From an uncultured Fibrobacter sp. (GTDB lineage: Bacteria; Fibrobacterota; Fibrobacteria; Fibrobacterales; Fibrobacteraceae), in assembly GCA_946414025.1 (NCBI GenBank), contig CAMKMX010000017.1, positions 1 through 53,253 on the forward strand: a stretch of DNA of 53,253 bases. Reading direction: 5' to 3'. Each line of letters begins with the position of its first letter. Within the stretch, counting starts at the first letter, position 1. The position numbers and the translations under genes were made by a program. Of this stretch, positions 1-53,253 are shown in pieces. The notes below the pieces were generated by a model. The model was given only the letters and a program-made list of their open reading frames with translations, was not told where the DNA came from and made no database searches.

Positions 1-845
1 CCAAGTGCTTCTTCGGCGAGACGGTGGCAAACCCCGCCGGCAAGATTCTGGACCTGGAACGTTTCGCGAAGCTTGCCCACAAGCATGGCGTGCCGATGAT
101 TGTGGACAACACGTTCCCGACTCCGATTCTCTGCCGCCCGATTGATTTCGGCGTGGACATCGTGACTCACTCCACCACCAAGTACATGGACGGTCACGCG
201 ATGGCCGTGGGTGGCTGCATCGTGGATAGCGGAAACTTCGACTGGGAAGCCCATCACGACAAGTTCAAGGGCTTAACTGAACCGGACCCGAGCTACCACG
301 GTCTTGCCTACACGAAGGCTTTCGGCAAGGGCGCCTTCATCACGAAGGCTACGGCCCAGCTCATGCGCGACCTCGGCAGCATCCAGGCTCCGCAGAACGC
401 GTTCCTCCTGAACGTTGGCCTTGAAACGCTTCACCTGCGCATGCCGCGCCACTGCGAAAACGCTCTCGCCTGCGCGAAGTTCCTGCAGAACCACCCGAAG
501 GTGGCCTGGGTCGACTACGCGGGCCTCGAGGGCAACAAGTACTACGAACTTGCTAAGAAGCAGTTCAAGGGCGGGCTCCCGTGCGGCGTTCTCACCTTCG
601 GTATTAAGGGAGGCCGTGAAAAGAGCATCCAGTTCATGGACAACCTCAAGATGATCTGCATCGTGACTCACGTGGCCGACGCCCGCAGCTGCGTGCTGCA
701 CCCGGCAAGCCACACGCACCGTCAGCTCAGCGACGAACAGTTGATCGAGGCAGGCGTTGCACCGGACTTGATCCGCTTCAGCGTGGGCATCGAGAACGTC
801 GAAGACATCATCGCGGACCTCACGCAGGCTTTGGACAAGGTGTAA
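1..845 (+). CDS. Cys/Met metabolism PLP-dependent enzyme (O-acetylhomoserine sulfhydrylase-like), 5' truncated
   Basis: The frame is open from position 3 with no upstream start, so this is the C-terminal 280 or so residues of an enzyme normally about 430 long. The motif HSTTKYMDGHAMAVGG carries the lysine that would bind PLP in this fold, preceded by IVDNTFPTP and followed by a C-terminal SVGIENVEDIIADL typical of gamma-replacing/eliminating enzymes. By family it would make homocysteine or methionine precursors from O-acetylhomoserine and sulfide, but methionine gamma-lyase or cystathionine gamma-synthase cannot be excluded without the N-terminus. A complete paralogue lies at 42524-43807. A bidirectional terminator follows the stop codon. 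Confidence 0.85.
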   Translation, partial: KCFFGETVANPAGKILDLERFAKLAHKHGVPMIVDNTFPTPILCRPIDFGVDIVTHSTTKYMDGHAMAVGGCIVDSGNFDWEAHHDKFKGLTEPDPSYHGLAYTKAFGKGAFITKATAQLMRDLGSIQAPQNAFLLNVGLETLHLRMPRHCENALACAKFLQNHPKVAWVDYAGLEGNKYYELAKKQFKGGLPCGVLTFGIKGGREKSIQFMDNLKMICIVTHVADARSCVLHPASHTHRQLSDEQLIEAGVAPDLIRFSVGIENVEDIIADLTQALDKV

Positions 846-848
846 GAT

Positions 849-889
849 ATATTGTCACCCTGGAGCCCCATCGGGGCGATAGGGTCCAC
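849..889 (+). repeat. REP-like dispersed repeat, copy A
   Basis: The unit reads TGTCACCCTGGAGC, then CCATCGGGGCGATAGGGTCCAC. Nearly the same sequence occurs in reverse orientation at 8976-9014, and diverged relatives at 9022-9064 and 42358-42416. It lies between the stop codon and the terminator. Confidence 0.6.
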
Positions 890-924
890 AAAAAAATCCT
901 CGGTCTAGAACTGAGGATTTTTTC
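890..924. terminator. Bidirectional rho-independent terminator
   Basis: The arms AAAAAATCCTC and GAGGATTTTTT form an 11-bp stem around an 11-nt loop, giving a T run on either strand. It sits between the convergent PLP enzyme gene and citrate synthase gene, so it can serve both. Confidence 0.85.
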
Positions 925-952
925 AATTGTCATGCCCGCCTTGAACGGGTTA

Positions 953-2242
953 TTATCGCTTGTTTCTGTCGATCCAAGGTCTGGCCGTTTCGCCCACGTA
1001 TATCTGGCGGGGCCTGTTGATCTTGGAATTCGGGTCGTCGTGCATCTCTTTCCAGTGGGCAATCCAGCCGGGCAGGCGGCCGATGGCAAACATCACCGTG
1101 AGCATGTTGGTGGGGATACCCATGGCACGGTAGAGGATGCCCGAATAGAAGTCCACGTTGGGGTAGAGCTTGCGGGCGATAAAGTAGTCGTCCTTCAGGG
1201 CGGCTTCTTCGAGCTTGAGCGCGATTTCCAGCAACGGGTCGTTGATGTGTTCGTGCTCGAACACCTGGCCCATGAGCTTTTTCAAAACTTTGGCACGGGG
1301 GTCGTAACTCTTGTACACCCGATGGCCGAATCCAGAAAGGCGGAAGGGGTCGTTCTTGTCCTTGGCCTTTTCCATCACCTGTTCGATGGTCATGCCGCTG
1401 TTCTGGATACGGAGAAGCGTTTCCAGAACGGCCTGGTTGGCGCCGCCGTGAAGCGGCCCCCACAGGGCGCAGATACCGGCGCAGATGCTGGCGTAAAGGT
1501 TCGCCTGGGAGCTGCCCACCATACGCACGGTAGAAGTGGAGCAGTTCTGCTCGTGGTCGGCGTGTACAATCAACAAGGTGTTCAGCGCCTTTTCCATGAT
1601 GGGGTCCAGGTGGTAGGGCCTGGCCTTGCTGCTGAACATCATGTTCAAGAAGTTGCTGCAGTAGCTGCGTTCTGCTTCGGGGTAAACGAAGGGTTCGCCA
1701 ATGCTTGCCTTGTAAGAGAAGGCGGCGATGGTGCGGATCTTGGAGATGAGACCCGCGGTAGTCAGCTCAAAAGCGCTGGCGATGTTTTCGTCGTCGTAGA
1801 AACGGGGAGTAAAGAGGCCCACCGCGTTCACGATGGAACTGAGAATGCCCATGGGGTGGGCGCTGGGCGGCATCTCACGGAAAAAGTGCAGCAGGTTTTC
1901 GTGGAGCAGTGCGTTTTCGGTAAGCAACGTGCGGAAATGCCCCAGCTGCTCGGGGTTAGGCAGCTCGCCGTAAATCAGGAGCCATGCGGTTTCGGGGAAG
2001 GTGGCCTTTTCGGCCAAGTCCTCGATGGAGTAGCCGCGGTAACGGAGAATTCCCTTCTCGCCGTCCACGTAGGTAATGGAACTCTTGGTGCTGCCCGTGT
2101 TCAGGTAACCGTAGTCCAGGGTCACCAGGCCGGAACTCTTGCGCAAAGTGCTGATGTCGAGACCGTGTTCGTTTTCGGTGCCTTCAACCACGGGGAGCTC
2201 GTAACTCTTTCCGTTGTAATTCAAGGTCGCTTTATCGGACAT
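953..2242 (-). CDS. gltA: Citrate synthase
   Basis: This 429-residue protein has the usual length of bacterial type II citrate synthase, which condenses oxaloacetate and acetyl-CoA to citrate in the cytoplasm. The three catalytic positions are visible: His in GPLHGGANQA (near 265), His in GFGHRVYKSYDPRAK (near 308) and Asp in NVDFYSG (near 363). The ATG at 2242 is preceded by a clear GGAGGA ribosome site. The N-terminal domain shows the beta-rich start (ATLNYNGKSYELPV) common to hexameric forms. A heptamer repeat array lies directly upstream of the ribosome site. It appears monocistronic and converges on the shared terminator. Confidence 0.96.
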   Translation of the reverse strand: MSDKATLNYNGKSYELPVVEGTENEHGLDISTLRKSSGLVTLDYGYLNTGSTKSSITYVDGEKGILRYRGYSIEDLAEKATFPETAWLLIYGELPNPEQLGHFRTLLTENALLHENLLHFFREMPPSAHPMGILSSIVNAVGLFTPRFYDDENIASAFELTTAGLISKIRTIAAFSYKASIGEPFVYPEAERSYCSNFLNMMFSSKARPYHLDPIMEKALNTLLIVHADHEQNCSTSTVRMVGSSQANLYASICAGICALWGPLHGGANQAVLETLLRIQNSGMTIEQVMEKAKDKNDPFRLSGFGHRVYKSYDPRAKVLKKLMGQVFEHEHINDPLLEIALKLEEAALKDDYFIARKLYPNVDFYSGILYRAMGIPTNMLTVMFAIGRLPGWIAHWKEMHDDPNSKINRPRQIYVGETARPWIDRNKR

Positions 2243-2253
2243 GATTCCTCCAG

Positions 2254-2288
2254 TAGGGGCTAGGATCTAGAGACTAGGATCTAGGGGT
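2254..2288 (+). repeat. Heptamer array TAGGNNN, five units
   Basis: Five consecutive 7-bp units on the plus strand: TAGGGGC, TAGGATC, TAGAGAC, TAGGATC, TAGGGGT. On the minus strand the array supplies the last codons and the TAG stop of the four-helix bundle gene and ends just before the citrate synthase ribosome site. An inverted array lies on the other side of the small gene at 2651-2681. Confidence 0.8.
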
Positions 2289-2645
2289 TTGTTTACGGTT
2301 TAACGAACTTATCAATGAATTTAGCATTTTTCCAATTTCTTCGCAATTGGATTGCAATACAGAATTTTTTTCTACTCTGCCCATTTTTAATTGATTGCAA
2401 ATATGCAACTGTGTTTCTAGTTCAGCCTTAGACCCTCTTGCAATCATTAAGAAACGAATGTATTCAGCTGTTGTACTGCGTTCGTATCCTTCTGCGATAT
2501 TTGACGGAATGGAAATTGCTGCACGACGCATCTGGTCTGATAGCGCATAAGACTCATTTTTTGGAAAACCTTGAATATAGTCGTACAATTGAACGACCAT
2601 ATCCACGGATTTTTTCCAAACAATCAAGTCCTTGTAGCTATTCAT
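2274..2645 (-). CDS. Four-helix bundle protein (23S rRNA intervening-sequence type)
   Basis: The 123-residue protein starts MNSYKDLIVWKKSVDMV and contains the SIPSNIAEGYERST motif, both hallmarks of the S23/TIGR02436 four-helix bundle family. Members were first seen in intervening sequences of 23S rRNA genes and are also scattered singly in genomes; the molecular role is not established. It stands between gltA and an aminotransferase on the same strand, bracketed by inverted heptamer arrays. Its TAG stop and preceding PRS codons lie inside the array, which suggests the C-terminus has been overwritten by repeat growth. Confidence 0.9.
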   Translation of the reverse strand: MNSYKDLIVWKKSVDMVVQLYDYIQGFPKNESYALSDQMRRAAISIPSNIAEGYERSTTAEYIRFLMIARGSKAELETQLHICNQLKMGRVEKNSVLQSNCEEIGKMLNSLISSLNRKQTPRS

Positions 2646-2650
2646 TCACA

Positions 2651-2681
2651 CTAGCCTCTAAATCCTAGCCTCTAATCTCTA
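2651..2681 (-). repeat. Heptamer array (TAGRNNN on minus strand), four units
   Basis: On the minus strand the units read TAGAGAT, TAGAGGC, TAGGATT, TAGAGGC. The array encodes the last residues (LEIRG) and the TAG stop codon of the upstream aminotransferase gene and is inverted relative to 2254-2288. Confidence 0.78.
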
Positions 2682-3960
2682 AAACACAATTATAAATATT
2701 TTCGAACAGCTTGCCCAACTTGTCGGTTGGTACGGCGCTGAATGCCACGCGGATAAGGCCCGAAAGCATGATAGTACCCGTGCTGTAGTCGCTGATGAGC
2801 TTCTGGCGGAGCAGTTCGGCATCTACGCCCTTGGGCTTTACGCACATGAAATAGCCGCTATTGCAAGGCATGGCCTCGAAGGCCTCCTTGTATTCGGGGT
2901 GGTCGGCCAGCACCTGCTTGATGATGTCGTAGCGCTTCTTGAGGATGGCGAACTTCTCGGCCTTCTGCTGCAGGTATTCCGGGCTCTGGAAGGCGGCCAG
3001 CAGAATCTTCTGGCTGATGCTTGGGGCGTTGCTGATGTTTCCGCGGACCACGCCCGCGGCCTTGTCTTCCAGGGCCTTCAGCTGGGCCTCTGTGGCGCCT
3101 TTGAAACCAAAACTCATGAACCCGACGCGGAAACCCCACACGTAGTCTTCCTTGGTGGGGCCGTCCAGCTTCACGGCCAGCAGGTTCTCGCTTGCGTCTA
3201 GCACCTTGCTGAACAGGGATTCCTTGGTCACGCCGTCCTCATAGACCAGTCCAAAGTAGGCGTCGTCCAGCAGGGCCACCACCTTGTTGCCCGTGTTGGC
3301 ACAGTCCGTGAGGATTTTCGCGATTTCTACCGCTTCCTTTTCGGTGGCGGTATAGCCCGTGGGGTTGTTGGGGAAGTTCAACAGAACCACCTTCTTCTGG
3401 CTCTTGCTCTCGGAGAGGGCCTTTTTAAGGGCTTCCGTGTCGAAACCGCCGTCCTTGAAGGTGTTGAAGGTCTTGATCTTTGCGCCGCAGCTGTTCACGA
3501 ACACCAGTTCGTAGTTGTCCCAGTAAAGGTCGGGGATAATCACCTCGTCGCCCGGATCCAAGAAAAGGTAGCCCGCGCAGCTGATGGCGTGGGTCAGGGC
3601 GCAGGTCACAACCGGGTTGCTGAAAGCCTTGCCCGCGAGGCTCGGGTTCTTGCGGACAATCTGTTCTTTCCAGGCCTTGCGCAGGTCGGGGTTTCCGAAA
3701 CTGGGGGCGTACAGGAACGCCTGCTTGGGCAGGTTCAGGCTTTTGAGCACGCAGTCGAGAACCAGGGGGCTACCGTCGTCTTCCAGGGCGGTGCCGATGG
3801 TGGCGTTGATTTCTTTGCCCTTGGCTTCGGCGCCCTGGCCCAGAATGCCCTTGCGGGGGAAGAAGATGGCCTTGCCCCTTTCGGAAAGCATGGAAAGTAC
3901 GCTGCAGCCGTTTGCGGAAAGTTCCGCGTTGGCCTGTTCTGCGAGAGGATTGTAGCTCAT
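2665..3960 (-). CDS. PLP-dependent class I/II aminotransferase (aspartate/aromatic type)
   Basis: This 431-residue fold type I aminotransferase shows NFPNNPTGYT, the PLP-contacting DDAYFGLVYED and the Schiff-base lysine region LDGPTKEDYVWGFRVGF. It probably transfers amino groups between 2-oxoglutarate and aspartate or aromatic substrates; the exact substrate is not readable. I chose the ATG at 3960 because AGGACC lies about eight bases upstream; an in-frame TTG at 3993 would add 11 residues but lacks a ribosome site. The last codons and stop lie within a heptamer array. It is divergent from the ligase-kinase fusion gene. Confidence 0.9.
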   Translation of the reverse strand: MSYNPLAEQANAELSANGCSVLSMLSERGKAIFFPRKGILGQGAEAKGKEINATIGTALEDDGSPLVLDCVLKSLNLPKQAFLYAPSFGNPDLRKAWKEQIVRKNPSLAGKAFSNPVVTCALTHAISCAGYLFLDPGDEVIIPDLYWDNYELVFVNSCGAKIKTFNTFKDGGFDTEALKKALSESKSQKKVVLLNFPNNPTGYTATEKEAVEIAKILTDCANTGNKVVALLDDAYFGLVYEDGVTKESLFSKVLDASENLLAVKLDGPTKEDYVWGFRVGFMSFGFKGATEAQLKALEDKAAGVVRGNISNAPSISQKILLAAFQSPEYLQQKAEKFAILKKRYDIIKQVLADHPEYKEAFEAMPCNSGYFMCVKPKGVDAELLRQKLISDYSTGTIMLSGLIRVAFSAVPTDKLGKLFENIYNCVLEIRG

Positions 3961-4005
3961 GACCTTGGTCCTGTTAAAAAATTCCGAGGCCAAAGATAGT
4001 TTTTT

Positions 4006-4033
4006 TAGGGGGTAGAAGGTAGGGTCCAGAGCC
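4006..4033 (+). repeat. Heptamer array, degenerate, four units
   Basis: Units TAGGGGG, TAGAAGG, TAGGGTC, CAGAGCC, then CAGG, keep a strict 7-bp spacing. It fills the divergent gap between the aminotransferase and the ligase-kinase fusion gene. Confidence 0.6.
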
Positions 4034-4050
4034 CAGGAAATGCAGGAAAA

Positions 4051-6366
4051 GTGTATATTGGCACTGTGGAGTATTCGGATTGTACAATTCTTGAAAAACT
4101 GGAATATCTTTCCCGTTTTTTCCCGGAAAGGGCTGCGGCCTTATACGAGCCGAAGGAGTGCCTTACCTATGGAGACCTCTGGAGTCTTTCGGGCAAGATT
4201 TACGCCTACCTCAAGAAAAGGGGCGTCGGCCCCGAAGATACGGTCATGTACTGCCTGCCCAGGGGGCTTGGACTTTATGCCGCCATCGTGGGGACCATGC
4301 GTGCAGGGGCGGCCTTTGTGCTTACCGAAACGGACAACAGCGTGCAGAGGACAGCCTTTATCCGCCATGACTGCCAGTGCAGGGAGTACGTGGACGAAAA
4401 AGCTTTTCTGGAAATCCTTGCAACGGACCCCATGGATGGATTCGTCCCCGAAAATCCGCATAGCCTCTGTTATATCGCCTACACCTCGGGAACTTCAGGA
4501 ACACCCAAGGGAGTGCTTCACGAATATGGCTCCCTAGAAAATGCGGGGAAATCGGCTCGATGCGAAGGAAAGCCCTTTTTGCAAACCCGGGATGTTTTTC
4601 TCTTGATGAGCCCCCTGAATTTCGTCTCCTTTCCTATTGCCTTTGCCATGGCGGTCACTGCCGGAATAACCGTCGCCATTATGCCGTACGGGTATGGGGA
4701 AACCGAAGAAAAGTTCCTGGAGTATTTGGCGCTGAACCATGTCAACGCCGGCTACGTGACGCCCGCTTTTTTGCGAAAACATCCGTCCTTGAAGCTGCCC
4801 TGGAGGCTGTGCATAATTTCTAGCGAGCCCGCCGACGGCCTGTGCGTGGAGGGAGTCGAATGTTATAATACCTACGCTTCTACAGAAGCGGGCTGCCTCC
4901 TTGCGGTCCATAAGTTGAGCCGTCCGGAGACCCCTGCTCTGGTGGGGTTCCCCGAGTCGGATGCTGAACTGCTCGTGCTGAACGAAGATGGGAAAAGCGC
5001 GGGTCAAGAGGAGGGCGAAATCTGTTTCAGGTCTCCCTATATTCGAGGCTATCTCCATCTGCCAGGCGAAACAAAAAGGCTTGTTCGCGATGGCGTCATC
5101 CATACGGGCGATGCCGGAAAATTGACGCCAGGGGGATTCGTTGTCCGTGGCCGTTTTACGGAGATGTTCAAGGTACAGGGCTTCAGGGTTGAACCCGAAG
5201 AAATCGAAAGACTGGTTTCGGAAATTTGCGGTATCAAAAACCCCGTGGTCCGCGGGTTTGTCTATAAGGATATCTTTTCCGTAGTTGTTTTTTATACGGG
5301 CGAAGCAGACATCGATGTGGTATCGGCTAGAGAAAAACTGATGAAGGTTCTCCCCGAATATATGGTTCCCACCAATTTTGTCAGGTTGCCTCATTTCCCG
5401 ATTCTGGAAACCGGAAAACTGGATCGGCGCCGTCTTTTGCCCAAAGAAGGGGACTGGAGCGAACTGGGCAAGATAGAATCGCCAAAACTTCCCGTCGTCG
5501 GAAAGGGACGGACCTCCACGGTTCTCCAGCTGGGGGAAAACAAGGTGATGAAATTGTTCCATGCGTCCCTTCCCTTCGCGACAATCCAGGGAGAATACGA
5601 AAAGACCCGTCTGGCGCACCGGATGAACATTCCCTCTCCGGAAGCCTACGATGTCGTGCATTCGCGAAAGCGTTACGGGATTATCATGGACTATGTGCCG
5701 GGTGAGAATTTGGAGTCTCTGCTTTTCAGGTGCCCCCGTAGGCGGGACGAACTGCTGAAAAGATATGCCGAAATGGTCAGGAAATTTCACCAGATAAGGG
5801 TACAGAATACGAGTTTGCCCGACCAGAAGGAAATGTCCATCTCCATTGCCAAAAATCTGAGCAAGGATAAGTTCTCCGTTCAGGATATCGAAAAGATTTG
5901 CAATGTATTCAGGTGCATTCCCGATAGCGACGGCTTTGTCCATGGGGACTGCCATGCCGGAAACGCCATCTTCAACGAAAACGGATTGACCTTTATCGAT
6001 TTTACTTTGTGCGGCAAGGGACATCCGGTATTCGACTTGGTCTGCATGTATTCCCATTATGTTTTCTTACCCTCTTTCGAAGACGACCAGAGTTACAGGG
6101 AACGGACCGGCGTTTCAAAGGGCGAGGCGGAAAATATTTTTGAAAGATTCATCGGTTACTATTGCGATACCCACGACGTAAAATTTTTGGAAGAGACCAA
6201 AAGGCAACTGCAAGGGGTTCTGGCGGCAAGGATTTGCCTCTCGTCGGTGCTTTTCCCGGGTGCCTTTAACGATCTTGTGCTGCGGTCGGTCAAGTCCATC
6301 GCTGTCGATTTTTCAGAGAGGTATTGCCGTTCCGGGCGTATCAACTGGACCTGGGAGTTATGCTAG
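4051..6366 (+). CDS. AMP-dependent ligase fused to a TIGR02172/APH-like kinase
   Basis: The 771-residue protein has two enzymes in one chain. Residues 15-460 are an ANL adenylation domain: YTSGTSGTPKG (144-154), YNTYASTEAG (272-281), HTGD (351-354), GRFTEMFKVQGFRVEPEEIE (367-386) and the C-terminal catalytic lysine in ETGKLDRRRL (K456). Residues 482-740 resemble aminoglycoside phosphotransferases and the Fibrobacter family TIGR02172: a nucleotide loop GKGRTSTV (484-491), Brenner-type HGDCHAGN (631-638) and IDF (649-651). No carrier-protein domain is present. The stop overlaps the start of an MFS gene. Start is uncertain: GTG 4051 follows AGGA closely, but a TATATT box at 4054-4059 favours a leaderless GTG at 4066. 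The substrate is unknown. Confidence 0.85.
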   Translation: MYIGTVEYSDCTILEKLEYLSRFFPERAAALYEPKECLTYGDLWSLSGKIYAYLKKRGVGPEDTVMYCLPRGLGLYAAIVGTMRAGAAFVLTETDNSVQRTAFIRHDCQCREYVDEKAFLEILATDPMDGFVPENPHSLCYIAYTSGTSGTPKGVLHEYGSLENAGKSARCEGKPFLQTRDVFLLMSPLNFVSFPIAFAMAVTAGITVAIMPYGYGETEEKFLEYLALNHVNAGYVTPAFLRKHPSLKLPWRLCIISSEPADGLCVEGVECYNTYASTEAGCLLAVHKLSRPETPALVGFPESDAELLVLNEDGKSAGQEEGEICFRSPYIRGYLHLPGETKRLVRDGVIHTGDAGKLTPGGFVVRGRFTEMFKVQGFRVEPEEIERLVSEICGIKNPVVRGFVYKDIFSVVVFYTGEADIDVVSAREKLMKVLPEYMVPTNFVRLPHFPILETGKLDRRRLLPKEGDWSELGKIESPKLPVVGKGRTSTVLQLGENKVMKLFHASLPFATIQGEYEKTRLAHRMNIPSPEAYDVVHSRKRYGIIMDYVPGENLESLLFRCPRRRDELLKRYAEMVRKFHQIRVQNTSLPDQKEMSISIAKNLSKDKFSVQDIEKICNVFRCIPDSDGFVHGDCHAGNAIFNENGLTFIDFTLCGKGHPVFDLVCMYSHYVFLPSFEDDQSYRERTGVSKGEAENIFERFIGYYCDTHDVKFLEETKRQLQGVLAARICLSSVLFPGAFNDLVLRSVKSIAVDFSERYCRSGRINWTWELC
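4054..4059 (+). promoter_or_regulatory. Possible -10 box for a leaderless transcript
   Basis: TATATT lies six bases before GTG 4066, the same distance as TATATT to the ATG of the dehydroquinase gene at 28285. No convincing -35 is visible. If real, the fusion protein starts at 4066. Confidence 0.35.
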
Positions 6367-7586
6367 AAGAATTACGCCATCGGTATTCTTGCAGGTTCTA
6401 CAGGCTCTTTCCGTGGCAAAACGCCATAGAGGCGGAGCATTTGTTTTTCGTCGTCTGCGACGTCGTGTTTCTCCATGCGGTAAAGGGCGTGTCTTTTGCC
6501 CAGTTTTCTTTTTTGATTTCCTTTTCCTTGCTCTTTTCCGTAATCGTCCAGTACCCCTTGCTCAAATGTATTCACGCCGTGGGAACACGCCGGTCGGTTC
6601 AGTTGGGCAGCCTCTTTTTCTTGCTGTCGGTCCTGTGCTTTACCTTTGCCCCGAACTACTGGGTGATTATGGCAGGGGGAATCGCCAAGTGTATCGGCTT
6701 CACCTTCAACTTGCTAGGGTCGGCTCTCCTTAAAGAAAAACTGGTTCAAGACGGCAGGGACAATGAATATGTGGCATTCCAGTCAGATGCCAACAATATG
6801 GCCTGCCTGTTGATGATGCTTTCATCCCTGTCCTGCGGCTTTCTTTTTTCGCACAACCCCTATTTCCCGATGTTCGGGTGCATAATCTTTTGCGCCTTGG
6901 GCGTTCTGCTGTCTTTTATGATAACGTCTTGTTGCGGAACTGTTGAAGAAAAACAAACTGACGAGAAACCCCAAATAATTAAACGGAACAAGGTGTTTTT
7001 AGGCATTCCTCTTCTCGTTTCCTTTGGGCTTTTGACGGCCATGACCGGCATAGGGCTTTCTTATGCCCGTATCAATTTCCAGGAGGCCCTGACTTTAAAG
7101 ATTGACCTTTCCCAAACATTGAAATTGCTTGGAGTCGTGTCTTTTCTGGTCTATCTGTTTCGCTTTCTTTCGAATGTTTTGATGTCGAAATTCTTCAGTC
7201 GGTTGGGCCGGAGGCTGTATCTCGCCCTACAGCTGGTACTTGCGGTTTCGCTGGCATTCCAGATTTTGCCGTGGGTGTGCCGCCCGACCGCACCTACACT
7301 GTTTTTGCTTTCGTTGGGGTACCTGGGCATGTCCTTTGTCCGTGACCCTTACGTGACTGCGGTTCAGAATGAATCACTCCTGGTGGAGGACCCCATAAAG
7401 AGGCAGTCCAATATGGTGACCCTGAATTTCGTAAAGAAGGTAGGCGCCCTGTTCTTGAGCACGGTGTTTACCCTCATGCTCAAGGAAACCTCTATTTCGT
7501 CGGTGATGGTGGCGATGTGCACCCTTGCGGCGGTCTCGCTGTTTCTGGCCGCCAGTCAGTTCGTTATTGGTCGGCGGAATCATTAA
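6360..7586 (+). CDS. MFS transporter, coupled to the ligase-kinase fusion
   Basis: A 408-residue integral membrane protein of major facilitator size with about twelve hydrophobic segments separated by a cytoplasmic loop (EEKQTDEKPQIIKRNK) after the sixth. I place the start at ATG 6360, which overlaps the upstream TAG stop and has GGGAG five bases before it; this is classic translational coupling. An in-frame ATG at 6324 inside the upstream gene is less likely. The coupling implies that the exporter handles the product or substrate of the ligase-kinase fusion. The substrate is not readable. No terminator is obvious downstream. Confidence 0.82.
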   Translation: MLEELRHRYSCRFYRLFPWQNAIEAEHLFFVVCDVVFLHAVKGVSFAQFSFLISFSLLFSVIVQYPLLKCIHAVGTRRSVQLGSLFFLLSVLCFTFAPNYWVIMAGGIAKCIGFTFNLLGSALLKEKLVQDGRDNEYVAFQSDANNMACLLMMLSSLSCGFLFSHNPYFPMFGCIIFCALGVLLSFMITSCCGTVEEKQTDEKPQIIKRNKVFLGIPLLVSFGLLTAMTGIGLSYARINFQEALTLKIDLSQTLKLLGVVSFLVYLFRFLSNVLMSKFFSRLGRRLYLALQLVLAVSLAFQILPWVCRPTAPTLFLLSLGYLGMSFVRDPYVTAVQNESLLVEDPIKRQSNMVTLNFVKKVGALFLSTVFTLMLKETSISSVMVAMCTLAAVSLFLAASQFVIGRRNH

Positions 7587-7648
7587 TCTCAAAACTTGTC
7601 ATTTATTGTTCATAAATTATTTCTATCAATTACATATAAACAATATAT

Positions 7649-7677
7649 TTGACATTATGAATTCGGGAGTGTATATT
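7649..7677 (+). promoter_or_regulatory. Consensus sigma-70 promoter of the 28-residue peptide gene
   Basis: A perfect TTGACA (7649-7654) and TATATT (7672-7677) are separated by exactly 17 bases. The same TTGACA-N17-TATATT arrangement precedes the tRNA-Val gene. Transcription should begin near 7684, about 34 bases before the small gene. Confidence 0.8.
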
Positions 7678-7717
7678 AAGGGAGTGAAATGAGAAACCCT
7701 TAACAAAGGAGTTCATT

Positions 7718-7804
7718 ATGAAAGACAGAAAGTTTGTGCCGTCTGCGCTTACCGCCACGGCCTTTGTGATGTTTACCCTGGCGATGTATATCCTCTTGGG
7801 GTAA
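7718..7804 (+). CDS. 28-residue single-helix membrane peptide
   Basis: ATG 7718 follows a strong AAAGGAG ribosome site and encodes a 28-residue peptide that starts MKDRKFVPSALTATAF and ends MYILLG. A basic N-terminus followed by about 20 hydrophobic residues predicts one membrane helix with the N-terminus inside. The gene has its own consensus promoter and a terminator, with no other coding sequence between them, which argues against a chance ORF. I do not recognise the family. Small single-helix peptides often modulate a larger membrane complex, but nothing here names the partner. Confidence 0.65.
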   Translation: MKDRKFVPSALTATAFVMFTLAMYILLG

Positions 7805-7842
7805 TTCAATTTTTGTAATATCATTTTTCTCTCTCTTTTTTT

Positions 7843-7883
7843 AATATGACGGGTGCCAAAACGCCCGTCATTATTGTATTTTT
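7843..7883 (+). terminator. Rho-independent terminator after the small peptide gene
   Basis: ATGACGGG and CCCGTCAT form an 8-bp stem around a 10-nt loop, followed by TATTGTATTTTTCTTT. It closes the single-gene unit before ilvE. Confidence 0.75.
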
Positions 7884-7940
7884 CTTTGCGGTACCGAATG
7901 ATACCTTTAAAAATGCACAAACTGCAAAAAAGGTTAAATT

Positions 7941-8972
7941 ATGCTTGATTTGAACACTGTCGATTGGAAGACGCTCCCCTTCGGTTATTACGACACCGAT
8001 TACAATGTCCGCTGCTACTACCGCGATGGCAAGTGGGGCAAGGTTGAACTTTCTTCTTCCAAGGACATCAGCATCCACATGGCCGCTACCTGCTTGCACT
8101 ACGGCCAGGAAGGTTTCGAAGGCCTCAAGGCTTACACGGGCAAGGACGGCAAGGTCCGTATCTTCCGCGTTGACGAGAATGCGAAGCGCATGCAGAACAC
8201 CGCAAACCGCGTGCTCATGGCTGTTCCGCCGGTCGAGCTGTTCCGCGAGATGGTCCACACAGTGGTGAAGGCCAACGCCCGCTTTATTCCGCCGTACGGT
8301 CACGGTGCAACGCTCTACATCCGCCCGCTCCTCATCGGTACGAGCCCGGAAGTCGGCGTGAAGCCCTCCGACGAATACCTGCTGTTGATGTTCGTGACTC
8401 CGGTGGGTCCGTACTTCAAGGACGGTTTCAAGCCTGTCGATATGATGATCAGCCGCAACTTCGACCGAGCCGCTCCGCAGGGTACGGGTACGGTGAAGGT
8501 CGGCGGTAACTACGCTGCCAGCTTGCTCTCCCTCGCCGAAGCCAAGAAACTCGGCTACTCCAGCACCATCTACCTGGATGCTAAGGAAAAGAAGTACATC
8601 GACGAATGCGGTCCGGCAAACTTCTTCGGCATCAAGGGCAAGACCTACGTGACCCCGAAGTCCGAATCCATTCTGCCGTCGATTACGAACAAGAGCCTGC
8701 AGCAGTTGGCTGAATACCTCGGCTACACCGTGGAACGCCGCCAGGTCCCGTTCGAAGAACTCGCTGAATTCAGCGAAACTGCTGAATGCGGTACCGCCGC
8801 CGTGATTACCCCGATCAAGAAGATTGTGGATCCGGTTGCCGGTAAGGAATTCACCTACGGTGACGGCGTGAATCCGGGCCCGGTCTGCACGGAACTCTTC
8901 ACGAAGTACACTGCTATCCAGTTTGGCGAAGCGGAAGACCCGTTCGGCTGGACTGAAGTGGTGGATCTGTAA
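7941..8972 (+). CDS. ilvE: Branched-chain amino acid aminotransferase
   Basis: The 343-residue fold type IV enzyme exchanges amino groups between glutamate and the branched-chain 2-oxo acids in the last step of leucine, isoleucine and valine synthesis. The lysine that binds PLP is in GTGTVKVGGNYAAS, followed by YLDAKEKKYIDECGPANFFGI and a C-terminal ECGTAAVITP, all typical of BCAT group II. ATG 7941 has AAAGG upstream. Neighbours are not functionally linked; it appears monocistronic and ends at a terminator near 9100. Confidence 0.95.
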   Translation: MLDLNTVDWKTLPFGYYDTDYNVRCYYRDGKWGKVELSSSKDISIHMAATCLHYGQEGFEGLKAYTGKDGKVRIFRVDENAKRMQNTANRVLMAVPPVELFREMVHTVVKANARFIPPYGHGATLYIRPLLIGTSPEVGVKPSDEYLLLMFVTPVGPYFKDGFKPVDMMISRNFDRAAPQGTGTVKVGGNYAASLLSLAEAKKLGYSSTIYLDAKEKKYIDECGPANFFGIKGKTYVTPKSESILPSITNKSLQQLAEYLGYTVERRQVPFEELAEFSETAECGTAAVITPIKKIVDPVAGKEFTYGDGVNPGPVCTELFTKYTAIQFGEAEDPFGWTEVVDL

Positions 8973-8975
8973 TTT

Positions 8976-9014
8976 GTAGACCCTATCGCCCCTATGGGAC
9001 TCCAGGGTGACAAT
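8976..9014 (-). repeat. REP-like dispersed repeat, copy B
   Basis: Reverse complement of copy A at 849-889 (CCTATCGCCCC, then TCCAGGGTGACA), with a few changes. Confidence 0.6.
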
Positions 9015-9021
9015 GAGATGT

Positions 9022-9064
9022 TGTTGTCATTCTGGAGTGTTGCGAAAGCAACACGATAGAATCC
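9022..9064 (+). repeat. REP-like dispersed repeat, copy C
   Basis: TGTCATTCTGGAGTG followed by the hairpin GTTGCGAAAGCAAC and CGATAGAATCC, the same framework as copies A and B with a different loop. Confidence 0.5.
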
Positions 9065-9071
9065 AAAGAAT

Positions 9072-9103
9072 TATCCCGCGGAGAAATCTGCGGGATTTTT
9101 TTT
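9072..9103 (+). terminator. Rho-independent terminator after ilvE
   Basis: ATCCCGC and GCGGGAT pair around GGAGAAATCT, followed by a run of T. Confidence 0.8.
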
Positions 9104-9110
9104 GTGGGTA

Positions 9111-9141
9111 GGAAGGGAGATCCCCGCCTGCGCGGGGATGA
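9111..9141 (+). repeat. Second REP-like family, copy 1
   Basis: GGAGATCCCCGCC, TGC, GCGGGGATGACA is an inverted repeat. It shares its ends, GGAGATYCCCG and GGGATGACA, with 24599-24628. Confidence 0.5.
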
Positions 9142-9143
9142 CA

Positions 9144-11285
9144 TTAGGACAGTCGTTCTTTCAGTCTTGTAAACCGTCTGGTGCTGCGGTTGTTGCGGAC
9201 GGCCTGGTGGAAGGCTCCGGGTGCGGAGAGTACCCACACGTGTCCTTTCGCGCGGGTGATGGCCGTATAAAGCAGGTTCCGCTGGAGCATCACGTAGTGG
9301 CTGGAGTCGAGAATCACGATGACGGCGGGGTATTCGCTGCCCTGGCTCTTGTGGATGGTGCAGGCGTAGGCCAGCTGCAGGTCTTCTATTTCGTCTCCTT
9401 CGTAGTCCACCGTCTTGTCGTCGAAAAAGACCGTCATGGCGGACTTGTCCTTTTTGACGTTGAAGACAATGCCCACGTCACCGTTGAACACGTTCTTGTC
9501 GTAGTTGTTGGTGGTCTGCATCACCCGGTCGCCTGCCCCCCATTCGGTGCCGCCTATCTTGAATTTCTGGGCGCTGCCGTTCATGAGCCTTTGCAGGAAC
9601 TGGTTCAGCTCGAACACGCCCAGCGGGCCCTTGCGCATGGGGGCGAGAATCTGCAGGTCGCTTTTCAGGTCGATGTCCAGCTTGGAGCGCACGCCGGTGG
9701 TGATCAGTTGCTGCAATATGCCCAGGGCCTCCTCGGGAGTCTCGTAGGGCATAAAATGAAAGTTGGGTCCGTCGATAGGCGCAGGCATGATGCCCTGGTT
9801 GATTTTGGCCGCCTTGTCGGCGATGTCGTTGCCGCTGGCCTGCCGGAATATGTGCTGCAGACGCACGCTCGGGATTTTCGGACATTGCAGCAGGTCGTTC
9901 AGCACGTTGCCCGGTCCTACGCTTGGCAGCTGGTCGGCGTCTCCTACCAAGAGGATTCGCGCCCGAAGGCTCACGGCTTCTAGCAATGACGATGCAAGCC
10001 AGGTGTCCACCATGCTGAATTCATCTACAATCAACAGGTCGCAGTGCAGCTGGTTGCCTACGTTCCTGTTGAACTTCTTGGACACGGGGTCCATTTCCAG
10101 AAGACGGTGCAGCGTCTTCGCGGGTGCTCCGCAGAGGCTTTCCATACGCTTGGCGGCACGGCCCGTTGGTGCTGCCAGCAGCACGGATTCTCCCATCTGG
10201 TTGGCAAGATGCAATATGCCCTTGAGTATCGTGGTCTTTCCTGTGCCCGGGCCGCCTGTGACGATGGAGAACTTGTGGGACAGCGCCATCTGGATGGCCT
10301 GCCTTTGCACCGGGTCGAAACTGAACTTGTGTTCCCGCTCCCAGCTCACCAGGTACTGCTCGAAACCTTCGGTAGGGAGCGTGTTCCGCTGTAGCCGAAG
10401 CGCGATGTTACGTGCCACGGAGTCTTCGGCCCGGAACATGGACGGGTAAAAGCAGTCGTCGCCTACGCGGGTAATGCGCCCGTTCTTGCACAGGCCTTCG
10501 AACTGCTCCATGAGAATCTGTACCGCGTCGTCGTCAAAGCTGTCTATCCGCAGGTTCTTGAGGGTGCGGTCCAGCAGGGCGTCTTTGGGCAGGTACACGT
10601 GGCCTTCGTTGAAGGACGATTCCTGCAGGGAGTAGAGCAGTGCCGCCTGGAACCGCATGGGGCTGTCCTTCGGTAGGCCCAACTTCATGGCGATTTCGTC
10701 GGCGCTTGCAAACCCGATACCCCACACCTCTTCGCAGAGCAGGTAGGGGTTCTCCTTGATCTTTGGGATGGTGTCTTCGCCGTAGGTGCTCCACAGCCGC
10801 TTGGCGGTACTGCCCACGATGCCGTGGCTGTACAGGAACAGCATGGTTTCGCGGCTCAGGCGGGCCTCTTGCCAGCTGGCCAGAAACTCCGCCATCTTCT
10901 TGGGAGTGATTCCCTTGATTTTTACTTCGGAGAGCTTTTCGGGATGGTTGTCCAGCACCTCTGGCAGGGCGTCTCCAAAGGCCTCCACCAGGCGCTCGGC
11001 GGTCTTGGGCCCGATGCCCCGGAACAGCCCGCTGGCCAGGTAGTCCCGCAGGTTGCTATTGCCTGTCTTCAGGATTTCAAAGCCCGAAGCCTTGAACTGC
11101 TCGCCGAACTTGGGGTGGCGGCCCCATTCGCCCTCAAACCGCAGGTTCTCGCCGGGAGTGAGTGCAGGAAAATTCCCGGTGACTACCGCCACCTTGCCCG
11201 TATCAGAAATCACCACCTTCAGCACGGTAAAGCCGTTGGCCGGGTTCTGGTAGGTGACGTTCTTGATGGTTCCCTGGATCTGCAT
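9144..11285 (-). CDS. recD2: RecD2-like ATP-dependent DNA helicase
   Basis: A 713-residue SF1B helicase. The N-terminal part is an OB-like region followed by helix-hairpin-helix repeats (GIGPKTAERLVEAFG and IKGITPKKMAEF). Walker A TGGPGTGKTT lies near residue 343, Walker B LLIVDEFSMVD near 418, and motif VI YACTIHKSQGSEYPAVIV with ITRAKGHVWV near the C-terminus. This matches stand-alone RecD2, which unwinds 5'-3' without RecBC. I prefer ATG 11285; the in-frame codon at 11345 would add 20 residues of sequence unlike the family. It is preceded on the same strand by the mS38-like gene and a terminator. Confidence 0.92.
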   Translation of the reverse strand: MQIQGTIKNVTYQNPANGFTVLKVVISDTGKVAVVTGNFPALTPGENLRFEGEWGRHPKFGEQFKASGFEILKTGNSNLRDYLASGLFRGIGPKTAERLVEAFGDALPEVLDNHPEKLSEVKIKGITPKKMAEFLASWQEARLSRETMLFLYSHGIVGSTAKRLWSTYGEDTIPKIKENPYLLCEEVWGIGFASADEIAMKLGLPKDSPMRFQAALLYSLQESSFNEGHVYLPKDALLDRTLKNLRIDSFDDDAVQILMEQFEGLCKNGRITRVGDDCFYPSMFRAEDSVARNIALRLQRNTLPTEGFEQYLVSWEREHKFSFDPVQRQAIQMALSHKFSIVTGGPGTGKTTILKGILHLANQMGESVLLAAPTGRAAKRMESLCGAPAKTLHRLLEMDPVSKKFNRNVGNQLHCDLLIVDEFSMVDTWLASSLLEAVSLRARILLVGDADQLPSVGPGNVLNDLLQCPKIPSVRLQHIFRQASGNDIADKAAKINQGIMPAPIDGPNFHFMPYETPEEALGILQQLITTGVRSKLDIDLKSDLQILAPMRKGPLGVFELNQFLQRLMNGSAQKFKIGGTEWGAGDRVMQTTNNYDKNVFNGDVGIVFNVKKDKSAMTVFFDDKTVDYEGDEIEDLQLAYACTIHKSQGSEYPAVIVILDSSHYVMLQRNLLYTAITRAKGHVWVLSAPGAFHQAVRNNRSTRRFTRLKERLS

Positions 11286-11326
11286 TCGTTTTTTTCGGCT
11301 CCGTGGCGGTGTCGGGTTACACGAAA

Positions 11327-11356
11327 AAACGGAGTGTGTTGGCACCCCGTTTTAGG
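11327..11356 (-). terminator. Terminator after the mS38-like gene
   Basis: On the minus strand AAAACGGGGTG and CACTCCGTTTT pair around a short loop with a T run following. It separates the small gene from recD2. Confidence 0.7.
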
Positions 11357-11378
11357 AAATCACAAAAATGCTAACGGA

Positions 11379-11474
11379 TTAGCGAAGTTTCTTTTTGTGA
11401 CGGTCACGACGACGGCGCTTTTTGCGCTTGTGAGTCGCAATCTTCCTGCGCTTTCTTTTCTTTCCGCAAGGCAT
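11379..11474 (-). CDS. 31-residue basic ribosome-associated peptide (AURKAIP1/COX24, mS38-like)
   Basis: The 31-residue peptide starts MPCGKKRKRRKIATHKRKK and continues with arginines and lysines (RDRHKKKLR); about two thirds of residues are basic. This matches the short bacterial proteins with an AURKAIP1/COX24 domain, homologous to mitochondrial ribosomal protein mS38 and found in Bacteroidetes-related phyla, where it is expected to contact 16S rRNA. ATG 11474 follows GGAG. The gene has its own terminator and a TTGACA upstream. It is too short for normal gene finders and easily missed. Confidence 0.85.
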   Translation of the reverse strand: MPCGKKRKRRKIATHKRKKRRRRDRHKKKLR

Positions 11475-11515
11475 ATTGATTCTCCGTTAAGGGTTAAACA
11501 TAAAAATTCGGTGCC

Positions 11516-11546
11516 AAAATAGAGAAAATTATGGGGATTTTGTCAA
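11516..11546 (-). promoter_or_regulatory. Putative promoter of the mS38-like gene
   Basis: On the minus strand TTGACA (11541-11546) and TATTTT (11516-11521) are 19 bases apart, slightly longer than optimal. Confidence 0.4.
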
Positions 11547-11576
11547 GGGCGAGGGTATAAAAACGGCCAAAATGGG

Positions 11577-11594
11577 CTAAAAACGGGTTTTTAG
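11577..11594 (-). terminator. Possible terminator overlapping the lipoprotein stop
   Basis: CTAAAAAC and GTTTTTAG form an 8-bp inverted repeat across the end of the large lipoprotein gene. The stem is AT-rich, so termination is only plausible. Confidence 0.35.
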
Positions 11595-14302
11595 GGAATG
11601 CATTTCACATTGTCGATATACAGGTAGGTGCCGATGTTTTCCTGAGAAAGGTTGGAGCTAACGTCCCAACTTAAACCTGTGACTTGGTTCCAATTAATGG
11701 AGTCGCGGTTAGTACTAACTTCCTCCGATGAAAGAGTAATCGTTTTCCATTCGGCTGAGGAATTGACCTTGGGCCCCCATCCGTAATCATTACCGCCTCC
11801 AAATGTAAAAGTAACTGTGTGTCCCGAACCCTTGTAGTCGTACTGGATAGAGGTGCAGTTACCGAGTATTCCTAACATGCCGTATCTATCAGATTGAAAA
11901 GTCAAACCGATAATAGCATAATCACTATTATAAGAATTATGAACTATACCGGAAATATCTTCCATTGCCGCATAGGAATTTTTATTTGAAGTCCTAATCA
12001 TATCCCATTCGTGATCGTTTTGGGAATTGGAAAAAGACGCGTTGTTTTCTTTATAGAGATACCAGTAACCGGGAAACGCGTTTTCCGCAATGTTGTTTCC
12101 GTCTTCGAAGTCTTCGATAAGGCCTGCATAGAAATGCCAAAGCCCGTCCTGACATTTTTGTGTTCCGTCGCTACTGAGTTGACCTTCGTTTGACGTGTTG
12201 CAGGCTCCCCAGCGTTTTTCCCTTACAGCTCGTAACATTTCATTTTCTGTCGGTTCTTTCCAGCGACCATTGGAACAGATGTATACAAGGTCATCAGTGA
12301 TTTGTCCTTCTTTTGATGGGTCGCATACTCCATAGAGGACTTCGTCTTCATCTGCATAAGTCCAACTGAACGTGCTATAGTATTCGGAGTATTGTCCGTA
12401 ATCAGGTATGCCAGTTTCTTTACATATCAAAGCCCATTCTTCACCGTAATCATTTGTGGTTGCTTTGGTTTCACCTCTGCGTTTGGATGTGCAGACCCCT
12501 ATAGAATCTTCGTAATAACCGTTGTGGTTTGCAACTAGCCACTTGTCCAGACCCTCGTCATATATGAAGTCCCTACTTTCTGAGGAGTTGCTGTAGCTGG
12601 TCCAAATTTCACCATCGGTTCCCTTGTTTCCGGAGAGAAAATTACTTGCTGACGGAATATCCATTTCTTGTCTTACCCAATCAAATTTACTGCAGAACGA
12701 CTCTGAGTTGTATCCACAAACATAGTTGACAGGACCTTTTGGACAATTTGCTGGTTGTTCATAATCGCCATCGTAATAAAAATCGTAAGAACGGCTTGAA
12801 CATATTGTATCTTCAACCGTAATCACTTTCCCCTCTTGCTTGGTTGTGCATCCACCATAGTTGAGCCCTTTTTCCTTAAAGCGCCATTCATTAGAATTAG
12901 AATCAACGCGGCTCCATGTGCTCGTTTCTGCGTCGTATTTGTACGCATAACCCGTTGCTGGCCCTACCCAAAATTCTCCGTCAGTACCTTTCTTTTCTTT
13001 TCCGAATTTGTACAAATCCTTTTCTGTGCTTGTTGCTAATTTCCAGAATCCCTCTTTGCAGATAAATTGATGGGAATTGGATATTTCGCTGGAAGTGTTC
13101 GCCATTTTGCTAAGGGGGTTCTTTACATTCTGCACTTTGCCTTCATTGATCTTGTTGCACTCCCCAAGTCTGTAATTACTGTACCAGAAAGTTCTCGCAT
13201 ATTTTTCAAAGTCTGGAACGTCGCCCAAATCCCACTCCTCAATATATTCCCGGATGTTGCCAAAATGATTGACGTTATAGTATTCGACACAATTAAAGGA
13301 CCAACCTGAAGCGAGTTCGTCACTAACCCAGTCCGCAATTGTCGCCTTGGTCTTTTCATCATCCCAGGTGCCGTCTTTCTCTATGTCGGCGGCAAATTTC
13401 GCCAGGCGTTCGGTCAGTTTCGCTTCGGATGATCCTTCATTGTCATCCCTAAGTCCACCGAGCATCATTACGCTAATGGCGAGCAGGGCGGCGTTTCCTT
13501 CACCCTTGCTGAAAATGTCCAGGTCTTCGGAGCTTTCGAACTTGCCGCTAATGCCGAAGGCGTTCAAAATTTCTGCTTCGGCCTGCTTCTTGGCTGCGGG
13601 GATGTTGATTCCCGTGCCCACCAGGTAAAGGACTCGTTCGTATTCCAGGTGGGTGAGCAGGTTGATGTTCACGTTCTTGCGGTCGGAAAGGTCGGTAATG
13701 GCATAGAGGGTGATGGCGCCCTTGGACTTTTCGCCGGTGACCTCGTTACGGTAATAACCGTTAGCTTCCAGCAATGCGTACTGGCTTGCAAGGGACACGT
13801 TCGATACGCTAAATTTGCCGTCGTCGCTTGTGATTTTGCCCGTAAAGCTCTTGCCGGTCTGGGCGTAGGTCTTGCCGTCCAGTTCATAAACCTTTATGGG
13901 GGAGCCGGTCACGAAAGGGCCTTTTTGGGAAACGCCTGTGATGGACTTGTTCTTGATGGCCACCACCGGGGGCTGAATGTAGGCAGTGGAGTCCTGCTTG
14001 TAATGGAAATCGCTGGAAGACGGCGATTCGTCCTGGCCCGACGATGATGATAATTCGTTGTCGGATTGCGTCTCGCTGGAATCGGCGTTTATCCATTTGC
14101 CGTTTGAACAAATGTAGTCCGCCTTTTCGCTCTTGACAAAGACGGTGTCGCCCTCGAGCTTGTCGGTACAATCGTCCAGCTTGTCGATAGAAGAAACGAC
14201 TGCGAGTTTTTCGTCGGCGTTGCTGCCGCTGTCGCCACCGCAGGCGGCGAACATGAAAGTTAGGGCAAGTGCGGTGAGTCCGCTGATTTTATGACAGGTC
14301 AT
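11591..14302 (-). CDS. Large Fibrobacter-type lipoprotein with C-terminal carbohydrate-binding-like domain
   Basis: A 903-residue secreted protein. The signal peptide ends in a lipobox (FMFAAC), so it should be anchored at the outer membrane. A serine-rich linker (about 75-100) precedes a conserved region starting ITGVSQKGPFVTGSPIKVYEL. The middle holds several repeats of the pattern C-x(4,6)-EG-x(n)-C-x-x-G-x-W (for example CNTSNEGQLSSDG then CQDGLWHF). The last 170 residues look like a jelly-roll carbohydrate-binding or CIA30-like domain with aromatic residues. Its function is probably surface binding or plant-fibre attachment by inference; no catalytic domain is visible. It appears monocistronic, with a long empty region upstream. 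Confidence 0.8.
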   Translation of the reverse strand: MTCHKISGLTALALTFMFAACGGDSGSNADEKLAVVSSIDKLDDCTDKLEGDTVFVKSEKADYICSNGKWINADSSETQSDNELSSSSGQDESPSSSDFHYKQDSTAYIQPPVVAIKNKSITGVSQKGPFVTGSPIKVYELDGKTYAQTGKSFTGKITSDDGKFSVSNVSLASQYALLEANGYYRNEVTGEKSKGAITLYAITDLSDRKNVNINLLTHLEYERVLYLVGTGINIPAAKKQAEAEILNAFGISGKFESSEDLDIFSKGEGNAALLAISVMMLGGLRDDNEGSSEAKLTERLAKFAADIEKDGTWDDEKTKATIADWVSDELASGWSFNCVEYYNVNHFGNIREYIEEWDLGDVPDFEKYARTFWYSNYRLGECNKINEGKVQNVKNPLSKMANTSSEISNSHQFICKEGFWKLATSTEKDLYKFGKEKKGTDGEFWVGPATGYAYKYDAETSTWSRVDSNSNEWRFKEKGLNYGGCTTKQEGKVITVEDTICSSRSYDFYYDGDYEQPANCPKGPVNYVCGYNSESFCSKFDWVRQEMDIPSASNFLSGNKGTDGEIWTSYSNSSESRDFIYDEGLDKWLVANHNGYYEDSIGVCTSKRRGETKATTNDYGEEWALICKETGIPDYGQYSEYYSTFSWTYADEDEVLYGVCDPSKEGQITDDLVYICSNGRWKEPTENEMLRAVREKRWGACNTSNEGQLSSDGTQKCQDGLWHFYAGLIEDFEDGNNIAENAFPGYWYLYKENNASFSNSQNDHEWDMIRTSNKNSYAAMEDISGIVHNSYNSDYAIIGLTFQSDRYGMLGILGNCTSIQYDYKGSGHTVTFTFGGGNDYGWGPKVNSSAEWKTITLSSEEVSTNRDSINWNQVTGLSWDVSSNLSQENIGTYLYIDNVKCIP

Positions 14303-14480
14303 ATCGGCCTCCTTCGGTTAAAACCTGTGGAGTTTTGCCCTGCTTCATTGCAAAGAATTATGCCGATTCTGTATGGATACAAGAAAGGCGCAAGTCGTTG
14401 CATTTACCTGGACGAGGCTCAGCAATGCCTATAACCGATAAATGCAAACGACCCACGCCCCCAAAGGGCGACAGAACGCT

Positions 14481-14522
14481 GGATTGAGATTGCTTTACCC
14501 CTATTCGGGGTTCGCAATGACA
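14481..14522 (+). repeat. REP-like element with CCCC/GGGG hairpin
   Basis: GAGATTGCTTTACCCC, TATTC, GGGGTTCGCAATGACA. The flanks GAGATTGCTT and CGCAATGACA match a repeat type common in many genomes; a partial GAGATTGCTTCAC also occurs near 24638. Confidence 0.45.
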
Positions 14523-14718
14523 ACAGCCTGTCGAAACACGCCCAAAGAAGCCGCCAAGGGCGGCCTGTTAAACGTATTCACGTGAGCGTTCGCCTTGTTC
14601 TCGGTTAGGTGAAATTTGCTGATTTCGTCCAGAGAACAAGAGCTAAAACTCTCTAATATGTCCAGACTAAAAATAACATAAAAATGGGCTAAACGTGCAA
14701 AAAAACTTGTTTAACTCC

Positions 14719-14750
14719 TTTTGTACACGAAATTTGGCCAAAAACGGCAA
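14719..14750 (+). repeat. Left 32-bp direct repeat flanking the Rpn gene
   Basis: Begins TTTTGTACACGA and contains TTTGGCCAAAAACGGCAA. It matches 15953-15984 at 31 of 32 positions in the same orientation. Confidence 0.75.
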
Positions 14751-14956
14751 AAATTGAGGATTTTGGTCTGGCTTTTAAGCGAGGGTCTTTTGTATATTGA
14801 CCGCATTCGGTCTAGGCACGCTGCCCTGACTTTGCCGACCAGAACCAGGTCGCCTTTCCATATCACCTACAATTTTATCCCTAACAAAAATCGGGGAATC
14901 AATCCAACCCTTAGCGGCCAGCGCGTTCGTTCAACGCGTATGGTCATGGAGAATTT

Positions 14957-15892
14957 ATGGACGATAAAAATACGAGTAAACGTAAACACGATTCCTTTTT
15001 TCGCTGGCTTTTTGCCGACGTTGATCGTCTTAGGCAACTCTTGGAACTTTCAGCCAAGGTAAACCGCGATGTCAGCGAATTTATTGATGCGGTAAACTTG
15101 GACACCCTGGTCCGGATACCCGATTCCTATTCCGAAGTGGATGACACCGGCGAGGCGGACCTTGCGTTTCGCGTGAATGTCTCAACAGGAGCACCAGTTC
15201 TTGTGGGCATCCTGGTGGAACACAAGTCGGGACAGGATCCTGATACGCTTAATCAGGTTGCCCGTTATGTGCGGACCTTGATGAAACGTTATGACAGGAA
15301 CCGCATTTTTGACGGGCTGCCTACTATGGCGATTATTTTCTATAACGGAAAGGCGAACTGGAGTCCCATAAGCCACCTTGAAGATGGCTACCCTGAATTC
15401 TTTCGGAGGGCCGTGCTTCCGTTCCGTTGTGCCTTCGTGAATATGGCGGATATTCCGGACAGCGACTGTTTTGCTTGCGAAGATACCGCAACGGCAATGG
15501 GTATCGTGGCAATGAAGTATGCATATGACAAGGACAAATTGCTTGAATTGTTGCCCCGATTCAAGGAATCGCTGCGCAAGATGCCACACAAAGAAGCTAC
15601 TTGCATATTGGAAAAAATAAGTGTATATTTAAAGGAGTATATAGGCAGAGACACACTAAAGGAACTGGATATGGCATTTGTAAGTATTGGACAAAAGTAC
15701 GGCTTTGTGAGTGCCGGAGACGAGTTCCGCAGAGAACTGGCGGATGCCCGAGCAAAAGCCGAAGAGGAACGTCAAAAGGCCGAGGCAGAAAAGCTTGAAA
15801 CCGCCAGGAAGATGGTGGCCGATGGCGCGATTTCTCTTGAAAATGCCGTTTCTTACTTTGGGTATTCCAAGGAACAGATTCTAGGGAAATAG
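14957..15892 (+). CDS. Rpn/YhgA-like PD-(D/E)XK nuclease (transposase_31-type)
   Basis: A 311-residue protein of the Rpn family, whose characterised E. coli members are DNA endonucleases that promote recombination. The N-terminus HDSFFRWLFADVDRLRQLLE, the ADLAFRV segment and LVGILVEHKSGQD supply the expected D...ExK core (Asp near 59, Glu near 77, Lys near 79). The C-terminus is a charged coiled tail (ADARAKAEEERQKAEAEK) and a short helical end (ENAVSYFGYSKEQI) usual for the family. ATG 14957 has GGAG upstream. The gene sits between two nearly identical 32-bp repeats and is followed by a terminator, consistent with acquisition as a unit. Confidence 0.88.
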   Translation: MDDKNTSKRKHDSFFRWLFADVDRLRQLLELSAKVNRDVSEFIDAVNLDTLVRIPDSYSEVDDTGEADLAFRVNVSTGAPVLVGILVEHKSGQDPDTLNQVARYVRTLMKRYDRNRIFDGLPTMAIIFYNGKANWSPISHLEDGYPEFFRRAVLPFRCAFVNMADIPDSDCFACEDTATAMGIVAMKYAYDKDKLLELLPRFKESLRKMPHKEATCILEKISVYLKEYIGRDTLKELDMAFVSIGQKYGFVSAGDEFRRELADARAKAEEERQKAEAEKLETARKMVADGAISLENAVSYFGYSKEQILGK

Positions 15893-15922
15893 ACCCTAGG
15901 CATTTAGTGCGAAAAATTCAAG

Positions 15923-15946
15923 GCGGCCCCGTTAGGGGTCGCTTTT
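15923..15946 (+). terminator. Rho-independent terminator after the Rpn gene
   Basis: GCGGCCCC and GGGGTCGC pair (one G-T) around GTTA, followed by TTTT and a second T run. Confidence 0.65.
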
Positions 15947-15952
15947 GGTTCT

Positions 15953-15984
15953 TTTTGTACACGAATTTTGGCCAAAAACGGCAA
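15953..15984 (+). repeat. Right 32-bp direct repeat flanking the Rpn gene
   Basis: Same sequence as 14719-14750 with one A/T change. It lies 48 bases before the alcohol dehydrogenase start. Confidence 0.75.
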
Positions 15985-16032
15985 CTTTGGGCATAGAATC
16001 ATTGTATTATTATTAAAAACAAAGAGGAAAAC

Positions 16033-17208
16033 ATGGAAAATTTCAATTTTTACAGCCCCACGGAATTTGTATTCGGTATGGACCGCGAAAATGAATGCGG
16101 TGCGCTTGTCAAAAAATACGGTGGCACCAAGGTGCTTATCCACTACGGTGGCGGTTCTGCCGTGCGTTCAGGCCTCATCGACCGGGTGAAGGCGAGCCTG
16201 GATGCGGCTGGTATCCCCCATGTGGAATTGGGCGGTGTGAAGCCGAACCCGCACGATTCGCTCGTGTACAAGGGCATTGAAATTGTCCGCCAGAATGGCA
16301 TCGACTTTATCCTTGCGGTGGGCGGCGGCTCCACCATCGATAGCTCCAAAGCCATTGCCATGGGCGTTCCTTACGAGGGCGATTTCTGGGATTTTTACGA
16401 GGGCAAGGCCTCGGCGGCCTGTGCGCTCCCCATAGGCGTGGTGCAGACCATTGCGGCGGCCGGTTCCGAAGGTAGCGGCGATTCCGTGATTACCAAGGAA
16501 GACGGCATGCTCAAGCGTGGGGCCAGCAGCGAGCATATCCGCCCGAAGTTTGCGGTGCAGAATCCGGCGCTCCTTTGCACGTTGCCTGCCTACCAGACGG
16601 CCTGTGGCATTACCGACATCATGGCCCACGTCTTTGAACGCTACTTCACGAATACGCTGGAAGTGGAAGTTACCGACCGCCTGTGCGAAGCGGTGCTCCT
16701 CACGATGGTGAAGGAGGGCCCCCGCGCCATTGCCGACCCCGCCAACTACCAGGTGCGGGCCAACATCATGTGGGCGGGGACGGTAGCCCACAACGGCGTT
16801 GTGGGCTGCGGGCGCAGTCAGGACTGGAACAGCCACGCCATTGAACATGAACTTTCTGCGCTTTACGACTGCGCCCATGGCGCGGGCCTCGCGGTCATCA
16901 TGCCCGCTTGGATGGAATACGTGGTAGACCACAACGTAATGCGCTTTGCCCAGATGGCGACCCGCGTGTTCGGCTGCGAGATGAATTTTGAAAACCCGAA
17001 GGCCACCGCTTTGGAAGGTATTCGCGCTTTCCGCCGGTTCTTGCATTCCATCGGCATGCCCATCAACTTCGCTGAACTTGGCGCGAAGGAAGAGGACATC
17101 CCGAAGATGGTGGAAAAACTGAATCCGGGCGACGGCTGGGGATTCGTGCCGCTCAAGGCAAAGGACGTGACCGAAATCTACAAGATCGCAGCACACGCAA
17201 CGGTGTAA
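16033..17208 (+). CDS. Iron-containing alcohol dehydrogenase (BdhA/YqhD type)
   Basis: The 391-residue group III dehydrogenase starts MENFNFYSPTEFVFG. It carries the nucleotide motif GGGSTIDSSKAIA (near 97-109) and the metal-binding histidines in HVFERYF and EHELSALYDCAHGAG. Such enzymes reduce aldehydes such as butanal or methylglyoxal with NAD(P)H; Fe2+ or Zn2+ at the active site is a family property. ATG 16033 has AGAGGAAA upstream. It converges with the aldolase gene, leaving one base between stops. A second, divergent member is at 41174-42334. Confidence 0.92.
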   Translation: MENFNFYSPTEFVFGMDRENECGALVKKYGGTKVLIHYGGGSAVRSGLIDRVKASLDAAGIPHVELGGVKPNPHDSLVYKGIEIVRQNGIDFILAVGGGSTIDSSKAIAMGVPYEGDFWDFYEGKASAACALPIGVVQTIAAAGSEGSGDSVITKEDGMLKRGASSEHIRPKFAVQNPALLCTLPAYQTACGITDIMAHVFERYFTNTLEVEVTDRLCEAVLLTMVKEGPRAIADPANYQVRANIMWAGTVAHNGVVGCGRSQDWNSHAIEHELSALYDCAHGAGLAVIMPAWMEYVVDHNVMRFAQMATRVFGCEMNFENPKATALEGIRAFRRFLHSIGMPINFAELGAKEEDIPKMVEKLNPGDGWGFVPLKAKDVTEIYKIAAHATV

Positions 17209-17209
17209 A

Positions 17210-17836
17210 TTAGATTGACTGCAGCAACGCTGTCAGTCGGATTTCGATTTCGTCCCAGTTGCCACTTGACATAAGCGTTGGGTTAAAGATGCTCCCGCCA
17301 AAAGATACCAGGTTTGCGCCCGCTTCCATGTAGGCCTTGGCGTTTTGTGGATTTACGCCGCCACAGGCCATCAGGGGAATATCACGGAAAGGCCCTCGCA
17401 GTGCCTTGATGTATTCGGGGCCGCCTACGCAGTTCACCGGGAAAACTTTCACGGCGGCGGCGCCCAGGTCGTATGCCTTCTGCACCTCGGTAGGGGAAAG
17501 CGCTCCGGGAATAATGGGGATTCCTGCCGTGTTGGAGAGACGAATGATTTCTTTGCGGGTGTTGGGGGTCACGATGAATTCCGCTCCGGCGTTTACGGCC
17601 TTTTCCAGGTCGCTTTCGTGCCGGACCGTGCCTGCCCCTACCAATATTCCATAAGACCCAGCGCAGTCCTTGAGCTTCTTGATGATGCTGGTGGCAGCGG
17701 CAGTGTTCATGGTGACCTCGATGGCCTTGAGTCCACACTTGGCGGCGGTTTCTACGCAGGCTTCTTCGGCGCCCTGAGGAATGTCGCGGAGAATGCCCAC
17801 GACCGGCATCGGTTTTAGAAATTCGAGAAGGTTCAT
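17210..17836 (-). CDS. eda: KDPG/KHG aldolase
   Basis: The 208-residue class I aldolase cleaves 2-keto-3-deoxy-6-phosphogluconate to pyruvate and glyceraldehyde-3-phosphate. The catalytic glutamate is in AIEVTMNT (near 39) and the Schiff-base lysine in AAVKVFPVN (near 135), followed by IPLMACGGVN. The length is standard. The ATG at 17836 lacks an obvious ribosome site, and a 14-unit heptamer array starts only ten bases upstream, so initiation signals may have been displaced. No kdgK or edd neighbour is present. Confidence 0.93.
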   Translation of the reverse strand: MNLLEFLKPMPVVGILRDIPQGAEEACVETAAKCGLKAIEVTMNTAAATSIIKKLKDCAGSYGILVGAGTVRHESDLEKAVNAGAEFIVTPNTRKEIIRLSNTAGIPIIPGALSPTEVQKAYDLGAAAVKVFPVNCVGGPEYIKALRGPFRDIPLMACGGVNPQNAKAYMEAGANLVSFGGSIFNPTLMSSGNWDEIEIRLTALLQSI

Positions 17837-17846
17837 ACTGTGAATA

Positions 17847-17944
17847 TAGGTAATAGGTGGTAGGTTGTAGGGGGTAGGGAATAGGATTTAGGGGCTAGGG
17901 GCTAGGATCTAGGATTTAGGGGGTAGGATCTAGGAGATAGGAAG
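17847..17944 (+). repeat. Heptamer array TAGGNNN, 14 units
   Basis: Fourteen uninterrupted 7-bp units, every one beginning TAGG (for example TAGGTAA, TAGGTGG, TAGGATC, TAGGAGA). This is the longest array in the window. It lies between the eda start and the end of the ABC permease gene. Confidence 0.9.
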
Positions 17945-17969
17945 ATGTGGAATGTGAGGCGCGAAAAAC

Positions 17970-18061
17970 GTCATCCCCGACCCATTCGACAAGCTCAGGG
18001 TAGGCTTTGGTCGGGGATCCGCTTGATAAACAGCAAGCAGATGTTCGCCTCCGCGAACATG
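17970..18061 (+). repeat. REP-like palindromic elements
   Basis: Arms CCCCGACC and GGTCGGGG enclose ATTCGACAAGCTCAGGG, followed by a second hairpin ATGTTCGC-CTCC-GCGAACAT at 18042-18061. A related TTCGACAGGCTCAC element occurs near 41045. Confidence 0.55.
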
Positions 18062-18084
18062 ACGAAGGAGACTTGTTTTTAAGA

Positions 18085-18105
18085 CTCATCACTCATCACT
18101 CATAC
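18085..18105 (+). repeat. Heptamer array CTCATNN, three units
   Basis: CTCATCA, CTCATCA, CTCATAC. On the minus strand it reads TGAGTGATGAG and provides the TGA stop of the ABC permease. Confidence 0.75.
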
Positions 18106-19301
18106 CGTAGCGCTTCAATCGGGTCTAGGCGGCTGGCCTTGCGGGCAGGGTACCACCCGAAAAAGACTCCCGTGGCAAAGCACACGGCAAAGCTGATGAT
18201 TACGCTTGCAAACGACACGATCATGGGCCAGCCCATAACCGTCTTTACAATCTGCGAAGCAGCCACCCCGAGGAGAATCCCTATGACGCCTCCCATGAGG
18301 CTGATGGTCACCGATTCGAACAGGAACTGCATCAAGATGTCGCGCCCGCGAGCGCCTATGGCCATGCGGAGCCCGATTTCCTTGGTGCGTTCGGTAACCG
18401 ACACGTACATGATGTTCATGATGCCGATACCGCCTACAAACAAGCTAATGCCTGCGATAACGGTCAGCACCAGCGCCAGCATGTCCGAGGTGCTGGTGAC
18501 CATCTGGATCATTTCTTCTTGGGTGAAAACCCTGAAGGGATCCGTAGGCTTGGTCCAGTTCCGGCGTTCTTTCAAAATGGTCATGATTTCTGCGGTGGCT
18601 TTTTCGGCATAGCCCTCGCCGATAGAGTTGGCGTAAATCTGCCGGATGTTGGTGGTGGCCGAGAACCTGCGCATTACGGTCTGGTAAGGCGTAAAAATCA
18701 CGTCGTCATTGTCCTGCCCGAAATCTCCGGAGCCTTTTGATTTCAAGGTGCCGATGACCTTCAGCGGAATGCTTTTGTAGCGGATGGTCTTGCCGATGGG
18801 ATTTTCGCCTGCAAAGAGGTTTTTCACCACCGTCTGGCCGATAACGCAGACTTTCGCCATGCGGTCGGCGGCATCGTCGAACATCACGCCGTCTTCGATT
18901 TCGTAGTTGCGAATCTTGAGGTAGTCGGCAGAGATGCCGCTCAGGGTAGTGGGGGAGTTGTTGTTCCCTACGATGGCTTGCCCGTTCACGGTAATCATGG
19001 GAGACACGCCGTTAATGTAGGTGGCGTTTTCCCGGATGGCGATAAGGTCCTTTTCCTCTAGCATTTCGGAAGATTCCGCCTGCACGCCGCCACGCCTGTT
19101 CCAGTTGGGCATGACGATGATGGCGTTGGTGCCCATGCTGGTCATCTGTTCCTTGATGGACTGGCGGGACCCTTCGCCCATGGCCACCATGGTAATCACC
19201 GCCGCTACACCAATGACGATACCCAGCACCGAAAGGAAGGTGCGCATGCGATTACGCAGCAGGGCACGAAGAGAAATCTTTGCGAGGGTAAGTGGGTTCA
19301 T
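18096..19301 (-). CDS. MacB-like ABC transporter permease
   Basis: A 401-residue permease of the MacB/FtsX type: one N-terminal membrane helix (RTFLSVLGIVIGVAAVITMVA), a periplasmic domain of about 220 residues (MacB_PCD), and three C-terminal helices (FtsX domain, with GIGIMNIMYVSVTERTKEIG). The cognate ATPase gene is immediately upstream on the same strand. No MacA-like adaptor is encoded nearby, so the pair may act as a mechanotransmitter, in lipoprotein transport, or with a distant adaptor. The stop lies in one heptamer array, and another array abuts the ATG, where no ribosome site is visible. Confidence 0.9.
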   Translation of the reverse strand: MNPLTLAKISLRALLRNRMRTFLSVLGIVIGVAAVITMVAMGEGSRQSIKEQMTSMGTNAIIVMPNWNRRGGVQAESSEMLEEKDLIAIRENATYINGVSPMITVNGQAIVGNNNSPTTLSGISADYLKIRNYEIEDGVMFDDAADRMAKVCVIGQTVVKNLFAGENPIGKTIRYKSIPLKVIGTLKSKGSGDFGQDNDDVIFTPYQTVMRRFSATTNIRQIYANSIGEGYAEKATAEIMTILKERRNWTKPTDPFRVFTQEEMIQMVTSTSDMLALVLTVIAGISLFVGGIGIMNIMYVSVTERTKEIGLRMAIGARGRDILMQFLFESVTISLMGGVIGILLGVAASQIVKTVMGWPMIVSFASVIISFAVCFATGVFFGWYPARKASRLDPIEALRYE

Positions 19302-19307
19302 GGTTAG

Positions 19308-19335
19308 TAGGTTATAGGTTTTAGGTGGTAGGGGT
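19308..19335 (+). repeat. Heptamer array TAGGNNN, four units
   Basis: TAGGTTA, TAGGTTT, TAGGTGG, TAGGGGT, six bases upstream of the permease start codon. Confidence 0.8.
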
Positions 19336-19388
19336 TAAGATGACGAAGATTGACTCGTCTATCATTATTCGTTTTACACTATACATTG

Positions 19389-19430
19389 CTCACAACTCAC
19401 AACTCATAACTCATAACTCATTACTCAAAT
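19389..19430 (+). repeat. Heptamer array CTCANNN, six units
   Basis: CTCACAA twice, CTCATAA twice, CTCATTA, CTCAAAT. Read on the minus strand as TGAGTNN, it encodes the end of the ABC ATPase gene and supplies its stop codon. Confidence 0.85.
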
Positions 19431-20173
19431 TCCTCTGGAGGTGGCAATGCATCGAAGGCCGCTTTTGCGTCTTGCATTTCGTGGGTTTCGTCTTTTTTGA
19501 CAAGGCCGTCTCGGAGTGTGATGGTGCGTTCGCTGAAGGTGGCGATGTCGGGTTCGTGGGTCACGAAGGCGATGGTTTTCCCCTGCCTATGCAGTTCCTG
19601 GAAAATCATCATGATTTCGTAACTGGTTCGGGTGTCCAGGTTTCCGGTAGCTTCGTCTGCCAAAATGATAACGGGGTCGTTCACCAGGGCCCGGGCTATA
19701 GCCACCCGCTGCTGCTGTCCACCGGACATCTGGTTGGGTAGGTGATTCACGCGGTCGGAAAGCCCCACCATATCCAGGGCTTCCAGGGCCCGGCGGCGAC
19801 GCTCCGACGAAGACACTCCTGAGTTATAAAGCAGGGGGAGCTCCACATTCTCGACGGCGGTGGTTCGGTTTAGCAGGTTGTAGTTCTGGAATACGAACCC
19901 GATTTTTTTGCCCCGGATACGGGCTAGGGCATCCCGGGAAAGTTTTTCGGTGTGCTCCCCGTCCAGAATATAATGGCCGGAGGTGGGCTTGTCCATGCAA
20001 CCCAATATGTTCAGCATGGTGGACTTGCCCGACCCGCTGGTGCCCATGATGGTCACGAACTGCCCCGGAAAAATGTCGAAAGACACGCCCCGCAGGGCGT
20101 GGACCGTCTCGGAACCCATCTTGAAGTCCCGTCGCAGGTTTTCGATGGAAAGTATGGGCAAATCGCTTGGCAT
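19421..20173 (-). CDS. MacB-type ABC transporter ATP-binding protein
   Basis: The 250-residue ATPase has Walker [10 protein letters not shown], the signature [17 protein letters not shown], Walker [10 protein letters not shown] and switch histidine in AFVTHEPD. The LolD/MacB subtype is indicated by the order, by [11 protein letters not shown] and by the adjacent permease. I prefer ATG 20173 with AAGG just upstream; a longer frame to 20245 adds 24 residues without family resemblance. It energises the permease encoded downstream. Its stop codon is contained in the CTCA heptamer array. Confidence 0.92.
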
Positions 20174-20258
20174 CACCTTGTTTTGATTCCCGTAAATACC
20201 TTCTGGTTGCCGAAAACGCCTTGATTTCGCGGCATTTCCCGACAAAGTTAAATTTTTG

Positions 20259-20287
20259 TGAACAATAACTGAAAATTTTGCTATAAT
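20259..20287 (+). promoter_or_regulatory. Promoter of the OmpA-family gene
   Basis: TATAAT at 20282-20287 with TGAACA 17 bases upstream (20259-20264); the start codon is 34 bases downstream. Confidence 0.55.
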
Positions 20288-20320
20288 TTTTTCAAAGTCA
20301 TAAATCTAGGGGATTTATTC

Positions 20321-22615
20321 ATGAAAAAGATAATAACTCTGTCGCTTTTGGCATGTAGCCTTGCGTTTGCCCAGGCGGGCATCCAGGGTGGTACTGACGG
20401 TATCCATCAGTACAATACCAAGACCAACGGCCAGATGGGTTTCTCCATTGGTACAGGCGGTAACATCGCTATTGACGCCTGGTCCCTGAGCCGTGGCGGT
20501 AACTACACTTCCGATGGCAAGACATACGGTTTTAACGATTGGGATCCGTCTCTTTCTGGAAACATAAACGCTTCCGTAGGTCTTTATGACATGGTTGACT
20601 TGGGCTTGAATCTGCCCCTGTATTATGAACATGCCAAGTCCAATGGCCCTTCTGGTTCTAATAATATGTGGACCACCAGCCGTGGCGACTTGAACGTTTG
20701 GTTCAAGGTTCGTTTCCCCTTCGATAACGAAAAGAGGCTTTTCTCCGCAGCCGTGCAGGTGGATGCCTATGTGCCCTCCGGCGAAGAAGCTGCCGGTGTT
20801 CGACCCCGTCATGCCTGGTACTTGAACGGCAAGGGTGAAACCCATCCTTTCACCTCCAATGCCTTCGGTATAGGCGGCAACTTGATTCTCTCCTTGGACT
20901 TGATGAATGCTGGCGTTCCCGTCCGTTGGAATGGAAATGCTGGTATCGTCTATACGGTTGACCATAACCTGCCGGTGGTCTTTGTCTATGGCACAGGTAT
21001 CAACGTGATGCCGGTGGAATTTATGGACATCTTTGTTGAATTCTCCGGAGAAATGCGTGTCGAAGACAACGGCTACCCCGTAGATCCCTTGGCTGACCCC
21101 ATGCTCCTGACTCCGGGTTTCCGTTTCCACCTGCCCTTCAATGTTGACTTTGCTATGGGCCTTGATGTGGCTGTCCGTGCCCTTAAGAATATCACCTTCG
21201 ATGGTGAAGAGGAAATGAAAGGCAGCAAGAACTACAAGGTCAAGTATGTTGACGAAGATGGCCGTGTAAGCTCTTATTACTACACGCCGACTCCGCTTTT
21301 TGCAGGAACGGCTTCTCTTACTTGGCGGTTTGGCGGAAAGAATTCCTCCAAGAAAAAGGACGAGGACAAGGATGGTGTAGCTGATGAAAAGGATAAGTGC
21401 CTGCACACCCTGGCTGGCGTGAAGGTCGATTCCGTAGGTTGCCCCCTGGATACCGACAAGGACGGCGTGCCTGACGGTGTGGATATCTGTGCCAACACCA
21501 TTGCTGGTGCGACCGTCGATTCTGTGGGCTGCCCCATGGACAGCGACAAGGATGGCGTTCCCGATGGTCTGGACAAGTGCCCGAACACCAAGGAGGGTCG
21601 CCAGATTGATGCCACCGGATGCGAAAGCGACTTTGACAAGGACGGAATCCCCGATGCCGATGACCGTTGCCCGAACACCAAGGCCGGCGCCAAGGTCGAT
21701 AGCACGGGTTGTGCTGCCGATACCGACAAGGACGGCGTTCCCGACGATCTGGACAAGTGCCCCAATACTCCGGAAGGTGCTGAAGTGAATGCCGAAGGCT
21801 GCGAAGGCGACCGCGATGGCGACGGCATTCCCGACGCTTTGGACAAGTGCCCGAACACCAAGCCCGGCACGCCTGTAGATAGTACCGGTTGTACCGCCGA
21901 TGCCGACAAGGACGGCGTGCCCGATGGTCTGGACAAGTGCCCCAACACTCCGGAAGGCTCCTCTGTAGATAGTACCGGTTGTATCTCCGACTTTGACAAG
22001 GACGGCGTAGCCGACGATTTGGACAAGTGCCCCAATACCAAGGAAGGCGTGGTGGTTGACAGCACGGGCTGCCCCATCGATACCGACAAGGACGGCGTGT
22101 TTGACGGCCTGGACAAGTGCCCGAACACCGAAAAGGACATTCAGGTGGATAGCACCGGTTGCCCCATGGACATTGACCACGACGGCGTGCCTGACCATCA
22201 GGACAAGTGCCCCTACACCCTGGAAGGTGTGAAGGTGGATGCCAAGGGTTGCCCGCTCAACAAGAAGCAGGACCTGAACAAGCTGAAACAGGGTATCCAG
22301 TTCCAGACCAACTCCACCAAGTTCACCAAGGACAGTTACGGCACCCTCAACGACATCGTGGCTCTTCTGAAGGATATTCCTTCTTCTAACCTGGAAGTCC
22401 AGGGCCATACCGACAACGTAGGCAAGGCCGAAAAGAACAAGGAACTGTCTCAGGCCAGGGCCCAGGCTGTGGTGGATTACTTCATCCAGCAGGGCATTGA
22501 CGCCAGCCGCCTCCGCGCTGTGGGTTACGGCAGCGAGAAGCCCATCGCAAGCAACGGAAGCAAGCACGGGCGTAAGCAGAACCGCCGCGTGGAACTGGTT
22601 CCTTTCGAGAAGTAA
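20321..22615 (+). CDS. OmpA-family outer membrane protein with ten thrombospondin type-3 repeats
   Basis: A 764-residue porin-like protein. A signal peptide (MKKIITLSLLACSLAFAQA) precedes a beta-barrel of roughly 320 residues ending LTWRFG. Residues 347-647 hold ten calcium-binding TSP3 repeats of 30 residues (DxDKDGVPDGLDKCPNT pattern, each with two cysteines). The C-terminal OmpA domain (from about 655) contains the peptidoglycan-binding motif NLEVQGHTDNVG and QARAQAVVDYFI. It likely spans the outer membrane and anchors it to the cell wall, with the TSP3 rod as a calcium-stiffened spacer. It has its own promoter and terminator. Confidence 0.93.
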   Translation: MKKIITLSLLACSLAFAQAGIQGGTDGIHQYNTKTNGQMGFSIGTGGNIAIDAWSLSRGGNYTSDGKTYGFNDWDPSLSGNINASVGLYDMVDLGLNLPLYYEHAKSNGPSGSNNMWTTSRGDLNVWFKVRFPFDNEKRLFSAAVQVDAYVPSGEEAAGVRPRHAWYLNGKGETHPFTSNAFGIGGNLILSLDLMNAGVPVRWNGNAGIVYTVDHNLPVVFVYGTGINVMPVEFMDIFVEFSGEMRVEDNGYPVDPLADPMLLTPGFRFHLPFNVDFAMGLDVAVRALKNITFDGEEEMKGSKNYKVKYVDEDGRVSSYYYTPTPLFAGTASLTWRFGGKNSSKKKDEDKDGVADEKDKCLHTLAGVKVDSVGCPLDTDKDGVPDGVDICANTIAGATVDSVGCPMDSDKDGVPDGLDKCPNTKEGRQIDATGCESDFDKDGIPDADDRCPNTKAGAKVDSTGCAADTDKDGVPDDLDKCPNTPEGAEVNAEGCEGDRDGDGIPDALDKCPNTKPGTPVDSTGCTADADKDGVPDGLDKCPNTPEGSSVDSTGCISDFDKDGVADDLDKCPNTKEGVVVDSTGCPIDTDKDGVFDGLDKCPNTEKDIQVDSTGCPMDIDHDGVPDHQDKCPYTLEGVKVDAKGCPLNKKQDLNKLKQGIQFQTNSTKFTKDSYGTLNDIVALLKDIPSSNLEVQGHTDNVGKAEKNKELSQARAQAVVDYFIQQGIDASRLRAVGYGSEKPIASNGSKHGRKQNRRVELVPFEK
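21361..22260 (+). repeat. In-frame 90-bp tandem repeats encoding TSP3 units
   Basis: Ten consecutive 90-bp units with strongly conserved segments such as GACAAGGACGGCGT and TGGACAAGTGCCC. They are protein repeats rather than a mobile or CRISPR array, but their identity makes unequal recombination likely. Confidence 0.85.
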
Positions 22616-22628
22616 TCAAACCCATTTG

Positions 22629-22662
22629 AAAAAGAAGACGGCCGTAATGGCCGTCTTTTTTT
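22629..22662 (+). terminator. Rho-independent terminator after the OmpA gene
   Basis: AAAGAAGACGGCC and GGCCGTCTTTTTTT pair around GTAAT. Confidence 0.88.
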
Positions 22663-22694
22663 ATCTTTTGAAAGACATCGTTCGGAGCGTTTTT

Positions 22695-23657
22695 ATGTCT
22701 AAGAAAGTCTTGGTTACAGGTGCCGCAGGTTTTATCGGTTGCGAAGTTTCACTAATCCTTCTTTCTAAGAGTTATGAGGTTGTTGGCATTGATAATCTGA
22801 ACGATTACTATCAGGTGAGTCTCAAGGAAGACCGCCTAAAACGTCTGGACAATCCGAATTTCCGGTTTGAGAAGATGGACCTTTCCGATGCCGCCTCCAT
22901 CAAGGGACTCTTTGAACGGGAACATTTTGATGGTGTTATTCATTTGGGTGCGCAGGCGGGCGTGCGCTACAGCCTGGTGAACCCCCAGGCCTATATCGAC
23001 AGCAACATCACGGGATTCCTGAACATTTTGGAAGGCTGCCGTTTCAATCCGGTGGAGCACCTGACCTACGCCTCTTCTAGCAGCGTCTATGGACGAAACA
23101 CCAAGACTCCTTTTTGCACCGAAGACCCGGTCTGCATGCCTTCTAGCTTGTATGCCGCTACCAAGCGCAGCAACGAGCTGATGGCGGAAACCTACCACCA
23201 CCTTTACAAGATTAACGCTACCGGCCTAAGGTTCTTTACTGTTTATGGCCCGTGGGGCAGGCCCGACATGGCGCCCTGGCTTTTTGCAGATGCCATTTTG
23301 CACGACAGGCCCATCAAGATTTTCAACAACGGGAACATGATGCGGGACTTTACCTACATCGATGACATTGCCCAGGGGGTGGTCCGCGTGTTCGAGGCTG
23401 GAATCGGCAAGAAGGAATGCCGCCTGTACAACATCGGTCATGGTGATCCGGTGAACCTGCTGGACTTTGTACAGACTCTAGAAAAGCACCTAGGCAAGAC
23501 CGCCGAAAAGATTTACATGCCCATGCAGCCTGGCGATGTAGAGGTTACCTGGGCCGACACGAAGGCCCTGGAGCAGGACGTAGGCTATACGGCAGATACC
23601 GATTTGGACACAGGCATCAAGGCCTTTGCCGAGTGGTTCAAGGGATATAACCGCTAG
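22695..23657 (+). CDS. NAD-dependent epimerase, UDP-glucuronate 4-epimerase-like
   Basis: The 320-residue short-chain dehydrogenase has the NAD motif VTGAAGFIGCEV, catalytic YAATK (after SSL) and the substrate-side motifs AQAGVRYSLVNPQAYIDSN and MRDFTYIDDI that are typical of UDP-glucuronate 4-epimerases, which make UDP-galacturonate for surface polysaccharides. I start it at ATG 22695 with GGAG about nine bases upstream; the frame continues upstream into the OmpA gene but that part is not homologous. Its last bases overlap the convergent GtrA gene. The surrounding GtrA and GT2 genes support a role in polysaccharide synthesis. Confidence 0.9.
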   Translation: MSKKVLVTGAAGFIGCEVSLILLSKSYEVVGIDNLNDYYQVSLKEDRLKRLDNPNFRFEKMDLSDAASIKGLFEREHFDGVIHLGAQAGVRYSLVNPQAYIDSNITGFLNILEGCRFNPVEHLTYASSSSVYGRNTKTPFCTEDPVCMPSSLYAATKRSNELMAETYHHLYKINATGLRFFTVYGPWGRPDMAPWLFADAILHDRPIKIFNNGNMMRDFTYIDDIAQGVVRVFEAGIGKKECRLYNIGHGDPVNLLDFVQTLEKHLGKTAEKIYMPMQPGDVEVTWADTKALEQDVGYTADTDLDTGIKAFAEWFKGYNR

Positions 23658-24085
23658 CTCTGTTTTGGCGTGGCCTTGAATACCCACTTTTTATAAAGCG
23701 TAAAACTCACCAGCACATACACCACGTTGGCCACGATGTTGGCGAAATAGGTGGGTTTCATGAATTGTGAAATCCAAACTGCAAAGCTTGCACACCAGGC
23801 GGCGTTTGCGAGGGTATAGGCGGCAAGTTCCAGCGCCAGCAAGTTCACGCCGTACGACACCAGGAACACAACTACGAACCGGATGATTTCTGAGCGCTTC
23901 TTGTTGTGGCTCTTGAAATTCCAGATGCGGTTGCACAGGTAGCTGTTACAGCCTCCCGCTACAAAACCTAAGAAATTGGACAGTTCCACGTTCCAGCCCA
24001 ACATCTGGTGTAGCACCCAGACCACCGCAAGAGTGATGAGGGTGTTCAATACTCCGATAATGTTGTATTTGAAAAAATGAATCAC
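23654..24085 (-). CDS. GtrA-family membrane protein
   Basis: A 143-residue protein with four predicted membrane helices. It starts MIHFFKYNIIGVLNTLITLAV and contains GFVAGGCNSYLCNRIWNFK, the signature of GtrA proteins, which are thought to help move or use undecaprenyl-linked sugars in surface glycan synthesis. It is last in the minus-strand run that contains the GT2 glycosyltransferase, and overlaps the epimerase gene by four bases at the 3' ends. Confidence 0.9.
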   Translation of the reverse strand: MIHFFKYNIIGVLNTLITLAVVWVLHQMLGWNVELSNFLGFVAGGCNSYLCNRIWNFKSHNKKRSEIIRFVVVFLVSYGVNLLALELAAYTLANAAWCASFAVWISQFMKPTYFANIVANVVYVLVSFTLYKKWVFKATPKQS

Positions 24086-24103
24086 GGGAAAAGCCGTTGA
24101 GCT

Positions 24104-24562
24104 TTAGATTTCAACAAGGATTCCCGCCTGGAGATAGACGTAGCCCTTGCCCACATGGTCCAAAAATTCGTAGCCGCCCATGACAAGGATAGAAGAATAG
24201 TCCCCGTTCTTGATATCCAGCCCGCCACCGACTTTCCAGAATAGCTGATGGTCGCTCCCGATAAGGTAGCCGATGTCGCCTGTGGCCACAGGCAGTATTT
24301 GACTCCCGATGGGCAGGCGAATCCAGAGAGCTCCGCTTACAGGAACCAGGCCAACATTGTCAATTTCTTGATAGCCGCTACCTACGCCTACGAACAGCAT
24401 CTGGTCTATACGGTACCACAGGTGGCCATAGATATTCAGGTTGAAGGTAGTGATTTCACTTGCGTGATTGACAACGCCAGCCTGTACGTCCATGGTAAAG
24501 GCGTTCGCCGGTAAGGCGGTAAAAACCAGGGTGAACAAGATGGCGGTCAGGATTCGTTTCAT
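24104..24562 (-). CDS. Small outer-membrane beta-barrel protein
   Basis: The 152-residue protein has a signal peptide (MKRILTAILFTLVFTALPANA) and alternating short beta-strands (IYGHLWYRIDQMLFVGVGSGYQEI, here described rather than aligned) ending in the aliphatic GILVEI. This is typical of small eight-stranded barrels such as the OmpW/OmpX class. I start at ATG 24562; upstream in-frame sequence up to 24715 runs through a REP element and the end of the glycosyltransferase gene and is not credible. The function is unknown. It lies 18 bases upstream of GtrA. Confidence 0.7.
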   Translation of the reverse strand: MKRILTAILFTLVFTALPANAFTMDVQAGVVNHASEITTFNLNIYGHLWYRIDQMLFVGVGSGYQEIDNVGLVPVSGALWIRLPIGSQILPVATGDIGYLIGSDHQLFWKVGGGLDIKNGDYSSILVMGGYEFLDHVGKGYVYLQAGILVEI

Positions 24563-24598
24563 ATAGCTATACTTAAATATACAATTTCTGACGACGCA

Positions 24599-24628
24599 AG
24601 GAGATTCCCGGTTGAGCCTGGGATGACA
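24599..24628 (+). repeat. Second REP-like family, copy 2
   Basis: GGAGATTCCCGGTTGAGCC then TGGGATGACA, sharing ends with 9111-9141. It lies between two minus-strand genes. Confidence 0.45.
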
Positions 24629-24680
24629 AATTTGGTTTGAGATTGCTTCACACTTCACATTTCGCACGCCACATCGCGTT

Positions 24681-25832
24681 CTACTCGTCGGTGCGGGCTT
24701 CTCTGGTCCACCCACCAGACTTTTCCTTGCCGAAGGAAAGGAAAAATCCCTTGAGCATGGCCATGTTCATGGACAAGAAATAATAGGCCCCGGGAATAAT
24801 CTTGAAAAGCCCTACCAGCAAGAATCCGAACAATATGCCGAGCGAAATACGATAGAGGCTAAAGTACCAGGCTAGAGGAATGTTTACAAGGAATAGCAAG
24901 ATGAAAATGTGGGGCGAAAACCAGCGCAAAATCTTGTGCGAGAAAAACAGGTAGCATCGCAGAGGCCTGAATGGGTTCAGGAGCGGCAGGTACGAAAGCA
25001 GGTAGTTGAAGTTGGCGCGGCCGATGCGGACTTTTCGGCGGTATTCCCCGATGGTTTCCTTGGAGGTCTGTTCGGCTCCGATGGCGCTAGAAATGAAGGT
25101 GCAATAGTAGCCCTTCTGCAAAATTTTAGTGGTAACGAAAAAGTCGTCCATGACGCTTTTCTTGGTGGGCAAGTCGGTGTAGAGTTCCTTGCGGATGGCG
25201 TAAAGGGCTCCGTTACCACCGATGAGCAGGTCCATCATGCCCTCGAACTTCTTGATTTCGGATTCCAGGTCCCAGTAGGCGCTTTCGCCACGCCCCAGTT
25301 CAGTACCGCTCTTGTCGGTAAGAATCAGATGTCCGCAGGCGCATCCAATTTTCTTGTCTTTGAACGGGTCGGTAAGCTTGCGCACCACGTTTGGGAACAG
25401 CATGGTGTTGGCGTCGCAGAAAAGGAGGATTTCGCCAGAAGCTTTTTTTTCCAGGCGGTTCAGCATGGCGGCCTTGCCTGCATTCTGTGGGGCTTTGACG
25501 AGAGTGATGCCCTGGTCCTTGTACCGTTCTACGATTTCTGCTGTCTTGTCGGCGGAACCGTCGTCACCAATAAGGATTTCCAGTTTTTCTTTGGGGTAGT
25601 CCAGTTCCAGCAGGTTCTGGATCTTCCGTTCGATAACAGCTTCTTCGTTGTACGCAGAAATCAATATGGACACTTTGGGTGTGTCGCAGTCGGCCTCGTT
25701 TTCGGTTTCCTTTCGTTTGAAAATTTCGCTAACGAATGGCAGTGTGATGGGAAACAGCACATAGCAGTGGACAAAGAGGATGAGTAGCACCCAGAAGGAT
25801 ATCTGCAAATAGAAAAGAATTTGCTCGCTCAT
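24681..25832 (-). CDS. GT2-family glycosyltransferase, membrane-bound
   Basis: The 383-residue enzyme has an N-terminal membrane helix, a GT-A domain (VSILISAYNEEAVIERKI, IGDDGSADKT, FCDANTM as the DxD-like site) and a YRRKVRIGRANF segment equivalent to the acceptor-side QxxRW region. Three to four hydrophobic helices fill the C-terminal third. This arrangement matches processive or single-addition polysaccharide synthases that use nucleotide sugars at the inner membrane. Start ATGs overlap the upstream thioredoxin gene by four bases (ATGA), so they are coupled. It is probably part of the clpP-ftsY run. Confidence 0.9.
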   Translation of the reverse strand: MSEQILFYLQISFWVLLILFVHCYVLFPITLPFVSEIFKRKETENEADCDTPKVSILISAYNEEAVIERKIQNLLELDYPKEKLEILIGDDGSADKTAEIVERYKDQGITLVKAPQNAGKAAMLNRLEKKASGEILLFCDANTMLFPNVVRKLTDPFKDKKIGCACGHLILTDKSGTELGRGESAYWDLESEIKKFEGMMDLLIGGNGALYAIRKELYTDLPTKKSVMDDFFVTTKILQKGYYCTFISSAIGAEQTSKETIGEYRRKVRIGRANFNYLLSYLPLLNPFRPLRCYLFFSHKILRWFSPHIFILLFLVNIPLAWYFSLYRISLGILFGFLLVGLFKIIPGAYYFLSMNMAMLKGFFLSFGKEKSGGWTREARTDE

Positions 25833-26290
25833 CGTTCAATCCATTCTTTTTCTTTTTCCAGGAACTTGTCCAATAGCATCTGCATTTCTTGGGGCGACAT
25901 GGAGTCTGTAACCGTCAATATAGAAAGTCCCTTGGGTGCAACCAGCACAAAAGAGGGGAGAACGTTCAGTTCCCACACTTCGGAGAAGCATTTTTTGGCG
26001 GAGGCCTTTTTTCCGTCGCAAACGATGGGCGTTTCGGAATCCACGTCCAGCTTGACCGGATAAAATTTCTTGTTCAGTATGGAGGCAACTGTGGGGTTCA
26101 TATAGACATTTTTGTCCATGACCCGGCAGGGGATGCACCAGTCGGCGTACATATCCACAAAGATGAGCTTGGGTTCGGTCTTTGCCTTTTCAAGAGCGGT
26201 ACTGTAATCCATCCACTGGACCAGGGATTGAGAATTGGCGCCAATTGCCAAAGCCACCAAAACGCACATACAAGAAACAACGCGTGACAT
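25829..26290 (-). CDS. Secreted thioredoxin-fold protein (DsbD-gamma-like)
   Basis: A 153-residue protein with an N-terminal signal (MSRVVSCMCVLVALAIGANS) and a thioredoxin fold: FVDMYADWCIPCRVMDKNV carries the CxxC pair CIPC, then FVLVAPKG with an expected cis-proline position altered. Such proteins move electrons in the periplasm. It overlaps the glycosyltransferase start by four bases and follows the small lipoprotein by two bases, indicating one transcript. The substrate is unknown. Confidence 0.85.
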   Translation of the reverse strand: MSRVVSCMCVLVALAIGANSQSLVQWMDYSTALEKAKTEPKLIFVDMYADWCIPCRVMDKNVYMNPTVASILNKKFYPVKLDVDSETPIVCDGKKASAKKCFSEVWELNVLPSFVLVAPKGLSILTVTDSMSPQEMQMLLDKFLEKEKEWIER

Positions 26291-26292
26291 CG

Positions 26293-26679
26293 TTACTCCT
26301 TTCTACGTTTTCGCCCGGGTTCGGCTTTTGTTTGCTCTGCCAAGGTGTCTAGCCGGTCAATGACCGCCTTTTGGAACGGGACCCACATGTCCCTGTCGTC
26401 GAGAATGACTTTGGCCTTCTTTAAAAAATCTTCCCTGCTGTAGCCGACACTGTCCAGGACCGCTTTGCGGCGGAGTCTTGCGGCGGGAGAATCCTTGCCG
26501 TACATCTGTTCGGCAATCAGCAGTTCCGTGTAGGCGTTTACGAATTTTGGGTCAACGGAAGGGTCTTTCTTGTCGCAGCCCACCTGTAGGCATAGGCACG
26601 CTACGAAAGCAAGAATCAACAACGTGCGCCAGGCGACGCTTTTTGAATTCTTGATAATTCGCGGTTGAACGTCGGTCAT
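26293..26679 (-). CDS. Small lipoprotein, DUF4296-like
   Basis: The 128-residue protein has a membrane segment (WRTLLILAFVACLCL) and a lipobox-like VGCDKKD. The remainder (VNAYTELLIAEQMYG, LDSVGYSREDFLKKAKVI, VPFQKAVIDRLDTL) matches the pattern of DUF4296 lipoproteins from memory. The function is unknown; the tail is basic (PGRKRRKE). It sits between ftsY and the thioredoxin gene with gaps of under ten bases. Confidence 0.65.
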   Translation of the reverse strand: MTDVQPRIIKNSKSVAWRTLLILAFVACLCLQVGCDKKDPSVDPKFVNAYTELLIAEQMYGKDSPAARLRRKAVLDSVGYSREDFLKKAKVILDDRDMWVPFQKAVIDRLDTLAEQTKAEPGRKRRKE

Positions 26680-26687
26680 GACGGTTT

Positions 26688-27608
26688 TCAGGAATCGCTT
26701 TCCAGGGCGTTTTCGAAAAGGCCTTCTACATATTCGGCCTTGCTGAAAGGCACCAGCTGGTCGATGCGTTCGCCCATGCCAATCCAGCGGATGGGAATCT
26801 GCAGGGAACTCGCGATGGAAAGCACCGCTCCACCGCGGGCCGTACCGTCTAGCTTGGTGACCACCAGGCCCGTAAGGGGGAAACTCTGGTTGAAAATCTT
26901 GGTCTGGTTGATGGTGTTCTGACCGGTGTTGCCGTCAATCACGAGCCACATGTCGTGAGGCATTTCGGGGTTCACCTTCTTGATGACGCGGACTATCTTC
27001 TTGAGTTCTTCCATCAAGTAGTCTTTATTGTGCAGGCGGCCGGCGGTATCGATGAGCACCACGTCGCAGCCGCGGGCCACGGCCGCATTGCAGGCGTCGA
27101 ACGCCACTGCTGCGGGGTCGGATCCTTCTTGATGTTTTACGAATTCGGCTCCAGAGCGTTCCGCCCAGGTTTCCAGCTGGTCGATGGCTGCCGCACGGAA
27201 GGTGTCGCAGGCGGCAATCATCACCTTCTTGCCTTCGTCCTTGAGTCGGGCGGCCAGTTTCCCGATGGTGGTGGTCTTGCCGGCACCGTTTACACCGATG
27301 ACCAGCACCACATGGGGCTTGCCCTTGAGTTCAAAGGGGGGCGGATCTTTCAAGAGGCGCTCCGCCTCGCTCCGCATAATGTCAAGAACCTGCTCGGTGG
27401 TCAGGGCCTTGCCCAGAGCCTGTTCGCGCAAGGCGTCGGTCAACAGGAATGCGGCTTCGACGCCCACGTCGGCCTTGATGAGGTGCTCTTCCAGTTCTTC
27501 TAGGGTTTCGTCGGTAATTTTCCCGGCACCTACAATGCCCTTGAGCTCGCCCATAAGGGCGTCACGGGTCTTGGCAAGGCCGCTCTTGATGGCAGAAAAA
27601 AGTCCCAT
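26688..27608 (-). CDS. ftsY: Signal recognition particle receptor FtsY
   Basis: A 306-residue SRP GTPase. The NG domain shows G1 GVNGAGKTTTIGKLA (near 108), G3 DTAGRLHNKDYLMEEL and G4 TKLDGTARGG. The acidic A domain of enteric FtsY is absent, as in many bacteria. It docks ribosomes carrying SRP at the inner membrane. Its start codon overlaps the clpP stop (TAATG), so the two are translationally coupled. Confidence 0.96.
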   Translation of the reverse strand: MGLFSAIKSGLAKTRDALMGELKGIVGAGKITDETLEELEEHLIKADVGVEAAFLLTDALREQALGKALTTEQVLDIMRSEAERLLKDPPPFELKGKPHVVLVIGVNGAGKTTTIGKLAARLKDEGKKVMIAACDTFRAAAIDQLETWAERSGAEFVKHQEGSDPAAVAFDACNAAVARGCDVVLIDTAGRLHNKDYLMEELKKIVRVIKKVNPEMPHDMWLVIDGNTGQNTINQTKIFNQSFPLTGLVVTKLDGTARGGAVLSIASSLQIPIRWIGMGERIDQLVPFSKAEYVEGLFENALESDS

Positions 27609-28189
27609 TATACCAGGCTCTCGACCTTATCGACCAGACCGTAGGCCTTGGCCTCTTCGGCGCTCATGAAGTTGTCGCGTTCGGTGTCCTTGTCGATTTC
27701 CTCGATGCTATGGCCCGAAGTTTCGGCAAGAATCTTGCCCGTGATGTTACGGATGCGGAGCATTTCTTCGGCCTGGATCTGGATATCGCTGGCGGGCGCC
27801 ACGATTTCGCCGTGAATCAGGGGCTGGTGGATCATGATACGGGCGTTGGGCCAGGCGTAGCGCTTGCCCTTGGCGCCAGAGGTGAGGAGGACTGCTCCCA
27901 TGGAGGCGGCCTGCCCGCAACAGACGGTAACCACGTCGCTCTTGATGGCGTTCATGCAGTCGTAAATGGCAAGACCGCTAGAAATTACGCCGCCCGGGCT
28001 GTTGATAAAGAACACGATGTCTTCGTGGTTCAGGGAATCCAGGTACAGGAGCTGCTTGACGATGCGCTCGGCGCTTTCGTCATCCACTCCGCCCCACAAA
28101 AAAATCCTGCGCTTGGAGGCGAGGAACTCCTCGGCCTTTTTCATCATTTCGGGTGTCTGGTTTTCTTTCTTTTCGCTACAGTCAGCCAT
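27608..28189 (-). CDS. clpP: ATP-dependent Clp protease proteolytic subunit
   Basis: The 193-residue serine protease subunit contains the nucleophile Ser in GQAASMGAV (near 98), catalytic His in ARIMIHQP (near 123) and the Asp in ERDNFMSAEEA (near 172). It forms the tetradecameric barrel that degrades unfolded substrates delivered by ClpX or ClpA. No clpX follows, which is unusual compared with many genomes; ftsY is next and coupled. The preferred ATG is at 28189 with AAAGGA upstream. Confidence 0.96.
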   Translation of the reverse strand: MADCSEKKENQTPEMMKKAEEFLASKRRIFLWGGVDDESAERIVKQLLYLDSLNHEDIVFFINSPGGVISSGLAIYDCMNAIKSDVVTVCCGQAASMGAVLLTSGAKGKRYAWPNARIMIHQPLIHGEIVAPASDIQIQAEEMLRIRNITGKILAETSGHSIEEIDKDTERDNFMSAEEAKAYGLVDKVESLV

Positions 28190-28272
28190 AATGAATCCTT
28201 TTTGTTCAAGTATAATTTAGAAATTATTCAACACTGAATTATCGCCATTTCCTTGCAAAATGTAAAGATTCC

Positions 28273-28278
28273 TATATT
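28273..28278 (+). promoter_or_regulatory. Possible -10 box giving a leaderless aroD transcript
   Basis: TATATT lies six bases before ATG 28285, so transcription would begin at or next to the start codon. There is no ribosome site. No good -35 is visible. Confidence 0.4.
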
Positions 28279-28284
28279 TGGCCT

Positions 28285-29049
28285 ATGCCCGCGTGCAACG
28301 ATAAAATTTTGGTAGGCCTTGTCAGTCCCGAAGTCCTCTCCGCCATAGAGTCGGACTCCATGCACCCCGTGTTTCTGGACCTGCAGGCCTGTTCGGCGCT
28401 AGAAATCCGGTATGACTTTTTCGAAGAGTCCCTCTGGCAAGGCCTTTCGGCGCGAGTCCGGAAGGTAGCGCCCCACGCCATGCAGATAGGCACCATCCGC
28501 CTCAAGCGGGATGGCGGGGCCTTTCAGGATTCCCGTGCCGGAGACCGCCTGCCCCTGTGGAAAAACATTCTGGAAGCGGAGCAGGTGCCGGGCTGGCTGG
28601 ACCTGGAGCAGGACTGCCTCTACGACTACGAAAAGCTGTCCGCCCTGGCCGACCGTCGGAATGTAAAAATCCTTATCTCTCAGCACAATTTTTCCCGCAT
28701 GCCTACGGACATGGAACTGCGGGACTATGCCCGAGACGTTTCCCGCCTAGGGGCCGAAGGCCTGAAAATTGCCGCCATGTGCAATTCCGACGAGGACTGC
28801 GACCGTCTGTACAGGTTCACGCAGAAATTTTCTGGCGACTTTGAACTTTTTGCCGCCTTCGGCATGGGTGACCTTGGCCGGGTAAGCCGAATCTGGTCCC
28901 TGAAAGAGGGGGCGAACCTGACCTACGGGGCTATTGGCCAAGTGGCTGCCCCCGGTCAAATCCAGGTTCCCGTGATGGCGGAAGCCCTTGAAAAGCTGTC
29001 AGATTTCCATTCCAAATTCGAAATTTCCGCGTTTTTGAACGAAAAATGA
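28285..29049 (+). CDS. aroD: Type I 3-dehydroquinate dehydratase
   Basis: The 254-residue enzyme would convert 3-dehydroquinate to 3-dehydroshikimate in aromatic amino acid synthesis. The class I features are EIRYDFFEES near the N-terminus, the catalytic His in ISQHNFSRMPTD (near 133) and the Schiff-base lysine in GLKIAAMCN (near 157), followed by LTYGAIGQVAAPGQ. The first part (FLDLQACSALEIR) is more diverged than usual. No ribosome site precedes the ATG, which fits a leaderless transcript. Confidence 0.88.
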   Translation: MPACNDKILVGLVSPEVLSAIESDSMHPVFLDLQACSALEIRYDFFEESLWQGLSARVRKVAPHAMQIGTIRLKRDGGAFQDSRAGDRLPLWKNILEAEQVPGWLDLEQDCLYDYEKLSALADRRNVKILISQHNFSRMPTDMELRDYARDVSRLGAEGLKIAAMCNSDEDCDRLYRFTQKFSGDFELFAAFGMGDLGRVSRIWSLKEGANLTYGAIGQVAAPGQIQVPVMAEALEKLSDFHSKFEISAFLNEK

Positions 29050-29133
29050 CGGTTTTCCTTTTTTTATCCTTATTTTTTGGCAAACGGGCCTTAAATTTTC
29101 TAAATATCTATCTTGTATATAGAGGATAACGAT

Positions 29134-29598
29134 ATGCGTCTTTCTGAACGGTTTGTAGATAATTGCATTTTGATCAATTCTCCTTGCGAAACCAAGGAGG
29201 CCATTCTGAACGAATTGGTGGATACACTTTGCAGCGCCTATAAGCTGGAACATCGCGACGAAATTTTTGAGGCCGTCTGGAACCGCGAAAAGACCCGTTC
29301 CACCGGTATCGGTTGCGGCCTGGCCGTGCCCCACGCCAAGATCGACTACGTTGACCGCATGTGCATGGCGGCCGCCACTGTCGAAAAGGGCTTGGATTTC
29401 GAGTCCTTTGACGGCGAGCCCGTTTACCTGCTGATTCTCATCGTAAGCCCCGGAAACACTGTCGGACCGCACCTGAAGGCCCTGTCTTCGGTGAGCCGCC
29501 TCTTGGCCGACGGCAACGTCCGCAAGGAGCTGATTGCCGCCAAGACCCCGGCGGAGTTCCTGACCATCCTCAAGGGCGCCGAGGATAAGTATTTATAA
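29134..29598 (+). CDS. PTS EIIA, fructose/nitrogen type
   Basis: A 154-residue EIIA domain protein (PTS_EIIA_2). The phosphoryl-accepting histidine is in GCGLAVPHAKID (near residue 65). It could be a PtsN-like regulator or a sugar-specific EIIA; with no EIIB/C nearby, regulation by phosphorylation state is more likely. ATG 29134 has AGAGGA seven bases upstream; an in-frame TTG at 29113 lies within the likely TATATA -10. The stop is directly followed by a heptamer array. Confidence 0.88.
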   Translation: MRLSERFVDNCILINSPCETKEAILNELVDTLCSAYKLEHRDEIFEAVWNREKTRSTGIGCGLAVPHAKIDYVDRMCMAAATVEKGLDFESFDGEPVYLLILIVSPGNTVGPHLKALSSVSRLLADGNVRKELIAAKTPAEFLTILKGAEDKYL

Positions 29599-29603
29599 GG
29601 GGT

Positions 29604-29690
29604 TAGGGTCTAGGATCTAGGGGCTAGGGAAAAGTTTGAAGCACGAAGCGCGTGATTTTAAATCACTAAATCCTAGTCTCTAATCTCTAA
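29604..29690 (+). repeat. Pair of inverted heptamer arrays
   Basis: Four units TAGGGTC, TAGGATC, TAGGGGC, TAGGGAA (29604-29631), a 35-40 base spacer with palindrome GTGATTTTAAATCAC, then about four units reading TAGAGAT, TAGAGAC, TAGGATT, TAGTGAT on the minus strand. This is the same inverted geometry as 2254-2681 but without a gene inside. Confidence 0.75.
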
Positions 29691-29704
29691 CCCCTCCTCA
29701 TCCC

Positions 29705-29733
29705 TTGACAACCTTCTGTCCCTTTTATATATT
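29705..29733 (+). promoter_or_regulatory. Consensus promoter of tRNA-Val
   Basis: TTGACA (29705-29710) and TATATT (29728-29733) with a 17-base spacer; the tRNA begins 13 bases later. Confidence 0.8.
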
Positions 29734-29745
29734 TGCACCCACCTC

Positions 29746-29820
29746 GGACGGTTAGCTCAGTTGGTTTAGAGCGCTGCTTTCACACGGCAGAGGTCACTGG
29801 TTCAAATCCAGTACCGTCCA
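29746..29820 (+). tRNA. tRNA-Val (anticodon CAC)
   Basis: A full cloverleaf can be folded. The acceptor arms GGACGGT and ACCGTCC pair, with discriminator A820. The D arm is TTAGCTCAGTTGGTTTAGAG. The anticodon stem CTGCT/GGCAG encloses TTCACAC, giving CAC for valine GTG codons. The T arm is CTGGTTCAAATCCAG. CCA is not encoded. It stands alone with its own promoter and terminator. Confidence 0.95.
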
Positions 29821-29824
29821 CTCG

Positions 29825-29857
29825 AAAGGTCCTGCTTCGGCGGGGCCTTTTTGTTTT
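29825..29857 (+). terminator. Terminator after tRNA-Val
   Basis: AAAGGTCCTG and CGGGGCCTTT form a 10-bp stem (two G-T pairs) with loop CTTCGG, then TTGTTTTG. Confidence 0.8.
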
Positions 29858-29908
29858 GTCCGGGGCATTTTTGACCGCGGGACAACCGTGGGGCACAAGA
29901 GGCGCCGC

Positions 29909-30946
29909 CTAGACCTGCCCGAAGAACAAGTCCGAAAGGGCCGCTCGGAACTGGTTGATGCGGTCGGCGCTGGGTTCCCGGTGTGGCCAGGTGAAGTTGC
30001 TCAGGAGGACTACAGCCGCTCCCTTTTCGGGGTCGGCCACGATGCTTGCTCCGGTAAAACCGGTTTTTCCGAAGGTGCGGGGGGAGCGGCGGCTCCCCAT
30101 GAACCGTTCGGCGTTCAACTCCCAGCCGAGGGCGGTTTCTGCACCCACCTCCGGGGCGAAGGCGTTGTGGCTTACCAGGTCAAGAAGCCCCTTGGGCGCG
30201 ACGGTCTTGCCTTCGAAGACGCCGTCGTTCAAGACCATCTGCACAAAGCGGAGCAGGTCGGGAACGATGCTGAACATGCCGGCAGAACCTACTGGGAAAA
30301 GTTTCCGGAGCACCCAGGCGCTTTCGTCGTGAATTTCTCCCTGGATGGTGCGGCCCCGGAATTCGCATTCTTCCGTGGGCATGATCTGCTCCTTTGGGAA
30401 CCGGTCCAGAGGGTCCCAGCCGGAACGATTCATCTGTAGCGGCTCGAAGAAGGTCTCTTGCCCCAGCTGCTGCAGGGACTTTCCCGTGAGGCGGTTCAGC
30501 ACGATTCCCAGCAGCACGCTGGGCGGGTTTCCGTAGTTGAAGGCCTTGCCCGGCGGAATCTGGAACTGGTAGGTGAACAGGGCCTCCAGAATCTTTTCGG
30601 GCGGAAGCGTCCGGAGTGTCTTCATGGGTACGCGGTAGTCCAGGCTGTGGGTCAGCAGGTGAAAAATCCGGATGTCGTCCCGGTAATTGGTGTGCAGCTC
30701 CGGAATGAAGTCTATGACCTTGGCGTCAACATCCAGTTCGCCCCGCAGAATGCTGCACAGGGCAAGAGTCGAGGTAGGGCAGACTTTTGTCAGGGAGGCG
30801 ATGTCGAAGAGGGTGTCTTCGGCAGTGTCCAGCGCAACGACGTGCCGCGAACCGTCGGGCAGTACAAAGCCTGCCACGGCCTTGCTAAAGATGCCTTGGG
30901 CTTTGCCCTGTTGCAAGAGTGCTTGGATGGAGGTCTGGTCAAACAA
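29909..30946 (-). CDS. Serine hydrolase, class C beta-lactamase family
   Basis: A 345-residue protein of the penicillin-binding/beta-lactamase (AmpC, EstB) family. The three motifs are SLTK (serine nucleophile, near 52), YGN (near 138) and KTG in FGKTGFTG. No signal peptide is visible, so it is probably cytoplasmic, and esterase or peptidase activity is more likely than antibiotic hydrolysis. It starts at TTG 30946, which has AAGGAA seven bases upstream. A copy of the 33-bp palindrome lies 35 bases upstream and contains a TATATT, so this gene may share regulation with the ATPase gene. Confidence 0.85.
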   Translation of the reverse strand: MFDQTSIQALLQQGKAQGIFSKAVAGFVLPDGSRHVVALDTAEDTLFDIASLTKVCPTSTLALCSILRGELDVDAKVIDFIPELHTNYRDDIRIFHLLTHSLDYRVPMKTLRTLPPEKILEALFTYQFQIPPGKAFNYGNPPSVLLGIVLNRLTGKSLQQLGQETFFEPLQMNRSGWDPLDRFPKEQIMPTEECEFRGRTIQGEIHDESAWVLRKLFPVGSAGMFSIVPDLLRFVQMVLNDGVFEGKTVAPKGLLDLVSHNAFAPEVGAETALGWELNAERFMGSRRSPRTFGKTGFTGASIVADPEKGAAVVLLSNFTWPHREPSADRINQFRAALSDLFFGQV

Positions 30947-30980
30947 AATCAGTTCCTTTTAAGGTTATAAACGGATGTCT

Positions 30981-31013
30981 AATTAACATTTTGTAATATA
31001 CAAAATGTTAATT
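30981..31013. repeat. 33-bp palindrome, downstream copy
   Basis: Arms AATTAACATTTTGTA and TACAAAATGTTAATT pair perfectly around ATA. It contains the ATPase gene's TAA stop codon and, on the minus strand, a TATATT that could serve as -10 for the serine hydrolase gene. Confidence 0.85.
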
Positions 31014-32132
31014 AGATTCAAGCCAGCGACTCAAAAATACGTTATACACGCAGTAGCTTCTGCCCTCTAGCGAGAGCGTTTCAAGCAGGAGTTCCTTTTC
31101 TATCAACGACGTGACAATCCGCTTGACGGCTGCTGCGGTTCCCAGCTTATATTTGTTCAAGAAACTTCCCGCCGTAGGTTGGGCAACGGAGCCCTCCTTA
31201 GCGACTGCTTTCAAGAACTGCCACTGTTTATCCGTCAGCAAGTTACGGCGTTCCAGGAACCCATTCATTCCCTCGCGCAAGATTTCGGCACAAGACAGGC
31301 GAACATCGGCCAAAGTAATTTTCCTGCCAGCATCACGGAACAAGCGATGGCAAAGATACTGCACATAGAAGGTATGGCAACGGGTCCACTCTAACACAAA
31401 CTCAAGAGCATCATCATCGATGCGACGACTCCCCATACCAAACAGTTTCTTGATAAAATCGCCATAAACATCCGGCTGGATTTTGTCAAGATAAACAATA
31501 TGCGTACTTTCGTAGAACGGGCTTTTTTCGTTCACAAACATATCGGTCATGATATGCTTTTGGCTCCCGCAAAACACGAAGCGCACATTTTTAAGCGGTT
31601 GGATATAGGTGCGCAACAGCGCCTCCATATTCACGCCCTTAAAATTGCGGATAATCTGGAATTCATCAAAAGCAATGACAAACGTCTTCTTTTGGGAACC
31701 CAGAAAATCAAAAATACTTTTGAGCGTAGAAAGTTTTTGCCCATCGTTCTGGTACGTAATGCCCACCTGTGGCGAACCCGAAACAGGGTCATACGACACC
31801 ATTGGACGAATTCCCGAAAAAAACGAGAAGAACTTCTTTAACGTAGGTTCGGCCTTCACATTTGCAACAATGGATTCCGAAAGGAGCTTGACAAAGCCCT
31901 CCAGATTGTCTGCCGAGTAAACATCGCAATAGCAAAGCGTCATGGATGGGCGTTTTTTGGCAAGTTCATCAAAAACATGGTAAACCAGTCCCGTCTTGCC
32001 ATAACGACGCGGAGAAATCAGCGTCACATTGATACCGTTTTCCAAATCGTCTATAATATCCCGCGTTTCTTTTTCGCGATCGCAAAAAAGCTCAGCACTT
32101 TCGTAAGGGCGCAAAACAAAGGGATTTTCCAT
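31008..32132 (-). CDS. AAA+ ATPase of the archaeal-type (DUF234-like) family with C-terminal winged helix
   Basis: A 374-residue P-loop ATPase. Walker A is PRRYGKTGLV (near 40-49), Walker B KTFVIAFDEFQII (near 150), and a sensor-like FVFCGSQKHIM follows. The C-terminal 90 residues (LTDKQWQFLKAVAKEGSV, TAAAVKRIVTSLIEKELL) form a winged helix that may bind DNA. The start at 32132 is chosen because GGAG lies six bases upstream; two further in-frame ATGs reach 32144. Such ATPases are scattered as single genes with unknown roles. Identical palindromes overlap its promoter and its stop codon. Confidence 0.85.
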   Translation of the reverse strand: MENPFVLRPYESAELFCDREKETRDIIDDLENGINVTLISPRRYGKTGLVYHVFDELAKKRPSMTLCYCDVYSADNLEGFVKLLSESIVANVKAEPTLKKFFSFFSGIRPMVSYDPVSGSPQVGITYQNDGQKLSTLKSIFDFLGSQKKTFVIAFDEFQIIRNFKGVNMEALLRTYIQPLKNVRFVFCGSQKHIMTDMFVNEKSPFYESTHIVYLDKIQPDVYGDFIKKLFGMGSRRIDDDALEFVLEWTRCHTFYVQYLCHRLFRDAGRKITLADVRLSCAEILREGMNGFLERRNLLTDKQWQFLKAVAKEGSVAQPTAGSFLNKYKLGTAAAVKRIVTSLIEKELLLETLSLEGRSYCVYNVFLSRWLESN

Positions 32133-32146
32133 AGGCATCTCCATTC

Positions 32147-32171
32147 AACATTTTGTAATATACAAAATGTT
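32147..32171. repeat. Palindrome, upstream copy (operator-like)
   Basis: AACATTTTGTA-ATA-TACAAAATGTT is identical to the core of 30981-31013 and in the same orientation. Its centre coincides with the -10 box of the ATPase promoter. Confidence 0.85.
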
Positions 32172-32185
32172 AAACGAAAAGTCAA
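32157..32185 (-). promoter_or_regulatory. Promoter of the ATPase gene
   Basis: On the minus strand TTGACT (32180-32185), 17 bases, TATATT (32157-32162). The -10 lies at the centre of the palindrome, so a protein bound there would block RNA polymerase. Confidence 0.7.
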
Positions 32186-32230
32186 TAGCGATTATCAGCG
32201 TTTTGCCACCCCTTCTAGGGAGACATTTGC

Positions 32231-33493
32231 TTACAGGTCGATGACCCTGTCGTTCTGCAAGAGCTGCTCGAAAGTCTGCCTTTCGCGGATGACCTTGAGT
32301 TCACCGTTCGTGTACATGGTCTCGGCGGCGTAGCGGCGGCTGTTGTAGTTGCTGCTCATGGCGGCACCGTAGGCGCCTGCGTCATGGAGAATCAGGAGGT
32401 CGCCGACCTTCGCCTTCGGGAGCTTACGGGTCACCACGAAGCCACCTTCTTCCTGCGTGAACACGTCACCAGATTCGCAGAGCGGGCCTGCCACGACGGC
32501 ATCGACCATCTCGTTCATCTCGCGACCGTCGCGGGCGATGATAGAAATACCGTGATAGCTGCCGTAGAAGCTCGGGCGTACCAGGTCGGTAAAGCCCGCG
32601 TCAAGCAGGTAGAACAGGTTGTCGCCCTGCTTCTTGACGGCGCGGATTTCGGCCATCAGGTAACCGCTTTCGGCCACCAGGTAGCGACCGGGTTCGACTT
32701 CCAGGTGAACCTCGTGGCCGATGCTCTGCTGGATGTTCTTGCGGGCTTTGTCCCACAGGTCGTAGTAGGCCTGCATGTCGATACGGTTGCCCTTGTCTTC
32801 TTCGTGGTAGGGAATCGGGAGGCCGCCCCCTGCACTGATGGTGCGGAGGTGAGAGCCCAGGCGGCGGCTAGCGTCCACCATGGCGTCGCAAACCTGCGAG
32901 AGGTGCTCGAAGTCGGAGCCGGAACCGATGTGCATGTGGAGTCCTGTAATCCACATCCCGTTTGCCTGCGCGAGCTTGACGCAGTCCTTGATCTGCTCGT
33001 GCCACACACCGTGCTTGCTCAAGGGACCGCCGGTATTTACCTTGCTCGAATGCCCGTGACCAAAGCCCGGGTTCACGCGGAGCGTAAGCTCCGACTTCAC
33101 GCCGAAATCGGCCAGCTGCTGGATCATGTCGGGGGAACCGACGTTCACCGCGATGTCGTATTTCTTCACGAGTTCAAGCGCGTCGCGGTCAAAGATATCT
33201 GCGGTATAGACGATTTCGGGAGCCTTGCCCTTCTGGACTCCGCCCTTGAAACCCGCCTTCAATGCGCGGACGATTTCGCCTGCAGAGACGGCATCCACCA
33301 CGCCACCAAGCTTGCGTACCAGCGCCACGATGGAGAGGTTCGGGCATGCCTTTTGGGCAAAACGAACGGTATCGAAAACCTGGACTTCCTTCACGCGCTT
33401 CTCGATGGTGGCGCGGTCATAGAGCCAGAGGGGGGTGCCGTACTGTTCGGCAGCTTTCACGAAAACTTCTTGGGGGATGGAATAATTTGTCAT
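32231..33493 (-). CDS. lysA: Diaminopimelate decarboxylase
   Basis: The 420-residue fold type III PLP enzyme makes L-lysine from meso-diaminopimelate. The expected PLP lysine segment is RFAQKACPNLSIVALVRKLG, where the usual AxKAN motif is AQKACPN. The glycine-rich phosphate site is ISAGGGLPIP and the C-terminal substrate cysteine is in GPLCESGDVFT. HMHIGSGSD and EPGRYLVAESG also fit. ATG 33493 has no ribosome site. The protein is unlinked to other lysine genes here. Confidence 0.93.
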   Translation of the reverse strand: MTNYSIPQEVFVKAAEQYGTPLWLYDRATIEKRVKEVQVFDTVRFAQKACPNLSIVALVRKLGGVVDAVSAGEIVRALKAGFKGGVQKGKAPEIVYTADIFDRDALELVKKYDIAVNVGSPDMIQQLADFGVKSELTLRVNPGFGHGHSSKVNTGGPLSKHGVWHEQIKDCVKLAQANGMWITGLHMHIGSGSDFEHLSQVCDAMVDASRRLGSHLRTISAGGGLPIPYHEEDKGNRIDMQAYYDLWDKARKNIQQSIGHEVHLEVEPGRYLVAESGYLMAEIRAVKKQGDNLFYLLDAGFTDLVRPSFYGSYHGISIIARDGREMNEMVDAVVAGPLCESGDVFTQEEGGFVVTRKLPKAKVGDLLILHDAGAYGAAMSSNYNSRRYAAETMYTNGELKVIRERQTFEQLLQNDRVIDL

Positions 33494-33521
33494 ACGACGA
33501 AAATTTAGTTTTTTATTATGC

Positions 33522-33568
33522 GGGAGGGGCCCCAGCTCGGAGTTGCGAAGGCCGCACGGGCCCCTCCC
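33522..33568. repeat. GC-rich inverted repeat
   Basis: GGGAGGGGCCC (33522-33532) and GGGCCCCTCCC (33558-33568) pair perfectly around 25 bases in the otherwise AT-rich gap upstream of lysA. Similar GC-rich palindromes occur near 41010 and 41100. Confidence 0.6.
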
Positions 33569-33670
33569 TGCACCCTCCCCATCCTTGGCCGACGCTTCTA
33601 TTCTCTAGCCGCTTTACACTATTTGTTAAATTAGACAGTTGTCACGCTACAGACTTTTTTATTTTATAAA

Positions 33671-33696
33671 AAAGGTTTCGGTGAACCGAAACCTCT
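33671..33696 (-). terminator. Terminator of the CBM48 gene
   Basis: On the minus strand GGTTTCGG and CCGAAACC pair around a four-base loop, then TTTTTTATAA. Two further hairpins, GCCGCAAAGCGGC and CGTCTAAATTAGACG, precede it after the stop codon. Confidence 0.8.
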
Positions 33697-33741
33697 CTCG
33701 TCTTTTGTCTATAGCCGCAAAGCGGCGTTCTTTCGTCTAAA

Positions 33742-34146
33742 TTAGACGTGCTTGATCTTGTTGTCGCCTTCGTCCCAGTACTGACCGTCGCAGACGAACT
33801 TGTATTCGTAAACGCCGGAGTCGAGGGTCACCTTGCCGACCCAGAGGCCGGTCTTCTTGTCCTTCTTGAGCATATCCTTGTCGATAGCCCAGTTGTTGAA
33901 GGAACCGGCAACGGAAACGGTAGTGGCCAGCGGGCAGTTGGCTTCGAACACCACGGCGACCTTCTTGGAGGCCTTGGGAGCGGCTTTCTTTGCCGGTGCG
34001 GCCTTTACGGCAGCCTTCTTCTCGGCAGCGGGCTTGGCGGCCTTGGGGGCGGCAGCCTTAGTGGCGGTCTTCTTAGCCGGGGCGACCTTTACGGCAGCCT
34101 TCTTGGCAGCGGGGGCCTTTGTGGTTTTTGCAGTAGCTTTTGCCAT
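33742..34146 (-). CDS. Glycogen-binding (AMPK-CBM/CBM48) domain with histone-H1-like Lys/Ala tail
   Basis: A 134-residue protein with two unlike halves. Residues 1-62 are almost only K, A, P, T and V (AKKAAVKVAPAKK repeated), like histone H1 and bacterial HU-extension tails. Residues 63-134 (VSVAGSFNNWAIDKDMLKK, VYEYKFVCDGQYWDEGDN) match the AMPK beta/CBM48 glycogen-binding fold, with the conserved GSFNNW and YEYKFVVDG-like motifs. No signal peptide. The combination suggests a link between glycogen and nucleic acid or a basic anchor, but neither function is proven. It has its own terminator. Confidence 0.85.
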   Translation of the reverse strand: MAKATAKTTKAPAAKKAAVKVAPAKKTATKAAAPKAAKPAAEKKAAVKAAPAKKAAPKASKKVAVVFEANCPLATTVSVAGSFNNWAIDKDMLKKDKKTGLWVGKVTLDSGVYEYKFVCDGQYWDEGDNKIKHV

Positions 34147-34369
34147 TTTTATCTCCTTTACTTAGTCCGCGCCAAAGATAGTAAAAAAAAGTTTAACTGT
34201 CTAATAAAAAAACAGAAAAAATGCGTAACAAGGAAAAATGCCGAAATTCTGCCGTAAAAAGCGCTTATTTCCACAAATATACCGCAAGAGGCCGTTTTTT
34301 TTGTTAAAAGGTTGAAAAAGGAGTGCAAAAATGCTAACTTGTTGGGAAATTTACAAGAGGAGTAATCTT

Positions 34370-35725
34370 ATGAAGAAAATCAAATATCTCGCGATGGCGG
34401 GCGTTGTTGCCATGCTGTATGCTTGTGGTGATGACAGCGACAGCGGTTCCAATTCCATTGCCGCTGGCGATGGTTCAGAACGTCATGGACTTGTGGTTGT
34501 TGACGAAAGCAACAGCATCATCAAGCCCTACTTGCAGGATGCGGTAGAGGGCTGCTTCATGAGAGGTCTCGATTTCTCGTGGAAAACGGTGGAGCTGGAC
34601 GTGGACCAGCTGTCTTACAAATACGAATTCGTGGGTGACACCCTCGTGCTGCATTCGGGAAAGTCCTTCTCCGAAAATGGTATTATGTACGTGGGTGGCA
34701 AGGAAGGAAACCTGAACGGCACATGGCAGTCCACCCTTTGCAGGTATGACCACGAAGAAGAAGAAACGACCTGCTACAAGCAGTGCAGCGAAGTCAAGGC
34801 AAGCGTGCTCAAGAAGTTTGAAGTCGAGTCCGAAGACGAACTGGACGAGGTCGATCGGGAGGACTTTGAAGAAGAATACTACAAAAAGCGCCAGAAGACC
34901 CCCTGCTTCGAAGATGACGAAATCACCGATTACACCATAAAGATTTCCGGCGACGACATCACCATTATTACGAAGGATCGTGAAACCGAAGAGAAGGAAT
35001 TCACCGATTACATGAATTCCGAATATATTTCTGACCTGTACTATGCCATCTACGATGGCTCTACCAGTGCGCCTAGATTCTATGAGCTGTTTGAAGAGGA
35101 CTCTGCGGATGTCAAGAGCTATCGCAAAAAAGCCGATATTGTGGAAAAGAACAAGACGGAAAAATCTGTTACCATCATCGTGGCAGAAGAAGATACTGTT
35201 TCCGTGACAGTGAAAACGGTGGATATTGATGAGGAAAATGGAAAGTACGAAGTCGGCATGGTTGTGGCATCTGGAAAGAGAACCTGCGAATTGAATTACA
35301 AATCCGGACGTGTTAACGAGGGTGATTGCAGTGCTGACAATCTGGCCTATTTTGACGATCCAAGCAAAATAGAGGATGTTGACGGCTTGACTTATAGGAA
35401 GGTCTCCTATATGGAAGACTCCAATGAAGAGGACTTCGATGATTGCGTCAGCAAGATTCTGAGGGCCATTGCCAAGAAGTCTTCTTCTTCTTCTGATGAT
35501 GACCGTTGTTCTGAGGTCATGTCCGCTTATAATTCCTGCGTGGAGGAATTGATGGATTATGGCTACACTCGCAGTGAAGCCACAAGCGTGTGCGAAATGA
35601 ACTACGACGTAGATGACTACTGCGGACTGGCAAAAACTGCCACTTCTGCAGAAGCTCTCTCCATGAGCAAGTTCAAGAAGAACCGTATGGCTCAAATCTT
35701 TGGATTGCAGGACCTCTTCAAGTAG
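34370..35725 (+). CDS. Acidic Fibrobacter lipoprotein of unknown function
   Basis: The 451-residue protein begins MKKIKYLAMAGVVAMLYACGDD with a lipobox (LYAC). The rest is rich in D, E and K with scattered cysteines, and ends in a Cys-rich segment (SEVMSAYNSCVEELMDYGYTR). I recognise no domain. The start at 34370 has AGAGGAGT upstream; an ATG 39 bases earlier lacks a ribosome site and would spoil the signal peptide. It is followed by a terminator and appears monocistronic. Confidence 0.8.
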   Translation: MKKIKYLAMAGVVAMLYACGDDSDSGSNSIAAGDGSERHGLVVVDESNSIIKPYLQDAVEGCFMRGLDFSWKTVELDVDQLSYKYEFVGDTLVLHSGKSFSENGIMYVGGKEGNLNGTWQSTLCRYDHEEEETTCYKQCSEVKASVLKKFEVESEDELDEVDREDFEEEYYKKRQKTPCFEDDEITDYTIKISGDDITIITKDRETEEKEFTDYMNSEYISDLYYAIYDGSTSAPRFYELFEEDSADVKSYRKKADIVEKNKTEKSVTIIVAEEDTVSVTVKTVDIDEENGKYEVGMVVASGKRTCELNYKSGRVNEGDCSADNLAYFDDPSKIEDVDGLTYRKVSYMEDSNEEDFDDCVSKILRAIAKKSSSSSDDDRCSEVMSAYNSCVEELMDYGYTRSEATSVCEMNYDVDDYCGLAKTATSAEALSMSKFKKNRMAQIFGLQDLFK

Positions 35726-35746
35726 TCCCCTGATATAAATTTGGGT

Positions 35747-35777
35747 AAAATCCCGGCCTCTTGGGTCGGGATTTTTT
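35747..35777 (+). terminator. Terminator after the acidic lipoprotein gene
   Basis: AAAATCCCGGCC and GGGTCGGGATTTTTT pair with a short loop. Confidence 0.85.
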
Positions 35778-35817
35778 ATTTTTGTATGAAGCCGAAAATT
35801 GACGGCAAGAGGTTTTT

Positions 35818-37386
35818 ATGAACGTTACAATGCAAGAGGTAATGAAAGAGTCCGGCGTGGCATTCGGTACCAGCGGTGCCCGCGGACTTGTGACCGCCAT
35901 GACGGACCGGGTGTGCTATGTGTATGCCCGCTCCTTTATCAAGTATTGCGAGACCAACTACCAGTGCGAACACACCATCGCCATTGCAGGCGACCTGCGG
36001 CCCAGTACCGAACGGATTCTGAAAGCCCTGGTGCAAGCGGGAAAGGACGGCTCCTGGAAGGTGGTCTATTGCGGTCGTATCCCGAGCCCGGCCATTGCAC
36101 TATACGGTATCGACAAGGCACTCCCCACCATTATGGTGACGGGGAGCCACATTCCTGCAGACCGAAACGGCATCAAGTTTAACCACCCCCAGGGTGAAAT
36201 CACCAAGAAAGACGAGCAGGGAATCGTTTCCCAGTCCGTTGATTTTGACGAATCGATTTTCGATGGGGCGGGCATGCTGAAGTCGGCGCCGGAACTGCCG
36301 ACGGTTGAAGTCGAGGCCGAAGAGAATTACCTGAAACGCTACCCCGCGTTTTTCGGGAGCAAGGCCCTTTCTGGGCTTACCATCGGGGTCTATCAGCATT
36401 CTGCCGTGGGCCGTGACATCGTGGTGAAGGTTTTGGAAAGCCTGGGCGCTACCGTAAAGCCTTTTGCCAGGAGTGAGACGTTTATTCCGGTAGATACCGA
36501 GGCCATCCGTAAAGAAGACGAAGAGCTGGCTCGGGATTTTGCCCACAAGGATTTTGTGGATGCCATCTTCAGTACCGACGGGGATTCTGACCGGCCGCTT
36601 TTGGCGGACGATACCGGCATGTGGCTCAGGGGCGACGTGCTGGGCATCCTCGCTGCCCAGGCGCTGGGTATCCAGCGCATTGCAACTCCCGTGAGTTGCA
36701 ACACGTCGCTTGAAAAGTCCGGAAGCTTCGAAAAGATTTGCCGTACCCGCATAGGCAGCCCCTACGTGATCGCCGGTATGGAAAGCCTGGTGGACGATGC
36801 CGACCCTGCCGTAAGTGTCGCCGGTTACGAGGCCAACGGAGGGTTCTTGCTGCAGACGGATTTGACCCGTGAATTTGCGGAACGCGACAGCAGCGGTAAC
36901 GAGACGCGGGTGACCCGCACCCTGCCGGCACTCCCTACCCGTGACGCCCTGCTCCCGATGCTTGCCGTGATGGTGCGTGTCCGGGAAGAGCGGATGTGCG
37001 TGGTGGACCTGCTGAAAAAGCTCCCCAAGCGCTTTACGCTCAGCGACCGCCTCAAGGAATTCCCGACGGAAACCTCTAAGGCAAAGCTAGCCGAAATCCG
37101 CGAGCAGAAACTGGGCAAAAAGCTTTTTGGCGCCCTTACGGCAAAGCCTAGCCGTTTTGCAAAGCCCGATGCCAATGGCAACATGCCCGCACCCTTCCAC
37201 GGCGATATCGTCTCCATCGACGAGACCGACGGCTACCGCATGGAATTCGATTCCGGCGACATTGTGCACCTGCGGCCCAGCGGAAACGCTCCGGAATTTC
37301 GCTGCTACGTAGAAACCGGCGATAAGGAGCGCTCCGCGGAACTCCTCGCCGGTTGCATGAAGATTATGGAATGTTGGCGGAAATAA
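35818..37386 (+). CDS. Phosphohexomutase (phosphomannomutase/phosphoglucomutase family)
   Basis: The 522-residue alpha-D-phosphohexomutase starts near FGTSGARGLV. The phosphoserine loop is TGSHIPADRNGIKF (near 103-116), the metal loop STDGDSDRPLL (near 252), the sugar-binding loop GYEANGG, and the C-terminal phosphate loop RPSGNAPEFRCYVE. It interconverts hexose 1- and 6-phosphates; the loops do not distinguish mannose, glucose or glucosamine specificity. The active-site serine is followed by His-Ile-Pro rather than the common His-Asn-Pro. Its stop is nine bases from the convergent lipoprotein gene. Confidence 0.9.
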   Translation: MNVTMQEVMKESGVAFGTSGARGLVTAMTDRVCYVYARSFIKYCETNYQCEHTIAIAGDLRPSTERILKALVQAGKDGSWKVVYCGRIPSPAIALYGIDKALPTIMVTGSHIPADRNGIKFNHPQGEITKKDEQGIVSQSVDFDESIFDGAGMLKSAPELPTVEVEAEENYLKRYPAFFGSKALSGLTIGVYQHSAVGRDIVVKVLESLGATVKPFARSETFIPVDTEAIRKEDEELARDFAHKDFVDAIFSTDGDSDRPLLADDTGMWLRGDVLGILAAQALGIQRIATPVSCNTSLEKSGSFEKICRTRIGSPYVIAGMESLVDDADPAVSVAGYEANGGFLLQTDLTREFAERDSSGNETRVTRTLPALPTRDALLPMLAVMVRVREERMCVVDLLKKLPKRFTLSDRLKEFPTETSKAKLAEIREQKLGKKLFGALTAKPSRFAKPDANGNMPAPFHGDIVSIDETDGYRMEFDSGDIVHLRPSGNAPEFRCYVETGDKERSAELLAGCMKIMECWRK

Positions 37387-37395
37387 TTTGGAAGG

Positions 37396-38199
37396 TTAGT
37401 TTCCTGTTGGGACAGGAGGCATGACAACGTGGTATTTTCCACTGGAGCATTGGTACATGCAATCGCTTGCGCTCCAGATGCTCACAAAGAGGGTTTGAAC
37501 CTTCCCGTTATCGCTGTTGCAGCTGAAACCGTTGATGGGGTGGGTTGAACAGCTATAGTTGGGGCGCTGGCAGCTGCTACCGGGAGGGCAGTTGTCGATG
37601 GTTCTCTTGTAGTTCCAGTATTTGTCTTCGGTGCAGATAAGGTTTATTTCATTGACGGTTATTTCTTTACCCGATGTCTGGCAGGGGTCTCCGATAACGG
37701 CTGGAATCCATTTTTTGTTGACGCATACGACATTGTCTCCGGTGACACAGTCAATGGCCCTTTCGTCGTCTTTGCAGGAGCCGCCATCAACGTCTGTAAT
37801 GTGCTGGCATATTTCTTCGCCGCTGGAACTGCTGTTGTCGGAGGCGGAACTATTGACGCAATACTCCGTCAATCCCTTGTTGCAGAGCTGTGTTGCGGAA
37901 TAGCACTCCAGGGTGAGGGCCTGGCAGGTTACGGCCATAGACGAACTGGAATTGTCGTCAAGGGATGCCGATGATTCGTCCATTGATGTGGAACTACCTT
38001 CGCCCTTGGCGGAACTTTCAGCAGAACTTTCGGGATTGGTAGATTCGCTGGAATCTAGCCCATCGCCGCCGTTGCTTTCAGAGGAAATTTCTTCGGACGA
38101 GGGCTCGGTGGCGCTACTGCTGTCGTCGCAGGCCGTAAGCGTAAAGGCCAGTGCTGCTGCGGCAAACCCGCAAGCGATTTTTAAAAGACGTTGTTTCAT
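37396..38199 (-). CDS. Cys-rich lipoprotein with poly-Ser linker, paralogue 1
   Basis: A 267-residue protein with a signal peptide (CGFAAAALAFTLTACDD, lipobox LTAC), then an S/E-rich linker of about 90 residues, then a Cys-rich domain of 170 residues with around 20 cysteines. The signal and start are close to the upstream gene's (CGLAAAALAFALVACDD), so the two are paralogues. The function is unknown; Fibrobacter lipoproteins with Ser linkers are thought to sit on the cell surface. It is the last gene of the run beginning with the TIGR02147 gene. Confidence 0.75.
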   Translation of the reverse strand: MKQRLLKIACGFAAAALAFTLTACDDSSSATEPSSEEISSESNGGDGLDSSESTNPESSAESSAKGEGSSTSMDESSASLDDNSSSSMAVTCQALTLECYSATQLCNKGLTEYCVNSSASDNSSSSGEEICQHITDVDGGSCKDDERAIDCVTGDNVVCVNKKWIPAVIGDPCQTSGKEITVNEINLICTEDKYWNYKRTIDNCPPGSSCQRPNYSCSTHPINGFSCNSDNGKVQTLFVSIWSASDCMYQCSSGKYHVVMPPVPTGN

Positions 38200-38214
38200 G
38201 GCGAGTTTCCTTTT

Positions 38215-39159
38215 TTAAAGTCTGGTCCAAACGTTGTTGATGCACTGGTAATTGTAGCTTTCGACGGTCATCTGTTCACCCTCGTTTGTGCAGGGGGCCC
38301 CATCGGGCAATATTCCATGGTCGTCGGTCTTGTTGTTGCCGTTGCCGCAATCCATCATGGGGTCGCATTGTTGGACAAATTCTTCCCATTTGCCACTTTG
38401 GTTGCAGGAATAGCGTATTTCCTTGCTTGGGTAATCATCTTCTGGATCGTTGTAGGTATAGAGCCATCTCATGGGGTCTTTGCCATAACTACAGGATTCG
38501 TTCAGCCAATCGGTTTTGAGGCAGTATTTCTTGAGTTTTGTTTTCAGACATAGAGTGTAGTCATCGTATCCGCAGTAGGGTTTGGTGGGGTCACAGTCAT
38601 TCGTCACGAACCAGCGATTGCTAACGCACATATAGGTGATGGAGTTGTCCTTGCAGTCTGGCAAGAGAGTGAAATCGTCTTCGTCGCAATTCCACCTGTC
38701 GTTCCCATCGATACCGGAAATATTGGCACAGCTTTCGGCAACCTGCCAAGTACCGCCTTTACAGACGTAGTCGCTTTTTGTTGCGCAGTCGAAAGCCTTG
38801 GTACCATCCATGCAGGGGGTCATGGCGCAGCCTTGTGTTATGAGGCATTCGTTGTCCGTAATGTGGGAGCAGGTTTCTACGGAGTTAGAGCTAAGTTCCG
38901 CGGAGGAGGAACTAGTGCCCGTGGATGTTGAAGAGCCTCCCTCTTGACTCGTTGAGGAATTGCCATTTTGGCTTGTGGCAGATTTCTCGTTGCTATCGGC
39001 GGAGTCTCCGGTTGTCTCGGAGCTGGTGACGGTTTCGCTAGAAAGCCCATTCAGGTCATCGATCGAGGGCCCGCTACTACTGTCGTCGCAGGCGACAAGC
39101 GCAAAGGCGAGTGCCGCCGCGGCAAGTCCGCAACTAAATTTCGTGAATTTCAGTTTCAT
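38215..39159 (-). CDS. Cys-rich lipoprotein with poly-Ser linker, paralogue 2
   Basis: The 314-residue protein has lipobox LVAC, an S/T/N-rich linker to about residue 90, and a Cys-rich C-terminal domain including repeated C-x(n)-C-x-x-x-W patterns (YMCVSNRWFVTNDC, YVCKGGTWQVAESC). These resemble the repeats of the 11591-14302 protein. It lies 15 bases upstream of paralogue 1 and 16 bases downstream of the third lipoprotein, so they are probably cotranscribed. No catalytic motif is visible. Confidence 0.75.
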   Translation of the reverse strand: MKLKFTKFSCGLAAAALAFALVACDDSSSGPSIDDLNGLSSETVTSSETTGDSADSNEKSATSQNGNSSTSQEGGSSTSTGTSSSSAELSSNSVETCSHITDNECLITQGCAMTPCMDGTKAFDCATKSDYVCKGGTWQVAESCANISGIDGNDRWNCDEDDFTLLPDCKDNSITYMCVSNRWFVTNDCDPTKPYCGYDDYTLCLKTKLKKYCLKTDWLNESCSYGKDPMRWLYTYNDPEDDYPSKEIRYSCNQSGKWEEFVQQCDPMMDCGNGNNKTDDHGILPDGAPCTNEGEQMTVESYNYQCINNVWTRL

Positions 39160-39175
39160 ACTGTTGCTCCTTTTT

Positions 39176-40027
39176 TTAGTACTGTCTATTCACCCATCCC
39201 GTACTAAAGTCCAGGTCGATGCATTTGCCTGACGGTTTTTCTATTGTCTTCGTTTCCTTGACGATTTCGGCTTCAAGGTTTACATTACTGCAGTAAACAA
39301 ACAGGAATGCATAGAGTTTTTCTTCTGTCGAATAGCTGCAGCCTTCCATTTCTACGACGGTAACCGTCATGGAGTTTGCACTGACCGACGTCAAGACGTT
39401 TGGCCTTCCGTCACCTGCGACCACCAGCACATAGGCGCTATAATCTTCGGCACCGCTTGCGCTGCAGGTCCCGTCGGCCTTGAGTTTTTCGATTTTGTTC
39501 TGGATTGTTTTCATCCCTTCTATTTTCTCGTCGGGAAGCTTGTAGATTCCGGGCTTATCGAAGTCCAACGAGGAACTGTTGTTGTCGCCTTCGCTGGTTG
39601 AAGGGGCCGTATCGGTCTTGTTCCGGACAACCGTTGCCGCGAGGACAGAATTGTCGTAATGGAGGTCCGGGATTCCGTATTGGGCGATAAAGCTGTTGGG
39701 GTCTCTGCCCGAAACGGGAGTGGATGCACTCTGCCCGGGCTTGGAATCGCTTTCTGCACCGGAGGAGCTCTGCTCTACAGTGTTACTGGAACTTTCCACG
39801 CCGGGAGAAATCATCAGGGAACTGGAAGAAAGTTCCGCCTTGTTGGGGCTTTCGGAACTAGAGGACGGATTTTCGGAAGCGGAGGATACCGACCCTTGAC
39901 CTTCGGCCATTTCATTAGTTTCTTCGGCGGTACCAGCAAGACCGCTCGTGGAATCGGCGCATCCTGTGCCCAAGAAGGCCACAAGGAAAAATAGCGCGAA
40001 TAAATACAAGAGGAATGGCTTATTCAT
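39176..40027 (-). CDS. Lipoprotein with poly-Ser linker, coupled to the TIGR02147 gene
   Basis: The 283-residue protein has lipobox LGTGC, a long serine-rich linker (about residues 45-110) and a C-terminal region with SSSLDFDKPGIYKLPDEK and paired cysteines. I do not recognise a domain. Its ATG lies inside the last codons of the TIGR02147 gene (eight-base overlap), so the two are translationally coupled. Confidence 0.75.
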   Translation of the reverse strand: MNKPFLLYLFALFFLVAFLGTGCADSTSGLAGTAEETNEMAEGQGSVSSASENPSSSSESPNKAELSSSSLMISPGVESSSNTVEQSSSGAESDSKPGQSASTPVSGRDPNSFIAQYGIPDLHYDNSVLAATVVRNKTDTAPSTSEGDNNSSSLDFDKPGIYKLPDEKIEGMKTIQNKIEKLKADGTCSASGAEDYSAYVLVVAGDGRPNVLTSVSANSMTVTVVEMEGCSYSTEEKLYAFLFVYCSNVNLEAEIVKETKTIEKPSGKCIDLDFSTGWVNRQY

Positions 40028-40850
40028 TTTCGCACTCCTTCACGTTTTTGGTCAAGGGGAAGAGCTGGAGGTTCAGGCGGTACACCTGGTCGATGTTTTT
40101 GTCGTCTGCGGCGATGGCGATAATTTGGCGGCGGCATTCGTCCAGTACCTTCACGATGCGTTCGTAACTTTCGCGGGACACTCCCATGGTCACTCCGCTG
40201 AAGTTGCGCTGTTCAACAGGCAAATCCAACGCAGGGGTGGCAAGCTTGGACATCTGGCGGTGCATTCCCCTGAGTGCAAGCCGCGTGGCGTCCGGCGTTC
40301 CTGTGATGGATGTTTCTGCCTGCACGAAAGCGCTGTCCCCTGCCTTCTTCAGGAGACCCGCCTTCGTGAGGAAGTTCAGACTTTGCTGGACTTCTGCCGC
40401 GGTCATTTCGGGGTAGCATTTCTTGGCAATTTCGCCCGGAGTGGCGCCCGGCATCAGCGGGGCAAGTTCACGTACAACGGGGTTCTGCCAGGAATCATAA
40501 AACTCGAACAGGTCGCCTTCTAGCACGCGGACCTTGTGGACCTTGGCGATGGCGAGCATGTTTTCGTAGGCGGCCTTTTTCTTTTCTTCGGTGGCTGCCT
40601 GACCGAATTCCACCATGGCGCGGAAATATTCCATCTCGAAACCCACGAGACCCATGGCGGCTCCCGTGCGTTCTACGCCGATACGGGAGAGTTTGCTTTT
40701 GCCGTCGCAGACTACCTTCATGTAAGAAGACGAGGAGAATCCCGCTATCTTGGAGAACTCGCGCCACGAAAAAACGGAACGGCGCTTGCGCTCCTCGTAG
40801 TAATCCAGCATGTACTGGCGGAAATCGGAATATTCAACTATCGGTTTCAT
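40020..40850 (-). CDS. TIGR02147/DUF4423-family protein (Fibrobacter paralogous family)
   Basis: The 276-residue protein starts KPIVEYSDFRQYMLDYYEERK and continues SWREFSKIAGFSSSSYMKVVCDGKS, the family's helix-turn-helix-like opening. The middle motif YFRAMVEFGQAATEEKKKAAYENM and the YDSWQNPVVREL segment are diagnostic. Members are numerous in Fibrobacter and also occur in Bdellovibrio; they are presumed transcription regulators. Its stop overlaps the first lipoprotein gene, so it probably controls the lipoprotein run it heads. Confidence 0.93.
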   Translation of the reverse strand: MKPIVEYSDFRQYMLDYYEERKRRSVFSWREFSKIAGFSSSSYMKVVCDGKSKLSRIGVERTGAAMGLVGFEMEYFRAMVEFGQAATEEKKKAAYENMLAIAKVHKVRVLEGDLFEFYDSWQNPVVRELAPLMPGATPGEIAKKCYPEMTAAEVQQSLNFLTKAGLLKKAGDSAFVQAETSITGTPDATRLALRGMHRQMSKLATPALDLPVEQRNFSGVTMGVSRESYERIVKVLDECRRQIIAIAADDKNIDQVYRLNLQLFPLTKNVKECENE

Positions 40851-41173
40851 CGTAAATAAATATACGACTATTTTTCCTGAAAGTCAATAGCCTATGCAAC
40901 AAAAATGCTTATTTTGAATAAAAATACGAAAAATTTACATAATTTTCTAAAATATTTTCGTATATAGAACACTTTGTTTCATATACTGTTGCATATAGAG
41001 GGGGTTTTAGGGGGCGCGCCCCCTAGGGGAGGGGGTGATGGATGGTTCGACAGGCTCACCAACCTTGTTTCGCACAATGTCTGGCGAAACAGCAATCAGG
41101 GGGAGGCTTCCCCCGCACAATAAAAAAGAACCGTAGCGTTTGCCGCGGTTCTTTGAGGTTTCATTGGAGACTC
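40851..41173. other. Gene-free region upstream of the TIGR02147 gene
   Basis: The first half is AT-rich with several CATATA/GTATAT boxes, probably the promoter of the TIGR02147 operon. The second half contains a GC-rich palindrome GGGGGCGCGCCCCC near 41010, a TTCGACAGGCTCACC repeat near 41045, a GGGGGAGGCTTCCCCC hairpin near 41100 and a terminator. No ORF is credible. Confidence 0.6.
41121..41154 (-). terminator. Terminator of the second alcohol dehydrogenase gene
   Basis: AAAGAACCG and CGGTTCTTT pair; a T run (minus strand TTCTTTTTTATT) follows. Confidence 0.82.
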
Positions 41174-42334
41174 TTACAGTGCGAGTTTCAAGATGTCCTT
41201 GATGGCGGCAGCGTCTAGCGGCACGTAGTGGCCGACCTTGCCGTTGCGTGTGGCGCGGGCGGCCATGGAGTCGAAATCCCTGTCATCGATTTTCAGTTCT
41301 GCAAGGGTTGTGGCCAGGTGCAGTTTCTTGAAGAACGCCGTCAGTTTTTCGGACAGGATGTAGGCCCGTTCGGTTTCGCTGTAGTTGAAAGTATCCACAC
41401 CGAACAGGCGGCTTGCGAGGAGGGCGAGTCTCCAGGGCTTTTTCTTTGCCATGTACTTTGTCCAGGCCACAGTCACCACGGCCATGCCTTCTCCATGGGT
41501 GATGTTGTACTGAGCCGAAAGTTCATGTTCAATTCGGTGCGAGCCCCAGTCGGCGCGTCGCCCGGCATCCAGGAAGCCTCCGTGGGCCACACTGGCGAGC
41601 CACTGGATTTCTCCGCGGGCGTTGACATCTTTCTGGTTGGCGATGAGCTTGTCCGCATTTACAAGCAATGCACGAATCGCGCCTTCGATCAGGTAGTCCG
41701 TGGTGTCGGAAAATTTCTCGTCGGAGAAATAGCGTTCCAGCAGGTGCGAAAGCACGTCCGCGATGCCCACGAAGGTCTGGTACGCCGGCAGGCCCACCGT
41801 GTATTTCGGATTCATGATGGCGAATTTCGGAATGATGCGGTCGTCTTCGAAGCCAAGCTTCCACTGCCCGCTAGAAAGGATGGCCGCGTTGGATGTTTCG
41901 GAACCGCTGGATGCCGTAGTGGCGATGACGCCTACCGGTAATACCTTTTCGGGTGAAATTCCCCTCTCAAAGAAATCCCACACGTCTCCCTCGTAAGGTA
42001 TTCCGAGCGCCACCGCCTTTGCGGTATCTATGGAACTTCCGCCGCCTACGGCCAGAACGAAGTCCACCTGGTTTTGTTTGCCTTGCTTTACCAGCTCGCG
42101 AACAAGGTCGATGGACGGGTTCGGCACCACGTTCCCGTTTTCGGAAAAACGGATGCCCAGTTCGGCGACGGCGTCCTTGATGACATCGTAAATGCCGAGG
42201 GTCTTGATAAAGTCGCCGCTGTAAACGAGTTGGAGCGACTTCACGCCGTGTGCTGCCAAAAGCGATTTCAGTTTCTGTTCGCTGTGTTCGCCGAAAATGA
42301 TTTTTGCAGGGTTGTAGTATTCAAAATCAATCAT
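41174..42334 (-). CDS. Iron-containing alcohol dehydrogenase (BdhA/YqhD type), second paralogue
   Basis: The 386-residue protein starts MIDFEYYNPAKIIFG, typical of NADPH-dependent butanol-type dehydrogenases. GGGSSIDTAKAVA is the nucleotide motif, and HLLERYF and EHELSAQYNITHGEG supply metal-binding histidines. It is a diverged paralogue of 16033-17208. I use ATG 42334 with GGAG six to seven bases upstream; an in-frame codon at 42361 is upstream of the ribosome site. It is followed by its own terminator. Confidence 0.9.
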   Translation of the reverse strand: MIDFEYYNPAKIIFGEHSEQKLKSLLAAHGVKSLQLVYSGDFIKTLGIYDVIKDAVAELGIRFSENGNVVPNPSIDLVRELVKQGKQNQVDFVLAVGGGSSIDTAKAVALGIPYEGDVWDFFERGISPEKVLPVGVIATTASSGSETSNAAILSSGQWKLGFEDDRIIPKFAIMNPKYTVGLPAYQTFVGIADVLSHLLERYFSDEKFSDTTDYLIEGAIRALLVNADKLIANQKDVNARGEIQWLASVAHGGFLDAGRRADWGSHRIEHELSAQYNITHGEGMAVVTVAWTKYMAKKKPWRLALLASRLFGVDTFNYSETERAYILSEKLTAFFKKLHLATTLAELKIDDRDFDSMAARATRNGKVGHYVPLDAAAIKDILKLAL

Positions 42335-42357
42335 TGTATTCTCCGTACAAAAAAGTG

Positions 42358-42416
42358 TCATCCTGAGCGGACCCTGGAGCGCAAAGCGCGATAGGGCAGT
42401 CGAAGGATCCAGACCC
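42358..42416 (+). repeat. REP-like dispersed repeat, composite copy
   Basis: Outer arms GTCATCCTGAGC and TCGAAGGATCC enclose the inner unit ACCCTGGAGCGCAAAGCGCGATAGGG, which is the core found in copies A and B. Confidence 0.55.
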
Positions 42417-42490
42417 GCGTTTATTTCCTAATGATGAAAATTACCGCTGGACTGGATGCTTCCTGGCCTAAGCCCGTCAGCATGACATTA

Positions 42491-42522
42491 CTCAAAACTG
42501 ACCTCTCATAACTCACGACTCG
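42491..42522 (+). repeat. Heptamer array CTCANNN, four units
   Basis: CTCAAAA, CTGACCT, CTCATAA, CTCACGA, CTCG; the array ends two bases before the metY stop codon. Confidence 0.7.
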
Positions 42523-42523
42523 T

Positions 42524-43807
42524 TTAGATTGCCGCGAAGCCGTTTTCCAGGTCGGCGATGATGTCTTCGTAGTGTTCCGTACCGATAGACACGCGGATGG
42601 TTGCCGGAGTGATTTCGGCTGCGGCAAGTTCCTCCGGAGTGAGCTCCGAATGCGTGGTGGTGTAGGGGTGGATTACTAGGCTCTTCACATCGGCAACGTT
42701 TGCAAGCAGGCTGAAGATTTTCAGGCTATCGATGAACTTGAAGGCTTCGGCCTGGCCGCCCTTGATGTCGAAGGTGAAAATGGAACCGCCACCGTTGGGG
42801 AAATACTTCTGGTAAAGTTCGTGGTCCGGATGGTTGGGCAGGCTCGGATGGCTCACGCGGGTAACCTTCGGGTGCTTCACCAGGTATTCAATGACCTTTT
42901 TGGTGTTTTCTACATGGCGGTCCAGGCGGAGCGAAAGGGTTTCTACACCCTGCAGCAGCAGGAATGCGTTGAACGGAGAAATGGCAGCGCCTTCGTCACG
43001 CAAGAGAATCGTGCGAATGTAGATGGCATAGGCTGCAGCGCCCGTGGCTACGAAAGGAATGCCGTAGCTCGGGTTCTTTTCGGTAAACTGCGGGAACTTG
43101 CCGCTGGCCGCCCAGTCGAACTTGCCGCTGTCCACGATGATGCCGCCGAGAGTTGTTCCATGGCCGCCGATAAACTTGGTGGCAGAATGCACCACCACGT
43201 CGGCGCCGTGTTCGATGGGGCGGATCAGGTAGGGCGTACCAAAGGTGTTGTCGATGACCAGCGGAATCTTGTTCTTGTGGGCAATCTGGGCGATTGCATC
43301 GATATCCGGAATGTCGGAATGAGGGTTACCGAGAGTTTCGATAAAGATGAGCTTTGTGTTACTCTTGACAGCGGCTTCCACGCTCTTGAGGTCATGAGTG
43401 TCAACGAAGGTCGATTCGATACCAAAATCGCGGAGCGTGTGCTGCAACAGGTTGAAAGTACCGCCGTAAACCGTGCGCTGGACAACCACGTGATCTCCCT
43501 TGCGGGCAAGAGCCGTGATGGCGTAAGTGATGGCTGCAGCACCAGAAGCTACAGCCAGAGCGGCAACGCCACCTTCGAGAGCGGCAACGCGTTCTTCGAG
43601 CACGCCCTGCGTTGTGTTCGTGATACGGCCATAAACGTTACCGGCATCCTTCAGGGCAAAACGGTCCGCAGCATGCTGGGCGTTGTGGAAAACGTAAGAA
43701 GTGGTCTGATAAATAGGAACGGCGCGAGAATCGGTTGCGGGGTCTGCGTGTTCCTGGCCAACGTGGAGCTGAAGAGTTTCAAAATGGAGCTTGTTCTGTG
43801 TTGTCAT
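42524..43807 (-). CDS. metY: O-acetylhomoserine aminocarboxypropyltransferase
   Basis: A 427-residue gamma-replacing PLP enzyme. It has the long-form features of MetY: N-terminal [25 protein letters not shown], the PLP lysine in [11 protein letters not shown] (near 210), [19 protein letters not shown] [13 protein letters not shown], and C-terminal [20 protein letters not shown]. It would make homocysteine from O-acetylhomoserine and sulfide. It has AAAAGGAA upstream and a leader of about 240 bases with possible regulatory folds. A partial paralogue occupies the window's left edge. Confidence 0.95.
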
Positions 43808-44048
43808 GGTAAAAATTCCTTTTAGGTTGCAGCGGGCAACCGGGTCCCATGAGGACCCTTCGCTCGCTAAATTTTTTTTGAAATATCCTTAGGCTTGATT
43901 TTTCTAACCTGCAAAGCCTCAAGGATAAAAGGCTTCCGGCTAGTTCGTTTTCAGAATGCCTCTCGGCATTCGACATTCAGTACTCATAGGCGCTCCTTCG
44001 AATGCATTGGGAATCACAAACCATTTTGTTATCCCTATCAATCTTGTA
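43808..44048 (-). ncRNA. Structured metY leader, possible cis-regulatory RNA
   Basis: The leader runs about 240 bases from the promoter. On the minus strand: a GGGATAACAAA hairpin; a 15-codon ORF (43940-43987, AAGGAG at 43993-43998, product MSTECRMPRGILKTN); hairpin GAATGCC/GGCATTC; a 13-bp stem 43884-43896 with 43914-43927; hairpin GGGTCC/GGACCC (43842-43858); and GGTTGC/GCAACC (43825-43841) just before the ribosome site. The 43897-43913 loop has AGGTT, which can pair with AACCT of the last hairpin, so the two folds exclude each other near the ribosome site. No canonical SAM-I core is present. Confidence 0.5.
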
Positions 44049-44054
44049 GGAAAT

Positions 44055-44083
44055 AAAATAGAATAAGAATTTCCCTTCGTCAA
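44055..44083 (-). promoter_or_regulatory. Promoter of the metY leader
   Basis: On the minus strand TTGACG (44078-44083), 17 bases, TATTTT (44055-44060). Confidence 0.55.
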
Positions 44084-44370
44084 GGCATAAATGCATACTA
44101 TTTAATTATGGTTGGTGATAGGATTTTGTTATAACTGCTTTTTCGTAAAAAGGGCGTTTTCCGCGCAATGGCGCGGGCCGGGCTATATTTTAGCGGCAAA
44201 CGCCTTCGCTTTGCTCGCCGTTTACCAGCAAAAACGGCGCCTTGCAAGCAAGTCGCCGCCCCAAGGGGTCACTATCCCTAACGCCCCCCCCTACAAGAGC
44301 TTTATCACCAACCCTCTTCCATATCAAAAATCACGCCAATTTCTAGATTGAACAAAATATTGGAGGCTCC
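44084..44370. other. Island-edge region with GC-rich block
   Basis: No credible gene. Between 44160 and 44300 is a GC-rich block with hairpin CCGCGC-AATG-GCGCGG (near 44161), TATATT (44186), a poly-C run (44284-44290) and CCCCAAGGGG. The flanks are AT-rich. It may be a boundary or repeated element; a 79-codon ORF spans it but looks spurious. Confidence 0.4.
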
Positions 44371-45045
44371 ATGTTTTTCGACAAAGATCCACTCGGTTTT
44401 TACAGCGTTGACATTAAATACGAAGGTTCAACAAAAGCAACTCAATATTGCATTGACGATTTCATGAAGCTACTTTATGGTAGTCGTAAAATTATAGATA
44501 TGACAATCCTAACATACGGAGAGTACCACGCTCTCATGTTATGTTTTGAAAATGACGATTACATAGTCTTTATCAAAAGTGGATTAACATCGGGCTATAT
44601 GGGAGAAGGCCCAAAGGGCACCTCCCTTATTATCCGCCTTGCAGAAGAAGCCGGCATAACCATCAAAGAATTAAATACAACACCATCGTTGTTTAAAAGG
44701 ATTAATACATCTCTTGCCACATCTAAAGATGTTCAATTCATCAAAAAGAATCGTAAGGATAGTTTTAACTACAATCGTCTTTGTTTAAAACTTGTAAACA
44801 AAGAATATCTCCAACGGGCGAAGGAATCTTTTTCAAAAAACAAGAATGTTATTTTCGTTAGAGATGAAAATGAAAAAACTAAAGAGACTGTTGAACTTGA
44901 TAGAGCAAGAGCGATAAAATTACTAGAAAAAATCGATGAAAAAATGGATAAAATATGTGAAAATACTAACAAGCCAGGAGCTTTAGCTGTTTTAGGTGAT
45001 ATTTCGTCAATCGTATCCACTCTAAAAGGTTTTCTTGGACTATAA
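44371..45045 (+). CDS. Hypothetical protein heading the restriction-modification locus
   Basis: The 224-residue protein is unfamiliar. It is hydrophilic, with a mixed alpha/beta N-terminal half (YGEYHALMLCFENDDYIVFIKSGLTSGYMGEGPKGTS as a region, cited by its start) and a charged coiled-coil C-terminal half (TVELDRARAIKLLEKIDEKMDKI), ending in a short hydrophobic helix. ATG 44371 has GGAGG upstream. Base composition is AT-rich compared with hsdM downstream, suggesting a separate origin. A -10-like TATATT lies in the gap before hsdM. Confidence 0.6.
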   Translation: MFFDKDPLGFYSVDIKYEGSTKATQYCIDDFMKLLYGSRKIIDMTILTYGEYHALMLCFENDDYIVFIKSGLTSGYMGEGPKGTSLIIRLAEEAGITIKELNTTPSLFKRINTSLATSKDVQFIKKNRKDSFNYNRLCLKLVNKEYLQRAKESFSKNKNVIFVRDENEKTKETVELDRARAIKLLEKIDEKMDKICENTNKPGALAVLGDISSIVSTLKGFLGL

Positions 45046-45092
45046 CATGTTTTACAAAAATCTATATTGCGCAAAGATACACAGGAACGATT

Positions 45093-46835
45093 ATGACCGA
45101 CGTCGAACTTAAGAACTTGAAAGACCGTCTTTGGCATTCTGCCGACATGCTTCGTGCGGGTGCGCACCTCGCCGCAAACAAGTATGGACAGCCGATTTTG
45201 GGCCTTATCTTTTTGCGCTATGCTGACATTTTGTACAAACAGCACAAAGACGAAATCAACGCCGAGTTCGAAAAGCTCAAGGGTACGCGCCGTGCTCGCA
45301 CCCTGAAAGACATTTCCGTCGAAAAGTGCGGTTTCTACCTGCCGGAATGTGCCTACTTCGATACAATCAACGACGCTCCGGACGATGCCAAGAAGGCAAC
45401 CCTCGTAAAGAAGGCGATGAAGGCCATTGAAGAAGAAAACGAGAAGATGGACGGCGTTCTCCCCAAGGATGTCTATGCGCAGCTCGTTCCCGAAGAAGAA
45501 CCGGAACTGCTCTCGAAAATCGTGCGCGTGTTCAAAGACATTCCCGAAGATATCAGCATCGACTTGTTCGGCGAAATCTACGAATACTTCCTGGGCAATT
45601 TTGCTTTGGCCGAAGGCAAAGACGGCGGGACATTCTATACGCCCGCAACGGTCGTGCGCTACATGGTGAACGTGTTGCAGCCCCACGGCATCAACAAGAA
45701 ATTCCTGGACCCTGCTTGCGGTTCGGGCGGTATGTTCGTGCAGGCGGCCCGCTATATGCACCGTCACAACGCAAGTGCCGAAAATGACACTGCAATGAAC
45801 TTCCGTTGCTACGGCGTGGAAAAAGAGCCCGATACGGTCAAACTCGCCAAGATGAATCTGCTCCTGAACAATGTCCGTGGCGAAATCACCGAGGCGAACT
45901 CCTTCTACAGCGACCCCTACAATGCAGTGGGGCAATTCGATTACGTGATGGCAAACCCGCCATTCAACGTAGATGAAGTCGTCGTCGAAAAAGTCCAGAA
46001 GGACGAACGCTTTAGCACTTATGGCGTGCCGCGCAACGCGACAAAGTCCGCAAAGAAGGGCTCCGACAAAAAGGAAACCGTGCCCAACGCGAACTACCTT
46101 TGGATTGGCTACTTTGCGACAGCGCTGAACGAAAACGGCAAGGCGGCACTCGTCATGGCGAATTCCGCAAGTGATGCGGGCAAGAGCGAATACGAAATCC
46201 GCAAGAAAATGGTCGAAGAAGGAATCATCAGCCAGATGGTGACGCTACCCTCGAACATGTTCAACTCGGTGACGCTCCCGGCGACGCTCTGGTTCTTCGA
46301 CAAGCAAAAGGCAAACAGCAAAAAGAAAGACGAAATCCTCTTCATTGACGCTCGCAACGTATTTACGCAGGTGGACAGGGCGCACCGCAAGTTCAGCGAC
46401 GAACAGATAAAGAACCTCGCCGTCATCAGCCGACTCTACGAAGGCGACACGCAATCGTTCAAGGACCTGCTCAAGGAATACAAGGAAAGCCTCAAGAACG
46501 CCCCCGCAAGCAGCGACGACAAGGAAGTCAAAACCAAGGATTACTGGCAGGCACAAATCGACTGGCTCGCCGAACGGTTCCCCGACGGCAAATACCAGGA
46601 TGTAATCGGGCTTTGCAAGGTTGCAAAAATTGACGGCGAAGACGGAATCAAGGACCAGGATTATTCGCTGAATGCCGGCCGCTACGTAGGCGTGGTGATT
46701 GAAGACGATGGCATGACCGAAGCCGAATTCAAGCAGACCATGCTCGGATTGAACGATGACTTCACGAAATTGAGCGCCGAAGCGAAGAAATTGGAAAAAG
46801 AAATTGATGATAATTTGAAAGGATTGTTTGGTTAG
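45093..46835 (+). CDS. hsdM: Type I restriction-modification system, methyltransferase subunit
   Basis: The 580-residue adenine-N6 methyltransferase has an HsdM_N helical domain (residues 1-150; RLWHSADMLRAGAHLAANKY), SAM motif I DPACGSGGMF (near 206) and catalytic motif IV NPPF (near 287). The C-terminal part is helical (SAEAKKLEKEIDDNLKGL). It methylates the recognition site and is needed for restriction. hsdS starts three bases after its stop. Codon use is GC-rich and host-like, unlike the cargo genes. ATG 45093 has AGGAA. Confidence 0.96.
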   Translation: MTDVELKNLKDRLWHSADMLRAGAHLAANKYGQPILGLIFLRYADILYKQHKDEINAEFEKLKGTRRARTLKDISVEKCGFYLPECAYFDTINDAPDDAKKATLVKKAMKAIEEENEKMDGVLPKDVYAQLVPEEEPELLSKIVRVFKDIPEDISIDLFGEIYEYFLGNFALAEGKDGGTFYTPATVVRYMVNVLQPHGINKKFLDPACGSGGMFVQAARYMHRHNASAENDTAMNFRCYGVEKEPDTVKLAKMNLLLNNVRGEITEANSFYSDPYNAVGQFDYVMANPPFNVDEVVVEKVQKDERFSTYGVPRNATKSAKKGSDKKETVPNANYLWIGYFATALNENGKAALVMANSASDAGKSEYEIRKKMVEEGIISQMVTLPSNMFNSVTLPATLWFFDKQKANSKKKDEILFIDARNVFTQVDRAHRKFSDEQIKNLAVISRLYEGDTQSFKDLLKEYKESLKNAPASSDDKEVKTKDYWQAQIDWLAERFPDGKYQDVIGLCKVAKIDGEDGIKDQDYSLNAGRYVGVVIEDDGMTEAEFKQTMLGLNDDFTKLSAEAKKLEKEIDDNLKGLFG

Positions 46836-46838
46836 AAA

Positions 46839-47960
46839 ATGCAATATAAATTTGAACAACTCTTTGAATGGTCAAGCGGAAAGCCAATCGTTCCATCAAG
46901 TGGACCTATACCAATTTATGGTTCAAATGGAATTATTGGTTACACAAATGAGAAAAAATACCATAACAAAATTGTTCTAGGTCGTGTTGGGGCTTATTGC
47001 GGTTCTGTAGCATATTGTCCAAATGATTTTAATGCAACGGATAACACGCTCATAACAAGTTGTGATGAGAGCAAAATCTGCTACCATTATGCATATTATT
47101 TGCTAAAGAAATATCAATTGAATGATTATGCAGGTGGGGCAGCCCAACCCTTAATTACTCAGGGATTGTTGAAACACCTGAAATGCGAAATACCTACATT
47201 AGATATTCAAAAGAAAGTTGTTTCCATTCTCTCCGCTTATGATAGCCTGATAGAAAACAACAACAAGCGAATCAAGATTTTGGAACAGATGGCGGAGAAC
47301 CTTTACAAGGAATGGTTTGTTCGCTTCCGCTTCCCTGGCCACGAAACCACCTCATTTGAAAACGGAATCCCCAAGGGGTGGAAATTGAAACATGTTTCTG
47401 AAATAGGTGATATTATTGGTGGGGGAACTCCTTCTACAGACAATGAGGAATATTGGAATGGTAATATTCCTTGGCTTTCTCCAGCAGATTTAACTGATTA
47501 TCAAGGCGTTTATATAGACAAGGGCGCAAATAATATTACCGAACTTGGACTTGCTAAATCTAGTGCCAAAATGATGCCAAAAGATACAGTTCTTCTATCT
47601 TCAAGAGCACCTATAGGCTATGTTGCTTTAGCAAAAAATGATATATGTACAAATCAAGGCTTTAAGAGTATCGTGTGCAATCAGTCAATAATGAAACCAT
47701 CGTGCTTGTATTTGTATTTTAAGCTCAATAAGTCGTATCTGCAAAGTTTTGCAAGCGGAGCAACATTTCCTGAATTGTCTGGATCCATGGTGAAAAAATT
47801 GAAGGTTCTTGTTCCTGACATCTCTTTGTTGGAAAAATTTGATACTTTTGCTAAAAAATTGTTTGAAAAGACAGATGTCTTGTTGACGCAAAACCAAAAC
47901 CTCATCAAACAGCGCGACCTGCTCTTGCCCCGCCTCATGAGCGGAAAACAGGTCATCTAA
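46839..47960 (+). CDS. hsdS: Type I restriction-modification system, specificity subunit
   Basis: The 373-residue HsdS has two target recognition domains. TRD1 spans about residues 1-125 and TRD2 about 175-340, each followed by a conserved helix (KIRILEQMAENLYKEWFVRF near 150 and NLIKQRDLLLPRLMSGKQVI at the C-terminus). The TRDs choose the bipartite target. The TRD parts are AT-rich, but the two spacer helices are encoded in GC-richer sequence, a mosaic consistent with TRD exchange. The stop of hsdM is three bases upstream. Confidence 0.94.
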   Translation: MQYKFEQLFEWSSGKPIVPSSGPIPIYGSNGIIGYTNEKKYHNKIVLGRVGAYCGSVAYCPNDFNATDNTLITSCDESKICYHYAYYLLKKYQLNDYAGGAAQPLITQGLLKHLKCEIPTLDIQKKVVSILSAYDSLIENNNKRIKILEQMAENLYKEWFVRFRFPGHETTSFENGIPKGWKLKHVSEIGDIIGGGTPSTDNEEYWNGNIPWLSPADLTDYQGVYIDKGANNITELGLAKSSAKMMPKDTVLLSSRAPIGYVALAKNDICTNQGFKSIVCNQSIMKPSCLYLYFKLNKSYLQSFASGATFPELSGSMVKKLKVLVPDISLLEKFDTFAKKLFEKTDVLLTQNQNLIKQRDLLLPRLMSGKQVI

Positions 47961-48088
47961 AAGAAGACCGTGACGTTTTTTTACTACATACGTTTTTTTG
48001 TTCCAAAAGACAAACTAACTTTTAGAATACTTTGTCCAAATTCAACCAACCTAAAACTTTATCAAAAAAAACAGCGAAAGGATTTTTA

Positions 48089-49186
48089 ATGGAAAACGCA
48101 TTATATTATCCACACATAGCCTTAAAAAATCCACAATTAATAAAAGCAATGGCTCTCTACTACGACAACATTTATAGAATTGTCCCAAGCCACATTGAGC
48201 CGAATGATCCTGAGGAGCTCAAGCCATTATTAGAAGACGGGCGCATTGGAAAGAAAATTAATCCAATACCTTACGTAAGCGAAACATCACATAATTTCCT
48301 GGAAAAAAAAGATGAATGGCGCGCAGCCGCACTTTCTCACAATGACGACAGTGAAGAGCCAATAGTTCGGCTACACATGGAGAAAACTGACGAGCATGTG
48401 CGCAATCTCTTTCGCGAAGCTGGCTTTGAAGAAGACCACGACTGGATGCAAGTACCAACAAGGTTTGCATCTAACTATATGCTCTATATGGCTAACGAAA
48501 TAGCATCAAGGAATAATCTCTCCCTAATTACAGGAGATTGGGGGGCATGGACCGGGACAACCTATTTTGGCATAAACGGACGAGTAGATGAATTCATTAC
48601 AGCAATTGGCATAGACGACAGAAGTTCTGAAGACGAAAGCTTTGGTTTATTTGGCCTTTTAATCAACAATCTTTCACCAGTAAACATATCTAGCATTCCT
48701 GCAAACAAAATTGTAGAGTTCCGCCAAAGAAGAAAAGACGAAATAGAGCAGTTTCGCCATTGCGTGCAAGACCTTCGTGAAGAACTTTTATCTGTAGAGG
48801 AACATGACATTCGTGTTGACATCATCAAACAAAAAGCAGAGGACCTCGCTAAAGCGCAAAAAGACTACCAAAAAAGTGCAGATATAATTAATGCTCGAAA
48901 GTGGTTTGGCACCTCATTTATGGGATTTCCTGCACCATTATCTTTTTGTCAGTTTTTCTCCCTTCCCGCAGCATCAACTGTAGCACTTACTGCAACAGGG
49001 CTTGCTCTTGGGGGAATATTCAATATTCACAATGCTAAAGAAGAAATAAAAAATCTTAACAAAAAAAATCCAGCATCTTTTCTAATAGAATTAAACAGAT
49101 CGTTCAAAAATTACACCTGGCTTAGGGGAGGTGGCGACATAAACTTCCATGCATACAATTGCATGGAAGAGTATGTTAACGACTAG
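48089..49186 (+). CDS. DUF6236-like protein in the R-M cargo
   Basis: The 365-residue protein starts MENALYYPHIALKNPQLIKAMALYYDNIYRIVPSHIEP (start of the family pattern), which resembles DUF6236 proteins as I remember them; the assignment needs a profile search. The C-terminal third has a charged coiled region (EHDIRVDIIKQKAEDLAKAQKDYQ) followed by a hydrophobic stretch (FPAPLSFCQFFSLPAASTVALT). The start at 48089 has AAAGGA; an in-frame codon at 48032 lacks one. It is AT-rich and lies between hsdS and hsdR. The function is unknown. Confidence 0.65.
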   Translation: MENALYYPHIALKNPQLIKAMALYYDNIYRIVPSHIEPNDPEELKPLLEDGRIGKKINPIPYVSETSHNFLEKKDEWRAAALSHNDDSEEPIVRLHMEKTDEHVRNLFREAGFEEDHDWMQVPTRFASNYMLYMANEIASRNNLSLITGDWGAWTGTTYFGINGRVDEFITAIGIDDRSSEDESFGLFGLLINNLSPVNISSIPANKIVEFRQRRKDEIEQFRHCVQDLREELLSVEEHDIRVDIIKQKAEDLAKAQKDYQKSADIINARKWFGTSFMGFPAPLSFCQFFSLPAASTVALTATGLALGGIFNIHNAKEEIKNLNKKNPASFLIELNRSFKNYTWLRGGGDINFHAYNCMEEYVND

Positions 49187-49217
49187 CAAATAGTTATATA
49201 TTCAGACTCTTTAAGCT

Positions 49218-49251
49218 ATTTCTTTCCCAAAGTTGACTTTGGGAAAGAAAT
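49218..49251. other. Perfect 15-bp hairpin
   Basis: ATTTCTTTCCCAAAG and CTTTGGGAAAGAAAT pair exactly around TTGA. No T run follows on either strand, so it is not a standard terminator. It lies between two cargo genes. Confidence 0.6.
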
Positions 49252-49371
49252 GAATGTAACATAATCAAAAGTCTCAATTGCAGCGTTCTTTAAGAAGATT
49301 CCCGAAGTCTTTGCAACTTACTCCAGTCTCGCCAAATGAACGGAAAACTCGCTGTATAGCAAAAAAAAATT

Positions 49372-50118
49372 ATGTATAACGGTCTTTATATTTTTTTAGG
49401 ATTCACAATTGGTTTTTGCACAACAATAATCATTTGGTTATACGCATTCATTTCATCACAATTCAAATTAAGGAATCATATGAGATTTATCCTATCAGCC
49501 GCCCCATTTATTCTATATGCACTAGCAGCCTATATCATTTACAAATGTAATGAAAATCTCCTAAGTGCTAAGTTGCCAGAATATTTTGCGGCAGTTTCAA
49601 CATTAGCGGCAGCTTTAGTCGCCCTGTTTAAAGATCGTTATACTAATTTCGTTGACAAACCTATTTTGACTTTATGCAAAAAAGATAACGATTCTTTATC
49701 TCTAACGCCTAGAAAAAATGGTGCTGTAGCAATTATAGCCGTAAAAAACATCGGAAGATCAATTGCAAAAAACACGTTTGCACAAATTGAATTGATAAAA
49801 TCTTCAGATGGCTTTAATCAAGATTATGAAATGCCTAGAATGAATCTCTATCTGGGATTTCACAACAAAGATGTACAAAAATGCGACATTTACCCAGATT
49901 TAAAAGAAGTTTTTGATGTCCTTTATAAGGATGACAATGATGGACCATTCAAATTAACAACATCCATTGAAAAGGATGGTATTCCCTTAGACAAGGGAAC
50001 ATACATTTTTAAGTTAATCATCGGAGCAGATAATGCTGATTTCATTGAAAAAAAATTAGTTATTGATACAGATAAAGATCCTGCCGAAGTAAAAATACAA
50101 CCATGGCAAGAAATGTAA
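49372..50118 (+). CDS. Membrane-anchored protein of unknown function in the cargo
   Basis: The 248-residue protein has two or three N-terminal membrane helices (YNGLYIFLGFTIGFCTTIIIW, FILSAAPFILYALAAYIIY, and FAAVSTLAAALVALFK), followed by a beta-rich soluble part (residues 95-248) with VAIIAVKNIGRSIAKNTF, an arrangement that could place the domain on either side. No ribosome site precedes ATG 49372. AT-rich. I do not recognise the family; membrane-plus-beta proteins are common among defence effectors, but that is only suggestive. Confidence 0.6.
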   Translation: MYNGLYIFLGFTIGFCTTIIIWLYAFISSQFKLRNHMRFILSAAPFILYALAAYIIYKCNENLLSAKLPEYFAAVSTLAAALVALFKDRYTNFVDKPILTLCKKDNDSLSLTPRKNGAVAIIAVKNIGRSIAKNTFAQIELIKSSDGFNQDYEMPRMNLYLGFHNKDVQKCDIYPDLKEVFDVLYKDDNDGPFKLTTSIEKDGIPLDKGTYIFKLIIGADNADFIEKKLVIDTDKDPAEVKIQPWQEM

Positions 50119-50424
50119 TTTTTCAGAACCAATTTAGCCTATATTAATATAAGCCAATGGAATTAGGCTTCGCTTTCGATTTTTTCTTAAAGAACTGTTT
50201 TGGATGTATAGTGACTACATTCATAAACCTCCAAATCAGGAAGATTTTTAGGTAAAAACGGCTAAAACTGTAATATAAACCAATTTTTCTGTTTTTTTGC
50301 GCAAAAAAAACAAAATTTAGCCTCTTGATTTAGGGAAATCAATTGGATTTGCTATAGCTCCATGTTAATCGCGTTGTCTTTTTGTGAATAAAATGCTATT
50401 TTATGCTTTAGCCAAGGAGGTGGT
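50119..50424. other. 306-bp intergenic region before the TIGR04255 operon
   Basis: AT-rich. Contains TTTTTTTGCGCAAAAAAA near 50292, a TAAAAACGGCTAAAACTG segment recalling the Rpn-flanking repeat, and the promoter at 50374-50402. No gene seen. Confidence 0.55.
50374..50402 (+). promoter_or_regulatory. Putative promoter of the TIGR04255 operon
   Basis: TTGTCT (50374-50379), 17 bases, TATTTT (50397-50402), then AAGGAGGTGG directly before the start codon at 50425. Confidence 0.5.
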
Positions 50425-51144
50425 ATGGCAACAAGAATACCCCTGAAACTTAACGACCCGAAACTGGTTTCGGTTTCATTTGAACTCCGCTTTGAAGCCG
50501 ATGAGACATATCCTGATATAGCCGCACTTAACCTCGCAAACACCTTGGTTCAACAAGGACATGGGTCCTTGTTTCAATTACCTATAATGCAACTGCCTCC
50601 AGTCGCACGTAATAGTGATCCGAATTTCCGCTACACCCCCCTGTTTGGTGTAAACATGAACGGGACCGTTGTCCAAGTTGGTCCGCGAGTGCTGGTCGTT
50701 ACTGAGGAGAAGTATCCAGGATGGAAAGAATTCCATCCTATAATAACAAATGTCCTCGAATATACTAAGGGAATCCGCAAAAAAACTGAACGAGTTGGAT
50801 TCCGTACAATTAACTTTTTCGAAAGCCAAGACATCGAAAACAACTTAATCACAACAATTCACAATGGTTTGGACCTTGAAAAAACAGCCTGCAATTTTTC
50901 TTTAGTCTATAAAAATGGCGATTTTCGTGCTCGTTATTCTTTTTCCAACGATGCAAAAATGTCTAAAAATGGACAGCCCGAAAAAAAAGGTTCTTTTGTA
51001 GATATTGATTCCTTTTTTGAAGGAAATCCATCTGATAATGACGAATGCGTCAATATGCTGCATGATCTAGGAAAAAAAGTATTCTTTGAATCCTTAAAAC
51101 AAGAATTTGTGGATGCAATGGGGCCTGTTTATGACGCCGACTAA
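50425..51144 (+). CDS. TIGR04255-family protein
   Basis: A 239-residue protein. The opening LNDPKLVSVSFELRFEA and the core VVQVGPRVLVVTEEKYPGWKEFHPIITNVLEY followed by RVGFRTINFFE match the sporadic family TIGR04255 as I recall it; these segments are cited by start and end only. The family is patchy, commonly near restriction or toxin genes, and has no agreed function. A strong AAGGAGGTGG precedes ATG 50425. The stop overlaps the next gene's start by 14 bases. It is AT-rich cargo between hsdS and hsdR. Confidence 0.8.
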   Translation: MATRIPLKLNDPKLVSVSFELRFEADETYPDIAALNLANTLVQQGHGSLFQLPIMQLPPVARNSDPNFRYTPLFGVNMNGTVVQVGPRVLVVTEEKYPGWKEFHPIITNVLEYTKGIRKKTERVGFRTINFFESQDIENNLITTIHNGLDLEKTACNFSLVYKNGDFRARYSFSNDAKMSKNGQPEKKGSFVDIDSFFEGNPSDNDECVNMLHDLGKKVFFESLKQEFVDAMGPVYDAD

Positions 51145-51688
51145 AAACGGGACTAGAATATCAACTAATTCTATATCAACCATATCCCCAATGGTTGTAT
51201 TTGGTCTTGCTGCAATAACAGCAGCAACTTCTCCAGACTATTTACTGAATAAAGCTTATCTCACAGAAGATCCCATCCCGTTTGAAACGCCATTCAATAG
51301 CGATTCTCCATCAACAATGCAGGATCTTTTTGAAAACCAAATGAATAGAAAACTCCTAGTTTTGGAGGAAAGACTTAATCAGTTTAAAACGTTAAAATGT
51401 GATTGGAATGGCTATGATGCAGCGCCAATTCCATCGTCAGCTATTGATACCGCAAAAACGTTTTTGAAAAGTCTTAGAAGCGGCAATATAAATCTCAATG
51501 GATGGGAAGTTTTCCCTACTGCCAGAGAAACTATTCAATTAGAAAAGACTGTTGGTGATGATTATGTCGAAATTGAAATCTATAAAGATGGACATTTGGC
51601 ATTTTATTCGGAAGGTAAGAAAAATCTTGAAATTGAATCTATTCCTGAGTATCAAGCGATGGAGATTATTTCAAGTGTTTTCTCTTAA
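51131..51688 (+). CDS. WDGYxAxPxS-motif partner protein
   Basis: The 185-residue protein starts at ATG 51131, inside the end of the TIGR04255 gene. It contains LKCDWNGYDAAPIPSSAIDTAKTFL (cited in part: DWNGYDAAPIPSS), a motif I associate with small proteins encoded beside TIGR04255-type or RM loci, and a C-terminal beta segment (DDYVEIEIYKDGHLAFYSEG). An N-terminal stretch (MVVFGLAAITAATS) is hydrophobic. Its function is unknown. Its last bases overlap the next gene. Confidence 0.65.
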   Translation: MTPTKNGTRISTNSISTISPMVVFGLAAITAATSPDYLLNKAYLTEDPIPFETPFNSDSPSTMQDLFENQMNRKLLVLEERLNQFKTLKCDWNGYDAAPIPSSAIDTAKTFLKSLRSGNINLNGWEVFPTARETIQLEKTVGDDYVEIEIYKDGHLAFYSEGKKNLEIESIPEYQAMEIISSVFS

Positions 51689-52097
51689 AAACAGTCAAAT
51701 AAATTTGGATTATGTTGATGATGGCGAATTTTTATTTCGAGCAATTCATCCAAACACTCCAACAACCATATTTATAAAAGAAGACGGAAGCCCCTCATCT
51801 GCAATACTCAAGGATTCCCATGGAGTATCAGTTGATCGTGATGGAAAAAGAAGCGACAAAGATGTAATGTCCTTTTTTTGTAAAGTGCAAAAAGATTTAG
51901 GCAATACAAAGGTTTACTCAAAATTTCTCAAGGTGCCCACAAAAATTGTTAGAGAAAACGAGTGTGAAGCCTTGCCCAAGCCAACAGATAATAACCCCTA
52001 CCATGCTTTGATTCTACAAAATTGTGGAGGAGAAATAAAAAGAAAATCGGCAAAAAAAATCATAGATCAAAGCGCTATTTTAGATTATCCTTTATAA
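51675..52097 (+). CDS. RAIHP/SVDR-motif partner protein
   Basis: The 140-residue protein begins at GTG 51675 (GGAG ten bases upstream), overlapping the preceding stop. It carries FLFRAIHPNTP and AILKDSHGVSVDRDGKRS, a pattern (R-x-I-H-P, then S-V-D-R) that I have seen in small proteins encoded next to WDGY proteins. No domain is recognised. The three genes form one overlapping unit, so they are very likely cotranslated. The start is uncertain because no ATG fits. Confidence 0.6.
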   Translation: MFSLKNSQINLDYVDDGEFLFRAIHPNTPTTIFIKEDGSPSSAILKDSHGVSVDRDGKRSDKDVMSFFCKVQKDLGNTKVYSKFLKVPTKIVRENECEALPKPTDNNPYHALILQNCGGEIKRKSAKKIIDQSAILDYPL

Positions 52098-52163
52098 TAC
52101 GCTTTCTTATTGAAAGTAACAACTCACTTTGCAGAAGAACTCTTCAACCTTGAGGTAAAGAAC

Positions 52164-52313
52164 ATGACAGACCTAAAAGCTGAACACGAAAACGGCTTTG
52201 CCGAAGGAAAGGAAGTAAGACTCGCTGAAGCAATTTCTGCACTGAAGAACATGGGTTTGCCGCCTGAAAAGATCGACGAATTCAAGGAAATAATCAAAGA
52301 ATCCGATAAATAA
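52164..52313 (+). CDS. 49-residue ORF resembling an Rpn C-terminal tail
   Basis: ATG 52164 follows GAGG and encodes a helical peptide (TDLKAEHENGFAEGKEVRLAEA, ending KIDEFKEIIKESDK). The pattern of a charged tail with GFAEGK and a terminal PPEKIDEF helix resembles the C-termini of Rpn-family nucleases, so it may be a remnant. An open frame continues upstream to 52110. It could also be a genuine small fourth gene of the operon. Confidence 0.4.
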   Translation: MTDLKAEHENGFAEGKEVRLAEAISALKNMGLPPEKIDEFKEIIKESDK

Positions 52314-52343
52314 CGGCAAAATCACTAGCCTTTTATATACTAG

Positions 52344-52378
52344 CACCTATAGCGAATCCCCTATAGGTGTTTATTTAT
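52344..52378 (+). terminator. Terminator at the end of the cargo operon
   Basis: CACCTATAG (52344-52352) and CTATAGGTG (52361-52369) pair around CGAATCCC, followed by TTTATTTATT. Confidence 0.75.
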
Positions 52379-52394
52379 TATATATTGACATTGT

Positions 52395-53253
52395 ATGAAG
52401 TCCTTTATTTCTGAAGACGATATTGAACAGGCAATCCTGAAAATGCTGGAGGCGGCCCCTTACAGCTATCAGGTTGTCCGTTGCGACCCATCTCCGGAAA
52501 AAATGGAAGACCTCAACGACGGTACGGGCAGGGCAAATAAAAAGCAATGCGTTTTGCCCGTTGTTTTGCGTGAGTCGCTCACGAGGCTCAATCCCGAAAT
52601 TCCCGCAAACAAACTAGACGAAATTGCGCAGGATTTAATCCGCGACTATTCCGGCACCGACATGACGGCGACCAACTACGCGCTCTATAAGAAAATCCGC
52701 GATGGTGTGCGCGTGACATTCCTCAAGGACGGCAAGCCGGATTTTGGCGACGTGTCGCTTATTGATTTCGCCAACCCCGAGAACAACACGTTTACTGCCG
52801 TTTCGCAAATGTGGATCCAGGGGCACTATCATTTTCGCCGTCCCGATGTTCTGGTGTTTATCAACGGATTGCCGCTAGTCTTTATCGAACTCAAGAACAG
52901 TACCGTCAAGATTGAAGAGGCATACAACAAGAACCTCCAGGATTACCGGAAAGAAATCCCGAACTTGTTCGCCCTGAACCAGGTGTGTGTTCTTTCGAAT
53001 GGATTTGAAACCAAGTTGGGTGCGTTCAACGCGAGCTACGATTACTTCTTCGAATGGCTCAAGAAAAGCGAAGATGACAAGATTGACCGCAAGTATATTC
53101 GTGGCGAAGGTATAAGTGCGCAATACATGGTCAGGAGTTTGCTCGACAAGGCAACGCTCATTGACTACATCGAAAACTTCATCCTGTTCCAGAATGGTTC
53201 TATAAAGATTATCGCCAAGAACCACCAGTTTATGGGTGTGAATAACTTGTGCC
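52395..53253 (+). CDS. hsdR: Type I restriction-modification system, restriction subunit, 3' truncated
   Basis: The frame from ATG 52395 is open to the window end (about 286 residues of a protein usually near 1000). It covers the HsdR N-terminal nuclease domain: RPDVLVFINGLPLVFIELKN gives the PD-(D/E)XK aspartate (near 150) and ExK (near 164-166). The translocase domain lies beyond the window. No ribosome site is seen, and TATATT lies eight bases before the ATG, so it may be leaderless. The terminator just upstream separates it from the cargo. Confidence 0.93.
   Translation, partial: MKSFISEDDIEQAILKMLEAAPYSYQVVRCDPSPEKMEDLNDGTGRANKKQCVLPVVLRESLTRLNPEIPANKLDEIAQDLIRDYSGTDMTATNYALYKKIRDGVRVTFLKDGKPDFGDVSLIDFANPENNTFTAVSQMWIQGHYHFRRPDVLVFINGLPLVFIELKNSTVKIEEAYNKNLQDYRKEIPNLFALNQVCVLSNGFETKLGAFNASYDYFFEWLKKSEDDKIDRKYIRGEGISAQYMVRSLLDKATLIDYIENFILFQNGSIKIIAKNHQFMGVNNLC

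What the first reader, a model, noticed from the sequence alone, without database searches (positions are those of the whole stretch)
50374..52378. Self-contained TIGR04255-like operon inside a type I R-M locus
A promoter (TTGTCT-N17-TATTTT), a strong ribosome site, three genes overlapping end to start (TIGR04255-like, WDGYxAxPxS, RAIHP/SVDR) and a terminator form one unit between hsdS and hsdR. The genes are AT-rich, the hsd genes are not. Location and overlap are seen directly. That this is a defence or toxin-antitoxin-type module is inference. No catalytic motif was recognised.
Basis: partly seen in the sequence, partly recalled or inferred. Interest (0 to 1): 0.75.

Follow-up and report, generated by a model that had tools for sequence, protein, structure and literature searches.

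The report
TIGR04255 three-gene toxin-swapping module
Three overlapping genes inside a DNA-restriction locus match a three-gene module found in many bacteria, in which the last gene differs from one host to another and includes known toxin types, so the set likely works as a toxin, its likely antidote and a third protein that would control when the toxin is freed.

The parts
50374..50402 (+). promoter-like TTGTCT-N17-TATTTT (8 of 12; no better than chance)
   Evidence: read; not among scan hits
50425..51144 (+). gene A, TIGR04255 family protein, 239 aa; likely sensor or chaperone-like third component
   Evidence: TIGR04255 E 2.1e-23; phrog_5464 E 1.1e-22; AlphaFold model pLDDT 89.6
51131..51688 (+). 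gene B, 185 aa: ~70-aa N-terminal part with a hydrophobic stretch + C-terminal W(D/N)GYxAxP ('WDG') domain shared with PDC-M32A; likely antitoxin
   Evidence: PDC-M32A E 2.1e-5 over residues 79-167; own WDG HMM from residue 69, 8.4e-29, window in seed
51675..52097 (+). gene C (GTG start), 140 aa, distant PDC-M32B relative, predicted ADP-ribosyltransferase-like fold; likely toxin/effector
   Evidence: hhalign against four M32B proteins E 1.9e-5, prob 77.8; model and fold comparison
52164..52313 (+). small fourth ORF, 49 aa, relation to the cassette unknown
   Evidence: no family over a cut-off
52342..52371 (+). terminator-like hairpin followed by TATTTATTAT

Best explanation
The three genes overlap as one unit and match a recurrent three-gene module in which a TIGR04255 gene precedes an exchangeable gene pair; here C is likely the toxin (predicted ADP-ribosyltransferase-like fold), B likely its antitoxin, and A would be a third component that likely keeps the antitoxin working and releases the toxin on a trigger such as phage infection. 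Shown by calls: gene structure; TIGR04255 identity; the WDG domain in B; C's distant relation to M32B; co-occurrence of WDG and M32B genes with and without TIGR04255; different pairs behind TIGR04255, with Pfam toxins in the third slot of some. Inferred: that gene 3 is the toxin in every type; that gene 2 neutralises it (a sub-threshold PrlF-like tail before YhaV and the helix-turn-helix before TCDI are hints); that A acts on gene 2, perhaps through its variable N-terminal part; that the trigger is phage.
Confidence: 0.52

Rival explanations
1. A two-part toxin-antitoxin pair (B, C) with TIGR04255 merely an autoregulator or a second antitoxin, with no sensing or chaperone role.
For: WDG+M32B pairs stand without TIGR04255, some with antitoxin-like N-termini on the WDG gene (the likeness is by eye).
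Against: In 17 of 99 loci gene 2 already carries an HTH, so a mere repressor would be redundant there; A stays while the pair is exchanged.
Confidence: 0.2
2. A non-toxic enzymatic defence complex: A recognises an invader's product, B bridges, C modifies a target (PDC-M32-like effector).
For: PDC-M32 is a PADLOC defence candidate; location in a restriction locus.
Against: The third slot holds PIN, PemK, YhaV and HEPN proteins in sister loci, which are toxins by family.
Confidence: 0.15
3. An accessory part of the type I restriction system itself (modulator of HsdR or anti-restriction control).
For: Lies between hsdS and hsdR; L018 has a cassette right behind an ORF that reads like the 3' end of hsdR (by eye).
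Against: In 19 plasmid and phage loci read, no hsd gene is annotated in the fetched stretch (one record has no annotation and the plasmid gene tables are incomplete).
Confidence: 0.07
4. Passenger cargo of a mobile or recombination hot spot with no selected joint function.
For: AT-rich and sporadic: TIGR04255 in 8 of 167 genomes of the phylum; the hsdS-hsdR gap holds other unrelated genes.
Against: The same kinds of pair recur behind TIGR04255 in several bacterial groups.
Confidence: 0.06

Closest known systems
PDC-M32 (PADLOC phage-defence candidate; M32A + M32B)
   Same: The WDG domain of B is M32A's C-terminal domain; C is M32B-like and follows it directly with overlap.
   Different: M32A's N-terminal ~250-aa domain is absent; a separate TIGR04255 gene precedes instead. 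The only held paper naming PDC-M32 lists PADLOC hits in Sinorhizobium prophages (PMC12429752, passages).
CmdTAC / toxin-antitoxin-chaperone (TAC) systems
   Same: Three components; toxins vary while the third component stays; an ADP-ribosyltransferase toxin in CmdTAC; antitoxins carry an extra, poorly conserved extension (PMC11618068, PMC5105189, abstracts and passages).
   Different: A is TIGR04255, with no SecB match; gene order is A-B-C; the extra part here is N-terminal and its role is a guess.
Type II toxin families PIN, PemK/MazF, YhaV, HEPN
   Same: Members fill the third slot behind TIGR04255 elsewhere.
   Different: Here the pair is WDG + M32B-like.
KptA/Tpt1, DarT, ParT/RES ADP-ribosyltransferase-fold proteins
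   Different: 7-15 % identity in those rows; no catalytic set mapped.

Membership tests
TIGR04255 (NCBIfam subfamily) | score over the curated cut-off across the whole model | tested here: met
   83.4 bits against 30, model 1-252 of 252
PDC-M32 | M32B-family second protein | tested here: inconclusive
   hmmscan no hit at E <= 1; profile-profile E 1.9e-5, prob 77.8
PDC-M32 | full-length M32A with its N-terminal domain | tested here: not met
   B matches only profile 262-348 of 375; A has no M32A hit
TAC (toxin-antitoxin-chaperone) | SecB-like chaperone | tested here: not met
   by sequence: A is full-length TIGR04255 and has no Pfam hit at E <= 1; A was not compared with a SecB structure directly
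Type II toxin-antitoxin | toxin inhibits growth alone and is neutralised by its antitoxin | not testable with these tools
   needs expression tests
Type II toxin-antitoxin | small overlapping co-directional gene pair | tested here: met
   B and C overlap by 14 bases
ADP-ribosyltransferase superfamily | ART fold | tested here: inconclusive
ADP-ribosyltransferase superfamily | NAD+-dependent modification | not testable with these tools
   biochemistry needed
Type I restriction-modification | member of an Hsd subunit family | tested here: not met
   no Hsd family among hits of A, B, C

The most novel reading that the evidence does not exclude
TIGR04255 is the common control protein of a large, undescribed class of three-component toxin-antitoxin defences: one sensor/chaperone-type fold put in charge of many unrelated toxins (ADP-ribosyltransferase-like M32B, PIN, PemK/MazF, YhaV, HEPN, TCDI, DUF7689) by exchange of the antitoxin-toxin pair behind it, a second, SecB-independent invention of the TAC principle.
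Probability: 0.4. Interest if true: 0.88.

Novelty: new variant of a known kind. Interest (0 to 1): 0.73.

Why it matters
It gives an unassigned, sporadic protein family (TIGR04255) a consistent genomic setting, links the untested defence candidate PDC-M32 to a modular toxin-antitoxin logic, and names new candidate toxins (TCDI, M32B, DUF7689) by position. If right, one protein's trigger could be tested across many toxins, which bears directly on how anti-phage toxin-antitoxin systems are switched on.

Tried and rejected
Scans of genome contigs and viral contigs with the window's C family found no relative. tblastn of B and C against plasmids: no match. Within the phylum (167 genomes) B's profile found only the window and a lone WDG gene and C's only the window at E <= 0.001, with three weak hits to 0.066 not followed. 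Idea that a hydrophobic N-terminus marks every gene 2: not supported. No N-terminal motif common to the types: 12 similar pairs among the first 60 residues of the 99 second genes. Foldseek of A: AdoMetDC prozyme E 2.1e-4 but TM 0.30, taken only as partial likeness; SecB is not in the 50 rows shown. First-reader promoter rejected as evidence.

Counting notes: 2 of 100 surveyed loci (L025, L120) had no hit by my TIGR04255 HMM and were dropped. Searches return at most 30 loci each, best first, so counts are of a sample. The survey script looked only downstream of TIGR04255; that it is the first gene rests on the window and on the 15 plasmid tables, where the nearest annotated same-strand gene upstream is 80 bases or more away. 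HMM seeds for WDG and M32B include the window, and L021 is in the HEPN seed, so their own hits are by construction; the 75-row alignment holds the window more than once. Of the 34 loci with an unclassified gene 3, I sent 10 to Pfam, chosen by eye for toxin-like looks; the toxin share is not an unbiased estimate. TCDI in 13 of 15 plasmid loci is my reading (L039 by annotation and gene lengths only), and nine of them seeded the HMM. L116 is the same place as L043, and L054 encodes the same protein as L041.

Full report
What is there. The window (contig C17 of a 2.5-Mb, 82 % complete genome; Fibrobacterota inferred from the record title of L054, which encodes the same protein as same-family locus L041) ends in a type I restriction locus: hsdM 45093-46835, hsdS 46839-47960, a DUF6236-like gene to 49186, a likely membrane-protein gene 49372-50118, the cassette, and hsdR from 52395 (DUF6236; HsdR N-terminal Pfam match; hsdM and hsdS by reading). 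Genes A, B and C overlap by 14 bases at both junctions. A is TIGR04255. Pfam has nothing for A, B or C at E <= 1. Protein searches gave 12 relatives of B and 7 of C (window included) and 14 of A; several share the same longest-contig length (6157 for an A and a B, 16774 for a B and a C), which suggests, but does not show, that they stand together there too. In the 167 genomes of the phylum, B's profile found only the window and a lone gene, C's only the window at E <= 0.001: the close family is rare.

B and C belong to, or near, PDC-M32's families. B hits PADLOC PDC-M32A over its C-terminal part (E 2.1e-5). A same-family genome (L041) carries a two-gene pair: a protein with the same domain (M32A 1.5e-36) and an M32B protein (8e-46); three plasmid pairs are full M32A + M32B. 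C's family against an alignment of those four M32B proteins gives E 1.9e-5, probability 77.8 % over 99 columns. A genome scan with that alignment gave 63 M32B loci; in 59 the gene directly before M32B carries the WDG domain, 49 of them with M32A's N-terminal domain and 10 without, three of the ten at the edge of the stretch (L072, L094, L109); 4 of 63 had no WDG call. The others include short antitoxin-like N-termini and, in L103, a separate upstream gene (by eye; the DUF104/AF2212-antitoxin likeness of L088 and L102 is recalled, not tested). None of the 63 has TIGR04255 in the stretch held. So WDG + M32B is a pair whose front part is exchanged; in the window the front part is a TIGR04255 gene.

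TIGR04255 stands before different pairs. It occurs in 8 of 167 genomes of the window's phylum, 34 of 369 of the class of a Marinospirillum genome, 28 of 395 of the class of a Bacteroidales genome (27 over the cut-off), 65 of 392 of the phylum of a Gemmataceae genome and 4 of 29 genomes with M32B (one of 30 handles was not held); in none of 14 control genomes. Among plasmids, 15 of 72,556 records match one divergent member and 1 matches A; among phages 5 of 50,697. I fetched 19 of these places. In all 15 plasmid loci two further genes follow; 13 have a gene 3 with a motif near QG(D)...(S/T)Q(S/T)CD(I/V) ('TCDI', my label) and an HTH gene 2; L035 (Thermus) has a HEPN gene 3 over Pfam's cut-off; L026 (Rhizobium) an unknown pair. 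In phages Dobby and VW-6S, two viral contigs and a Phocaeicola plasmid, A is followed by a ~100-aa gene and a ~200-aa TCDI-like gene; in phage SNW-1 the third gene reads as HEPN-like but has no Pfam hit.

Survey. 100 TIGR04255 loci (93) were annotated by script, downstream side only; 2 had no hit by my HMM; with the window 99 remain. Classes after iteration: WDG+M32B 23, M32B alone 4, WDG alone 3, HTH+TCDI 16, HTH alone 1, TCDI with other or mis-called gene 2 12, HEPN 3, neither 37. Controls: 0 of 1,910 shuffled proteins hit any HMM, and the M32B and WDG HMMs never hit the other position. No background rate for the ORF rule itself was made. Without iteration the pairing is already visible: 7 of 8 M32B loci also have WDG, none has TCDI. 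Ten unclassified third genes, chosen by eye, went to Pfam: PIN 5, PemK 1, YhaV 1, DUF7689 1, none 2. Of nine second genes sent, one (before YhaV) ends like PrlF and one (L203) is PHD-like, both below cut-off; seven had no hit. L142's HEPN assignment rests on my HMM alone; Pfam did not confirm it.

What is known. No paper of the held library contains 'TIGR04255'; 'PDC-M32' is in one, which lists PADLOC hits (passages). A search for tripartite toxin-antitoxin terms (15 of 97 papers listed, listing read) showed HipBST, TAC and CmdTAC papers. Subscription journals and preprints were not searchable.

Verdict. A real three-gene unit, and one case of a recurrent module with a shared TIGR04255 gene and exchanged partners. 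New variant of a known kind (three-component toxin-antitoxin-type systems), with a fair chance of being a new class.

Noticed in passing
48089-49186 and 49372-50118: Two further AT-rich genes between hsdS and the cassette: a DUF6236-like protein (PF19749 E 2.6e-9) and a likely membrane protein (by reading); the hsdS-hsdR gap looks like a cargo site.
   Followed up: no
52164-52313: 49-aa ORF that by eye looks like the tail of a larger protein; possibly a remnant.
   Followed up: no
44371-45045: 224-aa gene just before hsdM with a weak phage-family match (phrog_19231 E 1.2e-5).
   Followed up: no
L004 1459-1842; L012-L016 near the match: WDG-domain proteins without an evident M32B neighbour, next to an RtcB-like gene (L004, by eye) and in large viral contigs.
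   Followed up: partly
L103 1537-2196: Separate 219-aa gene before a 295-aa WDG gene and M32B: another three-gene form with a different leading gene.
   Followed up: no
L018 498-3677: A TIGR04255 cassette directly behind what reads as the 3' end of hsdR, a second restriction-locus placement (by eye).
   Followed up: no
L026, L031, L034, L035, L037: Plasmid cassettes lie beside multiubiquitin/ThiF/DUF6527, VapBC, Fic, VapC and cas6, and a SLATT gene.
   Followed up: no
third genes of L157, L181, L182, L184, L192: A family (DUF7689 by Pfam for L182, 3.7e-40; the others linked to it by phmmer) recurs behind TIGR04255 and is a candidate new toxin.
   Followed up: partly
third genes of L122, L124 and L026: A further recurring third-gene family with conserved Cys and His that might be a cysteine-peptidase-like effector (by eye; L122 and L124 linked by phmmer).
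   Followed up: no
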